A DNA stretch of 64,000 bases from contig NZ_RBAN01000007.1 in assembly GCF_003626655.1 (NCBI RefSeq), positions 124,001-188,000 of the forward strand. The letters run 5' to 3'. The notes under the pieces are model-generated. The model ran no database searches, was not told the origin of the DNA, and was given only the letters and a program-made list of their open reading frames with translations. Source of the stretch: Micromonospora costi. Its GTDB lineage: Bacteria > Actinomycetota > Actinomycetes > Mycobacteriales > Micromonosporaceae. The position numbers and the translations under genes are program-made. Position 1 is the first letter of the stretch; each line of letters opens with the position of its first letter. Below, piece after piece: positions 1 to 64,000 of the stretch.

Positions 1-60
1 CCGATCTGGAAGCGTCAGGTGTTCGCCGACGGCACCGAGGAGTGGGTCAACTGCCCCTGA
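1..60 (+). CDS. moaE: Molybdopterin synthase large subunit MoaE, C-terminal end only
   Basis: The first 19 codons visible, ending in TGA at 58-60, read PIWKRQVFADGTEEWVNCP. This matches the very end of MoaE, where a conserved PIWK(K/R)E/QxF segment precedes the C-terminus. MoaE binds precursor Z and, with thiocarboxylated MoaD, inserts the two dithiolene sulfurs to make molybdopterin in the cytoplasm. The rest of the gene lies outside the window. Its partner moaD and the upstream-acting moaA are at 11.7-13.0 kb, so the cofactor genes are not in one operon. The identification rests on a short segment, but that segment is distinctive. Confidence 0.8.
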   Translation, partial: PIWKRQVFADGTEEWVNCP

Positions 61-111
61 CGGGTGGCCACCAGGCCCGCTCGACCGGCCCCGGTCACTC
101 GACCGGCCCGG

Positions 112-1551
112 TCAGCGGCGTGCGGCGGCCACCCGGCCCATCCGGTCGGCGTAGAACGCCGGCTCGGCGCCGGGGCGCCAGGGCAGTGCGGCCACCAGCA
201 CGATCAGGGCCACCGCCAGCGAGTTCTCCATGAGCGCGCCGAAGAGGCCGTCCTGGTAGTGGGAGACCTCCGGCAGCTGGTGCTCGTACGGCCAGATCGG
301 CGAGATCAGGAACAGCAGGTATAGACCCACGGCGGCGATGCCGTGGCGCAGCCCGGTCAGCGTCGGGTACCAGATCGGCGAGCGCGGGCCGTTCACCGTG
401 GGCAGCGAGCCGTTCGGTGACGCGGGCAGGGTGCGGTGCACCAGCCCGCGGCTCGCCTCGCGCCGGCGTACGGCGGCGTCGGCCAACACGATGATCGCCG
501 GGATCACCCACACGAGGTGGTGGGTCCAGGAGATCGGGCTGATCACGTTGCCGGTGAGGCCGACCAGGGTGAACGCGGTCAACTCGTCGCCGTCAGCGTG
601 CGAGTTGGCGGCCCGGGACAGCCCGAGCGCCAGGATCAGCACGGAGAACGCCAGCCAGAGCAGGCCGGGCGTCTCGATCGAGTCGTAGAGGCGGGCCAGC
701 AGCCCGGCGAGGGACTGGTTGGGCGTCATGTCGGCCGCGCCGACGCGTTCGGTCTGCCAGAGGACGCTGCCGAAGTACGTCCGGGACTCGGCGCCCACGA
801 TCGCGAACGTGCCGATCGTGACGCCGATCGTGGTGACGATGGCGGTCACGGCCGCCCGCCACTGGCGGGTGATCATGAGATAGGCGATGAAGAGCGCGGG
901 GGTGAGCTTCACCGCCGTGGCGAGGCCGATGCCGACGCCCGCCCACGCGCCGCTGTAGACGAAGCGCAACAGCGGGCCGTCCTCCGCGTCGGTGTGCGGA
1001 CCCCGGCGGGAACGCCACCGCAGGCCGATCATGTCGGCCATGACCAGCCCGAAGAGCAGCAGGTTCACCTGCCCGTAGCCCAGCGTCTCGCGGGCCGGCT
1101 CGATGGCGGCGGCGAGCGGCACGGCCAGGGCCACGGTGAACCACAGCGGCCAGGCCAGCCGGTCGACGATCGGGCGGAGCAGCCCGGCGAGCACGACGGC
1201 GAGCGCGGCCAGACTGGCCGCGGCGTTGACCAGCCCGGCGGCCGCCACCGGCAGGTGCGCCATCGGCAGCATGACAAGACCGGCGAACGGCGGGTAGGTG
1301 AACCCGAGCGTGGTGTCCGGCGCGACGAACCCGTACAGCTCGTGACCGGTGGCCCACCACACCACGGCGCCGTGGTAGATCTTCATGTCGAAGAAGTTGT
1401 ACGGCCGCCCGAAGGCGCCGACCGCGAGCCACGCGGCATAGACGACGGCGGTCACGACGCTGGCACGGACAATCGTCCTGCGATCGATCCCACGCGTCAC
1501 GCGCCGGACTGTGGCGAGGCGCTCCGTCCGTCTCCCGACGGTCGCCGGCAT
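112..1551 (-). CDS. GT87-family (DUF2029) polyprenol-phosphomannose-dependent mannosyltransferase-like membrane protein
   Basis: A 479-residue polytopic membrane protein with about ten hydrophobic segments. The segment order and motifs (FFDMKIYHGAVVWW early, YPPF, GQVNLLLF, KLTPALF, and PISWTHHLVWV in the C-terminal half) fit glycosyltransferase family 87. These enzymes use polyprenyl-phosphate sugars on the outer face of the membrane to extend mannan or lipoglycan chains. I chose the ATG at 1551 because a GGGGGTGG stretch lies just upstream; an in-frame ATG at 1665 would add a basic, non-conserved leader. The acceptor cannot be told from sequence, so the mannose specificity is a family inference. 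The gene stands alone, tail to tail with moaE. Confidence 0.75.
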   Translation of the reverse strand: MPATVGRRTERLATVRRVTRGIDRRTIVRASVVTAVVYAAWLAVGAFGRPYNFFDMKIYHGAVVWWATGHELYGFVAPDTTLGFTYPPFAGLVMLPMAHLPVAAAGLVNAAASLAALAVVLAGLLRPIVDRLAWPLWFTVALAVPLAAAIEPARETLGYGQVNLLLFGLVMADMIGLRWRSRRGPHTDAEDGPLLRFVYSGAWAGVGIGLATAVKLTPALFIAYLMITRQWRAAVTAIVTTIGVTIGTFAIVGAESRTYFGSVLWQTERVGAADMTPNQSLAGLLARLYDSIETPGLLWLAFSVLILALGLSRAANSHADGDELTAFTLVGLTGNVISPISWTHHLVWVIPAIIVLADAAVRRREASRGLVHRTLPASPNGSLPTVNGPRSPIWYPTLTGLRHGIAAVGLYLLFLISPIWPYEHQLPEVSHYQDGLFGALMENSLAVALIVLVAALPWRPGAEPAFYADRMGRVAAARR

Positions 1552-1767
1552 GGCGTCGCCACCCCCGTACCAAGCTCGTCCTACCCGTCCAGGTCCCGCA
1601 CGGAGCCTAGAACGGCGCCTCACGTTAGTGCCTCCCGCGTTATGCGACCGTGTCCGATCCCACACATGTTTTTGACATTTCCACCGCGTTAACGCCTACC
1701 GGGCGGTTCAGGTGATTCGCGGTGTTGGGTGGGGGTGAGGTGTGTCGAGGGGAGGCATAGACGCAGG

Positions 1768-2313
1768 TCAGCCGGGGAGTCGGCGGGCGGTGCCCGCCGC
1801 GCGGGCGGCGATCCGCGCCTCCCGCCGGGCGGTGCGGACGGCCCGCTGCACCGAACGTCGGGAGTGGCCGATGCGGTGACCCGTCCGCCAGCGCAGCCCC
1901 GGCTTGCCCTCGGTGTCCACGGCGGCCAGCAGGAGCCCGCCGAAGAGCCCGAGGTTCTTGAGGAAGTGCACCTGGTTGTTGTTGCGCGCCATCGGGTCGT
2001 CGGTGTTCCAGAAGGGATGACCGGCGAGCGTGGTGGGCACCAGCGTGCCGGCCAGCACGAGCGCGGCCGGCCGGGTGAGCCGTCCGGTCGCGAGCATCAA
2101 CCCGGCGCCAACCTGGACCGCGGCGTTGGCCCGGATGAGCGTTTCCGTGTCGGTCGGAATGCGGGGGTTGGCGCTCTGGAGCATCGGCGTCACCCGATCG
2201 GTGATCGGTTTGGCCGCCGGCACCAGCCGCCCGGGGTTCATGAAGTTGCGGTACCCGCTGACCACGAAGATGCCGCTCAACATGGCGCGGGCGAGGGAGC
2301 GTACGGGTTTCAT
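1768..2313 (-). CDS. DoxX family membrane protein
   Basis: A 181-residue protein beginning MKPVRSLARAMLSGIFVVSG, with four predicted membrane segments and the FWN motif (GHPFWNTDD) and HFLKNLGLFGG segment typical of the DoxX/SURF4-like family. DoxX proteins are small integral membrane proteins, in mycobacteria linked to redox balance with SodA and SseA; here no such partner is adjacent, so the role is open. The C-terminal 45 residues are basic and rich in Arg/Ala, probably a cytoplasmic tail. The divergent neighbour on the other strand is a GNAT acetyltransferase with an independent promoter. Confidence 0.75.
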   Translation of the reverse strand: MKPVRSLARAMLSGIFVVSGYRNFMNPGRLVPAAKPITDRVTPMLQSANPRIPTDTETLIRANAAVQVGAGLMLATGRLTRPAALVLAGTLVPTTLAGHPFWNTDDPMARNNNQVHFLKNLGLFGGLLLAAVDTEGKPGLRWRTGHRIGHSRRSVQRAVRTARREARIAARAAGTARRLPG

Positions 2314-2448
2314 GGCTCAGTCATACCCTCTCGGGGCCCCGGCCACCCCTGCAACCGCCGATCCGCCATCGGCGGGCGTACACGTCGCGCCACGCCGAAT
2401 TCAGCGACAGTCGCGGATGGACGGCTTCCGGCGGGTAACGTCGCGCGC

Positions 2449-3000
2449 GTGACGACGCTGCGGCTGCGACCCGAGGACCCGGCCGACACCGGCCCGGTCC
2501 GGCGCGTGCTCGCCGCCGCCTTCGCCCGCCCGGACGTGGCCACGCCACCGGAGGTGGGCCTCGTCGACGAGCTGCGCGACAGCGACGCCTGGATCCCGGA
2601 GCTGGCCATGGTCGCCGAGTACGGCGGCGAGGTGGTCGGCTACGCGTTGCTGACCCGCGTACGGGTGAAGTCCGACGGCGATCCCACGCCGGCGCCGGCG
2701 TTGGCCCTCGGGCCGGTCGGGGTGGCGCCGCACCGGCAGCGCGTCGGGCACGGCACCGCCGTCGTGCAGGCGGCCCTGGACGCCGCGACCGAGCTGGGCG
2801 AGCGGCTGGTCGTGGTGCTGGGAAACCCCGCCTACTACCGGCGATTCGGCTTCGGCCGGGCCGACCGGATGGGCCTCACGAGCCCCTGGTCCGGCCTGGG
2901 TGAGCCGTGGCAGGCCCTGGTGCTGCCCCCGGCGACCAGCGACGCGCCCGCGCCGCCGCAGGGCGAGGTGCTGTTCCCGCCGCCCTGGTCGAAGGTCTGA
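2449..3000 (+). CDS. GNAT family N-acetyltransferase
   Basis: A 183-residue single-domain acetyltransferase. The acetyl-CoA binding motif A is visible as LGPVGVAPHRQRVGHGTAVV around residues 85-105, followed by the strand VVVLGNPAYYRRFGFGRA, a pattern seen in the YhbS-like subgroup. The substrate is not deducible. The GTG at 2449 is preferred because TAACGT at 2436-2441 sits 7 nt upstream, a -10 box placed for leaderless transcription. The open frame continues upstream to 1729 but that extension has no family similarity. It is convergent with the ATPase gene at 3056. Confidence 0.8.
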   Translation: MTTLRLRPEDPADTGPVRRVLAAAFARPDVATPPEVGLVDELRDSDAWIPELAMVAEYGGEVVGYALLTRVRVKSDGDPTPAPALALGPVGVAPHRQRVGHGTAVVQAALDAATELGERLVVVLGNPAYYRRFGFGRADRMGLTSPWSGLGEPWQALVLPPATSDAPAPPQGEVLFPPPWSKV

Positions 3001-3055
3001 CACCGGCGCCGCTGCCGCCACCGAGCCCGCCCGGTCGCCGGCCGCCGGGTCGCGG

Positions 3056-4297
3056 TCAGGCCGGCTGGGTGCGCAGGTACCGGCCGAAGTGCGGGACGGT
3101 GAACGCCACCGTGCCCCGCTCTCCCGAGTAGATGAGCCCCTTCTTGATCAGCGCGTCCCGGGCCGGGGAGAGGCTGGCCGGCTTGCGGCCGAGGGCACGG
3201 GCGATCTCGGCCGTCGGCACCGCCGCGTCCATGTCGTCCCGGGCCGCGCCACCCGCCTCGGCCTCGACGAGCGAGAGCGTCGCCATGGCCCGCATGTACT
3301 CGCGCTCGGCCGGCGTGGCCCGCTCGAAGCGCGAACCGAAGAAACCGACCGCCAGTTCGGCCTCGGCCTCCGGGGCAGCGACCCGGACGTCCGCCGCCGT
3401 GATCGGGGAGCGGGGCGCATGATCCCAGGTGGCCTTGCCGTACGCCTGCACGAAGTACGGGTAGCCGCCGGACTTCTCGTAGAGCAGGTCGAGCGCCTTC
3501 TGCTCGTACTCCACCTCCTCGCGCTCGGCCGGGGCGCAGAGCGCCTGGTCGGCGGCGATCCGGTCGAGCCGGTCGATCCGCTGGTAGCGGAAGAGGCGTT
3601 CGGAGTACGACTTGGCGGCGCTGAGCACGGCCGGCAGGTGCGGCAGGCCGGCACCGACCACGATCAGCGGCGCACCGATCTGGGAGAGCTCGTGACAGGC
3701 GGCGCAGAGCGCGGACACGTCCTCGGGGCCGAGGTCCTGCATCTCGTCGATGAAGACGGCGATGCCGGTGCCCACGTCGCTGGCCACCGCGGCGGCGTCG
3801 GTGAGCAGCTCGACCAGGTCGATCTCGATGTCGCCGGAGTCGGCGCGACCGCTGCTGGCCGGGACGTCGATGCCGGGCTGCCAGCGGTCGCGCAGTTTCG
3901 GGGCGGCACCGCCGCGGCCCGTGGGCGCGGCGCGCAGCGCGAACGCCTTGAGGACGCCGAGGAAGGCGTCGATCCGGTCGGGCGCGCGGTGCCGGGGGGC
4001 GAGTTCGCGCACGGCCATGTGCAGTGCGGCGGCGATCGGGCGGCGCAGGGACTGGTCGGGCCGCGCCTCGATCTTGCCGCTCCCCCAGAGCCGGTTGATC
4101 GCCTGGGAGCGCAGCGTGTTGAGCAGGACGGTCTTGCCCACGCCGCGCAGGCCGGTCAGCATGAGGCTCCGCTCGGGCCGCCCCCGGGCGATGCGCTCCA
4201 GGACGATGTCGAAGACGTCCAGTTCCCGCCCCCGCCCGGCGAGTTCGGGCGGGCGCTGGCCGGCGCCCGGTGCGTACGGGTTGCGGACCGGATCCAC
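3056..4297 (-). CDS. AAA/ORC-Cdc6-like ATPase with C-terminal winged-helix region
   Basis: A 413-residue P-loop ATPase. Walker A is GLRGVGKT (residues 49-56) and Walker B is AVFIDEMQDL (about 180-189); a sensor-like GAGLPHLPAV follows. The last 110 residues (EREYMRAMATLSL, then VPTAEIARALGRKPASL) look like a winged helix. The family (ATP-binding protein, AAA_16/ORC-like) is widespread in actinobacteria and has no settled function; DNA-linked roles are likely by analogy with Orc1/Cdc6. Start choice: GTG at 4297 lies 7 nt after TACTGT (complement of 4305-4310), which suits leaderless initiation; an ATG three codons upstream sits too close to that box. No partner gene is adjacent on this strand. 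Confidence 0.75.
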   Translation of the reverse strand: MDPVRNPYAPGAGQRPPELAGRGRELDVFDIVLERIARGRPERSLMLTGLRGVGKTVLLNTLRSQAINRLWGSGKIEARPDQSLRRPIAAALHMAVRELAPRHRAPDRIDAFLGVLKAFALRAAPTGRGGAAPKLRDRWQPGIDVPASSGRADSGDIEIDLVELLTDAAAVASDVGTGIAVFIDEMQDLGPEDVSALCAACHELSQIGAPLIVVGAGLPHLPAVLSAAKSYSERLFRYQRIDRLDRIAADQALCAPAEREEVEYEQKALDLLYEKSGGYPYFVQAYGKATWDHAPRSPITAADVRVAAPEAEAELAVGFFGSRFERATPAEREYMRAMATLSLVEAEAGGAARDDMDAAVPTAEIARALGRKPASLSPARDALIKKGLIYSGERGTVAFTVPHFGRYLRTQPA

Positions 4298-4380
4298 GCA
4301 TCGCACAGTATCGGGCCGTCTAGCTGACGGGCTAGATATGGATAGATGGGGCTACCGGCGTGTCGAGACCGTCGACACAA

Positions 4381-4420
4381 AACTAAGGCTGTCTAGCATC
4401 CACGCTAGACAGCCCTAGTT
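4381..4420 (-). terminator. Intrinsic terminator after the Pro-rich membrane protein gene
   Basis: Two 17-nt arms (4381-4397 and 4404-4420) pair with one mismatch around the loop ATCCAC. Read on the minus strand the stem is followed by TTTT, and it begins 5 nt after the stop codon at 4425. This is an unusually AT-containing, textbook rho-independent terminator for this genome. A second small inverted repeat, GTGTCGA/TCGACAC, lies just beyond at 4360-4378. Confidence 0.8.
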
Positions 4421-4424
4421 TCGA

Positions 4425-5258
4425 CTACGACTTCCGCTCCTTGAGGCAGAGGACGAAGTCGAGAGTGTCCAGCTCGCTGTCGAAGAAGTACCAGTTGGTG
4501 TAGCCCTGCACCTTGGCGCACTTCGCCTCGGCGTCCTTCTCGCCGCTCGTGGTGCCGTCGATGCGGCGCAGCACCTCGTACGTGTTCGGCGCGCAGCCGC
4601 TGATCAGCAGCTTCGGCTTCCCGCCGGCCGTGCCCTCGTTGCGGACGCACTGGCCGACCTTGACGAAGCGCGGGTCGGCCGACGACTCGGGCGCCGCCAC
4701 GCTGGGCGCCGGCGCCGGGGCATCCGCCACGTCGGGGTCCGACTCGCCGGGCGCCGGCTCCGTGGGCCCGGGATCGGTGGGCGCGGCCACCGGAGCGGCG
4801 TCGTCGCGGCCGAGCAGGACGTACAGCGTCGCGCCACCCGCGAGCACGAGCAGCGCCACCACGGCGAGCACCGCGATCAGGGGACCCCGTCCGCGGCGGT
4901 CGGTCGGTGGCTCCGGGTCACCGGCGTACGACACGGACCCGCTGCCCGGATCCCAGCCGGAACCGTACGCCGGCTCCCGCCCGGCGGGCGGGTACGGCTG
5001 CTCGGGCGCGTACGGCTGCTCGGCCGTGTAGCGCGGTTCGCTCGCGTACGGCTGTTCGGCCGCGTACGGCGGCCCGGGGGCGTAGCGGGGTCGCTCGTCG
5101 TGGCGGAAGCCCTCGTATCGGGGGCTTTCGCCGTAGTGCGGCCGGGGCTCGGCGGGCGGGTAGCCGGCCTGCTGCTCCGGGCCGGGGTACGCCGGGTACG
5201 GCCGCTGCCCGCGCCACGGGTCCGGGACGTTGTCGCCCGGTGATCCGTAGTTCGCCAT
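4425..5258 (-). CDS. Pro/Tyr-rich single-pass membrane protein with LppU-like extracytoplasmic domain
   Basis: A 277-residue protein in three parts: a low-complexity N-terminus with repeated (S)EPRY/EQPYAPEQPY elements (about residues 15-110), one membrane helix (PLIAVLAVVALLVLAGGATL, about 135-154), and after a Pro/Ala linker a conserved C-terminal domain beginning FVKVGQCVRNEG and holding four cysteines (QCV, SGCAP, AKCAK, VLCLK). That domain resembles the LppU/SCO3897-type domain found in actinobacterial membrane or lipoproteins of unknown function. The ATG at 5258 has an excellent AGGAGG ribosome site 6 nt away. The N-terminal tail is probably cytoplasmic and resembles kinase-substrate tails seen beside actinobacterial serine/threonine kinases, but none is nearby. 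Confidence 0.7.
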   Translation of the reverse strand: MANYGSPGDNVPDPWRGQRPYPAYPGPEQQAGYPPAEPRPHYGESPRYEGFRHDERPRYAPGPPYAAEQPYASEPRYTAEQPYAPEQPYPPAGREPAYGSGWDPGSGSVSYAGDPEPPTDRRGRGPLIAVLAVVALLVLAGGATLYVLLGRDDAAPVAAPTDPGPTEPAPGESDPDVADAPAPAPSVAAPESSADPRFVKVGQCVRNEGTAGGKPKLLISGCAPNTYEVLRRIDGTTSGEKDAEAKCAKVQGYTNWYFFDSELDTLDFVLCLKERKS

Positions 5259-5339
5259 GAACGCCCTCCTGGACACTGGTGAGAGGCCGGCCACCAACGC
5301 GGGACACCGACGCCGACGTCACCGTAGCGTGGACCAGCG

Positions 5340-6338
5340 ATGAGCTCGACTCCCCCACGTGCGACCCGGACCGCCGACCCCGCCGGCCTGTCCGTCGCCA
5401 CCGGACCCGGCCCCGCCCTCGTCTGGACCGCGCTGGTCCTGGTGTACGTGCTCTGGGGTTCCACCTACCTGGGCATCCGGATTGCGGTGGAGACCCTGCC
5501 GCCGCTCGTCTCGGCGGCGCTCCGGTTCGCGGCCGCGGCCGCGGTGCTCGCGCTCGTCCTGCGGTTGCGGGGCGGGCCGGGCGCGCTCCGCGTGGACCGG
5601 CGGCAGCTCGGCTCCGCGGCGCTGGTCGGTGTGCTGCTGCTCGCCGGCGGCAACGGGCTGGTGGTGCTCGCCGAGTCCGGCCCGCCCGGCACGGCGGTGC
5701 CCTCCGGCATCGCCGCCCTCCTGGTCGCCACCGTGCCGCTGCTGGTGGTGCTGCTCCGCACGGTCACCGGCGACCGGCCCCGGTTCTGGACCTTCGCCGG
5801 GGTCACGCTCGGCTTCCTCGGGCTGGTCCTGCTGGTCGTGCCAACCGACGGGTCGGGTGCCGTGCCGCTGGCCGGGGCGCTCACCGTGGTCGCGGGTGCC
5901 GTCTCCTGGTCGGTCGGATCGTTCCTCTCGGGGCGGATCCGCATGCCGGCCAACCCGTTCGTGGCCACCGTCTACGAGATGCTCGCCGGCGCGGCGGTGC
6001 TCGCCGTCCTCGCGGTGTGCCGAGGTGAGCTGCGCGAGTTCCATCCGGCCCAGGTGAGCACCCGTTCCTGGCTGGCGCTCGCGTACCTCATGGTCGCCGG
6101 CTCGCTGGTCGCCTTCACGGCGTACGTCTGGCTGCTGCAGCACGCGCCGATCTCGCTCGTGGCGACGTACGCGTACGTCAACCCGGCCGTGGCCGTGGCG
6201 CTCGGGGCCCTGCTGGTGGCCGAGCCGATCACCACGCAGGTGCTCCTCGGCGGCGCGGTCATCGTGGCCGGCGTGGCCCTGGTCGTGACCACCGAACGCC
6301 CGCGTCGGGGGACCGCGCCGGACCCGGCACGCCGGTAA
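5340..6338 (+). CDS. EamA (DMT superfamily) metabolite exporter
   Basis: A 332-residue protein with ten hydrophobic segments in two EamA repeats. The first carries the signature WGSTYLGIRIAVETLPP, the second VAFTAYVWLLQHAPISLVAT followed by YVNPAVAVALGALLVAEP. Such proteins (YedA/RhtA-like) export amino acids or other small metabolites by drug/metabolite transporter chemistry; the substrate is unknown. TAGCGT at 5325-5330 sits 9 nt before the ATG, consistent with a leaderless or nearly leaderless transcript. Its TAA stop at 6336-6338 overlaps the -10 box of the next gene. It is divergent from the LppU-like gene with an 81-bp gap. Confidence 0.85.
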   Translation: MSSTPPRATRTADPAGLSVATGPGPALVWTALVLVYVLWGSTYLGIRIAVETLPPLVSAALRFAAAAAVLALVLRLRGGPGALRVDRRQLGSAALVGVLLLAGGNGLVVLAESGPPGTAVPSGIAALLVATVPLLVVLLRTVTGDRPRFWTFAGVTLGFLGLVLLVVPTDGSGAVPLAGALTVVAGAVSWSVGSFLSGRIRMPANPFVATVYEMLAGAAVLAVLAVCRGELREFHPAQVSTRSWLALAYLMVAGSLVAFTAYVWLLQHAPISLVATYAYVNPAVAVALGALLVAEPITTQVLLGGAVIVAGVALVVTTERPRRGTAPDPARR

Positions 6339-6341
6339 CGT
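6336..6341 (+). promoter_or_regulatory. -10 box formed in part by the stop codon of the EamA gene
   Basis: TAACGT at 6336-6341 matches TANNNT and lies 7 nt before the GTG at 6349. Its first three bases are the TAA that ends the EamA reading frame. This supports both a separate promoter and the later start for the peptidase gene. The assignment is from spacing and sequence only. Confidence 0.55.
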
Positions 6342-6348
6342 GCGGCCG

Positions 6349-6996
6349 GTGTCCGCCGGCCCGCCGACCGTCGCCGCGCTCGTCGGCCTGTTCGCCGGAG
6401 CGGCCGTACCCGCGCTCGCCCGCCCCTTCGTCACGGCGGCCGGTCCCGGCAGCACCGCGCGCACGGCACCCGTGGCCCGTCCCGCTCTGGCGGCCGCCGG
6501 AGCGGTGGCCTTCGGCGGGCTCGCCGCCGCCCGCCCCGGTGACCCGGCGTTGCCCGTGTTCCTGCTGGTCGCCGCGCTCGGCCTGGTGCTCGCGGCCGTC
6601 GACGTCGCCTGCCTGCGGCTCCCCGATCTCCTGGTGGCCTGTGCGGCGGCCGCCGGCACGCTCGGGCTGGTCGCGGTCGCGCTCATCACCGGTACGCCCG
6701 ACCGACTGGCGTCGGCCGTCGCCGGTGCCGGCGTGTCCCTCGGCGTGCACGTGGTCCTGGCGCTGCTGCCGGGCTCCCGGCTCGGCTTCGGCGACGTCAA
6801 GCTCGCGACGGTGCTCGGCCTGCCACTCGGCTGGTCCGGCTGGCCGGCCGTCGGGTGGGGGCTGGTCCTTCCGCACGTTCTGGGCGGCGTGGCGGCGCTC
6901 GCGCTGCTCGCCACCCGCCGGATCCGCCGGGACACCGCGCTGCCCTTCGGCCCCGCGATCCTGGCCGGTGCCTGGCTCGCCCTGCTGCTGACGTGA
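6349..6996 (+). CDS. Prepilin peptidase, type A24 (type IV leader peptidase core)
   Basis: A 215-residue integral membrane protein. The two active-site aspartates of the A24 family are visible in DVACLRLPD (first Asp region) and GFGDVKLA (second, the diagnostic GxGDxK motif). About six membrane helices are predicted and the N-terminal zinc-binding methylase domain of long PilD proteins is absent, as in the short actinobacterial enzymes. It would cut the leader from prepilin-like proteins such as Flp/Tad pilins, but no tad genes are in the window. GTG at 6349 is preferred over GTG at 6340 because of the -10 box spacing. Confidence 0.8.
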   Translation: MSAGPPTVAALVGLFAGAAVPALARPFVTAAGPGSTARTAPVARPALAAAGAVAFGGLAAARPGDPALPVFLLVAALGLVLAAVDVACLRLPDLLVACAAAAGTLGLVAVALITGTPDRLASAVAGAGVSLGVHVVLALLPGSRLGFGDVKLATVLGLPLGWSGWPAVGWGLVLPHVLGGVAALALLATRRIRRDTALPFGPAILAGAWLALLLT

Positions 6997-7074
6997 CCCC
7001 CCGGGAGGGTGACGAGGGACCGGCGCCGCCGTGGACGTGGAGGCGCGGCGCGGCGGTCATGCCGCGACGAGCGC

Positions 7075-7110
7075 GATGCCTCACAGGCATATTTATGACT
7101 CTGAGGCATC
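7075..7110. repeat. Symmetric interrupted palindrome in a convergent intergenic gap
   Basis: GATGCCTCA (7075-7083) and TGAGGCATC (7102-7110) are perfect inverted copies. Between them CATA (7088-7091) and TATG (7094-7097) form a second inverted pair with the same centre (7092/7093). The middle is strikingly AT-rich for this genome. It lies in the 210-bp gap between two convergent genes, so it may be a two-way terminator, a protein-binding site or part of a small RNA; no U-tract follows. The rest of the gap (6997-7206) otherwise holds only a short GC hairpin at 7159-7175. Confidence 0.5.
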
Positions 7111-7158
7111 ACGCCCGCGCACCCTTCCGCCCCCGGAGGATCGCCGGCTCAGCGCGAA

Positions 7159-7175
7159 CCGCCCGCTCAGGGCGG
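7159..7175. terminator. Short GC-rich hairpin between convergent genes
   Basis: CCGCCC (7159-7164) pairs with GGGCGG (7170-7175) around GCTCA, 32 nt past the stop of the EndoQ-UvrD gene. There is no U-tract. It may help end transcription from either side; the call is weak. Confidence 0.35.
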
Positions 7176-7206
7176 AGCGCGCCCGGCCCGGAGCAGGCGG
7201 TCCGGC

Positions 7207-10200
7207 TCAGAGCAGCCGGAGCTGACGGTCCCGGGGGCGGCGGGGCTCGGCCTCGCCGAAGCGCTCGAACAGGCCCGCGTCGATGGCGTCCAGGAACGGC
7301 GACGGGGTGCACTCCCGTTCCGCCCCCTGTCGCGTACGCCGGGCGGCGTGGCTCACGTAGAGCCGGTCCTGCGCCCGCGTGAGCCCCACGAAGAAGAGCC
7401 GCCGCTCCTCGGCGACCGCGTCCTCGTCCGGCGTCGAGCCGGGCCAGCGCAGCGGCAACAGCCCGTCCTCGACGCCGACCAGGAAGACGACGGGGAACTC
7501 CAGCCCCTTCGCGGCGTGCAGGGTGAGCAGGGTGACCGCCTCGGCCCGCGGGTCGAGCGCGTCCACCTCGGCGCCGGTGGCCAACTGGGACAGGAACAGC
7601 TCCAGGTCGTCGCCACAGCGGCGGGCGAGCGGGGTGAGCAGGTCCACGGCGACCCGTACGTCCTCGGGCCGCACCGCGCCGCCGCCGTCGAGCGTGGGTG
7701 TGGCGAAGCGTTCGGCCACCACCTGGCCGGCGAGCCGCACCCGCGCGGCCAGGCCACCCTCCAGCCCACCGGCGTGCCGCAGCTCCCGCGCGATGGCGGC
7801 CACCCCGGGGCGGTCCCGCAGCCGGTCGTGCGAGCGCTTCTGCACCGGGATGTTGGCCCGGGCGAGCGCGTCCACGATCGGTGCCGCCTGCGCGTCGGTG
7901 CGGTAGAGCACCGCGATGTCGCCGAACGAGAGCGCCGTCGACCGGCCGTCGATCCGGCCCGAGTCCAGCGACCGGTGGGAGAGGCCGCCGACCAGGTCGT
8001 CGATGGTGCGTACCACGAAATCGGCCTCGTCGGCGACGGACGCCGCGGGGTACCGGCCGACCAGCGGGGCCTCCGGGTCGAGCCGGGCCGGGTCGAGCCG
8101 GCGGCCGCGCACGAGCGACGACGGCGCGATCGCCTGCACGGCGGCGGCCAGGATCGGGGCCGAGGAGCGGTAGTTGCGGTTCAGCCGCACGAGCCGCGCG
8201 TCGGTGAAGTCCTGGGAGAAGCGCAGGAAGTAGCCGACGTCGGCGCCCCGGAACGAGTAGATGGCCTGATCCGGGTCACCGATCGCGCAGAGGTTGCCGT
8301 CCGGCGGGCTCAGCAGGCGCAGCAGGTCGTACTGCACGGCGTCGACGTCCTGGTACTCGTCGACGAAGATCCACCGCCAGCGGTCCCGGTAGCGCTCGAC
8401 CAGCGCCCGGTCCTCGGACAGCAGCGCCACCGGCAGGGTGAGCAGCTCGTCCAGGTCGACGAGGCCTTGCTTGCGCAGCAGTGCCGTGTAGGCGGTCGGG
8501 TCGTCGCCGGCCTCGGTGCGGGCGGCGGCACGGTCGGCGTCGTCGGCGATCCGGAACTCCTCCGGCAGCCCGGCAGCCGCCGCGTTCTCCCGGAGGATGG
8601 TCAGCCCCAGCGAGTGGAACGTGCCGACCGTGATGTCCTCGGCCACCGGGCCGAGCAGGCCGTCGAGCCGGTGCCGCAGCTCCTCGGCCGCCCGGCGCGT
8701 GAACGTGATCGCCAGACAGTGCTCCGGGAACACGTTCAGCTCGGCGCAGAGGTAAGCGATCCGGTGGGTCAGCGTCCGGGTCTTGCCGGTGCCCGGCCCC
8801 GCCACGATGAGCAGCGGGCCGCCCGGCGCGGAGGCCGCCACCCGCTGCATGGCGTCCAGCCGGTCCAGCAGCCCGGTGCCCACCTCCTCCATGCCGGCGA
8901 GCATCGGCTCGAACGGCTCGTGCGGCGAGGGCGGCGGGGCGATCGGCGGCGGAGGCGGTGGCGGAGTCCTGCGCTTCGGCTCGGCCTTGGCCGCCGCCGG
9001 GCGCCGGGTCCGTTGCTTCGGCGCGGGCTCCGCTGGCGTGCGCTGCGCCGGCACGGGTACGTCGAACAGCGTCTCCGCCTGCCCACCGGCCGACGTCCCG
9101 CGCAGCTCGGCCGGGTCGAAGAGGGTGATGACGCCGTACTCGCCGTCGTAGCCCGGCACGCGGCGCACCTCGCCCCGGCGCAAGCGGCCGATGCCCTCGG
9201 CGAGCAGGTCGCCGCCCACGCGGGTGATCTCGTCAAGTGGCGTACGGGTGAGGATCTCCAGCTCGGGGCCGAGCGCGGCGAGCAGCTCGTTGAGCTTGCC
9301 GTCGACCCGCTTGGACCGGGCGCCCACGCCGTTGATCTCGCCGAGGATCTCGGCGAGCGGTACGAGGTGGGTCACCTCCCGAGCATGGTCCGGCCGGTGC
9401 CCCACCGGCCGGTCGGCCAGCTCCTCGACCCGGCTCAGCACGCCCACGGTCAACGGCTTGCCGCACTCGGGGCAGCGCCCGCCGGCCTCGCGGGTGCGCT
9501 CCGGGGCCCAGTTGACCCCGCAGAGCCGGTGGCCGTCCGCGTGGTACTTCCCCTCCTCGGGGAAGAACTCGATGGTCCCGGCGAGCCCGTCACCCGTGCG
9601 CAGCGCGTCCCGTACCGCGAAGTAGTCGCGGGCGGTGGCGAAGACGGTGGCCTCCCGGGCCAGCGCGGGCGGGGAGTGCGCGTCCGAGTTGGACACCAGC
9701 CGGTACGCGTCCAGGCTGCCGACACGCCAGTTCATCTCCGGATCGGAGGAGAGCCCGGTCTCCACGGCGAAGATGTGCCCGGCCAGGTCGGCGTAGCAGT
9801 CGGCGATGGCGTCGAAGCCGGACTTCGAGCCGAGCGCCGAGAACCAGGGCGTCCAGATGTGCGCGGGCACCAGGTAGCCGTCCGGGCTCGCCTCGAGAGT
9901 GATCTCCAACAGGTCGCGCGAGTCCAGACCGAGGATCGGACGGCCGTCGGAGCCGAGGTTGCCGATGCGGCCGAGCGCGGCGTTGAACCGGGCCACGGCG
10001 TCCAGGTCCGGCAGGTAGACGAGGTGGTGCACCTTGCGGGTCCGGTCGTCCCGCTTGTAGATCGTGGAGATCTCCACGCTGAGCAGGAACCGGACCGGGT
10101 CGCTCTCCGCCTCGCTGGCCAGCCGGGGCGGTAGCCGCCGGGCGATGTCCCGCTCCGCCTCCGGGCTGAGCCGGTACAGGCCCGGCTCGGCCGGGTGCAG

Positions 10201-10401
10201 GGTCTCGCGCAGGTGGTCGTACCAGGCCGGGTGGGTGAAGTCGCCGGTCCCGAGCAGGCCGATGCCCTTGCGCCGGGCCCACCAGCCGAGGTTCGGCAGG
10301 GTGAGGTCGCGGCTGCAGGCGCGCGAGTACTTCGAGTGGATGTGCAGGTCCGCCACGAACGGCGGGAGGCCACCGGGGGGTGCGGCGCTGAACGGAGGCA
10401 C
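7207..10401 (-). CDS. Fusion of an endonuclease Q-like PHP domain and a UvrD/Rep-type helicase
   Basis: About 1064 residues. The N-terminal 400 match the PHP/endonuclease Q family (TIGR00375-like): DLHIHSKYS near residue 20, GTGDFTHP, SVEISTIYK, NSDAHSP, and a CPECGKPL metal-binding element. EndoQ nicks DNA 5' to deaminated bases. A proline-rich linker (about 480) leads to a superfamily 1 helicase with all motifs: AGPGTGKTRTLTHRI (about 535), VGTFHSLGL, FVDEYQDVDAVQ (about 680), GDPDQAIYSFRGA, LNRNYRSS, TLHAAKGLEFPVVF, FFVGLTRAQDRLYV. A single-chain deamination-repair machine is a fair inference. I chose the GTG at 10401 because CAGGAT lies 5 nt upstream; GTG 10416 is possible. The neighbour upstream is a separate phosphoesterase gene. 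Confidence 0.85.
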   Translation of the reverse strand: MPPFSAAPPGGLPPFVADLHIHSKYSRACSRDLTLPNLGWWARRKGIGLLGTGDFTHPAWYDHLRETLHPAEPGLYRLSPEAERDIARRLPPRLASEAESDPVRFLLSVEISTIYKRDDRTRKVHHLVYLPDLDAVARFNAALGRIGNLGSDGRPILGLDSRDLLEITLEASPDGYLVPAHIWTPWFSALGSKSGFDAIADCYADLAGHIFAVETGLSSDPEMNWRVGSLDAYRLVSNSDAHSPPALAREATVFATARDYFAVRDALRTGDGLAGTIEFFPEEGKYHADGHRLCGVNWAPERTREAGGRCPECGKPLTVGVLSRVEELADRPVGHRPDHAREVTHLVPLAEILGEINGVGARSKRVDGKLNELLAALGPELEILTRTPLDEITRVGGDLLAEGIGRLRRGEVRRVPGYDGEYGVITLFDPAELRGTSAGGQAETLFDVPVPAQRTPAEPAPKQRTRRPAAAKAEPKRRTPPPPPPPIAPPPSPHEPFEPMLAGMEEVGTGLLDRLDAMQRVAASAPGGPLLIVAGPGTGKTRTLTHRIAYLCAELNVFPEHCLAITFTRRAAEELRHRLDGLLGPVAEDITVGTFHSLGLTILRENAAAAGLPEEFRIADDADRAAARTEAGDDPTAYTALLRKQGLVDLDELLTLPVALLSEDRALVERYRDRWRWIFVDEYQDVDAVQYDLLRLLSPPDGNLCAIGDPDQAIYSFRGADVGYFLRFSQDFTDARLVRLNRNYRSSAPILAAAVQAIAPSSLVRGRRLDPARLDPEAPLVGRYPAASVADEADFVVRTIDDLVGGLSHRSLDSGRIDGRSTALSFGDIAVLYRTDAQAAPIVDALARANIPVQKRSHDRLRDRPGVAAIARELRHAGGLEGGLAARVRLAGQVVAERFATPTLDGGGAVRPEDVRVAVDLLTPLARRCGDDLELFLSQLATGAEVDALDPRAEAVTLLTLHAAKGLEFPVVFLVGVEDGLLPLRWPGSTPDEDAVAEERRLFFVGLTRAQDRLYVSHAARRTRQGAERECTPSPFLDAIDAGLFERFGEAEPRRPRDRQLRLL

Positions 10402-10489
10402 GCCGCATCCTGTCACGCGCGGCCCGGCGCCCGCCCGCCGCCACGCACACACGTGACCCGCGCAATCCGAGCGCGGCGGCCGGTGGCGG

Positions 10490-11734
10490 TCAGGCGCTGC
10501 GGAGTTCGACGAGGCTGATCTGCGGGTTCGCGCCCACCCGGACCGGTGGACCCCAGAAGCCGGCGCCGTTGGTCACGTACACCTTCGTGCCGTCCACCTC
10601 GCCCAGCCCCGCGACGATCGGCTGTTCGAGCCGGACCGCCAGGTTGAACGGCACCATCTGGCCGCCGTGGGTGTGCCCGGACAGTTGCAGGTCCACGTCG
10701 TACCTGGCCGCCTCCACGGCGGCGACCGGCTGGTGGGCGAGCAGCACCACCGGGCGGGACGGGTCCCGGTCGCCGAGCGCCGCCCGGTAGTCCGGCCCGG
10801 CGGCGATGCCGGTCCCGTTGCCCGACAGGTCGTTGACGCCGGCCAGGTCCAACACGCCGCCCCGCGCGGCGATCTCGACCCGCTGGTTCTGGAGTACGCG
10901 CAGGCCGAGGCGGTCCACCTCCTGCACCCACTCCTCCACCCCCGAGTAGTACTCGTGGTTGCCGGTGACGAAGAAGCTGCCGTGGCGGGAACGGAGGTCG
11001 CGTAGGGGTGCCGCGGCTCCCCCCAGTTCGGCGACCGTGCCGTCGACGAGGTCGCCGACCACCGCGACGAGATCGGCGTCGAGCCGGTTGATGGCGGCCA
11101 CGATCCGTTCCGTGTGCGCCCGGCCCAGCAGCGGCCCCAGGTGGATGTCGGAGGCGGTGGCGATGCGCAACCCGTCCATGCTCCGGGGCAGCCTCGCCAG
11201 CGGGATGCGTACCCGGTCCAGCTGCGGCGGGCCGAGGGCGGTGCGGACCCCGTAGCCGGTGACCCCGGCGGCGGTGAGCCCCGCGAAGATGGCGGCGCCG
11301 CGGGCGAGAAGCAGCCGGCGGGACGCGTCGTGGTCGGGACCTGCCACCGCCTCGGCGGCCGGTGGATCGGCCGGCCCGGACGCGCCGACCAGCGCCGGCT
11401 CCGGCGCGGCGGCGGTGGACTCGGCGGACACGGCCTGGCGACGCAGCGCCAGCCGGGCCGCCAGCATCGGCAGCTCCAGCACGACGAGCACCACGAGCAG
11501 GTAGAACATCAGCGCGAGCCAGAGGTAACCGGGCCAGGCGAGCCAGTGCAGCTCGGCCCGCGTACCGGCGAACGTGGCGGGTACGAGCAGCGCGAGCACG
11601 AGGGCCACCAGGCCGCCGATCCGCCGTGTGCGACCCGGTCGGGTGGTGTCGCGGACCAGCCGTTTCCACAGGTACAGGTGGACCAGGCCGATGACCAGGG
11701 CGATGGTGCCCACGAACGCCAGAGCCGACAGCAC
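10490..11734 (-). CDS. Membrane-anchored calcineurin-like metallophosphoesterase
   Basis: A 414-residue protein. The first 120 residues hold three to four membrane helices, a Pro/Ala linker follows and a further helix (RGAAIFAGLTAAGVTGYGV) precedes the catalytic domain. Metal-binding motifs are in order: DIHLG, GDLVDG, GNHEY, AHQP and GHTHGGQ. This layout is that of YkuE-type phosphoesterases, which act outside the membrane, possibly on lipids such as UDP-diacylglucosamine-like or phosphodiester substrates. Substrate unknown. Its start is 11 nt from the end of moaD, so it may be the last gene of the fructosamine kinase-moaA-moaD string, although a functional link is not obvious. Confidence 0.85.
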   Translation of the reverse strand: MLSALAFVGTIALVIGLVHLYLWKRLVRDTTRPGRTRRIGGLVALVLALLVPATFAGTRAELHWLAWPGYLWLALMFYLLVVLVVLELPMLAARLALRRQAVSAESTAAAPEPALVGASGPADPPAAEAVAGPDHDASRRLLLARGAAIFAGLTAAGVTGYGVRTALGPPQLDRVRIPLARLPRSMDGLRIATASDIHLGPLLGRAHTERIVAAINRLDADLVAVVGDLVDGTVAELGGAAAPLRDLRSRHGSFFVTGNHEYYSGVEEWVQEVDRLGLRVLQNQRVEIAARGGVLDLAGVNDLSGNGTGIAAGPDYRAALGDRDPSRPVVLLAHQPVAAVEAARYDVDLQLSGHTHGGQMVPFNLAVRLEQPIVAGLGEVDGTKVYVTNGAGFWGPPVRVGANPQISLVELRSA

Positions 11735-11745
11735 GTACGCCTCCC

Positions 11746-12021
11746 TCAGCCGCCCGCGAACGGAGGCAGGACATCGACGGTCACCCCGGCGGGCAGCGGT
11801 GCCTGACGATCATGACAGGTCACACCGTCCACGAGAAAACTCGCCACCCGCAACACGGCGGCGAGACGGTCGCCGTGCCGGCCGACCAGCTCGGTCGTGA
11901 GGTCGTCGAGCGAGCGGCCGGCGGGTAGGACCTCCTCGCTGCGGCCGGCGGCGGCCCGGGCACCCGCGAAATAGCGCACGGTGAGCGGTGCCGCGGTGGC
12001 CCGCGGCGTCGGGTCGGTCAC
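11746..12021 (-). CDS. moaD: Molybdopterin synthase sulfur carrier subunit MoaD
   Basis: A 91-residue ubiquitin-fold protein ending in the Gly-Gly tail (LPPFAGG) that becomes thiocarboxylated and donates sulfur to precursor Z in the MoaE active site. The conserved VRYFAGARAAAG segment opens the fold. Start choice: GTG at 12021 has GGAGG placed 6 nt upstream inside the end of moaA; another GTG at 12027 would overlap the moaA stop by 4 nt but the ribosome site would then abut it. It is two bases downstream of moaA and clearly co-transcribed with it. Confidence 0.9.
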   Translation of the reverse strand: MTDPTPRATAAPLTVRYFAGARAAAGRSEEVLPAGRSLDDLTTELVGRHGDRLAAVLRVASFLVDGVTCHDRQAPLPAGVTVDVLPPFAGG

Positions 12022-12023
12022 GG

Positions 12024-13037
12024 TCACCCTCCGATGGCGGACATGGGCCGGGTGGGCTGCAGGAAGGTGGGGTCGTCGATGCCGTGGCCCGCCCGCTTGC
12101 CCCACATCGCGCTGCGCCACCGCTCGGCCAGACCGTCGTCGTCCACGCCGGTGCGCAGCGCGCCGCGCAGGTCGGACTCCTCGGTGGCGAAGAGGCAGGC
12201 GCGGACCTGGCCGTCGGCGGTCAGCCGGGTGCGGTCGCAGTCGCCGCAGAACGGGCGGGTCACGCTGCCGATCACGCCGACCCGGGCCGGGCCGCCGTCG
12301 ACCAGCCAGGTCTCGGCGGGCGCCGAGCCGCGCTCGGCCGGGTCGGCACGCAGGTCGAACGCGCGGCGCAGCGACGCGAGGATCTCGTCGGCCGTGACCA
12401 TGTCGGTGCGGTTCCAGCCGTGCTGCGCGTCCAGCGGCATCTGCTCGATGAACCGCAGCTCGTAGCCGTGCGCCACGGCGAAGCGGACCAGCGCCGGGGC
12501 CTCGTCGTCGTTGATCCCGCGCATGAGGACGCTGTTCACCTTCACCGGGCTGAGGCCGGCCGCCGCGGCGCCGGCCAGGCCGGCGAGCACGGCGTCGAGC
12601 CGGGGACGGCGGGTCAGCCGGACGAAGCGGTCCGGGTCCAGCGTGTCGAGCGAGACGTTCACCCGGTCGAGGCCCGCGGCACGCAGCGCCGGCGCGAGCC
12701 GGTCGAGGCCGATGCCATTCGTGGTCAGCGAGATCGTGGGACGCGGGTCGAGCGCCGCCACGGCGGCCACGATGCCGGTCAGCCCGGGCCGGATCAGCGG
12801 CTCACCGCCGGTGAAGCGCACCTCGGTCACGCCGAGCCGCTGCACCGCGACGCGGATCAGGCGTACGACCTCGTCGTCCGTGAGCAGCTCGGGCCCGGCC
12901 AGCCAGGGCAGCCCCTCGGCCGGCATGCAGTACGTGCAGCGCAGGTTGCACTTGTCGGTCAACGACACGCGGAGGTCCCGGGCGATCCGGCCGTACCGGT
13001 CGACGAGGACGCCGTCGGTCGGGCGGGCGACGCTCAC
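12024..13037 (-). CDS. moaA: GTP 3',8-cyclase MoaA (radical SAM, molybdenum cofactor step 1)
   Basis: A 337-residue radical SAM enzyme. The SAM-cluster motif CNLRCTYC is at residues 30-37, TGGEPL near 76, and the C-terminal second cluster motif appears as FCGDCDRTRLT with a further cysteine in VRACLF. The C-terminus ends SAIGG; the GG tail is required for MoaA activity in the family. It converts GTP to 3',8-cyclo-7,8-dihydro-GTP. The GTG at 13037 overlaps the stop of the fructosamine kinase gene by four bases (GTGA), so translation is likely coupled. moaD follows at once, and moaE is 12 kb away at the window edge. Confidence 0.93.
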   Translation of the reverse strand: MSVARPTDGVLVDRYGRIARDLRVSLTDKCNLRCTYCMPAEGLPWLAGPELLTDDEVVRLIRVAVQRLGVTEVRFTGGEPLIRPGLTGIVAAVAALDPRPTISLTTNGIGLDRLAPALRAAGLDRVNVSLDTLDPDRFVRLTRRPRLDAVLAGLAGAAAAGLSPVKVNSVLMRGINDDEAPALVRFAVAHGYELRFIEQMPLDAQHGWNRTDMVTADEILASLRRAFDLRADPAERGSAPAETWLVDGGPARVGVIGSVTRPFCGDCDRTRLTADGQVRACLFATEESDLRGALRTGVDDDGLAERWRSAMWGKRAGHGIDDPTFLQPTRPMSAIGG

Positions 13038-13948
13038 CTGTCGACCGTAGCGCGACCGAGGCCCGCGAGGGCGGCTCGGGCGGCGCGGTTGACCGCATCG
13101 CGGTAGGTGGCCCCGAACAGCGCGGTGTGCACCAGCAGGAGGTGCAGCTGGTGCAGCGGCACGCGTTCCCGCCAGCCGTCGCCCAGCGGCCAGACCTCCT
13201 GATAGGCGGCGAGGATCCGGTCCAGGAACGGCGCGCCGCCGAAGAGCGCGAGCTGGGCGAGGTCGGTCTCCCGGTGCCCGCCGTGCGCGGCCGGGTCGAC
13301 CAGCCAGACCCGACCGTCGGCGCCCCACAGCACGTTGCCCGGCCACAGGTCGCCGTGCACGCGCGCCGGCGGCTCGTCCCCGCCGAACTCGCCGACGCGG
13401 TCGATGACCTTCTCGACCAGTGCCGCCTCGGCGCCGGTCAGCGCGCCGCCGTCGACGGAACGGCGGAGGTAGGGGACGAGACGTCGTTGGGCGAACCACC
13501 GCGCCCAACCGCCCCCGTCGGGCGTGTTGTCCTGCGGAAGTGCCCCGATGTAGCCGGGCCACTCCGCCCCGAAGGACGGCGCGCCGGCCCGGTGCAGGTT
13601 GGCCAGCTCCCGGCCGAAGCGCTCGGCCGCCTCGGGGCTCGGCTCACCGGGCTCAACCCAGTCGAGGGCGAGCAGGTCGGGCAGCGCCACGATCACCTCG
13701 GGTACGGGAACCGCGCCCGCCTCGCGCAGCCAGCGCAGCCCGGCGGCCTCGGCCCCGAAGAAGCCCTCGGGCACCGGGCGGCGGGCGTGTTCCGGCCAGC
13801 TCTTGGTGAAGACAGAGTGGCCGTCGTCCAGGGTGAGTCGGGAGGCGGCGCAGATGTCACCGCCGGAGACCGGGGTCTCCCGGATCCGCTGATGGGTCAG
13901 GAAGGTCGGCAGCTGCGCCGGGTGCGCCCGCAGGTACGCGAGGTCCAT
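13034..13948 (-). CDS. Fructosamine kinase family protein (FN3K-like)
   Basis: A 304-residue aminoglycoside-phosphotransferase-fold kinase. Visible motifs: SGGDICAASRL (nucleotide-binding region), FTKSW (invariant Lys), LALDWVEPG, FGRELANLHRAG, and the catalytic and metal motifs VHGDLWPGNVLW and WLVDPAAHGGHRETDLA. The HGDLWxGN and DPA..GxRExD pattern is diagnostic for fructosamine-3-kinases, which phosphorylate Amadori products on proteins or sugars so that they decompose. TACGGT 6 nt upstream of the ATG at 13948 supports leaderless transcription. Coupling to moaA is by a GTGA overlap; a shared function is not known. Confidence 0.85.
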   Translation of the reverse strand: MDLAYLRAHPAQLPTFLTHQRIRETPVSGGDICAASRLTLDDGHSVFTKSWPEHARRPVPEGFFGAEAAGLRWLREAGAVPVPEVIVALPDLLALDWVEPGEPSPEAAERFGRELANLHRAGAPSFGAEWPGYIGALPQDNTPDGGGWARWFAQRRLVPYLRRSVDGGALTGAEAALVEKVIDRVGEFGGDEPPARVHGDLWPGNVLWGADGRVWLVDPAAHGGHRETDLAQLALFGGAPFLDRILAAYQEVWPLGDGWRERVPLHQLHLLLVHTALFGATYRDAVNRAARAALAGLGRATVDR

Positions 13949-14097
13949 CAGCGCACCGTAACCCGTGGCGCCGACACCGGCCGCCGTCGGAGCGCGACAC
14001 GGTGGGGGTCGGCGGCTCCCGGTGGGCGTCGCGGTCCGGAGGCCGGCGGTGCCGTCGACCCGGTGCGAGCGCGTGACCAGGGAAACTACGCTGCGTG

Positions 14098-14127
14098 CCT
14101 GTGGACGACGAGCGTGTCGTCCACAGG
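14098..14127. promoter_or_regulatory. 12-bp perfect palindrome upstream of the DUF4192 gene
   Basis: CCTGTGGACGAC (14098-14109) and GTCGTCCACAGG (14116-14127) are exact inverted copies around GAGCGT. The site lies 39 bp before the DUF4192 start and 150 bp before the divergent kinase gene. The half-site CTGTGGAYGA recurs in a similar palindrome at 33047-33077. Each half is also one base from a GC-rich actinobacterial DnaA box. It could be an operator or an RNA hairpin in the leader. Confidence 0.5.
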
Positions 14128-14165
14128 GGCAGCCGCGCCGGGCCATCCGGTCGCACGCTGCCCGC

Positions 14166-15212
14166 ATGACCTCGACCGACCGCCCCCGGCTCGCCGTCCG
14201 CTCACCCGCCGACCTGCTCGCCGCCGTGCCGTACCTGCTCGGCTTCCACCCCGCTGACAGCGTGGTCGTGGTGGCGTTGCGCGGCCGGCGCATCGTCTTC
14301 GCCGCCCGGGCCGACCTGCCCGCCGCGCCCGACGATCCGGCCCACCCGGCCCGGCACCTCGCCGGGGTCGTCCGGCGCCAGCGCGTCGACTCCGCCACCG
14401 TGGTCGGGTACGGGCCCGCGGCAAGGGTGACGCCCACCGTGGACGCGGTCCGTGCGGCGCTCGGCGAACTCGGGCTCACGGTGCTGGACGCGCTCCGGGT
14501 CACCGACGGCCGCTGGTGGTCCTACCTGTGCGCCGAGCCGGTCTGCTGCCCGCCCGACGGCCGGCCGTACGACCCCGGCACCAGCCAGGTCACCGCGTCC
14601 GCGGTCCTCGCCGGGCAGGTCGCGCTCCCCGACCGGGCCGCCCTGGCCGCCCGGGTCGCACCGGTGGACGGGCCGGCCCGCGCGGCCATGCGGCGGGCGA
14701 CCGACGAGGCCGAGCGGCGGCTGGTGCGCCTCGTGGAGGCCGAATCCGCCGGCGATCGGCCGGGCGGGCGGTCGTTGCACGCCGCCGGGGTGGCGGCGGT
14801 GCGCGACGCGCTGCGCCGCCAGCGCCGGGGTGAGCGCCTGGGCGACGATGAGGTGGCCTGGCTGACCCTGCTCCTGACCCACCTGCCGGTGCGGGACCAC
14901 GCCTGGGAGCGCACCGACGGGCGGGACCGGGACGTCGCCCTCTGGGCCGACGTGCTGCGCCGGGCCGAGCCGGAGCTGACGGCCGCACCGGCCAGCCTGC
15001 TGGCGTTCGCCGCCTGGCGGTTGGGGGAGGGCGCGCTGGCGGCGGTCGCGCTGGAGCGGGCGCTCGCCGAGCACCCCGACTACCCGCTGGCTCTCCTCCT
15101 GGACGACCTGCTCCGCCGAGGCGTGCCACCGTCGGAGCTGGACGGCTGGCCGGCGGTCGGGCCGCCCGGCGTGGTCCGCCCCCGCCGACGGCGGCGCCGT
15201 GCGAGGGGATAG
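14166..15212 (+). CDS. DUF4192 domain-containing protein
   Basis: A 348-residue soluble protein. The N-terminus is the recognisable DUF4192 opening: a segment RSPADLLAAVPYLLGFHP then DSVVVVALRGRRIVF. The family is confined to actinobacteria, and no activity is established; a predicted alpha/beta core is followed by a helical C-terminal half with TPR-like features (LLAFAAWRLGEGALAAVALE). Its tail is strongly basic (RPRRRRRRARG). CACGCT lies 6 nt before the ATG at 14166, suggesting a leaderless promoter near the palindrome at 14098-14127. It stands alone between divergent and same-strand neighbours. Confidence 0.8.
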   Translation: MTSTDRPRLAVRSPADLLAAVPYLLGFHPADSVVVVALRGRRIVFAARADLPAAPDDPAHPARHLAGVVRRQRVDSATVVGYGPAARVTPTVDAVRAALGELGLTVLDALRVTDGRWWSYLCAEPVCCPPDGRPYDPGTSQVTASAVLAGQVALPDRAALAARVAPVDGPARAAMRRATDEAERRLVRLVEAESAGDRPGGRSLHAAGVAAVRDALRRQRRGERLGDDEVAWLTLLLTHLPVRDHAWERTDGRDRDVALWADVLRRAEPELTAAPASLLAFAAWRLGEGALAAVALERALAEHPDYPLALLLDDLLRRGVPPSELDGWPAVGPPGVVRPRRRRRRARG

Positions 15213-15326
15213 CCGACGGGTTCCGGTCCGTCGAAGGATGTAGGCGGTGTTCGTTCCCGTGGCCGACTCGCCCGGCCCGCGGCGGCGCGACGATCGGCAG
15301 GTGCTGCCTCTCCCCTCGGTGATCCG

Positions 15327-16052
15327 ATGACCGTCGGTCTCCTGCTGACGCTCGCCGGTCTGGCGCTGATCGACAGCACCAGCATCGGCACGCTCTTCAT
15401 CCCGGTCTGGCTGCTGCTGACGCCGGGCCCGATCCGCGTGGGGCGGATCCTCACCTACCTCGGCACGATCGCCGGCTTCTACCTCGGTGTCGGGCTGCTG
15501 CTCGTCTGGGGCGGCACGCGGCTGGCCGAGGCGCTGGGCGGGGCACTGGACCACCGGCCGGTGCTCTGGGCGCAGCTCGCGCTCGGAGTGGGCCTCTTCG
15601 TGCTCAGCTTCCGCTACGACGGCAAGCGGCAGCGCCGTTCCGGTGGGGTGCTGCGCTGGCGGGATCGGGCCACCTCCGGTGACGCCTCGGCCCGCTGGCT
15701 GGTCGGGCTGGCGTTGCTCGCCGCGCTGGCCGAGGTGGCGACCATGCTGCCGTACCTCGGCGCGGTGACCCTGGTGTCGACGGCCGATCTCAGCGGCCCG
15801 GCCGTGGTGGCCGTTCTGGCCGGCTACTGCGTGGTCATGGTGGTGCCGGCGCTGCTGCTACTGGGCGCCAGGCTGGCCTTTCCCGCGCCCATCGAGCGGC
15901 TGCTCGGGCGGCTCAACAGGTGGATCACGCAGAAGGCGGGCGGAGCGCTGGGCTGGGTCCTCGGGATCGCCGGCTTCCTGATCGCCCGCGACGCCGCCTA
16001 CCGCCTCGGCCTGCTGGGCGGCGCCGTCGAGATCGACCTGTTCAACTGGTGA
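15327..16052 (+). CDS. GAP/Sap family membrane protein (peptidoglycolipid-addressing-like)
   Basis: A 241-residue membrane protein with six hydrophobic segments. The opening LTLAGLALIDSTSIGTLFIP and the later VATMLPYLGAV and GYCVVMVVPALLLL match the GAP/Sap family (PF11139), named for mycobacterial proteins needed to place glycopeptidolipid or sulfolipid at the cell surface. Related proteins occur in actinomycetes without those lipids, so the cargo here is unknown. The fold is distantly like LysE/DsbD-type transporters. The 114-bp gap upstream contains no clear ribosome site, so the start is the best-fitting ATG rather than certain. Confidence 0.75.
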   Translation: MTVGLLLTLAGLALIDSTSIGTLFIPVWLLLTPGPIRVGRILTYLGTIAGFYLGVGLLLVWGGTRLAEALGGALDHRPVLWAQLALGVGLFVLSFRYDGKRQRRSGGVLRWRDRATSGDASARWLVGLALLAALAEVATMLPYLGAVTLVSTADLSGPAVVAVLAGYCVVMVVPALLLLGARLAFPAPIERLLGRLNRWITQKAGGALGWVLGIAGFLIARDAAYRLGLLGGAVEIDLFNW

Positions 16053-16068
16053 CGGCCGGCCCGCCGGG

Positions 16069-16923
16069 TCAGCTCGTGAGCACCCGCTGCGGGCCGGCGT
16101 ACACGTTCATGGTCCGGCCGCGCAGGAAGCCGACGAGCGTCATGCCGGCCTCCTCGGCGAGGTCGACGGCGAGGCTGCTCGGCGCCGAGACCGCCGCCAG
16201 CAGCGGCATCCCGGCCATCCACGCCTTCTGGGTCAGCTCGAAGCTGGCCCGGCCGGAGACCATCAGCACATGACCGGCCAGCGGTAGCCGCCGCTCGCGT
16301 ACCGCCCAGCCGATCACCTTGTCGACGGCGTTGTGCCGTCCCACGTCCTCGCGCAGCACGACCAGCTCCCCGTCGGCCGTGAACAGGCCTGCCGCGTGCA
16401 GGCCGCCGGTGCGGTCGAAGCCGCGTTGCGCCGCGCGTAGCCGGTCGGGCAGCGCGGCCAGCACGGTCGCCGGCACGGCGACCGGGTCGTCGGCCACGGG
16501 AAAGAGCGACCGCGTACGGACCGCGTCGATGCTGGCCTTGCCGCACACGCCGCAGGAGCTGGTGGTGTAGAAGTTGCGGGCCGGGTCGGTCGTCGGTTCC
16601 GGCACGCCGGGCGCGAGCACCACGTCCACCACGTTGTACGTGTTGGGTGTCTCCGCCCCGGCGCAGAGCTGGGCGGTGTGCACGTCGTCGGTCGACCGGA
16701 TCAGCCCCTCGGTCAGCAGGAACCCGATGGCGAGGTCGAGGTCGTCGCCAGGGGTCCGCATGGTCACCGCGAGCGGGGAGCGCCGCCCCGGCCCGGCCCG
16801 GCCCACGCGGATCTCCAGCGGCTCCTCCACCGCGAGGGTGTCCGGCCGTCGCACCGAGGTGCGGCCGTCGGTCGCGTCGAGATCGATCCGGAGTACGCCA
16901 CGTCGGTCAGCTGCCCGTCCCAC
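16069..16923 (-). CDS. fdhD: Formate dehydrogenase accessory sulfurtransferase FdhD
   Basis: A 284-residue protein with the FdhD hallmarks: VEEPLEIRV and [19 protein letters not shown] in the N-terminal third, the catalytic loop SSCGVCGK with its two cysteines, and [14 protein letters not shown] in the C-terminal half. FdhD moves sulfur from a cysteine desulfurase to the molybdenum cofactor of formate dehydrogenase. I chose GTG 16923 (CAGGAT 6 nt upstream) over an in-frame codon at 16959. It is divergent from mobA, and both serve molybdoenzymes, so a shared control region of about 50 bp is likely. No formate dehydrogenase gene is in the window. Confidence 0.92.
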
Positions 16924-16974
16924 CCCGCCATCCTGCACCCAGCGGCCGGGCGTCCGCACGGCTACCGTGGCCGG

Positions 16975-17577
16975 GTGGGTACGTACGCGGCGGTGGTGCT
17001 CGCGGGCGGCGCGGCCCGGCGGATGGGCGGGGTGGACAAGCCCGCCGTGCCGGTCGGCGGCCGCCCGATGCGCGACCGGGTCCTGGCCGCGGTCGCCGAC
17101 GCCGAGCCGCGGATCCTGGTCGGGCCGGCCGACGCGACCCCGCCGGGCGTACGCGTCACCCGGGAGGACCCGCCCGGAGGCGGCCCGGTGGCCGCCGCGG
17201 CGGCCGGGCTCGCGCTGCTCGACCCCGCCACGACCGTGGTCGCCCTGCTCGCGGCCGACCTGCCGCTGCTGACCGGGGACGCGGTCGCCGTGCTGCGCCG
17301 CGAGCTGGCCGGGTCGGAGGGCGTCGACGGGACCTGTTACGTGGACGCCGACGGCCGCCGGCAGACGCTCTGCGGGGTGTGGCGGGCGGACGCGCTCCGG
17401 TCCGCGCTGGACCGGGTCGCCGTGGCACGGGGAGGTTCACTTGCGGGCGCCCCGGTGCGTGCCCTGCTCGACGGGCTGCGCGTGCGCGAGGTGGCCTGGG
17501 CCGGCGGGGGTCCGCCGCCGTGGTTCGACTGCGACACTGACCAGGACGTACGCCGGGCGGAGGAGTGGTCACGATGA
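16975..17577 (+). CDS. mobA: MobA-like molybdenum cofactor guanylyltransferase
   Basis: A 200-residue nucleotidyltransferase. The nucleotide-binding signature is [15 protein letters not shown] at residues 8-22, followed by AADLPLL, which holds the metal-binding Asp, and a C-terminal [16 protein letters not shown]. MobA links GMP to molybdopterin to form the dinucleotide cofactor. At 200 residues it is a normal length. TACCGT at 16963-16968 lies 6 nt before the GTG at 16975, indicating a leaderless transcript. Its stop overlaps the next start (ATGA). The neighbouring divergent fdhD supports the assignment to molybdenum cofactor maturation. Confidence 0.88.
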
Positions 17578-17837
17578 CGGTGATGGACGACTGGGTCACG
17601 GCCGCGTGCGCCGAGCTGGGCCTCGACCCGGCGGAGGTGCCGGTGCCGGCCGTGCTGGGGCTGGCGAAGGACGTCGCCCACCAGGTCCTCCGGCCGGGCG
17701 CGCCGGTGTCCGCGTACCTCCTCGGGGTGGCCGTGGGCCGTGGCGCGGACCCGGCGGCCGCCGCGGCACGGCTGGGCGCCCTCGCCGCGAACTGGCCCGC
17801 CGAGCTGGGCGCCGACCGCCCCGACCCGACCTCGTGA
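17574..17837 (+). CDS. DUF6457 small protein coupled to mobA
   Basis: An 87-residue protein with the conserved MDDWVTAACAELGL opening and the segment VLGLAKDVAHQVLRPGAPVSAYLLG typical of DUF6457. The family usually follows mobA in actinobacteria and may assist cofactor handling; this is inferred from gene neighbourhood only. The ATG at 17574 overlaps the mobA stop (ATGA) and has GGAGGAG 8 nt upstream inside mobA. Mostly helical, no membrane segment. Confidence 0.8.
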   Translation: MTVMDDWVTAACAELGLDPAEVPVPAVLGLAKDVAHQVLRPGAPVSAYLLGVAVGRGADPAAAAARLGALAANWPAELGADRPDPTS

Positions 17838-17962
17838 GGGCTGCCACCAGGGGATTTGCGGCCGACTGACCGATCCGCGGTACGGCGTTGTCCGATCACG
17901 GTCGGGGCTGATTCGGCCTCCGCTCCGCGTGGGTAGGGTGACCGTGACGGACGGAGGCGATC

Positions 17963-19078
17963 ATGACGGCAGACCACCCCTCGGCGCCGCCCGGCGAACC
18001 GCCCGGCGCCGCCCCGGCCCACCCCGACCACCTGGAGTCGATCCTGCTCGACGAGCCGAGCACGGCGGACCTGCGGGCGAAGGTGACCCAGGCGTGGCAG
18101 GAGTTCGCGCGGGCCCTCGCCGAACGGTTGCCAGCGCTCCCCGCCGGCGCGCACGTCGAGCTGACCCTCGACCCGACCGCCTCCGGCACCGGCGACGCCG
18201 TCTACTCGATCGGGGTCGACGTCGGTGAGGAGGGTGCGCTCTCGGCCCGCGCGGTCGGCAACGCCGGCCTGCCCGACGGCTACCGGCTCGACCGGATGGC
18301 GGTCGCGGACATGATCGCCCTGGGCTGGTCGCCGCCGGGCGTGATCGAGGGCTCCGGCGAGTACTTCGGCCTGGACGGCACGACCGCCGCGGCCCCGCGG
18401 ATCGCCGCGCTGCTCTCCCGTACGCTGCGCGACGTCTACGGCGCGCCGCATCCCGCGTTCCTCGTCTACCTGATCCACGACGCCGAGGGGGAGCCGCTGC
18501 CGGGCGAGCCGCTGGGCACCGCGCGCAGCGAGTTCGGCGCCGGCCGCGATGTCGCCGCCGACCTGGACGAGGCGCTCGTCGAGGCCGTCGCCACGCAGTC
18601 CGAGCAGAGCGACGTGCTGGCGCTGGAGGAGCGGGTACGCACCGTCGTCTCCACGATGCTGAGGTCCGACTCGGACCGCCTCCAGGTGGACTCGGACGGC
18701 GACATCAACATCCGGGCCGGCTCCGCCATGGTCTTCGTCCGGGTCCGGGACAATCCGCCCCTGGTCGACGTGTTCTCTCCGGTGCTCACCGAGGTCCAGC
18801 CGACGGAGCGGCTCTACGTGAAGCTCTCCGAGCTGACGAACCGGATGCCGATCGGTCGCCTCTACTGCGCCGACGACACGGTGTGGGCGTCCATCCCGGT
18901 CTTCGGCCGCAACTTCCAGCCGACGCACCTCATGCTGGCCGTGCAGGTCATGACCGGGCTCGCCGACGAGCTGGACGACCGGCTGCACGGCGAGTTCGGC
19001 GGCAAGCGGTTCTTCGGCGAGGGCGACAAGCCGGTGCGCCGCGACGAGGGTGAGCACCGCACCGGCATGTACCTCTGA
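17963..19078 (+). CDS. YbjN/TY-Chap-like domain protein
   Basis: A 371-residue soluble acidic protein. An N-terminal Pro-rich tail (residues 1-25) is followed by a helix-strand domain (about 35-200) and a C-terminal domain (about 215-370) that resembles the YbjN/type III chaperone-like fold: GDINIRAGSAMVFVRVRDN, VDVFSPVLTEV, LYVKLSELTNRMPIGRLYC. Such domains are common in actinobacterial proteins of unknown role and are thought to bind partner proteins. The ATG at 17963 has GGAGG 5 nt upstream. A TAGGGT box about 25 nt before it may be the promoter. I cannot name a function. Confidence 0.65.
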   Translation: MTADHPSAPPGEPPGAAPAHPDHLESILLDEPSTADLRAKVTQAWQEFARALAERLPALPAGAHVELTLDPTASGTGDAVYSIGVDVGEEGALSARAVGNAGLPDGYRLDRMAVADMIALGWSPPGVIEGSGEYFGLDGTTAAAPRIAALLSRTLRDVYGAPHPAFLVYLIHDAEGEPLPGEPLGTARSEFGAGRDVAADLDEALVEAVATQSEQSDVLALEERVRTVVSTMLRSDSDRLQVDSDGDINIRAGSAMVFVRVRDNPPLVDVFSPVLTEVQPTERLYVKLSELTNRMPIGRLYCADDTVWASIPVFGRNFQPTHLMLAVQVMTGLADELDDRLHGEFGGKRFFGEGDKPVRRDEGEHRTGMYL

Positions 19079-19096
19079 CCGGGGTCCGGGCGCGGG

Positions 19097-20053
19097 TCAG
19101 CGGACGTCGAGCAGCGTCTTGCCCACCGTGGCCCGGGACTCGATCGCCGCGTGCGCGTCGGCGGCCCGCTCCAGCGGGAACCGCTGGCCGATCAGCGGGC
19201 GCAGCCGCCCGGCCGCCGCCTCCGCGAGCGCCCGTTCGGCGTACGCGCGCAGCCGCGCGGGCGGCACGTCGGGCCGGACCAGCGTGACGCCCCGGGCCGC
19301 GGCGTCCTCGGCCGGGATCGCGGCCCACTCGCCGCTGGCCAGCCCGAAGCTCACCATGCGCCCACCACGGTCGAGCAGCGTGAAGGCTGTCCGGCCGATC
19401 TCACCGCCGACGCCGTCGAACACGACGTCGACGCCGCCGGTGGCGTCCCGGACCCGGTCGGCCCAGCCCGGGCGGCGGTAGTCGACCGCCACGGCCGCGC
19501 CGAGCCCGGACAGCAGCGACACCTTCCGGTCGCCTCCCGCGAGCCCCACCACCCGGGCGCCCGCCGCCGCGGCGAGCTGCACCAGCAGACTTCCCACCCC
19601 GCCGGCGGCCGCCTCGACCAGGACGCGCTCGCCCGGGCGGACGCCCGCCACGTCGACGAGCATGGTCGCGGTGCGCCCGTCGGCCAGCAGCGCCACGGCG
19701 GTGTCGAGCGCCAGCCCGTCGGGGACCTCGATCGGCGTGGCCGCGTCCACGGCGACCCGTTCCGCGTACGCCCCGGAGCCCCCCGTGCCACTCACCACGC
19801 GCCGGCCGATCAGCGCCGGGTCGACGCCCTCGCCCACCGCCGTGACGACGCCGCCCACCCCGTTGCCGGGGATCAGCGGTGGGGTGCCCCCGAACGGCCC
19901 GGACCGGCCGGCCCGGAACTGGGTCTCCACGAAGGTGATGTTGGCGTGCGCCACGTCGATGAGCACCTGGCCCGGCCCGGCCACCGGATCCGGCGCCGCC
20001 TCCGGCACGAGCACCTCCGGCCCGCCGAACCCCCGTATCCAGACAGCCCGCAC
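19097..20053 (-). CDS. Zinc-free quinone oxidoreductase (medium-chain dehydrogenase/reductase)
   Basis: A 318-residue MDR family enzyme. The N-terminal GroES-like part shows IPGNGVGGVVTAVGEGV and SGTGGSGAYAERV; the Rossmann part shows VEAAAGGVGSLLVQLA, then GGVDVVFDGVGG. The catalytic-zinc ligands of alcohol dehydrogenases are missing, as expected for quinone oxidoreductases (Qor/zeta-crystallin type), which reduce quinones or enones with NADPH. The GTG at 20053 has GGGGAGGG just upstream. A large inverted repeat lies between this gene and the Lrp gene upstream on the same strand. Confidence 0.85.
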   Translation of the reverse strand: MRAVWIRGFGGPEVLVPEAAPDPVAGPGQVLIDVAHANITFVETQFRAGRSGPFGGTPPLIPGNGVGGVVTAVGEGVDPALIGRRVVSGTGGSGAYAERVAVDAATPIEVPDGLALDTAVALLADGRTATMLVDVAGVRPGERVLVEAAAGGVGSLLVQLAAAAGARVVGLAGGDRKVSLLSGLGAAVAVDYRRPGWADRVRDATGGVDVVFDGVGGEIGRTAFTLLDRGGRMVSFGLASGEWAAIPAEDAAARGVTLVRPDVPPARLRAYAERALAEAAAGRLRPLIGQRFPLERAADAHAAIESRATVGKTLLDVR

Positions 20054-20130
20054 AATCCCTCCCCAAAACCCGACTCAGGGAGAGAGCCAACACCCTGAAC
20101 CCAACATGAAGTCAAGCCGCGGCCCCGACA

Positions 20131-20211
20131 CCCCCGCGATCTTGCAGTTTCGGCCCCGGCAAAAGGTGCGAACGACGCATCTCAGGGGCACAAACTGCAA
20201 GATCGCGGGGG
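20131..20211. repeat. 20-bp perfect inverted repeat element, possibly also a terminator
   Basis: The 20-nt arm CCCCCGCGATCTTGCAGTTT (20131-20150) is repeated exactly in reverse complement at 20192-20211, around a 41-nt loop. It starts 11 nt beyond the stop of the Lrp gene. Arms this long and perfect with a loop this large look like a dispersed REP-type or MITE-like element more than a simple terminator. I see no second copy of the arm elsewhere in the window. Confidence 0.65.
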
Positions 20212-20222
20212 CATGGCCGGCG

Positions 20223-20681
20223 TCAGGGCGAGGACGGGCCTACGCCGGGGGACTCGACCAGGCGGGAGAGCACGATCGTGCTGCGGGTCGAGGTCACGAA
20301 GGTCTCGGCCCGCAGCCGCTCCAACGCCGCCTCGAGGTGGGCGATGTCGGCGGCCCGCAGGTGGACGAGCGCGTCCGCCTCCCCGGAGACGGTGTACGCG
20401 CCCACCACCTCCGGGTGTCGCCGGGCCGCCGCGCCGATCTGCGCGGGCGTGGTGCGGCCGGCGCAGAACAGCTCGACGAACGCCTCGGTCGTCCACCCCA
20501 CGGCGGCCGGGTCGACGACGGCGGTGAATCCCCGGATGACCCCCGCGGCGCGGAGCCGGTCGACCCGTCGCTTGACGGCCGGGGCGGACAGTGACACCCG
20601 GGTGCCGATGTCGGCGTACGACGCTCGAGCGTCGGCGACGAGCAACGCAATGATCCGCTGGTCAACGGCGTCTATCTGCAA
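20223..20681 (-). CDS. Lrp/AsnC family transcriptional regulator
   Basis: A 152-residue regulator. The N-terminal winged helix reads IDAVDQRIIALLVADARASYA then VSLSAPAVKRRVDRLRAAGVI; the C-terminal ligand-binding RAM/ACT-like domain follows with VVGAYTVSGEADALVHL. I prefer the TTG at 20681, which has AGAGGCGGA 3 nt upstream. The gene is divergent from the dimethylarginine hydrolase-like gene (69-bp gap), so it probably controls that gene and itself in response to an amino acid such as arginine, ornithine or citrulline; the ligand is inferred. Confidence 0.88.
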   Translation of the reverse strand: MQIDAVDQRIIALLVADARASYADIGTRVSLSAPAVKRRVDRLRAAGVIRGFTAVVDPAAVGWTTEAFVELFCAGRTTPAQIGAAARRHPEVVGAYTVSGEADALVHLRAADIAHLEAALERLRAETFVTSTRSTIVLSRLVESPGVGPSSP

Positions 20682-20749
20682 CGTTCCGCCTCTGGGAAGC
20701 AATGGTTGTGGCTGTTACCAAAGTTCTACGGTACCTACCCTTGGTCACC

Positions 20750-21574
20750 GTGAACCAGCAGCGAGTGCCGCGAAAGCGGACATATCTCATGTGCTCACCG
20801 GAGCACTTCGCGGTCGAGTACGCGATCAACCCGTGGATGGACGTGGCCACGCCGGTCGACCCGGAGTTGGCAGTGAAGCAGTGGGATCGGCTGCGGGAGA
20901 CCCTCGTCAACCTCGGCCACGAGGTGCACCTGCTCACCCCGGAGCGGGGTCTGCCCGACATGGTGTACGCCGCCAACGGGGCCTTCGTGGTGGACGGCAC
21001 CGTCTACGGCGCGCAGTTCAAGCACGAGCAGCGGACCGCTGAGGCCGCCGCGCACCGGGCCTTCTACGAGGCGCAGGGCTGGCGGTTCATCGCGCCGAGC
21101 GAGACCAACGAGGGCGAGGGCGACTTCGCGTACGTGCCGGAGGCGCACGGCGGGCTGATCCTCGCCGGGCACGGGTTCCGTACGGAGCTGCCGGCGCACG
21201 CCGAGGCGCAGGAGGCGCTCGGCCGGCCCGTGGTGTCGCTGCGCCTCGTCGACCCCCGCTTCTACCACCTGGACGTGGCGCTCGCGGCGATCGACGACGC
21301 GAACATCGTGTACTTCCCGGGCGCCTTCTCGGCGGCCAGCCAGCGGGTGCTCGCCCAACTCTTCCCGGACGCCGTGATCGCGGACGACGCCGACGCCATC
21401 GCGTTCGGCCTGAACCTCGTGAGCGACGGGCGGAACGTGGTGCTCAACAGCGAGGCCACGGGGCTCGCCGAGAAGCTGAAGGCCGCCGGCTACCGGCCGG
21501 TGCCGGTCGAGCTGGCCGAGCTGAAGAAGGGCGGCGGCAGCGTGAAGTGCTGCATCGCCGAGCTGCGGCACTGA
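20750..21574 (+). CDS. ddaH: Dimethylarginine dimethylaminohydrolase/amidinotransferase-like enzyme
   Basis: A 274-residue guanidino-group-modifying enzyme with the pentein fold. Recognisable elements: MCSPEHFAVEYAINPWM, LPDMVYAANGAFVV, NEGEGDFAYV (substrate carboxylate region), the catalytic His in RFYHLDVALA, and the nucleophile Cys in GGSVKCCIAEL near the C-terminus. DDAH cuts methylated arginine to citrulline; some relatives act on arginine itself and give ornithine. TACCCT at 20736-20741 sits 8 nt before the GTG at 20750, favouring that start over an ATG at 20702, which overlaps the divergent gene's promoter. A strong terminator follows at 21675-21710. Confidence 0.82.
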   Translation: MNQQRVPRKRTYLMCSPEHFAVEYAINPWMDVATPVDPELAVKQWDRLRETLVNLGHEVHLLTPERGLPDMVYAANGAFVVDGTVYGAQFKHEQRTAEAAAHRAFYEAQGWRFIAPSETNEGEGDFAYVPEAHGGLILAGHGFRTELPAHAEAQEALGRPVVSLRLVDPRFYHLDVALAAIDDANIVYFPGAFSAASQRVLAQLFPDAVIADDADAIAFGLNLVSDGRNVVLNSEATGLAEKLKAAGYRPVPVELAELKKGGGSVKCCIAELRH

Positions 21575-21581
21575 CCCGCGC

Positions 21582-21650
21582 CGGCGCCGACCGGCGCCCA
21601 CCGGGCTGCGGCGCCGACAGGCGCCCATCGGGGTGCGGCGCCGACCGGCA
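21582..21650. repeat. 27-bp tandem repeat, about 2.5 copies
   Basis: Two 27-bp units (21582-21608 and 21609-21635) differ at three positions and are followed by a 15-bp partial copy (21636-21650). All begin CGGCGCCGAC. The block is flanked by near-identical TGACCCGCGCC and TGACCCGCTCC. It is noncoding, between the ddaH stop and its terminator. Confidence 0.7.
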
Positions 21651-21674
21651 TTGACCCGCTCCGGCGCCACGCGA

Positions 21675-21710
21675 AAGGGGCCGGTCTCCCGCTCGGGAGA
21701 CCGGCCCCTT
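21675..21710. terminator. Bidirectional terminator between ddaH and the substrate-binding protein gene
   Basis: A 16-bp perfect stem (21675-21690 with 21695-21710) closes the loop GCTC; the arms start AAGGGGCC and end GGCCCCTT, so each strand leaves a short T pair after the stem. It sits between two convergent genes and probably serves both. Confidence 0.85.
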
Positions 21711-21732
21711 GTCGCGTCCGGGTATGGCCGGA

Positions 21733-22923
21733 TCAGCCCAGGGTGGCCAGCTCGGTGACCACGACGTTCGACATCACCTGGCCGTCGCGCTGCACCTGGC
21801 GCAGGTACCACTTCTGCTGCGGCGTACGCGGCTGGTTGAACTGCCAGATGCCGCGCGGGCTGTCGATCTGCCCGAGCTTGCCGAGCGCCAGGTTGACCTC
21901 CTGCGGCTTCGGGTCCTCGCCGGCCAGCTCGATCGCCTGGTGCAGCACCTGCGCCGCGTCGTACGAGGCCATGGCGTACGTGGTGGGCGAGGTGTTGTGC
22001 TTCTTCCGGTACGCCGACGCGAAGACCCGGTTCGCCGCGTTGTTCAGGTCGGCGGAGTAGTTCAGCGCGGTCTGGATGTTGGCGGCGTCGTTGCGCATGC
22101 TGTCCAGCGCGGTGCCCTCGGTGAGGAAGCCCGGGGCGTAGACCGGCCCCCGGTAGCCCTCGTTGCGCAGCTGCTTGATGAACTCGACGCCCGCCTCGCC
22201 CGCGAAGAAGCAGAAGACGGCGCTCGGCCGCCGGTTCAGCGCCGTGCGGATGTCCGCCGTGAACGCGGTCTTGCCGGGGTTGGTGGCGGCGCTGGTCCAG
22301 ACGACCGGGTCGGCGATGCGGGGGTCGGAGGCGCCGAACTCCTGCCGGAAGCCGCGCACCACGTCCGGGGCGCCGACGTTCTCCGGCATGATGATCGCGA
22401 CGCGGCTCTTCGAGGAGAGCTTGTCGCGCAAGTAGCCGCCGAGCGCCCGGCCCGCCTCGTCGAGCACGTACGACGTCCGCCAGATGTAGACCACGCTCTG
22501 GAGGGTGCTCGGCGACGCGTTCGAGCCGATCAGCGGTACGCGGGCCTGCTCGACGGTGTCCCTGATGCCGAGCATGACGGCCGAGTTGACGACGCCGGTC
22601 AGCGCGAGCACACCCTGACGCAGCAGCTCGTCGACCGCGGCCTTGCCGGTCTTGGCGCTCTCGCCCTCGTCGGCGGTGATCAGCGTCACCGGGTGGCCGC
22701 CCAGCCGCTGCTCGTGCAGGTCGAGGAAGAGCTGGAAGCCGTTGGCGATCTCGTCGCCGATGGTCTTGAAACCACCCGCCTGCGGGGTGATGAGGCCGAT
22801 CTTGATCGGGCTCTTGGCTGCGCCCGTCTCGCCGTCGGTGTCGTTGCCGCACGCCGCGACGAGGCTGGTCGTACCGAGCGCGGCCAGAAGTTGGAGCGCC
22901 CGCCTGCGGTTCATCTGCGACAC
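21733..22923 (-). CDS. ABC transporter substrate-binding lipoprotein (branched-chain amino acid/urea type), orphan
   Basis: A 396-residue periplasmic-type binding protein. The signal peptide has a twin-arginine start (NRRRALQLLAALG) and a lipobox LVAACG, so it is probably exported folded and lipid-anchored outside the membrane. The mature part, opening with IKIGLITPQAGGFKTIGDEI, is the Peripla_BP_6 fold of LivJ, UrtA and AmiC proteins that bind amino acids, amides or urea. GTG at 22923 has AAGGA 5 nt upstream. No permease or ATPase gene is nearby, so it either serves a transporter elsewhere or works as a sensor. Confidence 0.85.
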   Translation of the reverse strand: MSQMNRRRALQLLAALGTTSLVAACGNDTDGETGAAKSPIKIGLITPQAGGFKTIGDEIANGFQLFLDLHEQRLGGHPVTLITADEGESAKTGKAAVDELLRQGVLALTGVVNSAVMLGIRDTVEQARVPLIGSNASPSTLQSVVYIWRTSYVLDEAGRALGGYLRDKLSSKSRVAIIMPENVGAPDVVRGFRQEFGASDPRIADPVVWTSAATNPGKTAFTADIRTALNRRPSAVFCFFAGEAGVEFIKQLRNEGYRGPVYAPGFLTEGTALDSMRNDAANIQTALNYSADLNNAANRVFASAYRKKHNTSPTTYAMASYDAAQVLHQAIELAGEDPKPQEVNLALGKLGQIDSPRGIWQFNQPRTPQQKWYLRQVQRDGQVMSNVVVTELATLG

Positions 22924-22968
22924 CGAGTCCTTCCAGGAAGATGCAGGGCGGCTCGCCCCTTCGGCGTT

Positions 22969-23796
22969 CTACCTGCTCGGCGACGCTGCGTCAATCGGAT
23001 GGTGATCATCGTGTAGGGATTGCAACGCTTCCACCACCGCGGGCCAGGCGGCCGACTCGGGGTCGATGAGCCCGAAATGCTCGCATTCATTCAGCTCAAC
23101 AAGGGTGATATCGGAACCCGTAGCCCGGGCCGACGCCACGAAGTCCCGGCTGATCCCGGGGTGCACCTGGTGGTCCAGCCCACCATGGATGACTACGGTG
23201 CGTGGCCGTATCGGTACCAGCATCCGTGGATCCGCGGCCGCGTAGCGCTCCGGGAACTCCTCCGGCCCGCCCCCGAGCAGCGCGGCCACCGCACCGCCGT
23301 CCAGGTCCCTGCGGTACGCCTCGACGAGATCCGCCACCGGCGCGAGCGCCAGTACGCCGCCGACCGCCGCGGGTGCGGTGGCCGCCACGTAGAGCGCGAG
23401 GTGGCCGCCGGCCGAGTGACCGACGAGGATCGGCGCGACCGGGGCGACCCGGCCCGGCATCGCGGCGGCGGCCAGCCTGGGCAGCTCCGTCACGCCGGTC
23501 AGGGTGTCGGTGAGGGTGTTCGGCCAACCGCCGCCCGGCTGGCCGGTCCGCCGGTACTCCAGCTGCGCCACCGGGTGACCGAGCGCGGCCAGGGCGGCGG
23601 CCAGGGGTCCGGTGTGCCGCCGGTCGTACTCGGCCCGCCAGAAGCCGCCGTGCACCACCACGACCAGCGGCCGGGCGGGACCCTCGCCGGCCGGCTCCCG
23701 CAGGTCGGCGACCTGGTCCGGGTGGTCGCCGTACGCGACCGTGTGCGCGGGTTCCGGGGCGGGCCGGGTGAGGACGTCGCGCGGATCGGCGGGCAT
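22969..23796 (-). CDS. Alpha/beta hydrolase (BD-FAE/kynurenine formamidase-like esterase)
   Basis: A 275-residue soluble hydrolase. Oxyanion motif VVVHGGFWRAEYD, nucleophile elbow VGHSAGGHLAL (Ser), acid region VVIHGGLDHQVHP and catalytic His in NECEHFGLIDP are all in place. The HGGxW motif and gene size fit the BD-FAE/arylformamidase-like group of carboxylesterases; kynurenine formamidase is possible, but no tryptophan catabolic genes are adjacent. TACCGT 6 nt before the ATG at 23796 suggests leaderless transcription. Only 45 nt separate its end from the binding protein start downstream. Confidence 0.8.
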   Translation of the reverse strand: MPADPRDVLTRPAPEPAHTVAYGDHPDQVADLREPAGEGPARPLVVVVHGGFWRAEYDRRHTGPLAAALAALGHPVAQLEYRRTGQPGGGWPNTLTDTLTGVTELPRLAAAAMPGRVAPVAPILVGHSAGGHLALYVAATAPAAVGGVLALAPVADLVEAYRRDLDGGAVAALLGGGPEEFPERYAAADPRMLVPIRPRTVVIHGGLDHQVHPGISRDFVASARATGSDITLVELNECEHFGLIDPESAAWPAVVEALQSLHDDHHPIDAASPSR

Positions 23797-23888
23797 GGCG
23801 CGACGGTAGCGCGCTCCGGCGGGTGGTTCCCGCCGGGGAGCCGGTCCCGGCGAGCGTCGGCGGGGGGCGCTGGGTAAAGATGGATCCC

Positions 23889-24482
23889 ATGACCGAAGCG
23901 CGCTCCGCTGGACAGAATGACGAGCCGGGCCACGAGGGCACCGGTCACTCGGGAACCGTGGTGGTGGTCGGGCCGGACGGCCGGCCGGTCGGCACGGTGC
24001 AGACCGACGAGGGGCAGGGGGAGGACCCGACCCGCCTGGTCGAGCAGCCCGCCAAGGTGATGCGGATCGGCAGCATGATCAAACAGCTGCTGGAGGAGGT
24101 CAAGGCCGCACCGCTCGACGACGCCAGCCGTAACCGGATGCGGGAGATCCACGAGCGGTCGATCGTCGAGCTCAAGGAGGGCCTGGCCCCCGAGCTGCGC
24201 GAGGAGCTGGAGCGGATCTCGCTGCCCTTCACCGAGGAGGGCGCGCCGAGCGAGGGCGAGCTGCGGATCGCCCACGCACAGCTCGTCGGCTGGCTGGAGG
24301 GCCTGTTCCACGGCATCCAGGCCGCGTTGGTCGCCCAGCAGATGGCCGCCCGCGTGCAGCTGGAGCAGATGCGCTCCGGCCGGGCGGCGCTGCCCAGCGG
24401 TCCCGGCGGGGTGGTGCCCGGCATGCCGGGCATGGGGCAGCCGCAGGGCGGCGAGGGGCACGGCACCGGCCAGTACCTCTGA
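23889..24482 (+). CDS. bpa: Bacterial proteasome activator Bpa (PafE)
   Basis: A 197-residue protein of the DUF2587/Bpa family. The helical core (about residues 55-165) contains PAKVMRIGSMIKQLLEEVKA, the segment ERISLPFTEEGAPSEGELRI and AHAQLVGWLEGLFHGIQAAL; it ends in GQYL, the HbYX-type tail that docks in the proteasome alpha ring. Bpa forms dodecameric rings that feed unfolded proteins to the 20S core without ATP. The N-terminal 45 residues are acidic and variable. I chose ATG 23889, 8 nt after TAAAGA, over ATG 23880. The proteasome core genes are not in the window. Confidence 0.92.
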   Translation: MTEARSAGQNDEPGHEGTGHSGTVVVVGPDGRPVGTVQTDEGQGEDPTRLVEQPAKVMRIGSMIKQLLEEVKAAPLDDASRNRMREIHERSIVELKEGLAPELREELERISLPFTEEGAPSEGELRIAHAQLVGWLEGLFHGIQAALVAQQMAARVQLEQMRSGRAALPSGPGGVVPGMPGMGQPQGGEGHGTGQYL

Positions 24483-24489
24483 GCCCCGC

Positions 24490-25306
24490 TCAGGCCACGT
24501 CGAAGATCTTCTCCAGGTACGCGGCCACGCCGTCCTCGGAGTTCGCGGGCGCCACGTCGTGCGCGATCTCCAGGACGGCGTGGTGCGCGTTGGCCACGGC
24601 CACCGCCCGGCCGGCCGGCCCAGGTCAGCATCGGCACGTCGTTGGGCATGTCGCCGAAGGCCAGCACGTCCCGGGCGTCGACCCCGAGCCGGGCGCAGTA
24701 CCAGGCCAGCCCGGCCGCCTTGGTCACGCCGGCCGCGGAGATCTCCACGAGCCCCGAGTACGACGAGTGGGTGGCCTCGGCCAGGTTGCCAAGCGCAGCG
24801 GCCACCAGCTCGACGAAGGCGTCCGGGTCCTGTTCACCGGCCCGGGCGAGCAGCTTCACCGCCGGCATCGCCAGCAGCTCCTCCGGCGAGTCCACCACGC
24901 GGATCGCGTCGTGGTCGGCGTCCCAGCGCAGCGGGTAGTGCGCCTCGTGCCGCATCTGCCGGCTGTCGGTGATCTCCACCGCGAAGGTCACCCCGGGCAC
25001 CTCGGCACGCAGCCGACGGGCCACCTCGGCGAGCAGTTGCGGCGCGAGCGGGTCCGCCCGCAGCACCTCGTCGTTGAACGGGTCGTACACCACCGCGCCG
25101 TTCGCGCAGATCGCCGGCAGCGGCTCGGCGAGCTGGTCGTACACCAGCTTCAGCCAGCGGATCGGGCGGCCGGTGACCAGCACGACGGGCGTGCCCCCCG
25201 CGGCGACCCGGGCCAGCACCTCGGCGGTGCGCGGGCTGACCGTGCGGTCGTCGCGGATCAGCGTCCCGTCGATGTCGGTGGCGACCAGGCGTGGCGTCTC
25301 TCCCAT
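24490..25306 (-). pseudogene. HAD-superfamily Cof-type phosphatase, frameshifted near the C-terminus
   Basis: Reading from ATG 25306, motifs are intact: VATDIDGTLIRDD (motif I), VLVTGRP (II), the K of AAGVTKAAGLA (III) and FGDMPNDVPML (IV). At about 24605-24621 the frame breaks: after WAGR the sequence runs into unrelated Arg/Gly-rich codons that stay open to 23945, antisense to bpa. One base too many restores the family ending (VAVANAHHAVLEIAH, stop at 24490), matching the adjacent paralogue. The spot is a (CCGG)3 run followed by an extra G, so one CCGG unit or one G may be inserted. It could be a sequencing error, a pseudogene or slippage. The start overlaps the upstream HAD gene stop by one base. 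Confidence 0.75.
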
Positions 25307-26127
25307 CACCGGGAGAGTAGTCGGTCCAGATAGACCGCCACCCCGTCGTCGTCGTTGCGCAGCGTCACCTCGTCGGCGGCGGCCCGGACGGCCGGGTGGG
25401 CGTTCGAGACGGCCACCCGGGACCAGCCGGCCCACGCGAACATCGGCAGGTCGTTCGGCTGGTCGCCGAAGACCAGGACGTCCCCCGGGTCGACGCCGAG
25501 CGCCTGGGCCACCACGGTCAGCCCGGTGGCCTTGTCCACGCCGGGCGGGCAGATCTCGACGAACCCGAGCCCGGCCTGGGTGAGCGTGGCCACCTCCGGC
25601 GGCACGATCCGACGGGCCACCGCCAGCAGCTCGTCCACGTGGTGGTCGGCGGTCCGGGCGAACGCCTTGATCACGTCGGTGGAGAGGCACTCCGCCCGGG
25701 TGCGCGCCTCGAACCGGTCCTGGTACGGCCAGCTCGGGTGGTAGTCGCCCCAGAGCGGGGCGTCGTGCTCGTCCGACGCCTCCACCATCACGGTGAGCGG
25801 CCCGACCTCGGCCTCCAGGTCGGCCAGCAGCCGGGCCAGCACCTCGCCGGGAAGTCGCTCGTCGCGGAGCACCACGGGCCCCGCGGGGTCGCTCTGGTCG
25901 ACCACGCGCCCGCCGCCGGCCATCACGAGGAAGTCGGCCGCGCGGATGTCGTTGCGGGTCAGCTCGGTGAGCCGGGGGCCGCGACCGGTGGCGCCCACCA
26001 CCGGGATCCCGGCGGCCCGCACCCGGTCGAGCACCCCGTGGGTGTACGCGGACACCGTGTCGTCGCTGCGGACGAGCGTCCCGTCGAGGTCGGTGGCGAT
26101 GAGCTTGGGCAGTCCCGGGCGGGTCAT
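25306..26127 (-). CDS. HAD-superfamily Cof-type phosphatase
   Basis: A 273-residue cytoplasmic phosphatase of the Cof/YbiV group. Motif I is IATDLDGTLVRSDD, motif II VVGATGRG, motif III the Lys in PGVDKATGL, and motif IV FGDQPNDLPMF; the cap domain lies between II and III. Such enzymes act on sugar phosphates, flavin or cofactor phosphates. ATG 26127 has an excellent AAGGAGG site 4 nt upstream. The downstream gene is a tandem paralogue in a two-gene unit (TGATG junction); the pair probably arose by duplication. Confidence 0.87.
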   Translation of the reverse strand: MTRPGLPKLIATDLDGTLVRSDDTVSAYTHGVLDRVRAAGIPVVGATGRGPRLTELTRNDIRAADFLVMAGGGRVVDQSDPAGPVVLRDERLPGEVLARLLADLEAEVGPLTVMVEASDEHDAPLWGDYHPSWPYQDRFEARTRAECLSTDVIKAFARTADHHVDELLAVARRIVPPEVATLTQAGLGFVEICPPGVDKATGLTVVAQALGVDPGDVLVFGDQPNDLPMFAWAGWSRVAVSNAHPAVRAAADEVTLRNDDDGVAVYLDRLLSR

Positions 26128-26327
26128 GGTTCCTCCTTCGCCCGCCGCCGTCGCAACCAGCCGTTTCAGTGGTCGATCGTCGACCCGGAGTGACGGCGGG
26201 CAGCAACCGTACCTCGCCGAACCGGTCGCAACCATGGCTTCCAGGCGAATCGGGTGCCAACCCGTGGCGGCCCCGGGATGTCGGGTCCCCGGCCCGCTTT
26301 TCCCCGTCCGACCGTACGGTTGGAGGC

Positions 26328-26849
26328 GTGGTGGTGGGTCACTGGCCGGTCGCGGAGCCGATCGAGACCGAGCGGTTGGTGCTGGAGCCGCTGCGCGTCG
26401 AGCACGCGGACGAGATGGCCCCGCTCCTGCGCGACGAGCGCCTGCACGAGTTCGTCGGCGGCCGCCCGGCGACGCCGAAGGAGCTGCGGTCCCGGTACGC
26501 GCGCCAGTCCGTCGGGCGCTCGCCGGACGGCGCCGAGGGCTGGCTGAACTGGATCCTGCGGCACCGCGAGACTGGGGACGCGGTCGGCTACGTGCAGGCC
26601 ACCGTCCGGCTCGACGGCGAACGGCCGGTCGCGGAACTGGCCTGGGTCGTGATCTCGCCCGAGCAGGGCCGGGGGTACGCCGCCGAGGCCGCCGCCGGGA
26701 TGATCGGCTGGCTCGACCAGCAGGGCGTCACCGCGCTCATCGCGCACGTGCACCCCGACCACCGCGCCTCGGCGCGGGTCGCCGAGCGGCTCGGGCTGCG
26801 GGCCACCGACGTGCTGGTCGATGGCGAGCGACGCTGGGTCGGCCCCTGA
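26328..26849 (+). CDS. GNAT acetyltransferase (RimJ/RimL-like)
   Basis: A 173-residue acetyltransferase of the Acetyltransf_3 type: an opening with IETERLVLEPLRVEHADEMA, acetyl-CoA motif ISPEQGRGYAAEAAAGMIGWL and the closing HPDHRASARVAERLGLRATD, which is the usual RimJ/RimL pattern. The substrate may be a ribosomal N-terminus or a small molecule. TACGGT at 26315-26320 lies 7 nt before the first of three GTG codons (26328), which suits a leaderless start; GGAGG at 26322-26326 could instead serve the GTG at 26334. It overlaps nothing and is convergent with a membrane protein gene 9 nt away. Confidence 0.82.
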   Translation: MVVGHWPVAEPIETERLVLEPLRVEHADEMAPLLRDERLHEFVGGRPATPKELRSRYARQSVGRSPDGAEGWLNWILRHRETGDAVGYVQATVRLDGERPVAELAWVVISPEQGRGYAAEAAAGMIGWLDQQGVTALIAHVHPDHRASARVAERLGLRATDVLVDGERRWVGP

Positions 26850-26858
26850 GCCGGTGGC

Positions 26859-27572
26859 TCAGAGCGGCGACTCCGGGCGGGCGAACGGGACGGTCGGCTG
26901 CACGGTCAGGTCGGCCGGCGCGGGCGGCACGTCGTCGTCGGGCTCCTCGCGGGGGCGGCGACGCCGGCGGAACAGCGGCCCGGCCGGGGCGTCCTCGTCG
27001 ACCGGGTTCGCGACGGCGGCCAGCCACAGGGCCGCGCCGGCCAGCACGCAGGTGACGAAGGCCATCACGAGGCCCCGGCCGTACTCGACGCCGAAGCCCG
27101 CGTCCGGTGCGTAGTAGAGGGTGCCGTGGCCCGAGTCGTCCAGTTCGAACGCGGTGGCCGTGAGCAGGGCGAGCAGCGCCGCGGCCAGGGTGAGCCCGGC
27201 CACCCGGGCGTTCTGCCGGACGGCCGGGGTGCCGCGCAGCGCGAGCGCCGCCACGCAGGCCAGCAGGAGCAGGCCCACCAGGTAGCCGACCCCGAGGCCG
27301 CCGATCTCGGAGACCCCGGCCGGCACTCTCATCTGGGCGCCCGCCGGGCCGCCGTTGGGCAGTGTCATGACCACCCACTCGCCGATCAGCGAGGCGACGC
27401 CGGCCACCGCGGCCAGGCCGGCGAGCAGCGGCGGGAGCCGGCGGTCCCGGCCCAGGCCGGCGAGGGATCGGCGAGGGCGCGTCGGTGACGCCGGCTCGAC
27501 GGCTCCCCACTCGACGACAGATGTGCCGTCGGACCGGTCGTCCTGCCGTGGGATGGGGATCTCTCGGGACAT
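26859..27572 (-). CDS. Four-helix membrane protein of unknown function
   Basis: A 237-residue protein. A hydrophilic N-terminus (1-45) is followed by four hydrophobic segments (about 48-66, 88-108, 120-138 and 165-185) and a basic then acidic tail with LFRRRRRPREEPDDD and a final PTVPFARPESPL. No catalytic motif is visible. The layout is a common actinobacterial orphan membrane protein; a role cannot be given. ATG 27572 has GGAAGGA 6 nt upstream, better than an ATG six codons earlier. Confidence 0.65.
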   Translation of the reverse strand: MSREIPIPRQDDRSDGTSVVEWGAVEPASPTRPRRSLAGLGRDRRLPPLLAGLAAVAGVASLIGEWVVMTLPNGGPAGAQMRVPAGVSEIGGLGVGYLVGLLLLACVAALALRGTPAVRQNARVAGLTLAAALLALLTATAFELDDSGHGTLYYAPDAGFGVEYGRGLVMAFVTCVLAGAALWLAAVANPVDEDAPAGPLFRRRRRPREEPDDDVPPAPADLTVQPTVPFARPESPL

Positions 27573-27701
27573 CGCGGGTCCTTCCGCCACTCACGCGCCT
27601 CGTTCGAATCATGGCACAGGGGACGCCCGGTGACGGGGATCGCAGGCCGGCCTCGGCGGAGTCCCGTCGCAGGCGGATCGGCTTTCGGCTAGCGTCAGTC
27701 C

Positions 27702-28133
27702 ATGCCTATCCGTACCGCTTCCGCACGTTGGCAGGGCAACCTCACCGAGGGGTCCGGCACGGTCCGCACCGGCAAGGGCGGGCTCCAGGGGAACTACTCG
27801 TTCAAGTCGCGCTTCGAGGAGGGCGAGGGCACCAACCCCGAGGAGCTGATCGGCGCCGCGCACGCCGGCTGCTTCTCGATGGCCTTCGCCAAGGCGCTCG
27901 CCGACGCCGGTTCCACCGCCACCTCGGTGGAGACCACCGCCAAGGTCCACCTGGACAAGACCGACGCCGGGTTCAGCGTCACCCGGATCGAGCTCGAGAC
28001 CGTCGGCGAGGTGCCCGGCATCGACGAGGGCGAGTTCCAGAAGCTCGCCGAGGCCGCCAAGGCGAACTGCCCCATCTCCCGGCTGCTCTCGCCGGGGGCC
28101 GAGATCACCCTGAGCGCCCGTCTCGTGTCCTGA
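27702..28133 (+). CDS. OsmC family peroxiredoxin-like protein
   Basis: A 143-residue OsmC/Ohr-fold protein. The two redox cysteines appear in AHAGCFSMAFAKAL (about residue 57) and KANCPISRLLS (about 122), and the Arg and Glu that support peroxide reduction are in NYSFKSRFEEGEG. The OsmC subgroup reduces organic hydroperoxides in the cytoplasm, usually induced by osmotic or stationary-phase stress. TAGCGT at 27690-27695 is 6 nt before the ATG, so the message is probably leaderless. A good terminator follows. Confidence 0.9.
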   Translation: MPIRTASARWQGNLTEGSGTVRTGKGGLQGNYSFKSRFEEGEGTNPEELIGAAHAGCFSMAFAKALADAGSTATSVETTAKVHLDKTDAGFSVTRIELETVGEVPGIDEGEFQKLAEAAKANCPISRLLSPGAEITLSARLVS

Positions 28134-28150
28134 CCCCCCGAGCCGCACGT

Positions 28151-28187
28151 CCACGAAAGAGCGGCCGTCGGGCCGCTCTTTCCGTGG
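28151..28187 (+). terminator. Intrinsic terminator after the OsmC gene
   Basis: Arms 28151-28166 and 28171-28187 pair over 16 bp with a single bulged C, centred on CGAAAGAGCGGCC and its complement. The stem holds its own CTCTTTCC stretch. It starts 18 nt after the OsmC stop. Confidence 0.8.
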
Positions 28188-28238
28188 CGGTGGATCTTGG
28201 ACGGGTCGGAACGCGGTGACGTCGGGCAGAATGGCGGA

Positions 28239-28592
28239 GTGCCGGTGGAGATGAGCCGCGAGCGCTTCGAGGAGCTGGTGGGCGACGCCCTCGACGAGGT
28301 GCCCGAGGAACTGCTCGGCCTCATGAACAACGTGGTGATCCTCGTCGAGGACGACCCGCCGCCCGGCGACGAGGACCTGCTCGGCCTCTACGAGGGCCAC
28401 GCCCTCACGGAACGGGGCTGGGACTACTCCGGCGTGCTGCCGGACCGGATCTTCATCTACCGCCGCCCCATCCTGCGCATCTGCGACAACGACGACGACG
28501 TCGTCGACGAGGTGGCGATCACGGTGGTGCACGAGATCGCCCACCACTTCGGCATCGACGACGAGCGGCTGCACGCCCTGGGCTGGGCCTGA
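28239..28592 (+). CDS. Minimal metallopeptidase family protein (zincin fold)
   Basis: A 117-residue protein whose only clear motif is the zinc site VVHEIAHHFGID (HExxH plus a downstream Asp), near residue 100. It belongs to the short actinobacterial zincin family (PF06262-like), opening FEELVGDALDEVPEELLGLM. These proteins are acidic and have no accepted substrate. CAGAAT 6 nt before GTG 28239 supports that start; ATG 28251 is the alternative. It is flanked by independent genes. Confidence 0.82.
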   Translation: MPVEMSRERFEELVGDALDEVPEELLGLMNNVVILVEDDPPPGDEDLLGLYEGHALTERGWDYSGVLPDRIFIYRRPILRICDNDDDVVDEVAITVVHEIAHHFGIDDERLHALGWA

Positions 28593-28716
28593 GCCAGCCG
28601 GTCGTCCCGTCACCGTACGCCATCCGCGCGGGTCACCGCGCCGCACGTCCGATGGCCCCTCGTTGCGGGGGTCGCCTACCGTCGTGGCAGGTAACGCGAC
28701 CTCAGGAGGCACTTCC

Positions 28717-29439
28717 ATGCGCAGCGCGCTGTTCTCCGCGGAGAACCTGGAGAAGGAGTCCGCCCAGCCCGGCATGCGGCTGCAGAACTCCAAGATGTTG
28801 AAGATCGAGCTGAACGGCGAGGCGATGGCCCGGGTCGGGTCCATGGTCGCCTACCAGGGGAACGTGCAGTTCCAGGCGCTCGGCTCCGGCGGGCTGGGCA
28901 AGTTCCTCAAGCAGAAGCTCACCGGTGAGGGCGTGCCGCTCATGAGGGTCACCGGCCAGGGCGACGTCTTCCTGGCCGAACTGGCCAAGGACGTGCACAT
29001 CATCGACCTGGAGCCGGGCGACGCGCTCTCCATCAACGGGTCCAGCGTGCTGGCGTTCGACTCCACCCTCCAGTACGACATCCGGATGGTCGGCGGCGCC
29101 GGCATGGCCTCCTCCTCGGGCCTCTTCAACTGCGTCTTCACCGGCCACGGCCGGATCGCGATCACCACCAAGGGCACCCCGGTCGTGCTCAACGTCGACC
29201 AGCCCACGTACGTCGACCCGCAGGCCGCCGTCTGCTGGTCGGCCAACCTCCAGACCGGCTACCACCGGGCCGAGCAGCTCGGCCTCGGCACGCTGCTCGG
29301 CCGGCGTACCGGCGAGGCGTTCACGATGAGCTTCGCCGGCCAGGGTTTCGTAGTGGTGCAGCCCTCGGAGGAGCCGCCCGTGATGGGCAGCGGCGCGCAG
29401 GAGCAGCAGGGCGGCCTGCTCGGCGGCCTGCTCAGCTGA
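28717..29439 (+). CDS. AIM24 family protein (TerD-like beta-barrel fold)
   Basis: A 240-residue protein of the AIM24 family: LNGEAMARVGSMVAYQGNVQF, SGGLGKFLKQKLTGEGVPLM, and LAELAKDVHIIDLEPGDALS. These proteins form trimers with a beta-prism core; in yeast a member affects mitochondrial membrane structure, and bacterial members often sit near TerD-like stress genes. The C-terminus is Gln/Gly-rich (QEQQGGLLGGLLS). AGGAGG 8 nt before the ATG at 28717 decides the start. The terminator at 29451 separates it from pheA. Confidence 0.85.
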   Translation: MRSALFSAENLEKESAQPGMRLQNSKMLKIELNGEAMARVGSMVAYQGNVQFQALGSGGLGKFLKQKLTGEGVPLMRVTGQGDVFLAELAKDVHIIDLEPGDALSINGSSVLAFDSTLQYDIRMVGGAGMASSSGLFNCVFTGHGRIAITTKGTPVVLNVDQPTYVDPQAAVCWSANLQTGYHRAEQLGLGTLLGRRTGEAFTMSFAGQGFVVVQPSEEPPVMGSGAQEQQGGLLGGLLS

Positions 29440-29450
29440 GGATCGCGGGT

Positions 29451-29479
29451 CACCCGGCCGGAGCCGTTCCGGCCGGGTG
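29451..29479. terminator. Terminator hairpin between AIM24 and pheA
   Basis: A 12-bp perfect stem (29451-29462 with 29468-29479, arm CACCCGGCCGGA) around GCCGT lies between the convergent stops at 29439 and 29485. No U-tract, as often in high-GC actinomycetes. Confidence 0.7.
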
Positions 29480-29484
29480 CCGAC

Positions 29485-30441
29485 TCAGCTCAGCTCGCCG
29501 GCGCGCAGCCGGGCCAGCCAGGCCGCGGCGTCGGCGTAGTCCACGTCGGAGAGGCCGGGCGGCGGCGGCACCGGGTGGTCGCCCGCCGCCTCCGTCCAGC
29601 GGTGCCGGGGGTACGAGCCGAGGAAGCGTACGTCGGCGCACACCCGGCGCAGCCCCTGCAGCGCCTCGCCGAGCCGCACGTCGGCCACGTGCCCCGTGCA
29701 GTCGAGGAAGAAGACGTAACGGCCGAGTGCCTCACCGGTGGGGCGGGACTCGATCCGGCTGAGGTTCACCCCGCGTACGGCCAGTTCCATGAGCACCGAC
29801 AGCAGCGCGCCCACGCGGTCGTGGGCGATGTAGACGGCCAGCGAGGTGACGTCGTCCCCGGTGGGCGGCGGGGGCGGGCCGGGGCGGGACAGCAGCGCGA
29901 ACCGGGTCACCGCGTCCGGATGGTCGGCGATCTTGTCGGCGAGCACCGCGAGCCGGTGCCGGGTGGCGCCGATCGGCGCGCAGATGGCGGCGTCGTACTC
30001 GCCGGCCGCCGCCCCCGCCGCGGCGGCACCGTTGGACAGCACGTCGACCACGGCCGCGTCGGGCAGGTGGGTGCGCAGCCAGTTCCGGCACTGGGTGGAG
30101 GCCTGCGGATGGGCCGCCACCGTGCCGACCGTGGACGGATCGGTGCCGGGACGCGCGCCGAGCACGAACTCCACGGGCAGGATCACCTCGCGGGTGATCA
30201 CCAGCGGCTCGCCCTCGGCCAACTCGTCGAGGGTCACCCCCACGGCGCCGCCGATCGAGTTCTCCAGCGGCACGAGGGCCGCGTCGGCGTCTCCCGCCCG
30301 TACGTTCTCCAGCGCCTCCCCGACGCTGCGGGCGGGCGTGCGGGCGCCGCGTTCCGCGGCGGGCAGCGTACGCAGCGCCTGCTCGGCGAAGGTGCCCTCG
30401 GGCCCGAGGTAGACGAAGCGCGTCGGCGGAGTTCCCGGCAT
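29485..30441 (-). CDS. pheA: Prephenate dehydratase PheA
   Basis: A 318-residue monofunctional enzyme that turns prephenate into phenylpyruvate for phenylalanine synthesis. The catalytic part opens YLGPEGTFAEQAL and shows PLENSIGG, AAHPQASTQCRNWL and the key TRF motif in AVTRFALLSR; the C-terminal ACT domain, which senses phenylalanine, includes GVNLSRIESRPTG. The chorismate mutase domain of enteric PheA is absent, as normal here. The ATG at 30441 is 7 nt after TAGGCT, a -10 box whose first three bases are the TAG stop of the lipoprotein gene upstream. Confidence 0.92.
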   Translation of the reverse strand: MPGTPPTRFVYLGPEGTFAEQALRTLPAAERGARTPARSVGEALENVRAGDADAALVPLENSIGGAVGVTLDELAEGEPLVITREVILPVEFVLGARPGTDPSTVGTVAAHPQASTQCRNWLRTHLPDAAVVDVLSNGAAAAGAAAGEYDAAICAPIGATRHRLAVLADKIADHPDAVTRFALLSRPGPPPPPTGDDVTSLAVYIAHDRVGALLSVLMELAVRGVNLSRIESRPTGEALGRYVFFLDCTGHVADVRLGEALQGLRRVCADVRFLGSYPRHRWTEAAGDHPVPPPPGLSDVDYADAAAWLARLRAGELS

Positions 30442-30448
30442 GCCGACC

Positions 30449-30454
30449 AGCCTA
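30449..30454 (-). promoter_or_regulatory. -10 box of pheA overlapping the stop of the upstream lipoprotein gene
   Basis: On the minus strand TAGGCT (complement of 30449-30454) begins with the TAG stop codon of the lipoprotein gene and lies 7 nt before the pheA ATG. The spacing suits leaderless transcription and gives pheA its own promoter although it follows closely. Confidence 0.5.
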
Positions 30455-31036
30455 CGCACCCGTCATGCCCACCGTGCCGCCGTCGCAGGCCAAGGTCCGG
30501 ATGCCGGGCGCACCGACCGCCCGCACCTCGGCGGTGCAGACGTCCGTGCCGGCGGTCACCAGCTCCGGTGCGCTCGACCGGCCCCGGGTGACCACCTGAA
30601 GTTCCTCGTGCCCGGTCACGTCGAGCACCGTGTACTGCCAGTCGGCGGCGCAGAGCGGCCCGGTGGTGACCCGCACCCGGACGCCGTCGGGGAGCACCGC
30701 GGCGGGCCCGCGCAGCAGGTCGATGATCCGCTGGCCGGTCGGCCCGCTCCGGCACGGGGCCGCCACCAGCCCGGGATCGGTCGAGGGCGAGGTCAGGCCG
30801 GGGAGGGCGGACGGCAGGCCGGTGGCCGGTGACACCGGAGGTGTGGGCACCGAGGTCGGGGCCGGAGGGGCGGACGGCGTGCCGGTCGGGATGGCCGGCT
30901 GGCTCAGGGCGGGTGGCGCACCGCAGCCGGTCACCAACGCCAGCGCGGCCAGCGCGGCCAGCGTACGGGGTCGGCTCGGCAGCCGGCCGGTGGAGGACGA
31001 CGAGGCGGGGCGGCGGGGCGGCGGGGTGGGCGGCAC
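30452..31036 (-). CDS. Secreted lipoprotein of unknown function
   Basis: A 194-residue protein with a basic, Ser/Pro-rich start, one hydrophobic stretch (TLAALAALALVTGCGA) and a lipobox LVTGCG near residue 38, then a Pro/Thr/Ser linker to about residue 90. The C-terminal 100 residues hold four cysteines (APCRSG, PLCAAD, DVCTAE, LACDGG) that probably form disulfides outside the cell. I do not recognise the domain. Starts at GTG 31036, with CAGGAT 6 nt upstream. Confidence 0.65.
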   Translation of the reverse strand: MPPTPPPRRPASSSSTGRLPSRPRTLAALAALALVTGCGAPPALSQPAIPTGTPSAPPAPTSVPTPPVSPATGLPSALPGLTSPSTDPGLVAAPCRSGPTGQRIIDLLRGPAAVLPDGVRVRVTTGPLCAADWQYTVLDVTGHEELQVVTRGRSSAPELVTAGTDVCTAEVRAVGAPGIRTLACDGGTVGMTGA

Positions 31037-31117
31037 GGGCCGATCCTGGGGGCAGCGGGGACGGTACGGCCGGGTGGCCGTGCCCCATCGTAGGAGGAAC
31101 CGCCGCGGCCGTGAAGG

Positions 31118-31507
31118 TCAACCGAGGACGCGGTGCCCGGCGCGCTCCAGCGCGGCGGTAGCCTCGCCGAGGCGTACGGCCGGGACCAGCAGGTAGTCGG
31201 TGTCGAAGGTGGAGAAGGCCACCGCGTTCACCCGGGCGCCGGCCAGCGGGTCCACCAGCGCGGCGAGGGTGCCGGTGACGGCCACGCCGACCGGGCCGGC
31301 CATCCGCAGGCAGCGCCAGGCGGTCTCCACCACGGCCGGCGAGGGCGCCCGCTCCATCGGGCAGATCACCGAGATGCCGTCCGCCGTCCAGCTCACCGTC
31401 ACCACCTCGGCGGCACCCAGCCCGCTCGACAGCGCGGGCGGCAGGGCGGAGCCGGCGGCCAGCCGGCACACCGCGTACTCACCCGGCAGCAGAGCGATAT
31501 CGAGCAT
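31118..31507 (-). CDS. ACT domain-containing protein
   Basis: A 129-residue protein with two ACT-like halves (about 1-60 and 62-129): YAVCRLAAGSALPP and SWTADGISVICPME, then GPVGVAVTGTLAALVDPLA and STFDTDYLLVPAVRL. The C-terminal half matches the ACT_7/CASTOR-like group, which binds amino acids such as arginine or lysine. It probably senses an amino acid; target unknown. TAGGGT 6 nt before ATG 31507 suggests a leaderless transcript. Confidence 0.78.
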   Translation of the reverse strand: MLDIALLPGEYAVCRLAAGSALPPALSSGLGAAEVVTVSWTADGISVICPMERAPSPAVVETAWRCLRMAGPVGVAVTGTLAALVDPLAGARVNAVAFSTFDTDYLLVPAVRLGEATAALERAGHRVLG

Positions 31508-31579
31508 GAGGGCACCCTACGGCCTCGATCCGGGTCCGCCCGGCTTCGCCGCGTGCGGCGAACGCCACTCCGCCGCAGG

Positions 31580-32038
31580 TCAGACGGCCGAGAAGAAGGT
31601 GAGCGAGCCGGCCACGACGCCGTCGGTGGCCACCGGGGTGGACACGGCGTCCACGGTCGTCACGGGGGCTCCCTCGGTCGCCGCCTGCACCCGGAGCAGA
31701 CCGCGGGCCAGCCGGCCGGACGAGAGCGCGAGCAGCGGTGGGATCTTGTCGATCTCCTGCTCGGTCAGCTCGAGGCGGTTGGCGGTGAAGTCGAGCAGGC
31801 GCAGCCCGCCGTCGAGCAGGGGCAACCCGATCACGACGTCGGGCTCGCCGAGGCAGAGCAGGTCGCAGCCGGCCGCGGAGATCGCCACGACGTTGGTGTC
31901 GGCGTCGATCAGCAGGCACGGCTCGTCGGCGTCGGAGACGGTCGCGGACCACCGGCCGAAGTTGTCCGAGTCGGGTTCTGTCGAGGCCCCCGCCGCCGGT
32001 ACGAACACTTCCGATAGCGAGAGTTCGACGTGGGCCAC
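31580..32038 (-). CDS. Small stand-alone PAS domain protein
   Basis: A 152-residue acidic protein. A PAS-like fold spans about residues 30-150: FGRWSATVSDADEPCLLIDA, VVAISAAGCDLLCLGEPDVVIG, and LLRVQAATEGAPVTTVDAVS. The first PAS strand is preceded by a short tail. No output domain is attached, so it may signal by binding another protein. GTG 32038 is chosen because AGGAGG lies 4 nt upstream; an ATG eleven codons earlier lacks one. The gene is the last of a set of small sensor-type genes beside pheA. Confidence 0.72.
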   Translation of the reverse strand: MAHVELSLSEVFVPAAGASTEPDSDNFGRWSATVSDADEPCLLIDADTNVVAISAAGCDLLCLGEPDVVIGLPLLDGGLRLLDFTANRLELTEQEIDKIPPLLALSSGRLARGLLRVQAATEGAPVTTVDAVSTPVATDGVVAGSLTFFSAV

Positions 32039-32170
32039 CGCGCCTCCTATGTGCACCGAGGGACTGTCCACGCTAGCCGGTCACCGGGATGGTTGCCGAG
32101 CGCGCCGCAGCCGCCGGGCCGCGACGCGCGGGCAGCGCCCGGACCGGGCGGCCGGCGATGGCGCGGAGCC

Positions 32171-32196
32171 GCGGTGCCGGCGTCGACCGGCACCGC
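32171..32196 (-). terminator. Hairpin terminator after the NERD-like gene
   Basis: GCGGTGCCGG (32171-32180) pairs perfectly with CCGGCACCGC (32187-32196) around CGTCGA, 20 nt past the stop at 32216 on the minus strand. The rest of 32039-32215 shows nothing else. Confidence 0.65.
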
Positions 32197-32215
32197 GTGA
32201 CGTCCCTCGATGACG

Positions 32216-32956
32216 TTACCGGCGGTTGGCCGGCTTGTCAGCGGCCGTTCGGCCGTCCTCGTACCACCGGTAGTCGGCCGCTGGACGGTACGTGCCGTTC
32301 AGCCAGGTGCTCGGGTGCTGCGCCACCCGGGACAGCTTCTCGGCGGTGGCCGGGCTGATCCGGTTGCCACCGGCCACGAGCAGGCGGTCCAGTTCGCGGT
32401 GGGTGGCCATGAGGCAGTCCTTGGGGAGGCCGTAGACGCTGATGACGCCGGAGCCGACGAACGTCAGCACCGGCGTCACCGGGATCGGCAGGCCCACCGC
32501 ATCGGAGAGGGCCTTGCTCGCGCGCTTGGCGTCGCGGCGGGCCTCGGCCACGTACGGCGGGCGCTTGCCGTTGATCTGCACCACGTCGCCGGCGACGAGC
32601 ACCCGGGCCCGGCCGTGATCGGCGATGGTGACCGCGAAGAGGCCGCTCGGCCCGATGGCGAGGAACCCGGCGCGTTCCTCGTGCGGCCGGTCGAGCAGGA
32701 CGTCGGCCGCGTCGGTGCGGGGCCACTCGATGACGTGCCAGGCCGGCCCCAGATGGTCGAGCTGGCCCAGGGCGCGGGCACCCGCCGCCTCCAGACGCCG
32801 CGCGCCGCGCTCCGCCCGCCGCCGACGGGCCCACTCCAACGGTGTCGGACGGGCCGGGTCGAGAACCCCCGGCGACTCCACCCGTGGGTGTGGCACCGTG
32901 GCGGGCGGCAGTGCCCGGGCGGTGGGTACGGCTCGTCGAGCGGGGAAGACAGTCAT
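32216..32956 (-). CDS. NERD-like nuclease-related domain protein
   Basis: A 246-residue protein. The central region (about 70-165) with HVIEWPRTDAADVLLDRP, GFLAIGPSGLFAVTIADHGR and DVVQINGKRPPYVAEARRDA resembles the NERD nuclease-related domain, though the usual catalytic ExK/QxK residues are hard to place, so activity is doubtful. The N-terminus is Pro/Arg-rich. GGAGG 5 nt before ATG 32956 decides the start. It is divergent from arcA; their shared 163-bp gap carries a striking palindrome at 33047-33077. Confidence 0.6.
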   Translation of the reverse strand: MTVFPARRAVPTARALPPATVPHPRVESPGVLDPARPTPLEWARRRRAERGARRLEAAGARALGQLDHLGPAWHVIEWPRTDAADVLLDRPHEERAGFLAIGPSGLFAVTIADHGRARVLVAGDVVQINGKRPPYVAEARRDAKRASKALSDAVGLPIPVTPVLTFVGSGVISVYGLPKDCLMATHRELDRLLVAGGNRISPATAEKLSRVAQHPSTWLNGTYRPAADYRWYEDGRTAADKPANRR

Positions 32957-33046
32957 CGCGACCTCCGGCAAAAGGTCCCTCGAAGTTATGTCCTCACTAC
33001 CCTACGTTGCCACTCCGGGGGCTCGGCAAGGTGGAGCGCCGGAGTG

Positions 33047-33077
33047 ACTGTGGATGAATGCCATATTCATCCACAGT
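33047..33077. promoter_or_regulatory. 13-bp perfect palindrome in the arcA promoter region
   Basis: ACTGTGGATGAAT (33047-33059) and ATTCATCCACAGT (33065-33077) are exact inverted copies around GCCAT. The centre TGAAT-N5-ATTCA recalls an ARG box (usually N4), and each outer half, TTCATCCACA, is one base from a DnaA box. It ends 30 bp before the arcA -10 box, so a bound protein would sit over the -35 region. It also matches the half-site of the palindrome at 14098-14127. A TCTTTT follows the right arm, so a terminator-like RNA role is possible. Confidence 0.6.
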
Positions 33078-33119
33078 TCTTTTGCCGGATGCCGCCAAAC
33101 CCTGCCCTACGCTGCCAGG

Positions 33120-34331
33120 GTGACCCACTACGTGGACAGTGAAGTCGGCCGGCTCGGAACGGTGTTGCTGCACCGCCCCGGCCCGGAACTGGCCCGGCTC
33201 ACCCCTCGCAACAACGACTCCCTCCTCTTCGACGCGATCCCCTGGGTGGGGCGGGCCCAGGAGGAGCACGACGCCTTCGCCGCCGCGCTGCGCGACCGCG
33301 GCGTGGAGGTCCTCTACCTCGCGACCCTGCTCGCCGAGACGCTGGCGGTGGCCGACGCGCGCGCCGAGCTGACCGAGCAGGTGCTCCGGTCGCGCCGGCT
33401 GGGCGACTCGCTGCGCGCGCGGGTCGCCGACCACCTCGCGTACCTGGATCCGGTCGCGCTCGCCGACGTCCTCATCGCCGGCCTCGCCCACGAGGAGCTG
33501 CGGATCAGCCCCGAACGGCCGGGCGGCCTCGTCTACACGCTCATGGACCGGCACGACTTCGTCATCGCCCCGCTGCCCAACCTGCTCTTCACCCGGGACT
33601 CGTCGCTCTGGATCCGGGACCGGGTCGGCGTCACCAGCCTGGCCATGCCGGCCCGGCGCCGGGAGAGCACGATCACCAACGCCATCTACCGCCACCATCC
33701 CCGCTTCGCCGGCACCGAGTTCGTCTACCACCCGGGCCTCGAACACCTCGAGGGTGGCGACGTCCTGCTGCTGGCACCCGGCGTGCTCGCGGTGGGGGTC
33801 GGCGAGCGCACCACGCCGGCCGGAGCGGAACGGCTCGGCCGGCAGGTCTTCGCCGCCGGCCTCGCGCACACCATCCTCGTGGTGCCCATCGCGCAGGAGC
33901 GCGCCACCATGCACCTGGACACGGTCTGCACGATGGTCGACGTCGACGCGGTGCTCATGTACCCGAACGTGGCCGACACGCTGTCGGCGTACACCGTCAT
34001 CGCCGGCGCGGACGGGGAGGACCCGCGGGTGGACGGCCCCGCGCCCTTCCTGCGTGCCGCCGCCGACGCCATGGACCTCGACCAGCTCCGGGTGATCGAC
34101 ACCGGCCTGGACCCGGTCACCGCCGAGCGGGAGCAGTGGGACGACGGCAACAACACCCTCGCCCTCGCCCCGCGGCTCTGCGTGGGCTACGAGCGCAACG
34201 TCGAGACCAACGCGCACCTGGAGCGCGCCGGCATCGAGGTGATCCCGATCGCCGGTTCGGAGCTGGGCTCGGGTCGGGGCGGCCCCCGGTGCATGTCCTG
34301 CCCCATGGTCCGCGAGCCGCTGCGCCGCTGA
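33120..34331 (+). CDS. arcA: Arginine deiminase
   Basis: A 403-residue enzyme, normal ADI length, that converts arginine to citrulline and ammonia. The pentein-fold motifs are all present: [14 protein letters not shown], the EGGD of [22 protein letters not shown] (catalytic His), [11 protein letters not shown], and the nucleophile Cys in [19 protein letters not shown] at 33108-33113 lies 6 nt before the GTG at 33120, pointing to a leaderless mRNA. No arcB or arcC is adjacent, so it may serve nitrogen supply or acid defence. Regulation by an arginine-responsive protein through the palindrome upstream is plausible. Confidence 0.93.
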
Positions 34332-34373
34332 GAGCCCGCGGGTGGGGCCGGGTTCCGGCCCGCCCGACGGGCC

Positions 34374-35258
34374 TCAGCGCAGGGTGAGCTGGCGGCCGAG
34401 CAGGCCCTGCCGGGCGCGGCGCCCGGCCGCGTCGAGCGGGGAGGTGTCGGCCAGCGCCTCGGCGTACCGCTTGCCGAACTGGGCGACCGGCTCCTCCCAG
34501 TCCGCGGCGGGCGTCTGCTCGGGCAGATCCCAGACCGGCACGAGACGCCCGTGCGCGCGGAACATGCCGGCGAACCGGGTGTCGTCCCCGATGGTCAACG
34601 TGCCGGCGGCACCGAGGCGGGCGAGGGCGTCGAGCGCGGTGTCCTCGTCCTCGGGCAGCACCCAGCGCACGTGCGCCTTCTCCGGCACCTGGCACCAGTA
34701 CGCGGCCTTCGCGGCGCCCAGCCGCACCGTCGGGTAGATGGCGGCGTTCGCGCGCTCCAGCGACGCCTGCACGTTCGGGTCGTCGGTGGCGCCCGGGTCG
34801 AGCCAGAACTCGAACCCGTCGTGCATGGTGATCTCCAGCGGACCGTCGACCAGGACGTCCTGCAACCGCGGGCCCGGGCCGGGCAGCGGCGGCACGGTCA
34901 CCGGGTCGCCCGGCTCGGTGCGCAGCGCGCACAGCAGCGCCTCGGCGAGGTCGCGCGACACGTCACCGGACTGCTGGTGACGCTGGAGCCCGACGAACAC
35001 CCGGCCGTCCGGCTTCGTCATGGCGGGGGCGGCCATCGGGAGCACCGTGGCCAGGGTCACCGGCCGGTCGCCGAACTCCTCGACCAGCGCGGGGGTGAGC
35101 CGCAGCGGCGCGGACGCGGCCGGCACCAGCTCGCGCAGCGCGATCCACTCGGGCTCGTCGACCAGCCCCTCGAACGGGCGCGGCACGAAGATGTCGCGCA
35201 CCTTCTCCCGCTTCGGGGTGGCTTCGGCGGCCCGCTGGCTCTTTCGACGCTTGCTCAC
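34374..35258 (-). CDS. DUF5926 family protein
   Basis: A 294-residue soluble protein. The basic N-terminus (SKRRKSQRAAEATPKREKVRD) precedes the conserved core IFVPRPFEGLVDEPEWIALREL, characteristic of this actinobacterial family of unknown function. The middle shows VFVGLQRHQQSGDVSRDLAEAL and WLDPGATDDPNVQASLERAN. GTG 35258 is 8 nt from TAGGCT, which favours a leaderless start. No enzyme motif is visible. It is convergent with arcA. Confidence 0.75.
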   Translation of the reverse strand: MSKRRKSQRAAEATPKREKVRDIFVPRPFEGLVDEPEWIALRELVPAASAPLRLTPALVEEFGDRPVTLATVLPMAAPAMTKPDGRVFVGLQRHQQSGDVSRDLAEALLCALRTEPGDPVTVPPLPGPGPRLQDVLVDGPLEITMHDGFEFWLDPGATDDPNVQASLERANAAIYPTVRLGAAKAAYWCQVPEKAHVRWVLPEDEDTALDALARLGAAGTLTIGDDTRFAGMFRAHGRLVPVWDLPEQTPAADWEEPVAQFGKRYAEALADTSPLDAAGRRARQGLLGRQLTLR

Positions 35259-35272
35259 GGCGAGACAGCCTA

Positions 35273-35322
35273 GAGGCCCGGGGCGACCGGCGTGGGGAGG
35301 ACCCGCCCCACGAGGGGGCCTC
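35273..35322 (-). terminator. Nested hairpin after the HATPase gene
   Basis: An outer stem GAGGCCC (35273-35279) with GGGCCTC (35316-35322) and an inner stem CGTGGGG with CCCCACG form a nested structure. Its right arm overlaps the stop of the HATPase protein at 35321. Probable terminator without a U-tract. Confidence 0.5.
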
Positions 35323-35770
35323 AGCCGGCCACGACGAGGTCGGGGCGCGTCAACCCGGCCGGGTCGAATTCGGCCCAGACGCTCTGCCCGAGCCCGTCCC
35401 GGTCGACTCCCCAGCGACTGGCCAGCCCCGCGACGATGTGCAGCCCGCGGCCGTCCGCCGCGTCGGGGTCGGCCGTCCGCATGCGCGGGCCCTCGCCGGC
35501 GCCACCGTCGGTGACCCGGAGCTGGATCCCCGGGCTGTCGACCGACCCGCGCAACCGCCAGGCCACCCGCACCACGCCACCGGGCAGCGGGCGGGCGTGC
35601 CGGACCGCGTTGCCGACCAGCTCGGCCAGGACCGCCACGAGATCGGCGAGGAGAGTGGGCGGCACCAGGTCGGCAAGATCGGCGGCGAGCCGGTGCCGGG
35701 CCAGCCGCGCGCCACTGGCGTGGTGGGGAACCACCACGCACCAGGCCCGCTCGCCCGTTCCCGTCGCCAC
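35321..35770 (-). CDS. HATPase_c protein (anti-sigma factor/serine kinase-like)
   Basis: A 149-residue single ATPase domain of the GHKL superfamily, RsbW/SpoIIAB-like. The N box is AVLAELVGNAVRHARPLPGG, the G1 region LRVTDGGAGEGP, and a second glycine motif appears in DGRGLHIVAGLASRWGV. In actinomycetes such proteins bind sigma factors or modify partner anti-anti-sigma factors. It lies 31 bp downstream of a histidine kinase gene, so the two may be co-transcribed. GTG 35770 has AAGGGGC 5 nt upstream. Confidence 0.78.
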   Translation of the reverse strand: MATGTGERAWCVVVPHHASGARLARHRLAADLADLVPPTLLADLVAVLAELVGNAVRHARPLPGGVVRVAWRLRGSVDSPGIQLRVTDGGAGEGPRMRTADPDAADGRGLHIVAGLASRWGVDRDGLGQSVWAEFDPAGLTRPDLVVAG

Positions 35771-35801
35771 CGCCGCCCCTTCACGCCCCTGCCGTCGCCG
35801 G

Positions 35802-37259
35802 TCACCCGCGCGGCAGCCGCACCTCTGCGACCGTACCGCCACCGGCCCTCGGTCGGAGGGATACCCATCCATTCTGCTGTTCAACGATCCGACGGACGAG
35901 ATAGAGACCCAGTCCGGCGCCCGGGTAGCCGCGGCGGTCGCCCGACTCGCCCTGCCAGAACCGGTCGAACGCCCGCTCGACGTGCTCCGGCCGGATGCCG
36001 ATGCCCCGGTCGCTGACCCGGACGGAGACCATCTGGCCGTCCGCCCGTGCGCTGACCTCGATGGGCGAGCCCGGTGCCGAGTACTTGCCGGCGTTGGTGG
36101 CGAGTTCGGTCAGCACCGTGGCCAGGCTCGGCCGGTGGCCCAGGGCCTTGGGCAGGTCGGCCGGCAGGTCGAGGACGAGCCGGTGGCGCAGCTCGGAGGG
36201 GAGGTCGGTGACCGCGACCCGGAGCGCTTCGCCCAGGTCGAAGGGGGCGGGCGGTTCGTCGCCCGGCCCGGACTCGGCCGCCGAGGAGAGCAGCCGGTCG
36301 ACGAGCCGGGCCAGCTCGTTGGCCCGCTGGCCGATCACCCGCGCGGCCTGACGCCGGTCGGCGTCGGTCAGCGACTCCCAGTGGTCGGTGAGGGTGTCCG
36401 CGTACCCCTTGATGACGGTGACCGGTGTGCGCAGCTCGTGGCTGGTCACCGCCACGAAAAGGTCGCGCTCGTGGTCGCGGCGCTGCTGGTCGGTGATGTC
36501 CCGGAACGTGACCACCCACAGGGCGCCCGGCCCGGGCAGCTCGCCCGAGGTGATCCGCAGCCAGCGCCCGTCCGGCAGGCGGTGGTCGAGCACCTGCCCG
36601 GACGGCGGGATGGGGAACGGCAGCGGGCGGCCGAGGGCCTGGTTGCCCGCCCGGCCGGTCACCTGGGCGGCCGCCGGGTTCCAGAGCCGGACGCGGCCGT
36701 CCCGGTCGACCACCGCCAGCCCGTCGGCGAGCGCCGCGACGACCGGGCCGTCGCCGTGCACCGGCAGGCCGGTCTGGTCGCCGTACATGTGGGCGATGCA
36801 GGAGGCGAGGTACGCGACGACGGCGTGCTGCTCGGCGACCGGCTCGTCGTCACCGTCCTCGTAGAGCGCGTGCAGGCTGCCCACGGCGTACCCGCCGATC
36901 TCCGCCCGCGACACGACCATCCGGCGCAGCCCCCGCTCGGCCAGCTCGTCGAGCAGCTTGCCGTCGAGCTGGTCCGTCCGCACCTGTTGGACCCGCGGCC
37001 CGGAGAGCAGGCACACCGTGGCCGGGTCGTTGGCGGGCAGCGGGCGGCCCACGGTCCACTCGGCGGCGCCGGTCGCGGAGATCACCCGGCCTCCGGTCGG
37101 GCCGAACTCGACGAACGCCATGGCGGCCGCGCCGAGCGCCGGCTGCGCCACCCGGAGCAGCTGGGTGAGGACGGGCAGCCCGGCGTCGCCGGAGTTGATC
37201 ATCTCGATGACGACGGTGTGGCCGGCGATGAGAGCGGCGAAGTCGGTGCGCTCCGGCAT
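35802..37259 (-). CDS. GAF/PAS sensor histidine kinase without membrane segments
   Basis: A 485-residue cytoplasmic kinase. A GAF-like domain (about 10-165) and a PAS domain (about 172-262, DGLAVVDRDGRVRLWNPAAA) precede HisKA with the phospho-acceptor His274 in VTSHELRTPVTVIKGY and HATPase_c with VLTELATNAGKYSAPG, VSDRGIGIRPEHVERAFDRF and GAGLGLYLVRRIV. No response regulator gene is adjacent, so its partner is elsewhere or the HATPase gene next door shares the pathway. CACACT 6 nt before ATG 37259 may be the -10 box. Confidence 0.87.
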   Translation of the reverse strand: MPERTDFAALIAGHTVVIEMINSGDAGLPVLTQLLRVAQPALGAAAMAFVEFGPTGGRVISATGAAEWTVGRPLPANDPATVCLLSGPRVQQVRTDQLDGKLLDELAERGLRRMVVSRAEIGGYAVGSLHALYEDGDDEPVAEQHAVVAYLASCIAHMYGDQTGLPVHGDGPVVAALADGLAVVDRDGRVRLWNPAAAQVTGRAGNQALGRPLPFPIPPSGQVLDHRLPDGRWLRITSGELPGPGALWVVTFRDITDQQRRDHERDLFVAVTSHELRTPVTVIKGYADTLTDHWESLTDADRRQAARVIGQRANELARLVDRLLSSAAESGPGDEPPAPFDLGEALRVAVTDLPSELRHRLVLDLPADLPKALGHRPSLATVLTELATNAGKYSAPGSPIEVSARADGQMVSVRVSDRGIGIRPEHVERAFDRFWQGESGDRRGYPGAGLGLYLVRRIVEQQNGWVSLRPRAGGGTVAEVRLPRG

Positions 37260-37326
37260 GCCCCGAGTGTGCCCCGCCGGCCCGGTTTTGGGCACCCCCG
37301 GCCGGGCCGCCCGGATCCCCCGGCGG

Positions 37327-38121
37327 TCAGCGGCCGAGGCGGGCCAGGGTGTGCGCGGGACGGTCCGTGATGATCCCGTCCACCCCGGCGGTGAGGACGA
37401 GATCCAGGTCGGCCGGCTCGTTGACCGTCCAGACGTACACCTGGTTGCCGGCCGCGCGCAGCGCCGGCAGCAGGTGCGGACGGGCCCGGACCAGGCCGAT
37501 GCCCGGCCCGGCGATCCGGGTGCCGAAGGGCAGCCGGCCGAGCCGGAGCCAGCGCGGCAACACCTCGAGCAGGAGCACGGTGGGCAGCGTGGGGGCCAGC
37601 TCACGGATCCGGCGGACGGCCAGCGGCGAGAAGGACATCACGGTGACCTGGACCAGGTCGTCCGGCCGCGGCTCGGACAGCCCGTGGCGGCGCAGCACCG
37701 CGACCAGCCGCCGTTCGACGTCACGGCCGTGCCGGGTCGGGTGCTTGGTCTCGATGAGCAGTCGCACCGGACGGCCGGCCTCCCGCACCGCGTCGAGCAG
37801 CCGTTCCAGCGTGAGCAGCCGTGTGTGCGACTCGTCCGGCGGCTCGTCCCCCTCGGCCGGCACGCACCCCGGGTGCCACGACCCGAAGTCCAGCATCTCC
37901 AGCTCGGCCAGGGTGCGCGCGCTGACCAGGCCCCGCCCGTTGCTCGTGCGGTCGAGCCGGCGGTCGTGCACGCAGACCAGGTGCCCGTCCCGGGTTAGCC
38001 GTACGTCGCACTCCAGCCCGTCGGCGCCCTCGGCGAGGGCCCGCAGGTAGGCCGCGAGGGTGTGCTCGGGGAGGTCGTACGAGGCGCCGCGGTGCGCGAA
38101 CACCAGGGGTTGGTCGCCCAT
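37327..38121 (-). CDS. Glycerophosphodiester phosphodiesterase
   Basis: A 264-residue GDPD-family enzyme that splits glycerophosphodiesters to sn-glycerol 3-phosphate and an alcohol. The HRGASYDLPEHTLAAYLRAL start holds the first catalytic His and the Glu; GLECDVRLTRDGHLVCVHD gives the metal-binding Glu/Asp and second His; VYVWTVNEPADLD and GVDGIITDRP close the barrel. There is no signal peptide, so it probably works inside the cell in phospholipid recycling. It is 8 nt downstream of the rhodanese gene and likely co-transcribed with it. Confidence 0.9.
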   Translation of the reverse strand: MGDQPLVFAHRGASYDLPEHTLAAYLRALAEGADGLECDVRLTRDGHLVCVHDRRLDRTSNGRGLVSARTLAELEMLDFGSWHPGCVPAEGDEPPDESHTRLLTLERLLDAVREAGRPVRLLIETKHPTRHGRDVERRLVAVLRRHGLSEPRPDDLVQVTVMSFSPLAVRRIRELAPTLPTVLLLEVLPRWLRLGRLPFGTRIAGPGIGLVRARPHLLPALRAAGNQVYVWTVNEPADLDLVLTAGVDGIITDRPAHTLARLGR

Positions 38122-38129
38122 GTCCCGCC

Positions 38130-38465
38130 CTAGAGCACTCGGCCCGGCTGCCCGTTCTCGCCGACCACGGGCTTTCCGGCGGCGAGCCACTCGCCCATGC
38201 CGCCCTGGACGTTGCGCACCTGGTCCCAGCCGTTACGCATGAGGTAGGCGACGACCTGGGCGGAGCGGCCGCCGGAACGGCAGATGACGGCCACCTCCCG
38301 GTCGGTCGGCACCTCGGCGAGCCGGGACGGCAGCTCCATCATCGGCAGGTGGTGGGCGTCGGGCGCGTGGCCGGCGGCCCACTCGTCGTCCTCCCGGACG
38401 TCGAGCAGGTAGGTGTCGTCGGCGACGTCGGTCACGGTCATGGTGGGAACCTGGGGTCCGAACAC
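38130..38465 (-). CDS. Single-domain rhodanese
   Basis: A 111-residue sulfurtransferase. YLLDVREDDEWAAGHAPDAH is the CH2A motif and the active-site loop VICRSGGRSAQV supplies the catalytic Cys near residue 70. GlpE/PspE-like single-domain rhodaneses carry sulfur between donors in the cytoplasm. I chose GTG 38465 because TAGGCT lies 8 nt upstream; a shorter ATG start ten codons later would remove the conserved FGPQVP. The GDPD gene follows after 8 nt. Confidence 0.85.
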   Translation of the reverse strand: MFGPQVPTMTVTDVADDTYLLDVREDDEWAAGHAPDAHHLPMMELPSRLAEVPTDREVAVICRSGGRSAQVVAYLMRNGWDQVRNVQGGMGEWLAAGKPVVGENGQPGRVL

Positions 38466-38582
38466 GGGTACCAAGCCTAGAACCTCGTCGGCCGGATCGC
38501 CGCCGACCCGGCCGTCGCCGCGCTCACAGGAGCCGTCCGTCGTTCGCGACTGCGGGGCTCCGCTTCGCTGCACTCCTCGCGC

Positions 38583-39632
38583 TCACAGCCGCACCACCCA
38601 GCGGGGGTTGCCCCGGGCCCAGTCGGGCATGCGGGCGCCGCTCACGGCCGCGAAGAGGCCGTCGCCCCCGTTGTCCAGCACGACGTACGACACCTCGTCG
38701 ATGACCTGCGGGTACGACGGCACCTGGATTCCCTGCAACGCGTTGGCGGGTAGCCCGCGCAGCGCGAAGACCAGGTCGTCGAGGGGAGCGCCGTTGGTGT
38801 CCACGGTCAGTGACTCGCCCACCGCACGGATGACCTGGTCGAGCTTGACCGGGTTGTTGCGCAGGTTCGTCTCGCCGGCCCGGTCCAGCAGCGCCCGGAG
38901 GAGTTGCTGCTGGTGCCGCTGCCGGTCGTAGTCGCCCCCGGGCAGGTCGTAGCGCTGGCGGACGTAGTCCAGCGCCTCGGCGCCGTTCATCTGCCGGCAG
39001 CCGGGGCTGAAGACCCGGTTGGTGTGGATCGAGCGGACCTCCCGGTCCACGCACATCCGGACGCCGCCGAGCAGGTCGACCACCTTCCGGATCCCGGAGA
39101 AGTCGATCAGGGCGGCCCCGTCGAAGCGGACCCCGGTCATCCGGGTCAGCGTGGCCGACAGCAGTTGGGCGCCCGAGCGCCCGCCGCCGCCGTGTTCGTA
39201 CGCCGCGTTGATCTTGTCCTGACCGCCGCCGTATCCGTGCCCGGCGGGAATGGCGACGAGCAGGTCCCGGGGGATCGACACGAGGTACGCCTCCCGCAGC
39301 CCGGCCGGCACGTGCACCATGAGGATGGTGTCGGCGCGCTGCTCCGAGGTGGTGTCGTTGGGCCGCTTGTCGGTGCCGATCAGGAGGTAGTTGAGGGGGC
39401 CGGAGAGGTTCGGCCGCGCGGTGCGCGCGCCCGGGTCGAGCAGTTCCTCCCGGGCCACGCTGCGGTCGTACCGGTCGGTGAGGGCGTGGAGCCCGAACAC
39501 GGCGAGCCCGGCCAGCACCACGAGGGTCAGGCCGATCCCCAGCAGGATGCGGGGCCAGCGGGCGCGCCGCGGCCGGGCGGCCGGGGCATCCGCCTCGACC
39601 CCCTGCGCGTCGTCCCGGCCCGACCTGGACGT
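38583..39632 (-). CDS. LytR-CpsA-Psr (LCP) family cell-wall glycopolymer ligase, first of three
   Basis: A LCP protein that transfers glycopolymers from lipid carriers to peptidoglycan at the outer face of the membrane. Core motifs: NYLLIGTDKR, RADTILMVHV, VSIPRDLL, and MNGAEALDYVRQRYDLPGGD. The membrane helix (ILLGIGLTLVVLAGLAVFG) is complete only if translation starts upstream of the first GTG (39521). The frame is open to 39665 with no ATG, GTG or TTG, but GGGGAGGAAAC stands directly before an ACG at 39632, giving MSRSGRDDAQG if read as a start. ACG initiation is my best reading; GTG 39521 is the conventional one. Confidence 0.8.
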   Translation of the reverse strand, partial: TSRSGRDDAQGVEADAPAARPRRARWPRILLGIGLTLVVLAGLAVFGLHALTDRYDRSVAREELLDPGARTARPNLSGPLNYLLIGTDKRPNDTTSEQRADTILMVHVPAGLREAYLVSIPRDLLVAIPAGHGYGGGQDKINAAYEHGGGGRSGAQLLSATLTRMTGVRFDGAALIDFSGIRKVVDLLGGVRMCVDREVRSIHTNRVFSPGCRQMNGAEALDYVRQRYDLPGGDYDRQRHQQQLLRALLDRAGETNLRNNPVKLDQVIRAVGESLTVDTNGAPLDDLVFALRGLPANALQGIQVPSYPQVIDEVSYVVLDNGGDGLFAAVSGARMPDWARGNPRWVVRL

Positions 39633-39732
39633 GTTTCCTCCCCGCAGCCGCCATGTGAGACCTGCTCACGTCAGGCTACGGGCGGGACCGCCCGGGTTGG
39701 TCCGGTTTGCCGACTTACCGATGGGAAGGCGG

Positions 39733-39842
39733 GCCGAGCGCCGACGCGCTCGGCGGCCGCCGTGCTGCCGGGCCCGGTGGGCCAGCTTGATCGACTCGAC
39801 ATCCGCGAAGTCGCGGTGTCCACCCGACCCGGACACCGCGAC
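39733..39842. repeat. Hairpins in the gap between the first two LCP genes
   Basis: Two perfect inverted repeats: GCCGAGCGC (39733-39741) with its complement at 39746-39754, and GTCGCGGTGTCC (39810-39821) with its complement at 39831-39842 around ACCCGACCC. The second is enclosed by TCGACTCG (39791-39798) and CGAGTCGA (39855-39862). They follow the stop of the second LCP gene on the minus strand and may end its transcript; the second has the look of a dispersed repeat. The 210-bp gap holds no gene that I can see. Confidence 0.55.
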
Positions 39843-39875
39843 ATCCACGCAACCCGAGTCGATCACGAGTCGGCG

Positions 39876-41093
39876 TCACTTCCGGGTGGAGATGACCTCC
39901 GGGTGGGTGAACACGAACTCGGCGAGCTTGTCCTGCTTGACGGCCCGGAACATGTCCAACGTCTCGGCGCTGAGCACCTCCCGGCCGTTGCCGTTGCCGT
40001 TGAAGGTGCCGTTGTTCGTCTTGAGCATGGTGAGGTCGTTGGCGGTGACGCCGCGCATGGTGAAGACGAAGTCCTCGATCGCGGCCCCGCCGGTGTCCAG
40101 CACGAACGCCTTGCCGGCCGCCTTGATGAGCTGCTGGAGCTTGAGCGGGTTGGTCAGCATGCCCCCTTCGGTGGCCTTCTTCGCCATCGCCTTGATGAGC
40201 TGCTGCTGGTTCGCCTGCCGGTCGTAGTCGCTGTTGGTGAGGCCGTAGCGCTGCCGGGCGTAGTCGAGCGCCGCCCAGCCCTCCATCTCCTGGCAGCCCT
40301 TCTTGTGCACCACCGGGGTCATCTTCTTGCCGGTCTTCTTGGCGTCCGCGTTCCACATGGGCTTGCCGTCGACGTACGACATGTGGTGCGACTTGACCTC
40401 CTGCTTCACGCAGATCCGCACGGTGCCCAGGGTGTCGATGACGTTCTTGAACCCACCGAAGTTGATGATCGCGGCGCCGTCGAAGCTCACGCCGGTGAGC
40501 TTCTTGATGGTCTGTGCCATGAGCTGCGCGCCGCCCTCCCAGCCACCGCCGTTACGGGCGCCGATCTGGAAGGCCGCGTTGATCTTGTCGGTGCCGCCCG
40601 GGTAGTTGCTCTTCGCGAACGGCGGGATCTGCGCCTCGGTGTCCCGGGGAATGGAGATCAGGTACGCCTGGTCGTGCGTGGCCGGGATGTGCAGCACGAT
40701 GATCGAGTCCGAGCGGACGTCGTCGGCCGCCCACCGCTCCCGCGCGTCCACGCCGAGCAGCAGCATGTCGATCGGGCCGTCCAGGCTCGCGCCGCCCTCG
40801 GCGTCGGACTTGCCGGCGTCACCGAGCAGGTTCCGCTGGGCGATGTTGCCGGTCGCCTGGCTGATCAGCGCCTTGCTGCCGACGATGGCGATCCCGCTGG
40901 TCAGCATGAGCACCGCGCCGAACACGACGGTGAGCCGGGCCCAGAGCGGGTCCCGGCGCCCGGGACGCTTCTTCGGAGGTACGGGATCGGCGCCACCGCG
41001 GGTGCGGGCCTGCGGCGGGATGGTCGCGGACCCGCTGGCGGGCGGGCGGGTGGAGTCCAGCGACGGAGGGCGACGGCTGGTCTGAACCGGCAT
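39876..41093 (-). CDS. LytR-CpsA-Psr family cell-wall glycopolymer ligase, second of three
   Basis: A 405-residue LCP protein with a Pro/Arg-rich cytoplasmic tail (1-52), one membrane helix (LTVVFGAVLMLTSGIAIVG, about 54-73) and the extracellular catalytic domain: DMLLLGVDARE, RSDSIIVLHIPATH, LISIPRDTEAQIPP, and MEGWAALDYARQRYGLTNSD. A Lys-rich insertion (ADAKKTGKKMTPVVHKKGC) within the catalytic domain is unlike its neighbours. GGAG 5 nt before ATG 41093. The 207-bp gap upstream holds TTTCC-type repeats and probably its promoter. Confidence 0.9.
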   Translation of the reverse strand: MPVQTSRRPPSLDSTRPPASGSATIPPQARTRGGADPVPPKKRPGRRDPLWARLTVVFGAVLMLTSGIAIVGSKALISQATGNIAQRNLLGDAGKSDAEGGASLDGPIDMLLLGVDARERWAADDVRSDSIIVLHIPATHDQAYLISIPRDTEAQIPPFAKSNYPGGTDKINAAFQIGARNGGGWEGGAQLMAQTIKKLTGVSFDGAAIINFGGFKNVIDTLGTVRICVKQEVKSHHMSYVDGKPMWNADAKKTGKKMTPVVHKKGCQEMEGWAALDYARQRYGLTNSDYDRQANQQQLIKAMAKKATEGGMLTNPLKLQQLIKAAGKAFVLDTGGAAIEDFVFTMRGVTANDLTMLKTNNGTFNGNGNGREVLSAETLDMFRAVKQDKLAEFVFTHPEVISTRK

Positions 41094-41139
41094 GCGTGCT
41101 CCAGCTCGCGTGATCAGGGGGCGGGATCACTGTACGGAC

Positions 41140-41193
41140 ACTTTCCGGTCCTGGCGAGTTCGTCGGACGGCAAACTGCCGTTACCCGGAAAGT
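41140..41193. promoter_or_regulatory. Inverted TTTCCGG sites in the promoter region of the second LCP gene
   Basis: ACTTTCCGG (41140-41148) and CCGGAAAGT (41185-41193) are exact inverted copies 36 bp apart; a looser CTTTC...GAAAG pair lies at about 41238-41254. TACAGT on the minus strand (complement of about 41129-41134) may be the -10 box. The pair could bind a regulator of cell-wall genes. Confidence 0.4.
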
Positions 41194-41300
41194 CACCCAG
41201 GATATTGACCGATCGGCCGGCTCCCGGGCGACCGGTAGGTCACCGCCTTTCAGTAACTGGAAAGATCCTCACCATCCGGCGTGAGCGCCCCCGGCCCCCG

Positions 41301-42533
41301 TCAGCCGCCGTCGGTGTTCTTCGGTTGGTTGGCCTTGACCCAGTCCGCCATCGTGTCGGCCGACATCGCCTGGTACATGGACAGGGCCTTCTCCCGGTCG
41401 GAGACCACCACCGACTCACCGTCGATCGTGTCGCTGCCCGAGTTCGGGCTGGTGACGAACGTCAGGTTGTCACCGCGCAGGCTGCGGAACTGCACCGCCA
41501 TGTCGACCAACGAGAACGTCCGGTCGACGGTCACGGCGTCGGTCACCGACTGGAGGAAGGCGTTCAGCTTCCTCGGGTTGCTGAGCGTGCCGCTGCTCGC
41601 CGCCTTGTCCAGCAGAGCGCGCAGGAACTCCTGCTGGTGGCGCATCCGGGCGAAGTCGCCGTCCGGGAACTGCTTGCGCTGCCGGATCCAGTCCAGCGCC
41701 TCGGCGCCATCCATGTGGTTCATGCCCTTAGTGAAGGTCCGGTAGGGCTTGTGGATGGACGTGATGGTCCGCTCGACGTTCAGGTCGACCCCGCCCAACG
41801 CGTCGGTGACCTGCTTGAAGCCGGCGAAGTCGATCGACATCACATGGTCCAGCCGGACGTCGGTGAAGCACTCGACGGTGCGTACCGCGAGCGGCAGCCC
41901 ACCGAAGGCGAAGGCCGCGTTGATCTTCGCCCGCCGGCCCGACCCGCAGTCGGCGCCGGCGCTCTCGGGAATCGGCACGTACAGGTCGCGCGGAATGGAG
42001 ACCAGGTAGGCCGACTGGTGGTCAGCCGGGATGTGCATCACGATGATCGTGTCGGCCCGCCACTTGCCGGCCTGGTCGACCGGGGCGTCCGGGTCCCGCG
42101 AATCGGTGCCGACCAGCAGGATGTTGAGCGCGCCCTCCACCGGCTTGGCCGGACGCCCGCCGGTGATCTCAGCGAACGGGTCGGTGCGGGCCAGGTCGTT
42201 GTCGAGGTTCCGCACGTAGAGCCAGGCGCCGACTCCGCCCAGAAGCGCGAGCACGAGCACCGCCACGCCGGCGACCAGGCCGATCCGGCCCCAGCGCGGC
42301 CGTGGACCGCGCCGGCCGGGCCCGCCGCCTCCGCCGGGACCGCCCGGCCCCGTGGGACCCGTCGGGCCGGCTGGCCCGCCGCCCAGCGGCTCCTCGTCGT
42401 ACGACGGGTAGCGGCGCGTGTCCGACGGTCGCGCACGCCCGGCGGCACCCCGGGCGGGGCCGGGAACCGACGCGCGCCCGGCGCTACGGTGCAGGTACGG
42501 GTGCGGGAGCTCGGCGGGGGAGGTCGCTGACAT
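41301..42533 (-). CDS. LytR-CpsA-Psr family cell-wall glycopolymer ligase, third of three
   Basis: A 410-residue LCP protein. The cytoplasmic tail (1-82) is rich in Gly/Pro with GPTGPTGPGGPGGGGGPG; a membrane helix (IGLVAGVAVLVLALLGGVGAW, about 84-104) leads to the catalytic domain: NILLVGTDSRDP, RADTIIVMHIPADH, VSIPRDLYVPIPE, MDGAEALDWIRQRKQFPDGD. A Cys pair (GADCGSG and TVECFTD) may form a disulfide. Upstream lies the nucleotide-sugar epimerase gene, so these wall-ligation genes sit beside precursor supply. The three LCPs are diverged enough to have different polymers. Confidence 0.9.
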   Translation of the reverse strand: MSATSPAELPHPYLHRSAGRASVPGPARGAAGRARPSDTRRYPSYDEEPLGGGPAGPTGPTGPGGPGGGGGPGRRGPRPRWGRIGLVAGVAVLVLALLGGVGAWLYVRNLDNDLARTDPFAEITGGRPAKPVEGALNILLVGTDSRDPDAPVDQAGKWRADTIIVMHIPADHQSAYLVSIPRDLYVPIPESAGADCGSGRRAKINAAFAFGGLPLAVRTVECFTDVRLDHVMSIDFAGFKQVTDALGGVDLNVERTITSIHKPYRTFTKGMNHMDGAEALDWIRQRKQFPDGDFARMRHQQEFLRALLDKAASSGTLSNPRKLNAFLQSVTDAVTVDRTFSLVDMAVQFRSLRGDNLTFVTSPNSGSDTIDGESVVVSDREKALSMYQAMSADTMADWVKANQPKNTDGG

Positions 42534-42634
42534 GTAACTCAGGGTACGTAGCCCCGGCCATGGTCGCCCTCAGGCGACGCCCAGGTTCCGCCGCGCGCGC
42601 CGCGGCAGGTGTGTACCTGCGCCGCGCGGCGTGC

Positions 42635-43612
42635 TCAGCCCAGTCGGTCGCGGAAGTAGTCGATCGTGCGGCGGAGCCCGTCCTCGGGCGCCACGACGGG
42701 CTCGTAGCCCAGCAGCTCCCGGGCCAGGGTCAGGTCGGGCCGCCGCATCTCGGGATCGTCCGCCGAGCGGGTGACGTACGTCACCTCGGAGCTGCTGCCG
42801 CAGAGCGACACGATCGTCTCGGCGAGCTGCCGCATGCTCATCTCGTGCTCGGTCCCGCAGTTGATGGGGCCGGTCTCGGTCGAGTCGAGCAGCAGCAGGA
42901 TGCCGCGGACCAGGTCCTCCACGTAGCAGATCGAGCGGGTCTGGCTGCCCGTGCCGTGCACCGTGAGGGGCGCGCCGCGCAGTGCCTGGGCGATGAAGGT
43001 GGGGATGGCGCGGCCGTCGTCCGGCCGCATCCGCGGGCCGTACGTGTTGAAGATCCGCACGATCGCGGCGTCCAGGCCGTGGCTGCGGTGGTAGGCCATG
43101 GTGGCCGCCTCGGAGAAGCGCTTGGCCTCGTCGTAGACGCTGCGGATCCCGATCGGGTTGACGTTGCCCCAGTACGTCTCGCGCTGCGGGTGCTCCTTCG
43201 GGTCCCCGTACGCCTCCGACGTGGAGGCCATGAGGAACCGGGCGCCGTCGTTGAGCGCGCGGTCGAGCAGGTGGAGAGTGGCCACCGAGCCGACCCGCAG
43301 GATCTGCACCGGAAGCTTCTCGAAGTCGGTGGGGCTCGCCGGGGAGGCCATGTGCAGGATCGCGTCGAACCGCTCGGCGAACGCCGGGTGGTGCGCCGGC
43401 AGCCCGTCGGAGATGTCCGCCTCGACCAGCGTGAAGGTCGGCGTGTCCAGCAGGTGCGCGACGTTCTCCTTCGACCCGGTGACGAAGTTGTCCACCGCGA
43501 CCACCGTGCAGCCCCGCGCGATCAGGGCGTCCACCAGATGCGACGGGACGAAGCCGGCACCGCCGGTGACGAGGATGCGATGACCGGAGCCGAAGCGGGG
43601 AGCGACCTTCAT
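42635..43612 (-). CDS. SDR family NAD-dependent epimerase (UDP-glucuronate decarboxylase-like)
   Basis: A 325-residue extended SDR enzyme. The NAD-binding motif reads ILVTGGAGFVPSH, with Pro where the third Gly is usual; the catalytic YxxxK is in SVYDEAKRFSEA, the Thr/Ser in MASTSEAYGDP, and RIFNTYGPRMRPDDGR marks the UDP-xylose synthase/decarboxylase group. It would make a nucleotide sugar for wall or capsule polymer. TAAGCT 7 nt before the ATG at 43612 supports a leaderless start. Neighbouring LCP genes fit a role in surface polymer assembly. Confidence 0.85.
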   Translation of the reverse strand: MKVAPRFGSGHRILVTGGAGFVPSHLVDALIARGCTVVAVDNFVTGSKENVAHLLDTPTFTLVEADISDGLPAHHPAFAERFDAILHMASPASPTDFEKLPVQILRVGSVATLHLLDRALNDGARFLMASTSEAYGDPKEHPQRETYWGNVNPIGIRSVYDEAKRFSEAATMAYHRSHGLDAAIVRIFNTYGPRMRPDDGRAIPTFIAQALRGAPLTVHGTGSQTRSICYVEDLVRGILLLLDSTETGPINCGTEHEMSMRQLAETIVSLCGSSSEVTYVTRSADDPEMRRPDLTLARELLGYEPVVAPEDGLRRTIDYFRDRLG

Positions 43613-43728
43613 GCCGGTCAGCTTACTCAGCGTGGTCGGCGTCCCGCCGGTCGGCCGCGAGAGCCGGCCCGCTCCCGACGCCGGTCGAACCGGTGCCGGG
43701 GACCGGCTCCGCCGCCGTGACGCGAACA

Positions 43729-43822
43729 GGCCCCCTCCGGCGTGCGGAGGGGGCCCGGTGGCTGTGCGGCGGGGGTGCCGCACAGCCCCGACCGCTGGGC
43801 GGCGCGGGTGCCGCCCAGCGGT
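43729..43822 (-). terminator. Three consecutive perfect hairpins after actP
   Basis: In 94 bp there are three stems: 43729-43739/43745-43755 (11 bp, GGCCCCCTCCG), 43760-43770/43777-43787 (11 bp, GGCTGTGCGGC) and 43791-43803/43810-43822 (13 bp, ACCGCTGGGCGGC). Loops are GCGTG, GGGGGT and GCGGGT. The block starts 3 nt past the actP stop. A triple terminator is the simple reading. Confidence 0.75.
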
Positions 43823-43825
43823 CGG

Positions 43826-45499
43826 TCAGTGTGCGCCGGCCCCCGTGAGGGAGCGCACCTCCAGCTCCGCGTACTTCGCGTCGTCACGCTCCCGGGAGAG
43901 GAGGGTGCCGACCCAGCCACAGAGGAACCCGAACGGGATGGAGATCAGGCCCGGGTTGGACAGCGGGAACCACTGCCAGTCGTGGTCGGGGAACATCGCG
44001 GTCGGCGCCCCGGAGACGACCGGCGAGAAGAACACCAGCACCACCGCGGCGAGCAGGCCACCGTAGATGGCCCAGACCGCGCCGGAGGTGTTGAACCGCT
44101 TCCAGAACAGGCTGTAGAGGATCGCCGGCAGGTTGCCGGACGCCGCCACCGCGAACGCGAGCGCCACGAGGAAGGCCACGTTCAGGCTCTGCGCGAAGAT
44201 GGACAGCGCGATCGAGATCGCGCCGATCACCAGCGCGGAGATCCGGGCGACGTTCACCTCCTGCCGCTCCGAGGCCTGCCCGTTCTTGAGCACGTTGGCG
44301 TAGAAGTCGTGCGCGAGGCTCGACGACGAGGCCAGCGTGAGACCGGCGACCACGGCGAGGATGGTGGCGAAGGCGACCGCTGCGATGACCGCGAGCAGTG
44401 TGGCTCCGCCCAGGTCGCCGCCGAGGAAGTCCACGCCGAGCGCCTCGGCGAGCTGTGGCGCCGCCGTGTTGCCGGCCTTGTCCTGGGCGGTGATCGCCTC
44501 GCCGCCCACCAGGGCCGCCGCGCCGAAGCCCAGGGCCAGGGTGAGCAGGTAGAAGGTGCCGATGATGCCGATCGCCCAGAGCACGCTCTTGCGGGCCGCC
44601 TTCGCGGTCGGGACCGTGTAGAAGCGGATCAGGATGTGCGGCAGGCCGGCCGTGCCGAGCACCAGCGCGATGCCCAGCGACAGCAGGTCCATCTTGTTGT
44701 AGAAGGTCTGCGTCGAGTTGCCGGCGACCTCGACGCCGTAGCGCAACCCCGGTTCGAGGAAAGCGGCGCCCTTGCCGGAGGACGACGCGGCGTCGCCGAG
44801 CAGCGAGGAGAGGTTGAACTTGTACTTGGCGAGCACCAGCACCGTCATGATCACGGCGCCGCCCATCAGCAGGAACGCCTTGACGATCTGGACGTAGGTG
44901 GTGCCCTTCATGCCACCCACCGTGACGTAGATGATCATCAGGGCGCCGACCATGATGATGGTGGCGACCTTCGCGGCGTCGGCGTCCATCCCGAGGAACG
45001 TGGTGCCCGGCCGGATTCCGAGCAGCAGCGCGACCAGCGCGCCGGCACCGACCATCTGCGCCAGCAGGTAGAAGATCGAGACGGTGATGGTGGAGACGGC
45101 CGCGGCCGTACGCACCGGACGCTGGCGCATGCGGAACGCCAGCACGTCGGCCATCGTGTAGCGGCCCGAGTTGCGCAGCAGCTCCGCGACGAGCAGCAGC
45201 GCCACGAGCCAGGCGACCAGGAAGCCGATCGAGTAGAGGAAGCCGTCGTAGCCGTACAGGGCGATGAGGCCGGCGATGCCGAGGAACGAGGCGGCCGACA
45301 TGTAGTCGCCACCGATCGCCATGCCGTTCTGGAAGCCGGAGAAGGAGCGGCCACCGGCGTAGAAGTCGGTGGCGGTCTTCGTCTGCCGGCTGGCCCACAC
45401 GGTGATCGCCAGCGTGATCGCCACGAAGATCAGGAAGAGCGTGATGGTGAGGTTGCGGGCGGTGGTGTCGCCCGCCTCAGCCGCGAGGACCGTGTTCAT
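43826..45499 (-). CDS. actP: Cation/acetate symporter ActP (sodium:solute symporter family)
   Basis: A 557-residue sodium:solute symporter with 13 hydrophobic segments. Diagnostic stretches are FYAGGRSFSGFQNGMAIGGD, SAASFLGIAGLIALYGYDG, GGMKGTTYVQIVKAFLLMGG and PHILIRFYTVPTAKAARKS. The family takes up acetate, pyruvate or related monocarboxylates with Na+ or H+. It overlaps the upstream DUF485 gene by 23 nt, the usual ActP/MctP partner arrangement. Three hairpins end the transcript. A second, more distant symporter is encoded at 50.1-51.8 kb. Confidence 0.9.
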   Translation of the reverse strand: MNTVLAAEAGDTTARNLTITLFLIFVAITLAITVWASRQTKTATDFYAGGRSFSGFQNGMAIGGDYMSAASFLGIAGLIALYGYDGFLYSIGFLVAWLVALLLVAELLRNSGRYTMADVLAFRMRQRPVRTAAAVSTITVSIFYLLAQMVGAGALVALLLGIRPGTTFLGMDADAAKVATIIMVGALMIIYVTVGGMKGTTYVQIVKAFLLMGGAVIMTVLVLAKYKFNLSSLLGDAASSSGKGAAFLEPGLRYGVEVAGNSTQTFYNKMDLLSLGIALVLGTAGLPHILIRFYTVPTAKAARKSVLWAIGIIGTFYLLTLALGFGAAALVGGEAITAQDKAGNTAAPQLAEALGVDFLGGDLGGATLLAVIAAVAFATILAVVAGLTLASSSSLAHDFYANVLKNGQASERQEVNVARISALVIGAISIALSIFAQSLNVAFLVALAFAVAASGNLPAILYSLFWKRFNTSGAVWAIYGGLLAAVVLVFFSPVVSGAPTAMFPDHDWQWFPLSNPGLISIPFGFLCGWVGTLLSRERDDAKYAELEVRSLTGAGAH

Positions 45500-45839
45500 G
45501 CGTCACCTCCCCCACCTCGGCGCGGATCCGGTCGGCGACCGGGTCGATCCGCCGGTCGGCGAACCGGGAGTAGAGCCAGGCGATCAGGAACGTGGACACG
45601 AACTGGAGCAGGCCGAAGATGAGCGCCACGTTGACGTTGCCGAAGAGCTTCGTGCCCATGAAGTCCCGTGCGTACGCGGACAGGATCACGTAGAGCGCGT
45701 ACCACAGGAAGAACGCGACGGTCATCGGGAAGACGAAGCCGCGCAGGGCGCGCCGCAACCCGGCGAACTCGTCCGACCGTTGTACGGCGAGGTACCGGTC
45801 CGGCGTGGACGCGGCCGGCGCGGGTGTGTCCGTGGACAT
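45477..45839 (-). CDS. DUF485 small membrane partner of ActP
   Basis: A 120-residue protein with two membrane helices (FPMTVAFFLWYALYVILSAY and NVALIFGLLQFVSTFLIAWL) and the conserved FMGTKLFGNVNV segment of DUF485 (YjcH). It is regularly encoded ahead of actP and is thought to support the symporter. The GDP... tail HEHGPRG overlaps the actP start. An imperfect CTGTG-N12-CACAG repeat lies just upstream of its ATG, near its ribosome site AAGGTGGTG. Confidence 0.88.
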   Translation of the reverse strand: MSTDTPAPAASTPDRYLAVQRSDEFAGLRRALRGFVFPMTVAFFLWYALYVILSAYARDFMGTKLFGNVNVALIFGLLQFVSTFLIAWLYSRFADRRIDPVADRIRAEVGEVTHEHGPRG

Positions 45840-46001
45840 CTGTGGATCACCACCTTCACAGGCGTCGGGGATTTTCGCGCACGGTAGAAAGCGCGCTCCC
45901 CGGCGGGGAAGGCCGAGATCGGCGCCGGTCGGCGGTTGCGCCGAACGGCGGGCTGGCTGCGCCGAGTGACTCAGGTCACTTCGCCGAGCGGTCGGTGGTG
46001 C

Positions 46002-46532
46002 TCACACCAACTCGCGGTAACGGCCCCGGTAGTGCAGCAGCGGCCCGGACTCGTCGACGAGGTCGACCGTCTCGATGATCGCCTCGACGAGCAGCGCCCA
46101 GCCGTACTCCCGGGCGGTGTCCAGCCGGCAGCCGGCCCAGCCGCCGGCGTCGGCCGGCACCGGCCCGTACGGCGTGTCGGTCCAGGTGCCGGTGGCGAAG
46201 AGCCCGCCGGGCGACGGGAACAACCCGGCGAACCGGTCGGCGAGCTGGCGGTGTGTGGGCGCCAGTGGCGCCACCGCGAACCGCCCCGCGGCCTCGGCCG
46301 CCGCCCACAGGTCGGACTCCGGGTCGATGAGGCCGAGAAGCCGGTCCGGCTCGCCCTCGGCGACGAGCGTGGAGGACACCGTCAGCCCGGCCGGCCCGGG
46401 CGCCGTCCAGAGTGTCACCGGCGATGCCAGCCGGCCCCGCAGCCGACGCGCGGGCGAGCGTTGACCGGCCGGCACGGCGAACGGGTCGACGTGGTGGATC
46501 TCTGCGCCCGGCTCATGATTCACGTGAAACAT
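46002..46532 (-). CDS. Flavin reductase-like (FMN-binding split-barrel) protein
   Basis: A 176-residue protein. The conserved core is LRGRLASPVTLWTAPGPAGLTVSS, then FAVAPLAPTHRQLADRFAGLF and EYGWALLVEAIIE, as in flavin reductase domain proteins that reduce FMN for partner oxygenases or act as flavin-linked reductases. The usual GDH motif is replaced here (GRYREL), so the activity is uncertain. Its opening MFHVNHEP is dictated by a parS-like DNA sequence covering the first six codons. Its start is 18 nt after the stop of the hydrolase upstream, so they may share a transcript. Confidence 0.72.
   Translation of the reverse strand: MFHVNHEPGAEIHHVDPFAVPAGQRSPARRLRGRLASPVTLWTAPGPAGLTVSSTLVAEGEPDRLLGLIDPESDLWAAAEAAGRFAVAPLAPTHRQLADRFAGLFPSPGGLFATGTWTDTPYGPVPADAGGWAGCRLDTAREYGWALLVEAIIETVDLVDESGPLLHYRGRYRELV
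46516..46531. promoter_or_regulatory. parS-like centromere site (ParB-binding sequence, 15 of 16 matches)
   Basis: TGATTCACGTGAAACA at 46516-46531 matches the bacterial parS consensus TGTTTCACGTGAAACA at all but the third base. It lies over codons 1-6 of the flavin reductase gene. parS sites are bound by ParB to organise the chromosome near the replication origin. I see no other copy in the window. Confidence 0.6.
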
Positions 46533-46550
46533 TGTGCCCGCGCGCCGGGC

Positions 46551-47414
46551 TCACCGAGCGGCGGACGCGAAGCCGCGGACCAACGAGGCGACCTCGTCGG
46601 CCCGGGTGTCCAGCACGAAGTGCCCGCCGTCCAGGACGTACACCTCGGCCTCCGGAACGTCCGAGCGGTACGCCTCCGCCTCCGCCACCTCGAACGACGT
46701 GTCGTAGCGGCCCCACACGACGAGCAGCCGCGGCCGGTTCCGGCGCAGCCACTCCTGCCACCGGGCATAGGACGCCACGTTGGTCCGGTAGTCATAGAAG
46801 AGGTCGAGTTGGATCTCGGCCTGCCCGGGGCGGCTGAGGAAGGCGTGCTCGTCGGTCCAGAGGTCCGGGTCGTACCGCTCCGGGTCCGGGTCGGTGCCGA
46901 TGTGCCGGGTACGCGCCGCGTCGAGGGACAGGAAGTTCTCCCGTACGGCCGCCTCGTGCCCCGCCCGGTCCCGCCAGTACTCCCGCCGGCTGTCCCACAG
47001 CGGGCTCAGGCCGACCTCGTGCGCCACCGCGTTCTGCACCACGAGGCCGGTGATCCGGCCCGGGTCGGCCAGCGCCATCCGGAAGCCGACCGGGCCGCCG
47101 TAGTCCTGCACGTACAGCAGATGGCGCTCGACGCCGATGGCGGTCGCGAAGCGTGCCATCACCTCGGCGATCCGATCGAAGGTGTATGCGAAGCGGCCCG
47201 GATCGGGGGCGTCGCTGTGCCCGAATCCCGGGTAGTCGGGCGCCACCAACCGGAACCGGTCGGCGAGCCGTTCGAGCAGTGGCTCGAACATCCGGGACGA
47301 GGACGGGAAGCCGTGCAGGAGCAGCAGGACGGGTGCGTCCGGTGGGCCGGCCTCGCGGTAGAAGATGGACAGCCCGTCGACCTTCGCGGTGCGGTAGCGG
47401 GTCTGCACGCTCAT
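46551..47414 (-). CDS. Alpha/beta hydrolase with Asp nucleophile (haloalkane dehalogenase/epoxide hydrolase-like)
   Basis: A 287-residue hydrolase. LLLHGFPSSSRMF gives the oxyanion site, VQDYGGPVGFRMAL the nucleophile elbow with Asp in place of Ser, VVWGRYDTSFEVAE the acid and DGGHFVLDTRADE the catalytic His. An Asp nucleophile points to dehalogenase or epoxide hydrolase chemistry through an ester intermediate. Cap-domain halide-binding Trp residues cannot be assigned with confidence. CAGGAGC 6-7 nt before ATG 47414 sets the start; TACGGT further upstream may be its promoter. Confidence 0.85.
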   Translation of the reverse strand: MSVQTRYRTAKVDGLSIFYREAGPPDAPVLLLLHGFPSSSRMFEPLLERLADRFRLVAPDYPGFGHSDAPDPGRFAYTFDRIAEVMARFATAIGVERHLLYVQDYGGPVGFRMALADPGRITGLVVQNAVAHEVGLSPLWDSRREYWRDRAGHEAAVRENFLSLDAARTRHIGTDPDPERYDPDLWTDEHAFLSRPGQAEIQLDLFYDYRTNVASYARWQEWLRRNRPRLLVVWGRYDTSFEVAEAEAYRSDVPEAEVYVLDGGHFVLDTRADEVASLVRGFASAAR

Positions 47415-47518
47415 GGCGGCTGCTCCTGTTCACGGCTCACCGCACCGTAGCGACCGGCCGGGAGGCCGCGCTGGTGTTCGCCACGAACACCGCCGGATCG
47501 GGTGCCCGGCCGGGTCCC

Positions 47519-47545
47519 GACCGGCCCCGGAAAACGGGGCCGGTC
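47519..47545 (-). terminator. Terminator hairpin after the ABC exporter operon
   Basis: GACCGGCCCCG (47519-47529) and CGGGGCCGGTC (47535-47545) pair perfectly around GAAAA, 27 nt past the permease stop on the minus strand. The remainder of 47415-47572 shows nothing else. Confidence 0.75.
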
Positions 47546-47572
47546 GACGGGACGCGGGACCGGAACCCGGCG

Positions 47573-49267
47573 TCAGCGGCGCGGTGTCACCGTGGCCAGC
47601 AGCTCCGGCTGCCGCCGGTCCAGCACGTCACCGGCCAGGTAGCTGCCGAGCAGCGCCGCGCCCAGCCCGTACGCCACTCCGAAGGGCAGGGCCAACCAGA
47701 GCCAGACGTCACCGAGCAGCGCGGCGGCCACCACGACCGGTACGCCGGCCACCGTGGAGGCGAGCATCGCCACCAGGCTGAAGGCGCTCTTCGCGACCCC
47801 GGCGCCGCTGTTCAGCGCGAACGGGTTGCTCGTCTCGGGCAGCGAGTACGCCCCGAGCACCGAGACGAACCCGATCACGGCGAGCCCGGCCCCGTACGCG
47901 GCCGCCAGGCTGCCGGCCGCCATGGCGATCCACCCCGGCTCGCCGAGGACCAGCGGGATCGCCACGGCGACCACCGCCAGCATGGGCAGCACGTACGCGG
48001 AGAACGCGGCGAAGCGGGCGCGCAGCTCCAACCGCCCGGGCACGTCGGCCACCACGTGCGCCGCGTACGCGCTCCCGTCGAAGCCGAACTGGTTGGCCAG
48101 GGTGATCGAGGCGAGCACACCGACGAAGACCATCGAGAGGCTGAGCAGCACCGGCGAGGCGCCGCCACCGCCGGCGACCAGGCCCCGCTCCTCGTCGAGG
48201 GTGAAACCCGTGCCACCGATGTTGACCATGGCCGGTACGAAGATGCCGACCACGGCGATCGTGATCAGGTTGGCCCGCCGCCGGGCGTCACGCCACCAGT
48301 AGCGGCACTCCCGGGCAACCAGCGCGCCGAACCGGCCCCGCCGGGCCCAGCCGGCCGCCCGCGGGAAGAGTTGGGCCACTGCGCCACCGGCGACGCCGCG
48401 GGTCGTCGGCGCCGGGCCCGCGGTCGCCGCGCCGAGCATCGCGGACTCCAGCGACCGCGACCACCACAGCAGCAGCGCGCCGAGCGCGAGCGCGGTGATA
48501 AGCAGCTTGACGGGGGCCGCCCAGGCCCTGCCCTGCGCCACGTCGATGGCGGCCGTCCAGGGCGCACCGAGCGGCGTCCACCCGACCACCTCGGCGACGC
48601 CGGTCAGCCGCGTCCAGTCGGTCTCCCGGATCGCGGCGAGCCCGAAGATCTGGAGCGGGCCGATCAGCGCGGCGGCCACGGCCAGCAGCACCGCGGCCAG
48701 GTCACGCACCCGCCGGGACCGGAGCATGGTGGCGAAGGCGCTGGTCACGGCCCGGCTCGCCGCCACGCAGAGCAGCAGGCCGGCGAGCACGCCGACGACG
48801 GCGACCAGGCCGGCCGACCAGCCGCCGAGCACCCACGCGGTCACCACCAGACCGGCGGTCGCGACCAGCACGGCGATCACCGGCACGCTGACGAGGGCGG
48901 CCGCGAAGAGCCCGGTGACCAGGGTGCGACGGGGCAGCGGGAGCAGGGCGAACCGCGCCGGGTCGAGCGTCTCGTCCACCCCGAAGAAGACCAGCGGCAA
49001 CAGGAGCCAGCCGATCACCAGCACCCCGCCGCCGAAGGCGGCGACCATCAGCGCGTAGCGGTCGTCGTCGGCCAGGCCCGGAGCGGCGAAGAGGAAGAAC
49101 CCGCTGGCCGCCAGCCAGAACCCGAACACCGCGCCGACCACGAAGAGCGCGATCCGCCAGCCCTGGCCGCGGAAGTTGTTGCCCATCACCCGCAGCTTCA
49201 GCCGGACGAAGTGGCGCGCCGAGACCCGGCGGGCCGGTGCGGCCGGCTCGGTCAGTTTGACAGCCAC
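47573..49267 (-). CDS. ABC transporter permease (ABC-2-like, 12-segment)
   Basis: A 564-residue membrane protein with about 12 hydrophobic segments in two halves, each with a cytoplasmic loop (LLPLPRRTLVTGLF and RFGALVARECRYWWRDARRR) like those of actinobacterial ABC-2 exporters. It overlaps the ATPase gene upstream by 16 nt, so the two encode one transporter. Substrate unknown; comparable systems export lipids, antibiotics or peptides, or give drug tolerance. It lacks the small six-segment ABC2 form, being a fused double-length permease. Confidence 0.82.
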   Translation of the reverse strand: MAVKLTEPAAPARRVSARHFVRLKLRVMGNNFRGQGWRIALFVVGAVFGFWLAASGFFLFAAPGLADDDRYALMVAAFGGGVLVIGWLLLPLVFFGVDETLDPARFALLPLPRRTLVTGLFAAALVSVPVIAVLVATAGLVVTAWVLGGWSAGLVAVVGVLAGLLLCVAASRAVTSAFATMLRSRRVRDLAAVLLAVAAALIGPLQIFGLAAIRETDWTRLTGVAEVVGWTPLGAPWTAAIDVAQGRAWAAPVKLLITALALGALLLWWSRSLESAMLGAATAGPAPTTRGVAGGAVAQLFPRAAGWARRGRFGALVARECRYWWRDARRRANLITIAVVGIFVPAMVNIGGTGFTLDEERGLVAGGGGASPVLLSLSMVFVGVLASITLANQFGFDGSAYAAHVVADVPGRLELRARFAAFSAYVLPMLAVVAVAIPLVLGEPGWIAMAAGSLAAAYGAGLAVIGFVSVLGAYSLPETSNPFALNSGAGVAKSAFSLVAMLASTVAGVPVVVAAALLGDVWLWLALPFGVAYGLGAALLGSYLAGDVLDRRQPELLATVTPRR

Positions 49268-50016
49268 GCCAGCTCCTCCCCGGTCGCCGTCCGCCCGCCG
49301 ACCACCTCGACGAAGACGTCCTCCAGCGAGCGCTTCCCGCGGACCTCGTCGATCGTGCCGACCCGCTTGATGGTGCCCTCGGCGAGGATCGCCACGTGCG
49401 AGCAGAGCCGCTCGACGACCTCCATGACGTGACTGGAGAAGACCACGGTGCCGCCGCTCGAGACGTACCGGTGGAGGATGTCGCGGATCAGCGCCGCGGA
49501 GACCGGGTCGACCGCCTCGAACGGCTCGTCGAGCACCAGCAGCCGCGGCCCGTGCAGCAGCGCGCAGGCGAGGCCGATCTTCTTCTTCATGCCGGCCGAG
49601 TAGTCGACGACCAGGGTGCGGCCGGCGTCGCCGAGCGCCAGCACGTCGAGCAGCTCGGCGGCCCGCTGGTCGACCACCGCCGGGTCCATGCCGCGCAGCA
49701 GACCGTGGTACGCCAGCAGCTCCGCGCCGCTGAGCCGGTCGAACAGGCGCACCCCGTCGGGCATCACGCCGAGCAGCCGCTTCGCGCCGACCGGGTCGCC
49801 CCAGACGTCGTGCCCGAGGACCCAGGCGCGACCGGCGTTCGGGCGGAGCAACCCGACCGCCATGGAGAGCGTGGTGGTCTTGCCGGCGCCGTTCGGGCCG
49901 AGCAGGCCGTAGAAGGAGCCGGCGGGGACGTCCAGGTCGACGCCGGCCACCGCGACCTTGCCGTCGAACTGCTTCGCGAGGCCACGCAACGCCAGCGCCG
50001 GGTGCTCACCAGTCAT
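49252..50016 (-). CDS. ABC transporter ATP-binding protein
   Basis: A 254-residue ATPase. Walker A is GLLGPNGAGKTTTLSMAVG (about 37-55), the Q-loop region GVMPDGVRLFDRLS has Met/Pro where Q-loops usually carry Gln, the signature is VVDYSAGMKKKIGLACALL (about 140), Walker B LLVLDEPFEAVD and the H-loop VVFSSHVMEVVE. The signature SAGM instead of SGGQ is a usual variant of this exporter group. TACGGT 7 nt before ATG 50016 suggests a leaderless mRNA. Forms one exporter with the overlapping permease gene. Confidence 0.92.
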   Translation of the reverse strand: MTGEHPALALRGLAKQFDGKVAVAGVDLDVPAGSFYGLLGPNGAGKTTTLSMAVGLLRPNAGRAWVLGHDVWGDPVGAKRLLGVMPDGVRLFDRLSGAELLAYHGLLRGMDPAVVDQRAAELLDVLALGDAGRTLVVDYSAGMKKKIGLACALLHGPRLLVLDEPFEAVDPVSAALIRDILHRYVSSGGTVVFSSHVMEVVERLCSHVAILAEGTIKRVGTIDEVRGKRSLEDVFVEVVGGRTATGEELAWLSN

Positions 50017-50127
50017 GGCTCCGACCGTATCGGGCCGGGACCATCGACGAATCCGCTCGCGGAATGATCTCCGGTCATCCCCGCGACGTACCCGTCGTGC
50101 CGCCGCGTCACCCCTGCGCCGTGCCGG

Positions 50128-51768
50128 CTAGAGCCGTAGGGCGTCCGGGGCGTGCAGGCGCAGCATGGTCGCCCCGATGTCGGCCGGGACGCGGCGGCGG
50201 GTGGCCATGGACACCGCCACCGTCACCGTGAAGGCCAGTGGCACCGTCCAGGCGGCCGGCTGCGCGACGAGCGTGGCCGGCCAGCCGGACAACGGCGGGC
50301 CGATCACGGTGACCAGCACGGCCGCGATGGCCGCGCCGCCGCCGACCAGCACCCCGGCGGCGGCGCCCAGATCGGTCAGCCCGCGCCACCAGATGCCGAG
50401 CACCAGCAGCGGACAGAAACTGGACGCGGCGACCGCGAAGGCGAGCCCGACCACCTGGGAGACGTCCAGCCCGGAGACGTTCAGCGCGAGTACCAGGGGC
50501 ACCGCGCCGGCGATCACCGCGGCCAGCCGGAAGCCGCGTACCGAGCCGCGGCCGAGCACGTCCGTGGAGATCACCCCGGCCACGCTGGTGAGCAGCCCGG
50601 ACGAGGTGGAGAGGAAGGCGGCGAAGGCGCCGGCCGCGACGAGCGCGGCGAGCAGACGGGCGGTCGTGCTGTGGCCGAGCGCCGCGCCCGGGAGCAGCAC
50701 GACGACCGCGTCGGTCTGGCCGGTGACCAGCAGTTGCGGCGTGTAGATCCGGCCGAGCACCCCGTACAGGGTGGGCAGCAGGTAGAAGGCGCCGACGAGC
50801 GCGAGCACGACCAGGGTCGTCCGCCGGGCCGCCGCGCCGTCCGGGTTGGTGTAGAAGCGCACCAGCACGTGCGGCAGGCCCATGGTGCCCAGGAACGTGG
50901 CGAGGATCAGGGAGTACGTGGCGAACAGGCCCCGGTCGTCGTTCCCGGCCGTGCTGGGCAGCAGCCAGTCGGACGCTCTGATGGCCACCCCGGACACCTC
51001 CGGCACCGGCTCGCCGGCCGCGAAGGACAGCTCCTCGCCGGGGCGTACCTTCCGGATCTCCCCGTCAGGCAGCGTGAGGGTCGCCGGGTGCTCGACCACG
51101 ACGGTGGTCGCGGTGCGGAACGTCGGCCCGTCGGGCGGGGTCACCGCCGGGCGGGCGTCCGCCTGCCACTGCAGGGCCAGGAAGATCGCCGGTACGGCGA
51201 GCGCGGTCAGCTTGAGCCAGTACTGGAACGCCTGCACGAACGTGACGGCCCGCATCCCGCCGAGCGCCACGTTGGTGGTCACCACGACGGCCACCAGCAC
51301 GGCGCCGACCGGGTACGCCGAGCCGGTGACCGTGGAGAGGGTGAGCCCGGCGCCCTGGAGCTGGGGCACCAGGTACAGCCAGCCGATGAAGATGACGAAG
51401 GCGGTGGCGAGGATGCGCAGCCGCCGGGAGCCCAGCCGCACCTCGCAGAAGTCCGGCAGCGTGAACGCGCCGGAGCGGCGCAGCGGCGCGGCCACGAACA
51501 GCAGCAGCGCGAGGTAGCCGGCGGCGAACCCGACCGGGTACCAGAGCACGTCCACGCCGTACTTGAGGATCAGCCCGGCCACGCCCAGGAACGAGGCCGC
51601 GGACAGGTACTCCCCGCCGATCGCCGCGGCGTTCCAGGTCGGACTGATCACCCGGGAGGCGACCAGGAAGTCGGAGGTGGTGCGGGCCAGCCGCAGCCCG
51701 TAGAAGCCGATGGCGACGGTGACCAGCGTGACCGCGACGATCGCCGGGACGACGAGTGCGTTGCCCAC
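50128..51768 (-). CDS. Sodium:solute symporter (ActP/MctP-like), second copy
   Basis: A 546-residue sodium:solute symporter with 13 segments: ISPTWNAAAIGGEYLSAASF, ALGGMRAVTFVQAFQYWLKL, LGTMGLPHVLVRFYTNPDGA and SSGLLTSVAGVISTDVLG. It differs from ActP at 43.8 kb by an extracytoplasmic insertion of about 70 residues (PAVTPPDGPTFRTATTV to VSGVAIRASDWLLP). The small membrane protein immediately upstream (1-nt gap) is its likely partner. A LytS/LytTR two-component system follows upstream, so uptake of a carboxylate such as pyruvate may be signal-controlled. Confidence 0.88.
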   Translation of the reverse strand: MGNALVVPAIVAVTLVTVAIGFYGLRLARTTSDFLVASRVISPTWNAAAIGGEYLSAASFLGVAGLILKYGVDVLWYPVGFAAGYLALLLFVAAPLRRSGAFTLPDFCEVRLGSRRLRILATAFVIFIGWLYLVPQLQGAGLTLSTVTGSAYPVGAVLVAVVVTTNVALGGMRAVTFVQAFQYWLKLTALAVPAIFLALQWQADARPAVTPPDGPTFRTATTVVVEHPATLTLPDGEIRKVRPGEELSFAAGEPVPEVSGVAIRASDWLLPSTAGNDDRGLFATYSLILATFLGTMGLPHVLVRFYTNPDGAAARRTTLVVLALVGAFYLLPTLYGVLGRIYTPQLLVTGQTDAVVVLLPGAALGHSTTARLLAALVAAGAFAAFLSTSSGLLTSVAGVISTDVLGRGSVRGFRLAAVIAGAVPLVLALNVSGLDVSQVVGLAFAVAASSFCPLLVLGIWWRGLTDLGAAAGVLVGGGAAIAAVLVTVIGPPLSGWPATLVAQPAAWTVPLAFTVTVAVSMATRRRVPADIGATMLRLHAPDALRL

Positions 51769-51769
51769 G

Positions 51770-52237
51770 TCAGCGCTCCGGCCGCTGGACCAGGTCGGTG
51801 AAGTCCTGCTCGTTGCGCTCGGCCAGCCGCACGTACGCCCAGCCGACCGCGATCAGGAACGGAAAGCTCGCCACCCCGAGCAGCAGCCAGGGCAGCTTCA
51901 CCCCGAGCACGGTGACCCGGCCGACCGCCGGCGCGATCGCGAACAGCCACGGCAGCCCGCCGAGCCCGATCATCACGACCAGCGAGAGCCGCAACGCGAG
52001 GGCGAGCTGGGCGCGGACCAGCCCTTTGACGAGTGCCTCCCCGACGCGGGTCTGCTGGGCCAGCTCGGTGCGCGTGCGGGCGGCGCGGTCCTCCCGGCCG
52101 GACACCTCGGCCAGCACGACCCGCGCCCGCGGCTGCGGGACCCCGACCCGGGTCGGGCCGCCGGGGCGTACCCGGTCCACTGCCCCGGGCGGGTCCCCGG
52201 CCGGGGGCACCGGGATCGGATCTTCGGCGGCGGCCAC
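51770..52237 (-). CDS. Small two-helix membrane partner of the second symporter (DUF485-like role)
   Basis: A 155-residue protein. The N-terminal 85 residues are hydrophilic and Arg-rich (REDRAARTRTELAQQTRVGE); two membrane helices follow (LALRLSLVVMIGLGGLPWLF and LPWLLLGVASFPFLIAVGWA) and a short tail (VRLAERNEQDFTDLVQRPER). The layout is that of the DUF485/DUF4212-type partners, though sequence similarity to the DUF485 protein at 45.5 kb is weak. It ends one base from the symporter start. Confidence 0.7.
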   Translation of the reverse strand: MAAAEDPIPVPPAGDPPGAVDRVRPGGPTRVGVPQPRARVVLAEVSGREDRAARTRTELAQQTRVGEALVKGLVRAQLALALRLSLVVMIGLGGLPWLFAIAPAVGRVTVLGVKLPWLLLGVASFPFLIAVGWAYVRLAERNEQDFTDLVQRPER

Positions 52238-52279
52238 CCCGGCAGTCTCGCCCGATCACCGGGATTGTCAAGGGTGGGC

Positions 52280-52319
52280 TGTGCATAACCTGTGGAGAAC
52301 GCGTCACCCCTGTGGATAA
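52280..52319. promoter_or_regulatory. Cluster of three DnaA-box-like sequences
   Basis: Same-direction motifs TGTGCATAA (52280-52288), TGTGGAGAA (52291-52299) and TGTGGATAA (52311-52319) read, in complement, TTATGCACA, TTCTCCACA and TTATCCACA; the last is a perfect DnaA box, the others one base off. Starts are 11 and 20 bp apart, so they fall on one face of the helix. They lie 43-82 bp upstream of the small membrane gene. Confidence 0.5.
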
Positions 52320-52339
52320 CCCGGTGGACGGCTGACAAG

Positions 52340-52373
52340 AGGGCGGGGTCGGTGTAACCACCGACCCCGCCCT
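52340..52373 (-). terminator. Terminator hairpin after the DUF5701 gene
   Basis: AGGGCGGGGTCGGT (52340-52353) pairs over 14 bp with 52360-52373 around GTAACC. It follows the DUF5701 stop and its tandem repeats on the minus strand. Confidence 0.8.
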
Positions 52374-52425
52374 GCGGTCACGCCGCGCCGGTCAGGCCGC
52401 GCCGGCGCAGGCCGTGCCGATGCAG

Positions 52426-52500
52426 GCCGCGCCGACGCGGGCCGTGCCCGTCACGCCGCGCCGACGCGGGCCGTGCCCGTCACGCCGCGCCGACGCGCTC
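52426..52500. repeat. 29-bp tandem repeat covering the 3' end of the DUF5701 gene
   Basis: Two identical 29-bp units (52426-52454 and 52455-52483; each GCCGCGCCGACGCGGGCCGT plus nine bases) are followed by a partial third copy to about 52500. The DUF5701 stop codon (52480-52482) lies in this block, so its last codons (VGAA) are part of the array. Degenerate copies of a 14-15 bp sub-unit continue back to about 52383. Confidence 0.75.
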
Positions 52501-53142
52501 CGGACGGGCGGAGGCGGAGCCGAGCCACGTGTGCGGGTTGCCGTACCAGCACCAGCCGAGCTTCGGCGCGCCCTCGCTGATCCAGAGGGCGGGCACCCGC
52601 TTGTCGCCGCACCGCGAGCCGACCAGCGAGAAGCACTTGTTCTTCGCGAGCGCGGCCGGGTACAGGGTGACCAGCGCGAGCCCTTCGTCGATGCTGAGCG
52701 GCAGCCGGTCCTGACCGGTGATCACCTCCATGGCCGACGACGGGGCGAGGTTCAGGGTCTCCTCGCCCCGGTCGACGTCGAAGAGCAGGTACGCGGGCCC
52801 GTCGGGCACCTCCAGCTCCTTGATCGGGTCGAAGCGGGCCAGGTCGCCCTCGGCGTAGTGCCGGTCGAGGAACCCGGGCTTGCGCTTGCCCGCCAGCGTG
52901 GTGAGCGCGAGCCGCTCCTCCACGCCGATCAGCTCCCGGGTGATCACCAGCAGGAACGGCACCCGGCCCTCGGTGGGGGCCGGCAGTCCCGTCGCGCCGG
53001 CCACGGCCGCGGAACGCAGGGGGCGAACCAGCTGCCGGAAGGCGTCCTCGGTCATTCCGGCAAGGGTGGGGTAGCCGAGTCCCACCAGGCGCTGCACCTG
53101 GCGGTCGAACTCGGCGGCAGGGTCGAACGGCGCATCGGACAT
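52480..53142 (-). CDS. DUF5701 family protein
   Basis: A 220-residue soluble protein opening with EFDRQVQRLVGLGYPTLAGM and containing VPFLLVITRELIGVEERLAL, PAYLLFDVDRGEETLNLAPS and LALVTLYPAALAKNKCFSLV then SRCGDKRVPALWISEGAPKLG; this is the DUF5701 family of actinobacteria, of unknown function. Two conserved Cys and WCWYGNPHTWLGSA suggest a defined fold or metal site. GAGGAGG 4 nt before ATG 53142. It stands between a two-component system and the symporter module it may belong to. Confidence 0.75.
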   Translation of the reverse strand: MSDAPFDPAAEFDRQVQRLVGLGYPTLAGMTEDAFRQLVRPLRSAAVAGATGLPAPTEGRVPFLLVITRELIGVEERLALTTLAGKRKPGFLDRHYAEGDLARFDPIKELEVPDGPAYLLFDVDRGEETLNLAPSSAMEVITGQDRLPLSIDEGLALVTLYPAALAKNKCFSLVGSRCGDKRVPALWISEGAPKLGWCWYGNPHTWLGSASARPERVGAA

Positions 53143-53160
53143 GGAGCCTCCTCGCGGGTC

Positions 53161-53185
53161 GTACGGCCTACCGTACAGCGTACGG
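53161..53185. promoter_or_regulatory. Alternating GTACGG/CCGTAC sites upstream of DUF5701
   Basis: GTACGG (53161-53166), CCGTAC (53171-53176) and GTACGG (53180-53185) form two overlapping inverted pairs in the 63-bp gap before the DUF5701 gene. They could be an operator, but CGTACGG-like words are common in this genome. Confidence 0.3.
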
Positions 53186-53205
53186 TAAAGCGCCGGTATT
53201 CCCGC

Positions 53206-53997
53206 CTAGCGATTCCAGTCCTGCTTGGCCGCCCGGACCAGCTTGTCCTTCAGCTCCCGGGTGTGCCGGCGGCTGACCGGCAGCTCCGTACCGTCGATGA
53301 CCACCACGTAGCCGGAGTTGACCAGCCGCAGCTCGGCGATCAGCTTCAACTGCACCAGGTACGAGCGGTGGATCCGCACGAAACCCGCGTCCGCCCAGCG
53401 CTCGGCGAGGGTGGCCAGGGACACCCGCACCAGGTGCGACCCGTCGGCCGTGTGCAGTCGCGCGTAGTCACCCTGGGCCTCCACCCAGCGCACCGCCGAG
53501 CGGGGCAGCATCCGGGTGGTGCCGGCCAGCTCGATCGGGATCGTGGGATCCTCCTCGGCCCGGGCGAGCGCGGCCGGGTGCGACGGCACCACCCGCGAGC
53601 CGATCACCCGGCGCAGCGACTCGGCGAGCCGGTCGGCGCGTACCGGTTTGCGGACGTAGTCGGTGGCGCCCAGGTCGAACGCGTCCACCGCGCCGTCGTC
53701 GTACGCGGTGACGAAGACGATCGCCGGTGGGCGGGCGAAGCGGCGCAGCACCCGGGCCAGCTCCATCCCGTCCAGGCCGGGCATCCGGATGTCCAGGAAC
53801 ACCACGTCCACGTCGCCGTCCCGCAGCAGCCGCAGCGCCTCGGTCGCGTCGCCGGCCGTGTGCAGCCGGGCCACGCGAGGATCGGCCCGCAGGTGGTACG
53901 CCAGCTCGTCCAGGGCCGGGGGCTCGTCGTCCACCGCCAGCACCCGCAGGAAGCCGGCCGGGTTCACGCCTCCGATCCGGTCGTTCCGCTCGTTCAC
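53206..53997 (-). CDS. LytTR-family response regulator
   Basis: A 263-residue regulator. The receiver domain shows the acidic pair in VLAVDDEPPALDEL, the phospho-acceptor Asp in VVFLDIRMPGLDGMEL (about residue 65), the Thr in FVTAYDDG and the Lys in DYVRKPVRADRL. The C-terminal LytTR DNA-binding domain has VRWVEAQGDYARLHTADGSH and FVRIHRSYLVQLKLI. It overlaps its kinase gene by four bases (GTGA). LytTR regulators bind direct repeats and in enterobacteria control pyruvate transporters (BtsR, YpdB), in line with the nearby symporter. Confidence 0.92.
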   Translation of the reverse strand: MNERNDRIGGVNPAGFLRVLAVDDEPPALDELAYHLRADPRVARLHTAGDATEALRLLRDGDVDVVFLDIRMPGLDGMELARVLRRFARPPAIVFVTAYDDGAVDAFDLGATDYVRKPVRADRLAESLRRVIGSRVVPSHPAALARAEEDPTIPIELAGTTRMLPRSAVRWVEAQGDYARLHTADGSHLVRVSLATLAERWADAGFVRIHRSYLVQLKLIAELRLVNSGYVVVIDGTELPVSRRHTRELKDKLVRAAKQDWNR

Positions 53998-55220
53998 GAG
54001 CCCGCCCGTACGCCCGGGTGGAACTTCGGCACGCGCATGCTCACCTTCGTACCCGAGCCCAGGCCGGTCTCGACGACCAGGCCGAACCCGTCCCCGAACA
54101 CCGACCGGAGCCGCTCGTCGACGTTGGAGAGCCCGACGTGCTGCCCGGAGTCCTCACCGGGGTCGCCGGTGCTGCGGGCCAGCTCGGCGATGCCGGCGGT
54201 CAGCGTGGTCGGATCCATCCCCACCCCGTCGTCCTCCACCGTGATGTGGCATTCGGCACCCGCGTCCCGGGCCTCGATGCTCACCATGCCCGTGCCCGGC
54301 TTGCGGGACAACCCGTGCCGGACGGCGTTCTCGACCAGTGGTTGCAGGCAGAGGAACGGCAGCGTCACCGGCAGCACCTCGGGGGCGATCTGCAACCGCA
54401 CCTGGAGCCGGTCACCGAAGCGGGCCCGCTCGATGGTGAGGTAGCGGTCGATCGACCGCAACTCCTCGGCCAGCGTGGTGAACTCGCCGTGCGCCCGGAA
54501 CGAGTACCGGGTGAACTCCGCGAACTCCAGGATCAGCTCGCGGGCGCGCTCCGGATCCGTCCGGACGAACGAGCCGATCGCGGTCAGCGCGTTGTAGATG
54601 AAGTGCGGGCTGATCTGGGCCCGCAGCGCGCGGATCTCGGCCCGGGCCAGCCGCTCCCGCGACGAGTCCAGCTCGGCCAGGGCGAGCTGGTTGCCGGCCC
54701 AGTGCGCGGTTTCGAGGGTGGCCTGCACGAGCCCCGGGGCCGGCGGCCCGTCGGCGACCGCGACCAGGGCGCCGACCACCCGCGCGTCCGTCCCGGTCAG
54801 CGGCGCGACCACCGCGCCCCGCACCGGGCAGTCGACCCGGTCACAGCGCAGCTCCGACTCGCCGAGCACCGTGGACCGCCCGGTGGTCACCGCGCGCCGG
54901 GCCGCGCCGAGCAGTTGCTCGCCGTGGTGCGTTCCGCGCCCGTCGAGCGCCAGCAACGCGTCCCGGTCGGTGAGCGCCAGGCCGACTGCGCCCACGAGGG
55001 CCCGCAGATGGCGTACGGCCTTCGCCGCGCCCGCCGGGCTCAGCCCGGCCCGCAGGGGTTCGGCGGCCAGGCCGGCGGTGTGCAGCACCTCGTACGTGGC
55101 CCGCTGGGTGGCGGTCGCGATGCCCCGGCGGGCGCGCAGCCGGCCCACCGCGAACAGCGCCGCGCCGAGCGCGGTGACCAGCGAGACGACGCCGAAGACG
55201 GCCGAGAGGTTGCCACCCAC
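53994..55220 (-). CDS. LytS-like sensor histidine kinase
   Basis: A 408-residue kinase. One N-terminal membrane helix (LSAVFGVVSLVTALGAALFA), a GAF-like middle (about 60-180, with DRVDCPVRGAVVAPLTGTDA), then the His_kinase domain with the phosphorylation motif ALRAQISPHFIYNALTAIGS (about 220) and HATPase with LPFLCLQPLVENAVRHGLS, EDDGVGMDPT and GLSNVDERLRSVFG. The multi-helix 5TM sensor of classical LytS is absent, so sensing is probably cytoplasmic, perhaps through the Cys in the GAF region. GTG 55220 has CAGGAT 6 nt upstream. Coupled to the LytTR gene. Confidence 0.9.
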   Translation of the reverse strand: MGGNLSAVFGVVSLVTALGAALFAVGRLRARRGIATATQRATYEVLHTAGLAAEPLRAGLSPAGAAKAVRHLRALVGAVGLALTDRDALLALDGRGTHHGEQLLGAARRAVTTGRSTVLGESELRCDRVDCPVRGAVVAPLTGTDARVVGALVAVADGPPAPGLVQATLETAHWAGNQLALAELDSSRERLARAEIRALRAQISPHFIYNALTAIGSFVRTDPERARELILEFAEFTRYSFRAHGEFTTLAEELRSIDRYLTIERARFGDRLQVRLQIAPEVLPVTLPFLCLQPLVENAVRHGLSRKPGTGMVSIEARDAGAECHITVEDDGVGMDPTTLTAGIAELARSTGDPGEDSGQHVGLSNVDERLRSVFGDGFGLVVETGLGSGTKVSMRVPKFHPGVRAGS

Positions 55221-55259
55221 GCCCAGATCCTGTCGGCTCCGGGCGTCGCAGCCAAGGGG

Positions 55260-56831
55260 TCAGTACGCGCCCTTGCGGGCCAGCACGACGCCCACGGTGC
55301 GCCACAGGATGCTGAGGTCGTACGCGAGCGACCAGTTGTCGACGTAGTAGAGGTCGAGCCGGACCGCCTCATCCCAGGACAGGTCGGAGCGGCCGGAGAC
55401 CTGCCAGAGGCCGGTCATACCCGGACGGACCAGCAGCCGGCGGCGCACGTCGCCGAGGAAGTCGCCGTCGTCGGCCGGCAGCGGGCGCGGCCCGACCAGC
55501 GACATCTCGCCCCAGAGCACGTTGATCAACTGGGGCAGCTCGTCCAGCGAGGAGGCACGCAGGAAGCGGCCCACGGGGAAGACCCGCGGATCCTGCTTCA
55601 TCTTGAAGAGCATGCCGTCGGTCTCGTTCTGGTCGACCAGGCTGGCCAGGCGCTCCTCGGCGTCGACGTACATGGTCCGGAACTTCCACACCCGGAAGGT
55701 GCGGCCCTCGTGCCCCACCCGCGGCTGCCGGAAGAAGACCGGCCCCGGGTCGGAGATCTTGATGGCCACCGCGATGGCCACGAACACGGGGACCAGCACG
55801 AGCAGCCCGAGCCCGGCGGCGACCCGGTCCATGAGGTTCTTGGCGAGCAGCGCCGGGCCCGAGAGGGTGGGCTCCTCGACGTGCAGCAGCGGCAGGCCCT
55901 CGATCGGGCGGATGTGCACCCGGGGGCCGGCGATGTCGGTGAGCTGCGGCGCGACGACCAGGTCGACGCCGGAGCCCTCCAGCTGCCAGGCCAGCCGGCG
56001 CAGCTCGCCCGGCTCGGCGCTGGCCGAGCCGCACACCGCGATGGTGTCGCCGCCCACCTCGCGGACGAGGGCGAGCACGTCGCGGCCCGCGAACACCGGG
56101 ACGGGGGTCTGCATGCCGCGGGCCGCCGCGTAGCCGTCGGTGAGGTGGATGGCCACCGGTACCAGGCCGGCGGCCGGGTTGCGGGTGACCGCCGTGTAGA
56201 CCTCCAGGCACTCCGGCAGGGTGCCGACCAGCACCATCCGGTGCCCGCCCTGACCGATGTTGCGCCGGACCACGTGCAGCACGAAACGGGCCAGGATGCG
56301 GCCCAGCAGGATCAGGAGCAGGGCGCCGAGCAGCGCCGTGCCGACCGTGTAACGGGACAGGTCGGTCTTGGTGGCGAAGGCCAGGAACGAGACCGTGGCG
56401 GCCACGGCCACCCCGGCCCGGATCACCCGCTTGAACTCGTCCGGGCCGAGCCCCAGGTAGCGCCGGTCGTACGCCCGGTTGCCCCAGAGGATGACCACCC
56501 AGCCCAGCGGCAGCAGCACGAACGCCACCGTGAAGAACCAGGTCGGGTCGTTCTGGGCGTTGTAGAAGCCGGCGCGGGCCTGGTCGAAGGTGTGGATCGC
56601 GGTGAAGCTGGCGAACGCCGCCGCCGCGAAGTCGAGCAGCAGGAGGATGGCGGTGTAGGGACGGTGCCACCGGGAGACGCGCCGGCGGGCCCGTGCCCAC
56701 GCCGACCGGGGTACGCCGTTGTGCGACGGCGGCGTCGGCGGCTGGATCTCGAAGCTGTCGACGTGCCGCACGAGTTTGCTCCGGCCTTCGTTGGTTACCG
56801 GGCGCTGGAGGCTTGTCGTCACCTCACCCAT
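55260..56831 (-). CDS. Polyprenyl-phosphate glycosylphosphotransferase (exopolysaccharide-type sugar transferase)
   Basis: A 523-residue membrane enzyme (WbaP/CpsE-like). Five hydrophobic segments (about 65-340) surround a CoA-binding-like domain (HRMVLVGTLPECLEVYTAVT), and the C-terminal bacterial sugar transferase domain carries KISDPGPVFFRQPRVGHEGR, FRVWKFRTMYVDAEERL, SLDELPQLINVLWGEMSLVG and PRPLPADD. It loads the first sugar phosphate onto undecaprenyl phosphate for a surface polysaccharide. Starts at 56843, 56831 and 56822 are all possible; ATG 56831 is a compromise. The 267-bp gap upstream (to 57098) holds only promoter-like sequence. Confidence 0.88.
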   Translation of the reverse strand: MGEVTTSLQRPVTNEGRSKLVRHVDSFEIQPPTPPSHNGVPRSAWARARRRVSRWHRPYTAILLLLDFAAAAFASFTAIHTFDQARAGFYNAQNDPTWFFTVAFVLLPLGWVVILWGNRAYDRRYLGLGPDEFKRVIRAGVAVAATVSFLAFATKTDLSRYTVGTALLGALLLILLGRILARFVLHVVRRNIGQGGHRMVLVGTLPECLEVYTAVTRNPAAGLVPVAIHLTDGYAAARGMQTPVPVFAGRDVLALVREVGGDTIAVCGSASAEPGELRRLAWQLEGSGVDLVVAPQLTDIAGPRVHIRPIEGLPLLHVEEPTLSGPALLAKNLMDRVAAGLGLLVLVPVFVAIAVAIKISDPGPVFFRQPRVGHEGRTFRVWKFRTMYVDAEERLASLVDQNETDGMLFKMKQDPRVFPVGRFLRASSLDELPQLINVLWGEMSLVGPRPLPADDGDFLGDVRRRLLVRPGMTGLWQVSGRSDLSWDEAVRLDLYYVDNWSLAYDLSILWRTVGVVLARKGAY

Positions 56832-57098
56832 GTCCTCCCGCATGACACGCGCCGCTCACTCATCGTGAGGGGCCCGGGTCGCCCACCGTCCCAGTCTCCC
56901 ACGCGGGGCCCGACCGGGCGCCGGACCCGAAGGACTTTGCGCCCCGCTGGTGCCGGCGGGATCTGGCCGGCTCCACGCCACATCAGAAGCCGGGGACCGA
57001 GCCACTATACCGATGGATGGCGCGCTCGGAAGAGTCGCCGAGCAGGACTTGTCGCGATATCACGGCGATTTCACTCAGTAACCGGCGGGTGGCGTTAC

Positions 57099-57959
57099 TC
57101 ACCGTACGAGCCGCGACAGCCGACGGTCAGCGAGGGCCTTGCCGCCGGTCTGACAGGTCGGGCAGTACTGCAGGCTCGAGTCGGAGAAGGAGACCTCCCG
57201 GATGGTGTCGCCGCAGACCGGGCAGGGCAGTCCGGTGCGCGCGTGCACCTTCAACCCGGAGCGCTTCTCACCCTTCAGCTCCGCCGCCCGCTGCCCGACC
57301 GACCGGCCGACCGCGTCACCGAGCACCTGCCGGGTGGCGGCGTGCAGCGCCGCCAGCTGACCGTCCGTGAGCCGGTCGGTGATCGCGAACGGAGAGAGCT
57401 TCGCGGCGTGCAGGATCTCGTCGGAGTACGCGTTGCCCACCCCGGCCAGCACCGCCTGGTCGGTCAGCACCGACTTCACCTGGCCCCGCCGGCTGCGCAG
57501 GCGCTCGGTGAACGTGGGCAGGTCGGCGGTGAGCGCGTCCGGGCCGAGCTTGGCCACGCCCGGCACCGTCGCCGGATCCGTCACCAGGTACGCGGCCAGC
57601 TTCTTCTGGGTACCGGCCTCGGTCAGGTCGAAGCCGGAGCCGTCGTCGAGGCGTACCCGCAGGGCGATCGGGCCCTTACCGGGGCGCAGTGGCGCCGCGG
57701 AGGGGAACGCCTCCCGGTAGTGCAGCCAGCCCGCCCGGGCCAGGTGGACCACCAGGTGCAGGTCGCCGTCGAAGACCACGTCCAGGAACTTGCCGTGCCG
57801 GCGGGCGTCCACCACGGCCCGGCCGGTCACCGCGGTGGGGGCCGGATCGTACGTCTTCAGGGCGCTGATCGCGGCGACCTCCAGCCGGTCGACGCGCCGC
57901 CCCACCGCCCGCTGGCGCAGGTAACCCGCGAGCGCTTCAACCTCCGGTAGTTCGGGCAC
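57099..57959 (-). CDS. Fpg/Nei family DNA glycosylase
   Basis: A 286-residue DNA repair glycosylase/AP lyase. The start codon is followed at once by PELPEVEALAGYLRQ, with the N-terminal Pro as nucleophile and Glu as catalyst. The DNA-contact helix-two-turn-helix shows LAGVGNAYSDEILHAAKLSP, and the zinc finger CPVCGDTI...YCPTCQ closes the protein. It removes oxidised purines or pyrimidines; the exact Fpg or Nei class is not certain. GTG 57959 is 6 nt from TACCGT, so the transcript is likely leaderless, from a promoter that interlocks with that of the divergent GT4 gene. Confidence 0.92.
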   Translation of the reverse strand: MPELPEVEALAGYLRQRAVGRRVDRLEVAAISALKTYDPAPTAVTGRAVVDARRHGKFLDVVFDGDLHLVVHLARAGWLHYREAFPSAAPLRPGKGPIALRVRLDDGSGFDLTEAGTQKKLAAYLVTDPATVPGVAKLGPDALTADLPTFTERLRSRRGQVKSVLTDQAVLAGVGNAYSDEILHAAKLSPFAITDRLTDGQLAALHAATRQVLGDAVGRSVGQRAAELKGEKRSGLKVHARTGLPCPVCGDTIREVSFSDSSLQYCPTCQTGGKALADRRLSRLVR

Positions 57960-57965
57960 CTGACA

Positions 57966-57975
57966 ACGGTAGCCT
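57966..57975. promoter_or_regulatory. Interlocking divergent -10 boxes in a 24-bp intergenic gap
   Basis: On the plus strand TAGCCT (57970-57975) is 8 nt before GTG 57984; on the minus strand TACCGT (complement of 57966-57971) is 6 nt before GTG 57959. The two hexamers share the TA at 57970-57971. Both genes would be leaderless from a single overlapping promoter that can be opened in only one direction at a time. Confidence 0.6.
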
Positions 57976-57983
57976 TCTTTCCC

Positions 57984-59348
57984 GTGAGAATCGTGGTGGC
58001 GCACAACCGGTACCGGGAGGCTCAGCCCTCCGGGGAGAACACGATCGTCGACGCGGAGATCAACCAGCTCACCGCGGCCGGCGTCGAGGTGGTGCCGTTC
58101 ATCCGGAGCTCGGACGAGATCCCCACGTTGCCGCTGGCCGCCAAGGCGCTGCTGCCGGTCTCGCCGATCTACGCGCCGCGCGCCCAGCAGGAGCTGAGCC
58201 GCTTGATCACCGAGCACCGGCCGGACGTCCTGCACCTGCACAACCCGTACCCGCTGCTCTCGCCCTGGGTGGTGCGGACCGCCCACCGGCACGGTGTGCC
58301 CGTGGTACAGACGGTGCACAACTACCGGCAGGTCTGCTCCTCCGGCCTCTACTTCCGGGACGGGATGATCTGCCAGGACTGCCGCGGCCGGGCGCTCGGC
58401 GTACCGGCGATCGTGCACCGCTGCTACCGGGGCTCGCGCGCGCAGAGCGCGCTGATGGCCACCACGCTGGCCGTGCACCGGCCCACCTGGCGTTCGGTCG
58501 ACCGGTTCGTCGCGCTCACCTCGGCGGTCGCCGCGCACCTGCGCGACTACGGCATTCCGGACGACCGGATCGTGGTCAAGCCGAACGGCATCCCGGACCC
58601 GGGACGCCCCGCGCCGCTCGGCGACGGCTTCCTCTTCCTGGGCCGGCTCTCCCCCGAGAAGGGGCTGGACCTGCTGCTGGACGCCTGGCGACGGCACCCG
58701 GACGGCGCGCTCGGCCCGCTGCGCATCGCCGGCGACGGCGAGCTGCGCCCGCTCGCCGAGGCGGCCGCCGCCGAGCGGGCGGACGTGACCTTCCTGGGCC
58801 CGTTGGACCGCGCCGGGGTCCGCGCCGCCCTCGAATCGACCGCCGTGGTCCTCGCCACCTCGACCTGGCACGACGTGCTGCCCACCGTGATCATCGAGGC
58901 CCTGGCCAGCGGCCGGCCCGTGCTCGGCACCGCGCTCGGCGGCATCCCGTACCTCGTCGGTGCGGACACGCCACGCGTACCGGCCGGCACCGGCCCCGCG
59001 GAGGTCGCCTCCGCCGTGGCGCCACCGGCCGGTCCCGTGCCGTCGCCTGGGCCGCTGACCGGATCCGTGCCGGCGGTCGAGTCCGTGCCGGCCTCCGGGT
59101 CTGGGTCGGCGGCCGGGCCGCTGGGCGGCGCCGCCGTGCCGGCCGGGATCGAGGCCGGCGAGGCCGGCTGGGTCGTGGCGCCCGAGGCCGCCGCGCTGGC
59201 CGCCGCCCTGCCGCTGGCCCGCGCGGGCGCGGCGGTGCTGTCCCAGGGTGCCCGGCTGCGCTACGAGCGCACCTTCCACCCGGACGTGGTCACCAAGCAG
59301 CTGATCGACATCTACGCCGGCGTCTCCCGCGCCGCGCGCCCCTCCTGA
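57984..59348 (+). CDS. GT4 family glycosyltransferase with a low-complexity insertion
   Basis: A 454-residue GT-B glycosyltransferase. The acceptor domain opens IVVAHNRYREAQPSGENTIV and holds a Cys-rich patch (VCSSGLYF, ICQDCRG, HRCYRG) seen in a subgroup of actinobacterial GT4 enzymes; the donor domain shows FLFLGRLSPEKGLDLLLDAW and VLATSTWHDVLPTVIIEALA, with the EALA nucleotide-sugar Glu. A Pro/Ala/Gly/Ser insertion (about residues 329-389) splits the usual GGIPYLVG-to-GWVV junction. It probably builds a surface polysaccharide together with the sugar transferase encoded nearby. GTG 57984 is supported by TAGCCT 8 nt upstream. Confidence 0.88.
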   Translation: MRIVVAHNRYREAQPSGENTIVDAEINQLTAAGVEVVPFIRSSDEIPTLPLAAKALLPVSPIYAPRAQQELSRLITEHRPDVLHLHNPYPLLSPWVVRTAHRHGVPVVQTVHNYRQVCSSGLYFRDGMICQDCRGRALGVPAIVHRCYRGSRAQSALMATTLAVHRPTWRSVDRFVALTSAVAAHLRDYGIPDDRIVVKPNGIPDPGRPAPLGDGFLFLGRLSPEKGLDLLLDAWRRHPDGALGPLRIAGDGELRPLAEAAAAERADVTFLGPLDRAGVRAALESTAVVLATSTWHDVLPTVIIEALASGRPVLGTALGGIPYLVGADTPRVPAGTGPAEVASAVAPPAGPVPSPGPLTGSVPAVESVPASGSGSAAGPLGGAAVPAGIEAGEAGWVVAPEAAALAAALPLARAGAAVLSQGARLRYERTFHPDVVTKQLIDIYAGVSRAARPS

Positions 59349-59895
59349 CCCACCCCGCGGTCACCAGGAGGTTGTCCACCCGGGCCCGCCCGCCCGGGCA
59401 CGCCCCGACGCTCCGCGCCGGCTCCACGCAACTTCCTGGAAGTTGTGCCTTCCCCGCCGACGGAGGCCACTATTTCCGGGAATTTGTGGCTTCGGTGGTG
59501 CTCGGTGGCCGCAACTTCCCGGAAGTTGTTGTCATCCACGCACTCGGTCACGTGCCTGGGCCTGAGCGTGGACCGTGTCTCGGGGCGGTGCGAGGATCCC
59601 GCACCAGCGCTCCCGCTGCCGGCCCTCCCGCCGAGTCTTCGCCCCTGCCGCCGACTCTTCGCCCCCGCCCCGCACAACTTCCTGGAAGTTGTCCCCTCCG
59701 CGCCGGCGGAGGCCACTATTCCCGGGAAGTTGTGGCCTCGACGGCGCCCAGTGGCAACACCTACCCCGACATTGCTGCCACCCGAGGACGGACCGGCGCG
59801 GTCCCGGGTGTAGCACGAGGAAGCCGACCCGCCCGGGCACGGGCACGGCCGGGGTCGTCCGGACTAGTGCGTCCGTCCCGATCAGGGGCCGGTGG
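59349..59895. repeat. 547-bp intergenic gap filled with TTCC-N-GGAA palindromes and a duplicated unit
   Basis: Three near-identical palindromes, CAACTTCCTGGAAGTTG at 59429-59445, CAACTTCCCGGAAGTTG at 59512-59528 and ACAACTTCCTGGAAGTTGT at 59674-59692, are joined by looser TTTCCGGGAAT (about 59474-59483) and TTCCCGGGAA (59719-59728). A unit of about 85 bp, from the first palindrome through CGGAGGCCACTATT to TGTGGC, is duplicated 246 bp downstream with a few changes. Frames are open across it on both strands, but codon usage is shaped by the repeat. I find no convincing gene. Confidence 0.7.
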
Positions 59896-60621
59896 TCAGC
59901 GGAGGGAGGCGCGGGCGCTGAAGGCGATGCTCGCGAGCAGGAAGCCGCCGTTGACCACCGTGAACGCCACCATCACCCAGAGCGTCAGCGCGGGGGCGAA
60001 CAGCAGCACCAGGGCGGCCACGAAGATCACCGCGCCGTAGTCGCGGACCAGCTTCACGAGCCGCACCGGGAGTGAGGTCGAGGTCACCATGCTCGCCGCG
60101 TTCGGGCCGGCCTGCATCACCGAGGTGACCAGGTTGACCATCCAGGTGCCCGCGAAGGCCGCGACCAGCCAGGTCGGGGTGGACGGGAACTGCGCGACCG
60201 CGGTCGCCGCGAGCGCCGCGACGAGGGCGATCTGGGCCGCGACGTCGCAGAGCACGTCGACCCGCGCGCCGGCCGCGCTGCCCTGGCCGGTCACCCGGGC
60301 GAGCTGGCCGTCGGCGCAGTCCAGGGCGTACGCCACCTGCCAACCGACCAGCGCGAGCAGCCCGACCACCCAGGCCGGCACGCGGTCGTCGGCGACCGGG
60401 CCGGCGAGCGCGACCACGGTGACCGACGTGGCGAGCCCGAGCACCAGGTTCGTGAGCGTCAGCGCGGTGGGGCGCAGCCCCAGCCGGTGCGCGGCGACCG
60501 CGAACGCGGCCCCCAGCCACTGGCTGATCGACTCGCTGAACAGCCCGCCACCGCGGTTCGTCCGGTGGAAGTGGACGGCGGTGGGACGGGAGGTGTCAGC
60601 CAAGGTAATCGCGGATTGCAT
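59896..60621 (-). CDS. CDP-alcohol phosphatidyltransferase family enzyme
   Basis: A 241-residue membrane enzyme with about six helices. The catalytic motif D-x2-D-G-x2-A-R-x8-G-x3-D-x3-D is complete: it runs from DCADGQLARV through GARVDVLCD. It would join an alcohol to a phosphatidyl or polyol-phosphate group from a CDP-activated donor, releasing CMP. The start overlaps the end of the dehydrogenase gene by 26 nt. In context it is probably the last step of a short pathway beginning with the cytidylyltransferase, so the lipid or polymer made may be unusual. The family contains both phosphatidyl- and polyol-transferring members. Confidence 0.88.
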   Translation of the reverse strand: MQSAITLADTSRPTAVHFHRTNRGGGLFSESISQWLGAAFAVAAHRLGLRPTALTLTNLVLGLATSVTVVALAGPVADDRVPAWVVGLLALVGWQVAYALDCADGQLARVTGQGSAAGARVDVLCDVAAQIALVAALAATAVAQFPSTPTWLVAAFAGTWMVNLVTSVMQAGPNAASMVTSTSLPVRLVKLVRDYGAVIFVAALVLLFAPALTLWVMVAFTVVNGGFLLASIAFSARASLR

Positions 60622-61663
60622 CGGCGTAGTCTGCCAGCCGTGCCCGGACCTCGGTAGGCGACATCGCGAGGTGTTCGAGGATGGTGTAGCGGTCCGGTCG
60701 GGTGCTCGGCGCGTACATCACGGCGTCAGCGAACTGGTCGTCGCTCAGCCCCAGCTCGGCGGGGGTGGTGGCGAGGCCGTGGCGGTGCAGGCACCGGGCG
60801 AGCTGGCCGAACCGCTCCGGCTCGCCCCGCAGGAACGTGCAGAACAGCGCGCCGAGGCCCGCCTGCTCGCCGTGGGCGGCGGTGCCCGGGAAGAGGTGGT
60901 CGATGGCGTGCGAGATCTCGTGGTCGCCGCCGCTGGCCGGGCGGGTCGACCCGCACACCGAACTCGCGAGCCCGCCGAGGATCAGCGCCTCGGCCAGTGT
61001 GGTGAGGAACCCGTCGTCGGTGATCTTGCCCGGGTGGTTGAGCAGCGCCTCGGCGCCGGACCGGGCCAGAGTCACGGCGAGGCCGTCGATCGGCTCCCCG
61101 CGGACCTCGTGGGCCAGCTCCCAGTCCGCGCACGCGTTCAGGTTGCTCACCGCGTCCCCGATGCCGGCCTGGGTCTGCCGGTCCGGGCCGTTCTCGACGA
61201 AGTCCAGGTCGACGATCACCGCGATCGGGATGTGGACGCCGTAGGAGCCCTTGCCGCCCTCGTGGTCGAGGGAGGCGGTCGGCGAGGCGATCCCGTCGTT
61301 CGCGAGGGAGGTCGCCACGGTCACCATGGGGATGCCGTACCGGGTGGCGGCGTACTTGGCCGTGTCGATCGTCTTGCCGCCGCCGATGCCCACCACCGCG
61401 TCGTACGACCGGGCCCGCAGGCGGTCGCCCAGCTCGTTCGCGGCGTCGATGGTGCCGCCGGCCACGGTGAACACGTCGGCCGAGCCCAGGCTGGGCCGGC
61501 ACAGCTCGACGATCTTCTCGCCCTGACCGGGGCCGACGACCACCGCCACGTCGCCCCCGGAGGAGATCCGCCGGTCGGCGAGGAGGGGGCCCAGGTCGGC
61601 CACCGCGCCCCGCCGGACCTCGATCAGCAGTGGGGTGTTGACGGTCCGGGCTAGTAGCGGCAC
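60596..61663 (-). CDS. sn-Glycerol-1-phosphate dehydrogenase/iron-containing alcohol dehydrogenase family (AraM/EgsA-like)
   Basis: A 355-residue dehydrogenase. NAD binding is through VVGIGGGKTIDTAKYAA; SLANDGIASPTASLDHEG matches the EgsA/AraM signature; the metal ligands are Asp in AGIGDAVSNLNA and His in DHEISHAIDHLFPG and AHGEQAGLGALF. Family enzymes reduce dihydroxyacetone phosphate to sn-glycerol 1-phosphate, the archaeal-type enantiomer; others act on related polyol phosphates. It overlaps its neighbours by 13 and 26 nt, so the three products act together. GTG 61663 is the natural start inside the end of the upstream gene. Confidence 0.85.
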   Translation of the reverse strand: MPLLARTVNTPLLIEVRRGAVADLGPLLADRRISSGGDVAVVVGPGQGEKIVELCRPSLGSADVFTVAGGTIDAANELGDRLRARSYDAVVGIGGGKTIDTAKYAATRYGIPMVTVATSLANDGIASPTASLDHEGGKGSYGVHIPIAVIVDLDFVENGPDRQTQAGIGDAVSNLNACADWELAHEVRGEPIDGLAVTLARSGAEALLNHPGKITDDGFLTTLAEALILGGLASSVCGSTRPASGGDHEISHAIDHLFPGTAAHGEQAGLGALFCTFLRGEPERFGQLARCLHRHGLATTPAELGLSDDQFADAVMYAPSTRPDRYTILEHLAMSPTEVRARLADYADAIRDYLG

Positions 61664-62382
61664 GCGATCTCCCGGGCACGGGCCAGGTCGGCGTGGTTGT
61701 CGACCTCGACCCAGGACACGTCGCCGATGGGCGCCGCCCGCACCTCGCCGCCCCGGTCGGCGAACTCCTGGTAGCCGTCCTCGTAGTAGAGGTTCGGGTC
61801 GCGCCGCCAGGTCGCCTCCAGCGCGTCGGCGAGTGCGTCGGCCACCTGCGGCTCGATCAGCGTCGCGCCGATGTACTCCCCGTACGCCTCGCCCGGGTCC
61901 ATGATCTTGGTGATCCGGGTGAGCTGGCCGGCCGCGTCGAAGGTGGTCTTCATCTCCTCCTCGGCCAGCGGCTTGAGGGTGTCCACCGCGAGCAGGATGC
62001 CCGGCCCCCGCTCGGCGAGCAGCGTCTTCTCCACGCTCACCGGGTGCACGGTGTCGCCGTTGACCAGCAGCACGCCCCGGCCGAAGTGTTCCCGCGCCAG
62101 CCAGAGCGAGTAGGCGTTGTTCCACTCCTCGGCCCTGTCGTTGTGCACCAGGGTGAGGGTGACGCCGTACCGCTCCTCAAGCTCCGCCTGCCGGGCCCGC
62201 ACGGCGTCCGCCGCGTAGCCGACCACGATCACGATCTCGGTGAGCCCCACCTCGGCGAGGTTCTTCAGCGCGATGTCGAGGATCGTGACGTCGCCGTCAA
62301 CCGGCACGAGCGCCTTGGGCAGGGTGTCGGTGTACGGGCGCAGCCGGCGTCCGGCCCCGGCCGCGAGCACCATCCCGATCAT
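61651..62382 (-). CDS. Sugar/polyol-phosphate cytidylyltransferase-like NTP transferase
   Basis: A 243-residue nucleotidyltransferase. The signature is MVLAAGAGRRLRPYTDTLPK (residues 4-23), followed by VHNDRAEEWNNAYSLWLARE, VLLVNGDTVHP and VEVDNHADLARA near the end. The NNAxSLWLA segment is typical of LicC-like phosphocholine and inositol- or glycerol-phosphate cytidylyltransferases, so it may make a CDP-polyol for the downstream CDP-alcohol transferase. ATG 62382 has GGGAGG 8 nt upstream and a possible TATCCT box about 40 nt upstream. It is the first gene of the three-gene operon. Confidence 0.85.
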   Translation of the reverse strand: MIGMVLAAGAGRRLRPYTDTLPKALVPVDGDVTILDIALKNLAEVGLTEIVIVVGYAADAVRARQAELEERYGVTLTLVHNDRAEEWNNAYSLWLAREHFGRGVLLVNGDTVHPVSVEKTLLAERGPGILLAVDTLKPLAEEEMKTTFDAAGQLTRITKIMDPGEAYGEYIGATLIEPQVADALADALEATWRRDPNLYYEDGYQEFADRGGEVRAAPIGDVSWVEVDNHADLARAREIACRY

Positions 62383-62473
62383 GCCGGCATCCTCCCTCGT
62401 ACGACTCCGGTCACCGGTGGAGGATAGCGCCGCCTCGGAGACGGCCTCCGGTCAACCGGAGTTCACCGGTCGC

Positions 62474-63244
62474 TCACCCGGGGAGCGCGGCCAGGTCGGC
62501 GAGGACGGTCAACCGCTCCTCCGGCGTCAGCGCCCCGTACGGCCCGGCCGCCCGGCGGTCGGTCTCCAGGTCGATGGCCAGCCGCTCGGGCCCGGGTGGC
62601 AGGGCGGCCACGCTGCGCGCGGTGTGGCCGGCGGCGGTCCAGGCGGCGGCGTGCGCGTCGGCCCGGTGGTGGTGCAGGGCGTCGAGCCGGTCGAGCAGCA
62701 GCACCCCGGCCGGGGTGCCGTCCGGCTCGTAGGGCGGCGCGGTCGCGGCGAACGCCGCGCCGGCCGCCGCGGGCTGTTCGGCGTCGAGCACCAGGGCGTA
62801 CGCCACCAGCCGGCCGAACGCCTCGACCAGGCGCACCACCCGTTCCTCGTGGCCGGCCCACAGCTCGGCGGTCACCTCGGCGTGCAGCCCCCGCAGTTCG
62901 TCGAGGAAGGCCAGCCCCCGCTCGGTGGCCGCGATCCCGCCGTCCGGTAGCCGGTGCAGCGTCCCGTACGCGACCTGTTTGTCCAGTGCTCTGCGGCACT
63001 CGGCCGGATCCCGGTAGCGGGTGACGGCCGCGAACCCCGGCTCGTCGACGATCCCGCCGGGCTCGGCCAGCCGGGTGCGGAACTCGACCAGGAAGCCGGT
63101 CGCGGCCGGTCCGCCGTACCGCCGGCCCAGCTCGGCGCCGCCCCGCCGCCGGCCCGCGTCCAGGGCGGCGGCGACGGCCCGGTCGACGGCCGGGGCCACC
63201 AGCCCGGCGAACCGGTGCGGGGCCAGCTCGACGGCGTGGTTCAC
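62474..63244 (-). CDS. Helical protein, possible winged-helix (SCO6745/SalK-like), coupled to a NUDIX gene
   Basis: A 256-residue soluble protein. A winged-helix-like part (about 78-125: VTRYRDPAECRRALDKQVAY then GGIAATERGLAFLDELRGLH) resembles the SCO6745/SalK group of actinobacteria. The C-terminal half (about 180-250) contains LDRLDALHHHRADAHAAAWT and an acidic end (LTPEERLTVLADLAALPG). No catalytic motif is visible. The GTG at 63244 overlaps the stop of the NUDIX gene (GTGA), so the two are translated together. Confidence 0.6.
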   Translation of the reverse strand: MNHAVELAPHRFAGLVAPAVDRAVAAALDAGRRRGGAELGRRYGGPAATGFLVEFRTRLAEPGGIVDEPGFAAVTRYRDPAECRRALDKQVAYGTLHRLPDGGIAATERGLAFLDELRGLHAEVTAELWAGHEERVVRLVEAFGRLVAYALVLDAEQPAAAGAAFAATAPPYEPDGTPAGVLLLDRLDALHHHRADAHAAAWTAAGHTARSVAALPPGPERLAIDLETDRRAAGPYGALTPEERLTVLADLAALPG

Positions 63245-63690
63245 CGACCCATCGCACGCAGGGTGGCGAAGGCCTCCTCCGCGATCCGGCGGATGAGGCC
63301 GTCGTTGACGTCCCGGTGCTCGTCGAGCAGGGACACGTCGTCCTCGGCGAGCCACCGGTACTCGGTGTGCTTGCCCGCCTCCAGCGCCGGTCGGGCCAGG
63401 TCGCCGTCGACCCGTACGAGCCAGTCGCTCTCGACGCGTTCGAGGCCGTCGTCGCCGACGTAGCGGTATTCGCCCACCGGAGCGAGCACCTGCGCGACGG
63501 TCCAGCCGGTCTCCTCGGTCACCTCGCGGCGCAGCGCCGTTTCGACGTCCTCGCCGGGCTCCAGGTGGCCGCCCACGATGTCCCAGCAGTTGGGAAACAG
63601 GCGCCGGTCCGGGGACCGCCGCTGGAAGAAGATGCGCCCGTCGTCGTGCACGACGAGGGCACCGGCGCAGCGCAGAGGCTCGGTGGACAC
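63241..63690 (-). CDS. NUDIX hydrolase
   Basis: A 149-residue NUDIX protein. The box GGHLEPGEDVETALRREV followed by TEETGW matches Gx5Ex7REUxEExGU, which binds the metal and catalyses pyrophosphate cleavage of nucleotide derivatives. Flanking FFQRRSPDRRLFPNCWDIVG is typical of nucleotide-sugar or damaged-nucleotide NUDIX enzymes. GTG 63690 is 6 nt from TACTGT, favouring a leaderless mRNA. It is coupled to the helical protein gene downstream. Confidence 0.9.
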   Translation of the reverse strand: MSTEPLRCAGALVVHDDGRIFFQRRSPDRRLFPNCWDIVGGHLEPGEDVETALRREVTEETGWTVAQVLAPVGEYRYVGDDGLERVESDWLVRVDGDLARPALEAGKHTEYRWLAEDDVSLLDEHRDVNDGLIRRIAEEAFATLRAMGR

Positions 63691-63806
63691 GCTCCGACAG
63701 TAGCGAGCCGCCCGGCGCGTCGGCGATGCCGAGGTCTTGTTCCGGGGACATCGACGGCCCACCATGTCGGTAACCGGATGCCACCGTCCCATAGGGGTGA
63801 TGCGTG

Positions 63807-64000
63807 ATGCAGGTACGGGAAGCGATGTCCAGCGAGGTCCTGGTGGTCGGTCCGGAGCACACGCTCCGGCAGGCGGCCCGGATGATGTCGGCCCGGGGGA
63901 TCGGCTCGGCGGTGGTGATCGACCCCGACTCCGAGGGCGTCGGGATCATGACCGAACGCGACGTGCTCAACGCCATCGGCGCGGGGCTGGACTGCGACGT
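63807..64000 (+). CDS. CBS domain-containing protein, N-terminal part (runs off the window)
   Basis: The first 64 codons are present: MQVREAMSSEVLVVGPEHTL, ARMMSARGIGSAVVIDPDSE and GIMTERDVLNAIGAGLD form the first CBS motif. Such two-CBS proteins bind adenine nucleotides and act as energy sensors. GTGATG precedes the start and a GGGGTGATGCG stretch may be its ribosome site. The end of the gene is outside the window. Confidence 0.85.
   Translation, partial: MQVREAMSSEVLVVGPEHTLRQAARMMSARGIGSAVVIDPDSEGVGIMTERDVLNAIGAGLDCD

Follow-up and report, generated by a model that had tools for sequence, protein, structure and literature searches.

Three overlapping genes of Micromonospora costi may supply CDP-sn-1-glycerol for envelope polymers. 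They lie within the 64,000-nucleotide stretch of DNA analysed here (the window) and encode a LicC-like cytidylyltransferase (CYT), an AraM-like dehydrogenase (AraM) and a CDP-alcohol phosphotransferase (P3). We judge it about an even call that AraM and CYT make CDP-sn-1-glycerol as a donor shared by P3 and by a teichoic-type gene set at a second locus. The gene families, conserved residues, coupling, co-occurrence and second locus behind this reading are observed; from them we infer the substrate or polyol and its handedness, which acceptors are used and how the two loci are linked.

In the proposed route, AraM would convert DHAP to sn-glycerol 1-phosphate, which CYT would combine with CTP to give CDP-sn-1-glycerol, a donor that could be shared by wall or capsule glycopolymers of the envelope. 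Its first user would be P3, taking glycerol-1-phosphate off CMP and loading it onto a membrane-bound acceptor that would belong to the adjacent EPS-type surface-polysaccharide pathway (GT4, sugar transferase, LCP), and its second user would be the teichoic-type set, consisting of a GT2-TagF polymerase, a DUF5941-CDP-OH enzyme and a Wzm/Wzt exporter.

The overlapping genes and the donor-forming pair

All three genes are on the minus strand: CYT (61651..62382, ATG start, 243 aa), AraM, a predicted NAD(P)-dependent sn-glycerol-1-phosphate (G1P) dehydrogenase (60596..61663, GTG start, 355 aa), and P3 (59896..60621, ATG start, 241 aa), the start codons being the choice of a simple gene caller. The frames overlap over 13 nt between CYT and AraM (61651-61663) and over 26 nt between AraM and P3 (60596-60621), and they lie where the original prediction had placed them. 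Pfam matches exceed the curated cut-offs throughout, with PF00483 (50.8 bits) and PF12804 (40.5 bits) for CYT, a LicC/PntC/IPCT-like nucleotidyltransferase, PF13685 (110.4 bits) for AraM and PF01066 (36.4 bits) for P3. The motifs described earlier were also borne out, namely NDGIASP with Asp170, His248 and His264 in AraM, NNAYSLWLA in CYT and the full CDP-OH signature in P3, all read directly from the sequence.

A surface-polysaccharide sugar transferase and a GT4 had been noted nearby, and both are present as conserved neighbours. The GT4 glycosyltransferase gene (57984..59348, plus strand, PF13692 and PF13439) is separated from the trio by 547 nt, and the gene for an EPS-type polyprenyl glycosylphosphotransferase (55260..56843, minus strand, TIGR03025 at 403.5 bits, over the cut-off) by about 3.05 kb; each occurs in 46 of 55 loci of the called set. 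LytR-CpsA-Psr (LCP) proteins attach polymers to peptidoglycan, and three such genes on the minus strand of the window (38583-39521, 39876-40925 and 41301-42266; PF03816 at 131, 125 and 146 bits) encode possible late partners.

By sequence comparison, AraM is nearest to G1P dehydrogenases and not to glycerol dehydrogenases. Its best NCBIfam match is NF002022, the G1P dehydrogenase model, at 242.9 bits, with the next model at 69.5 bits; since the equivalog cut-off of NF002022 is 413 bits, we name AraM at the level of the family and not as an equivalog. The solved G1P dehydrogenases 4rfl, 4rgq and 5fb3 can be aligned to it with the metal residues retained, and it has the Fe-ADH_2 domain, the metal Asp and two His and the DG[IL].SP loop of the EgsA/AraM family. 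Asp123, Ser127, Pro128, His248, His264 and the GGG loop are invariant in 92/92 distinct relatives, and Asp170 is present in 90, being Glu in the other two. In-frame TGA codons reported in the AraM genes of six genomes are probably ordinary frame-end stops, as tblastn with query residues 1-350 or 1-351 (L194-L199) gave no internal stop. A TAG was also reported in genome G436.

Residue 122 of AraM is His instead of Asn in 30 of the 92 relatives, and the substrate may thus differ among them. The CDP-polyol made by the pair could be a different one, with CDP-ribitol or a similar pentitol derivative the likeliest; AraM would reduce a ketopentose phosphate and the TagF-type proteins described below would act as ribitol-phosphate polymerases, an alternative that we consider unlikely. 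The alignment of AraM with archaeal G1P dehydrogenases covers the full length and retains NDGIASP and the metal residues, which speaks against it, and no AraM-family member is known to reduce ketopentose phosphates. Apart from residue 122, it is favoured by PF04464, a family of both glycerol and ribitol polymerases. A further point in its favour comes from Streptomyces griseus, whose wall teichoic acid is described in PMC13274773 as a ribitol-phosphate polymer with terminal glycerol phosphate.

CYT is a predicted CTP:glycerol-phosphate cytidylyltransferase, an assignment drawn from its sequence and its modelled structure. Its best PDB sequence match is LicC (1jyk, E 4e-15), in an alignment that spans NNAYSLWL, and it has the NTP_transferase fold with the LicC-like substrate-side motif of LicC/IPCT-type enzymes. 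The predicted model (pLDDT 94) matches PntC (6pd2) with a VIA Z of 28.1, a UDP-glucose pyrophosphorylase with 26.1, the T. maritima IPCT (4jd0) with 25.5 and LicC with 25.1, in a fold listing where the absence of an entry carries no weight. These matches are a mixture of CTP, UTP and dTTP enzymes, and because UDP-sugar enzymes match about equally well, the fold fixes neither the nucleotide nor the substrate. With PntC, a phosphonate cytidylyltransferase, as the closest fold, AraM might be an alcohol dehydrogenase that has been misread, and the product of AraM and CYT something outside glycerol chemistry, for instance a phosphonate or a choline-like group in activated form. We hold this to be very improbable: the phosphonate Fe-ADH model TIGR03405 scores just 18.7 bits against AraM, and although in G455 and G486 the surroundings of AraM or of altCYT (a second LicC-like cytidylyltransferase) include genes interpreted as phosphonate synthesis, they were noticed in these two genomes only, by reading gene neighbourhoods.

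The CDP-alcohol transferase and its candidate acceptors

P3 carries the full CDP-OH signature, DCADGQLARVTGQGSAAGARVDVLCD, and all eight residues of the pattern D-x2-DG-x2-AR-x8-G-x3-D-x3-D are invariant in 27 sequences. In the VIA comparison of its predicted model (pLDDT 84.6), the CDP-alcohol enzymes AF2299 (Z 19.3) and IPCT-DIPPS (Z 17.8) are the nearest folds and rank ahead of the CDP-DAG users; CPT1 follows at 15.3, PgsA1 at 14.2 and PGP synthase at 10.7. By sequence, the best PDB matches are CEPT1 and CPT1. Since these two use diacylglycerol, P3 might be a Kennedy-type lipid enzyme that forms phosphatidylglycerol with the ordinary head-group handedness by an alternative route, or a related lipid, from CDP-1-glycerol and diacylglycerol; the phosphatidylglycerol head group is a Gro1P unit according to PMC8262930. 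We nevertheless find this distinctly unlikely, as CPT1 is a lesser fold match than AF2299 and IPCT-DIPPS and the conserved neighbours of P3 are sugar-polymer genes. The genome also holds seven further PF01066 genes, including two that match strongly and have a length typical of PgsA-type enzymes, so that there is no evident need for a lipid role of P3.

The same fold matches raise the question of a soluble acceptor. With inositol phosphate, for example, P3 would make a compatible solute of the glycerophospho type, much as archaea make glycerophosphoinositol. PMC8262930 describes this archaeal synthesis as using CDP-1-glycerol, and the DIPPS model is the best NCBIfam match of P3, yet at 28.6 bits it falls far under the model cut-off of 580. 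Given also that GT4 and EPS sugar transferase genes are neighbours in 45 of 55 loci and that P3 lies in polysaccharide clusters where AraM is lacking, we rate a soluble acceptor as very unlikely. Archaeal glycerophosphoinositol and di-myo-inositol phosphate synthesis likewise pairs a cytidylyltransferase with a CDP-alcohol transferase acting on a CDP-polyol, but in M. costi the genes are separate and the neighbours are sugar-polymer genes.

P3 is not an ortholog of the CDP-OH enzymes of Streptomyces clusters; in a CDP-OH tree used for topology alone, the two form separate clades (B-type 100/99, P3 90/91). The label 'P3_altCYT' in this tree includes the triad members L066 and L067 as well as several entries without an adjacent altCYT. 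One triad entry, L047, falls outside the 91/89 fork that holds all other triad entries.

Co-occurrence in Micromonosporaceae and the teichoic-type locus

The original prediction had been staked on the three genes being conserved together in related genomes. Within Micromonosporaceae, 54 of the 55 loci retrieved by similarity keep the triad order and 51 share the 13-nt CYT/AraM overlap; this recurrence indicates that the arrangement is not due to chance. AraM is present in 68 of 101 family genomes, all 68 of which have P3, adjacent in 54. P3 itself is present in 87 genomes, 19 of them lacking AraM, so the donor of P3 need not be the product of AraM. All 19 contain altCYT, which adjoins P3 in 15, whereas the 14 genomes without P3 have no intact AraM and no intact altCYT (a broken altCYT in G451 was left uncounted). 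With one genome per genus, AraM or altCYT is found in 38/38 with P3 versus 0/6 without it. P3 thus seems to depend on a CDP-alcohol maker rather than on AraM as such. AraM and altCYT are not mutually exclusive, as 14 of the 68 AraM genomes have both.

In the AraM-less genomes P3 is located in polysaccharide clusters, where a Wzy-like protein gives a weak Pfam match to O-antigen ligase. A membrane protein adjoining P3 in these genomes was read as a putative Wzx-like 'flippase'; no Pfam family was found for the one such protein tested.

The second locus of M. costi encodes a GT2-TagF polymerase, a DUF5941-CDP-OH enzyme and a Wzm/Wzt (TagGH-like) exporter. The TagF domain (PF04464, 387.7 bits) is fused to GT2 and lies beside ABC_tran and ABC2_membrane genes, the ABC2_membrane match coming from a congener since the M. 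costi permease is cut by the region edge. A TagF-type polymerase and a TagGH-like exporter, the components expected of a wall teichoic acid system, are thus both present in the genome. The assembly places this locus and that of AraM and CYT on separate contigs, and we infer their functional link from other genomes. TagF lies beside CYT and AraM in G121 and within the same cluster in G386, and altCYT is immediately downstream of GT2-TagF in G474 and G449. TagF-type domains occur in 52 of the 101 family genomes, 46 with AraM, 6 with altCYT and none without either. Among the 68 AraM genomes, 22 lack TagF at E 1e-20 and 7 lack both TagF and DUF5941, and by genus the association of TagF is weak (21/21 versus 17/23, p 0.02).

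Outside the triad 30 AraM loci were read, and in 25 of them TagF, a TagG-like permease or a further CDP-alcohol transferase lies no more than 7 kb away; at this distance a TagG/Wzm-kind ABC permease is found in 19, a B-type CDP-OH enzyme in 13 and an A-type one in 14. In 32 wider loci the 13-nt CYT/AraM overlap recurs in 20, no CYT is called beside AraM in 8 and other spacings occur in 4. CYT and AraM form an older pair, linked to export of the teichoic type, and P3 joined them within Micromonosporaceae.

Relation to known pathways

A Streptomyces synteny block of araM, tagG, tagH, a CDP-alcohol transferase, GT2 and a sugar-phosphate nucleotidyltransferase is already published (PMC13118837). 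The same gene families recur here, with the full set in 6 of 7 Streptomyces-like AraM loci read, but the Micromonosporaceae arrangement differs in that the pair stands apart from the exporter and is coupled to P3, which belongs to another CDP-OH clade. The wall teichoic acid pathway of TagD, TagF and TagGH resembles the M. costi system in its GT2-TagF, its TagGH-like ABC exporter and the LCP genes in the window. It differs in that no TagD (TIGR01518) match was found in the M. costi genome at E 1e-15, where AraM and a LicC-like enzyme would supply a donor predicted to be sn-1 instead of sn-3, and in the further CDP-OH enzymes of M. costi. Across the 101 family genomes TIGR01518 gave no match over the cut-off and seven below it, with 3 of 14 controls positive. 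That AraM and a LicC-type enzyme replace TagD in many actinobacteria, giving wall or capsule polymers of archaeal-handed glycerol phosphate made straight from CDP-sn-1-glycerol, and that Micromonosporaceae wired in a second, unrelated CDP-alcohol transferase, is a tentative generalization to which we give somewhat less than an even chance.

A 2021 paper (PMC8262930) calls CDP-1-glycerol likely absent in bacteria, describes it and free glycerol 1-phosphate as missing from the great majority of them and attributes such sn-1 units as are known from the surface polymers of bacteria to other donors. It also names an FAD-synthetase-type enzyme as another maker of CDP-glycerol. In the same paper Cps7D, a TagF-like polymerase, is able to build polymer from pure CDP-1-glycerol, which supports our reading, and Cps3D is inactive with it, which we count against. 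If our reading is true, a conserved actinobacterial pair making CDP-1-glycerol would contradict its presumed absence from bacteria, and a donor source would be explained for TagF-bearing genomes without TagD. The handedness of actinobacterial wall polymers would then become a direct test.

Bacterial AraM would likewise gain a role other than ether lipids. The AraM-PcrB ether-lipid pathway of Bacillus also has a G1P dehydrogenase from this family, but the M. costi enzyme is coupled with a cytidylyltransferase, and PcrB (PF01884) is absent in 26/26 Micromonospora genomes (7 of 14 control genomes being positive), for which reason we reject an archaeal-type ether lipid as the main role. The earlier reasoning from the gene families to a CDP-polyol for an envelope phosphodiester holds up, with its non-standard phospholipid branch less supported than the wall-polymer branch. 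In the CDP-2-glycerol pathway of pneumococcal capsules, too, an unusual glycerol phosphate destined for a surface polymer is activated by a nucleotidyltransferase, there with other reductase and transferase families and another isomer.

A conserved, overlapping gene set

The triad in the window, here named CYT (a LicC-like cytidylyltransferase), AraM (a G1P-dehydrogenase-like enzyme) and P3 (a CDP-alcohol transferase), is a real, conserved and translationally coupled gene set. Its most probable role is the supply of CDP-sn-1-glycerol for envelope glycopolymers, with P3 as the predicted lineage-specific user. Its parts are ordinary; the predicted donor is unusual. The genes follow each other on the minus strand as CYT (62382-61651, PF00483/PF12804), AraM (61663-60596, GTG start, PF13685) and P3 (60621-59896, PF01066), and the positions and overlaps of the original prediction, 13 nt for CYT/AraM and 26 nt for AraM/P3, were all borne out by the ORFs we read. 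A further gene on the same strand (62474-63244, no Pfam match) lies 92 nt upstream of CYT, and similar genes seem to stand before CYT in three other loci (L132, L171 and L191). Several ACAACTTCCNGGAAGTTGT-type palindromes and a direct repeat of 133 nt (78%) were seen in the spacer that separates P3 from the neighbouring GT4 gene (59349-59895).

A single pass over named genomes retrieved 55 loci, the closest of which are from Micromonospora (AraM identity up to 92%). CYT, AraM and P3 stand in the window order in 54, and the 13-nt CYT/AraM overlap recurs in 51 of the 55. The GT4 (window 57984-59348) and EPS-type sugar transferase (55260-56843) genes keep their placement and orientation in 45 of the 54 ordered loci, several of the others being interrupted by contig ends. 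The exception, L065, lacks P3 and lies on a contig labelled Gammaproteobacteria, reflecting either mis-binning or transfer. CYT and AraM are found there at 67% identity, its AraM falls within the actinobacterial AraM clade, and a gene read as TagD-like lies immediately upstream of the pair.

One set of 101 Micromonosporaceae genomes was searched for P3 (positive in 87, E 1e-10), AraM (68, E 1e-20), DUF5941 (56 at E 0.001, 53 above cut-off), TagF (52, E 1e-20), TagD and altCYT, a second LicC-like enzyme with ∼30% identity to CYT. P3 was found in all 68 AraM genomes, as a same-strand neighbour of AraM in 54, while the 19 P3 genomes without AraM all carry altCYT, next to P3 in 15. Among the 14 genomes without P3, neither AraM nor an intact altCYT was detected, a broken altCYT in G451 being excluded from the count. 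Taking one genome per genus, which controls kinship just roughly, the comparison is 38/38 versus 0/6. CYT adjoins AraM in 55 of the 68 AraM genomes, as detected through cross-hits of the altCYT search, and in six more by reading of the loci (G436, G478, G498, G529, G517 and G443).

Enzyme families of the triad

The top NCBIfam model for AraM is G1P dehydrogenase at 242.9 bits, short of its cut-off of 413, followed by glycerol dehydrogenase at 69.5 bits. Its top PDB sequence matches are 3ce9, an entry titled 'glycerol dehydrogenase', and the archaeal G1P dehydrogenases 4rfl, 4rgq and 5fb3, which have the metal residues and the NDGIASP-type loop in common with AraM. Across 92 distinct relatives Asp123, His248 and His264 do not vary, and position 170 is Asp in all but two, which have Glu (90 versus 2). 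Position 122 is either Asn (62) or His (30), and position 126 is Ala (74), Cys (16) or Ser (2). In some congeners (L132, L201 and L202) the middle gene alone looks, from sequence, to have been replaced: AraM is 74-75% identical to that of the window versus 94-95% for CYT and 86-90% for P3, and AraM of L132 clusters with the Actinoplanes type (fork 100/99).

The best PDB sequence match of CYT is LicC, and its predicted structure (pLDDT 94) matches PntC (Z 28.1), T. maritima IPCT (25.5) and LicC (25.1). Because UDP-glucose pyrophosphorylases match likewise (Z 26), the fold leaves CTP and the substrate unfixed. P3 has a complete CDP-OH signature, and its predicted structure (pLDDT 84.6) matches AF2299 (Z 19.3), IPCT-DIPPS (17.8) and CPT1 (15.3) ahead of mycobacterial PgsA1 (14.2) and PGP synthase (10.7). 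This order only leans toward a CDP-polyol donor; a common fold proves no substrate.

Teichoic-type partners and loci outside the triad

The same genome carries a teichoic-type locus separate from the window (contig 1, ∼1978389-1984247; L128/L129) with a GT2-TagF fusion and DUF5941-CDP-OH, Wzt and Wzm genes; a further, weaker TagF-type domain (125.8 bits) lies at 827592 of that contig. Within Micromonospora, TagF was found in 26/26 genomes and DUF5941 in 24 of the 25 searched, and PcrB, the partner of AraM in the Bacillus ether-lipid pathway, in none of 26. TagD (TIGR01518) was above cut-off in none of the 101 family genomes, with weak matches in seven, M. costi not among them. All 52 TagF genomes carry AraM (46) or altCYT (6), an association that is weak by genus (21/21 versus 17/23, p 0.02); TagF is missing from 22 of the 68 AraM genomes, and both TagF and DUF5941 from seven. 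In G474 and G449 altCYT directly follows GT2-TagF, which suggests that these LicC-like enzymes feed TagF.

Six of seven Streptomyces-like AraM loci, adjoining genes read as hopanoid synthesis, combine CYT and AraM with a DUF5941-CDP-OH enzyme (A), another CDP-OH enzyme (B), GT2 and ABC genes of the TagG/TagH kind, while the remaining locus is an additional AraM copy that lacks CYT. A CYT-less extra copy of this kind, in the Streptomyces-like G334 (L099), stands by genes read as rplU, rpmA and obg, ∼5.6 kb from a GT2-TagF gene. Deeper actinobacterial loci have the Streptomyces-like set with variations, including a GT2-TagF fusion in G386 (L105), and in the distant G121 (L111/L087) TagF adjoins CYT and AraM. 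In deep members of Micromonosporaceae, CYT and AraM are followed by a Wzm-type permease, with P3 located elsewhere; G491 alone among them has Wzt and a DUF5941 enzyme as well. Overall, a permease, a CDP-OH enzyme or TagF lies no more than 7 kb away in 25 of the 30 non-triad AraM loci.

In the AraM tree the Wzm-locus sequences form one clade (98/99) and the triad sequences another (90/91) that includes G455 and L065. The P3 clade is separate from A and B in a tree whose group labels are partly wrong, and triad P3 falls mostly in a single fork (91/89) nested in AraM-less P3 lineages. From these loci and trees, the CYT and AraM pair is read as having joined a pre-existing P3 gene inside Micromonosporaceae.

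Earlier reports

Among the open-licence papers searched, none links G1P dehydrogenase, CDP-alcohol phosphatidyltransferase and cytidylyltransferase, and the three with 'CDP-1-Gro' concern, by their titles, capsules or mammalian glycans. A 2026 Streptomyces synteny study already finds araM alongside tagG and tagH, a CDP-alcohol transferase, a nucleotidyltransferase and GT2, and connects this region with the synthesis of teichoic acid (PMC13118837). Actinobacterial AraM was noted in 2016 (PMC5059525). The TagF-like polymerase Cps7D can make polymer from pure CDP-1-glycerol, with which Cps3D failed (PMC8262930); in an earlier study both used a racemic donor (PMC5974469). In two loci (L164 of G455 and L190 of G486) AraM or altCYT and TagF also have nearby genes read as a phosphonate pathway: PepM that includes a cytidylyltransferase part, a decarboxylase and an Fe-ADH.
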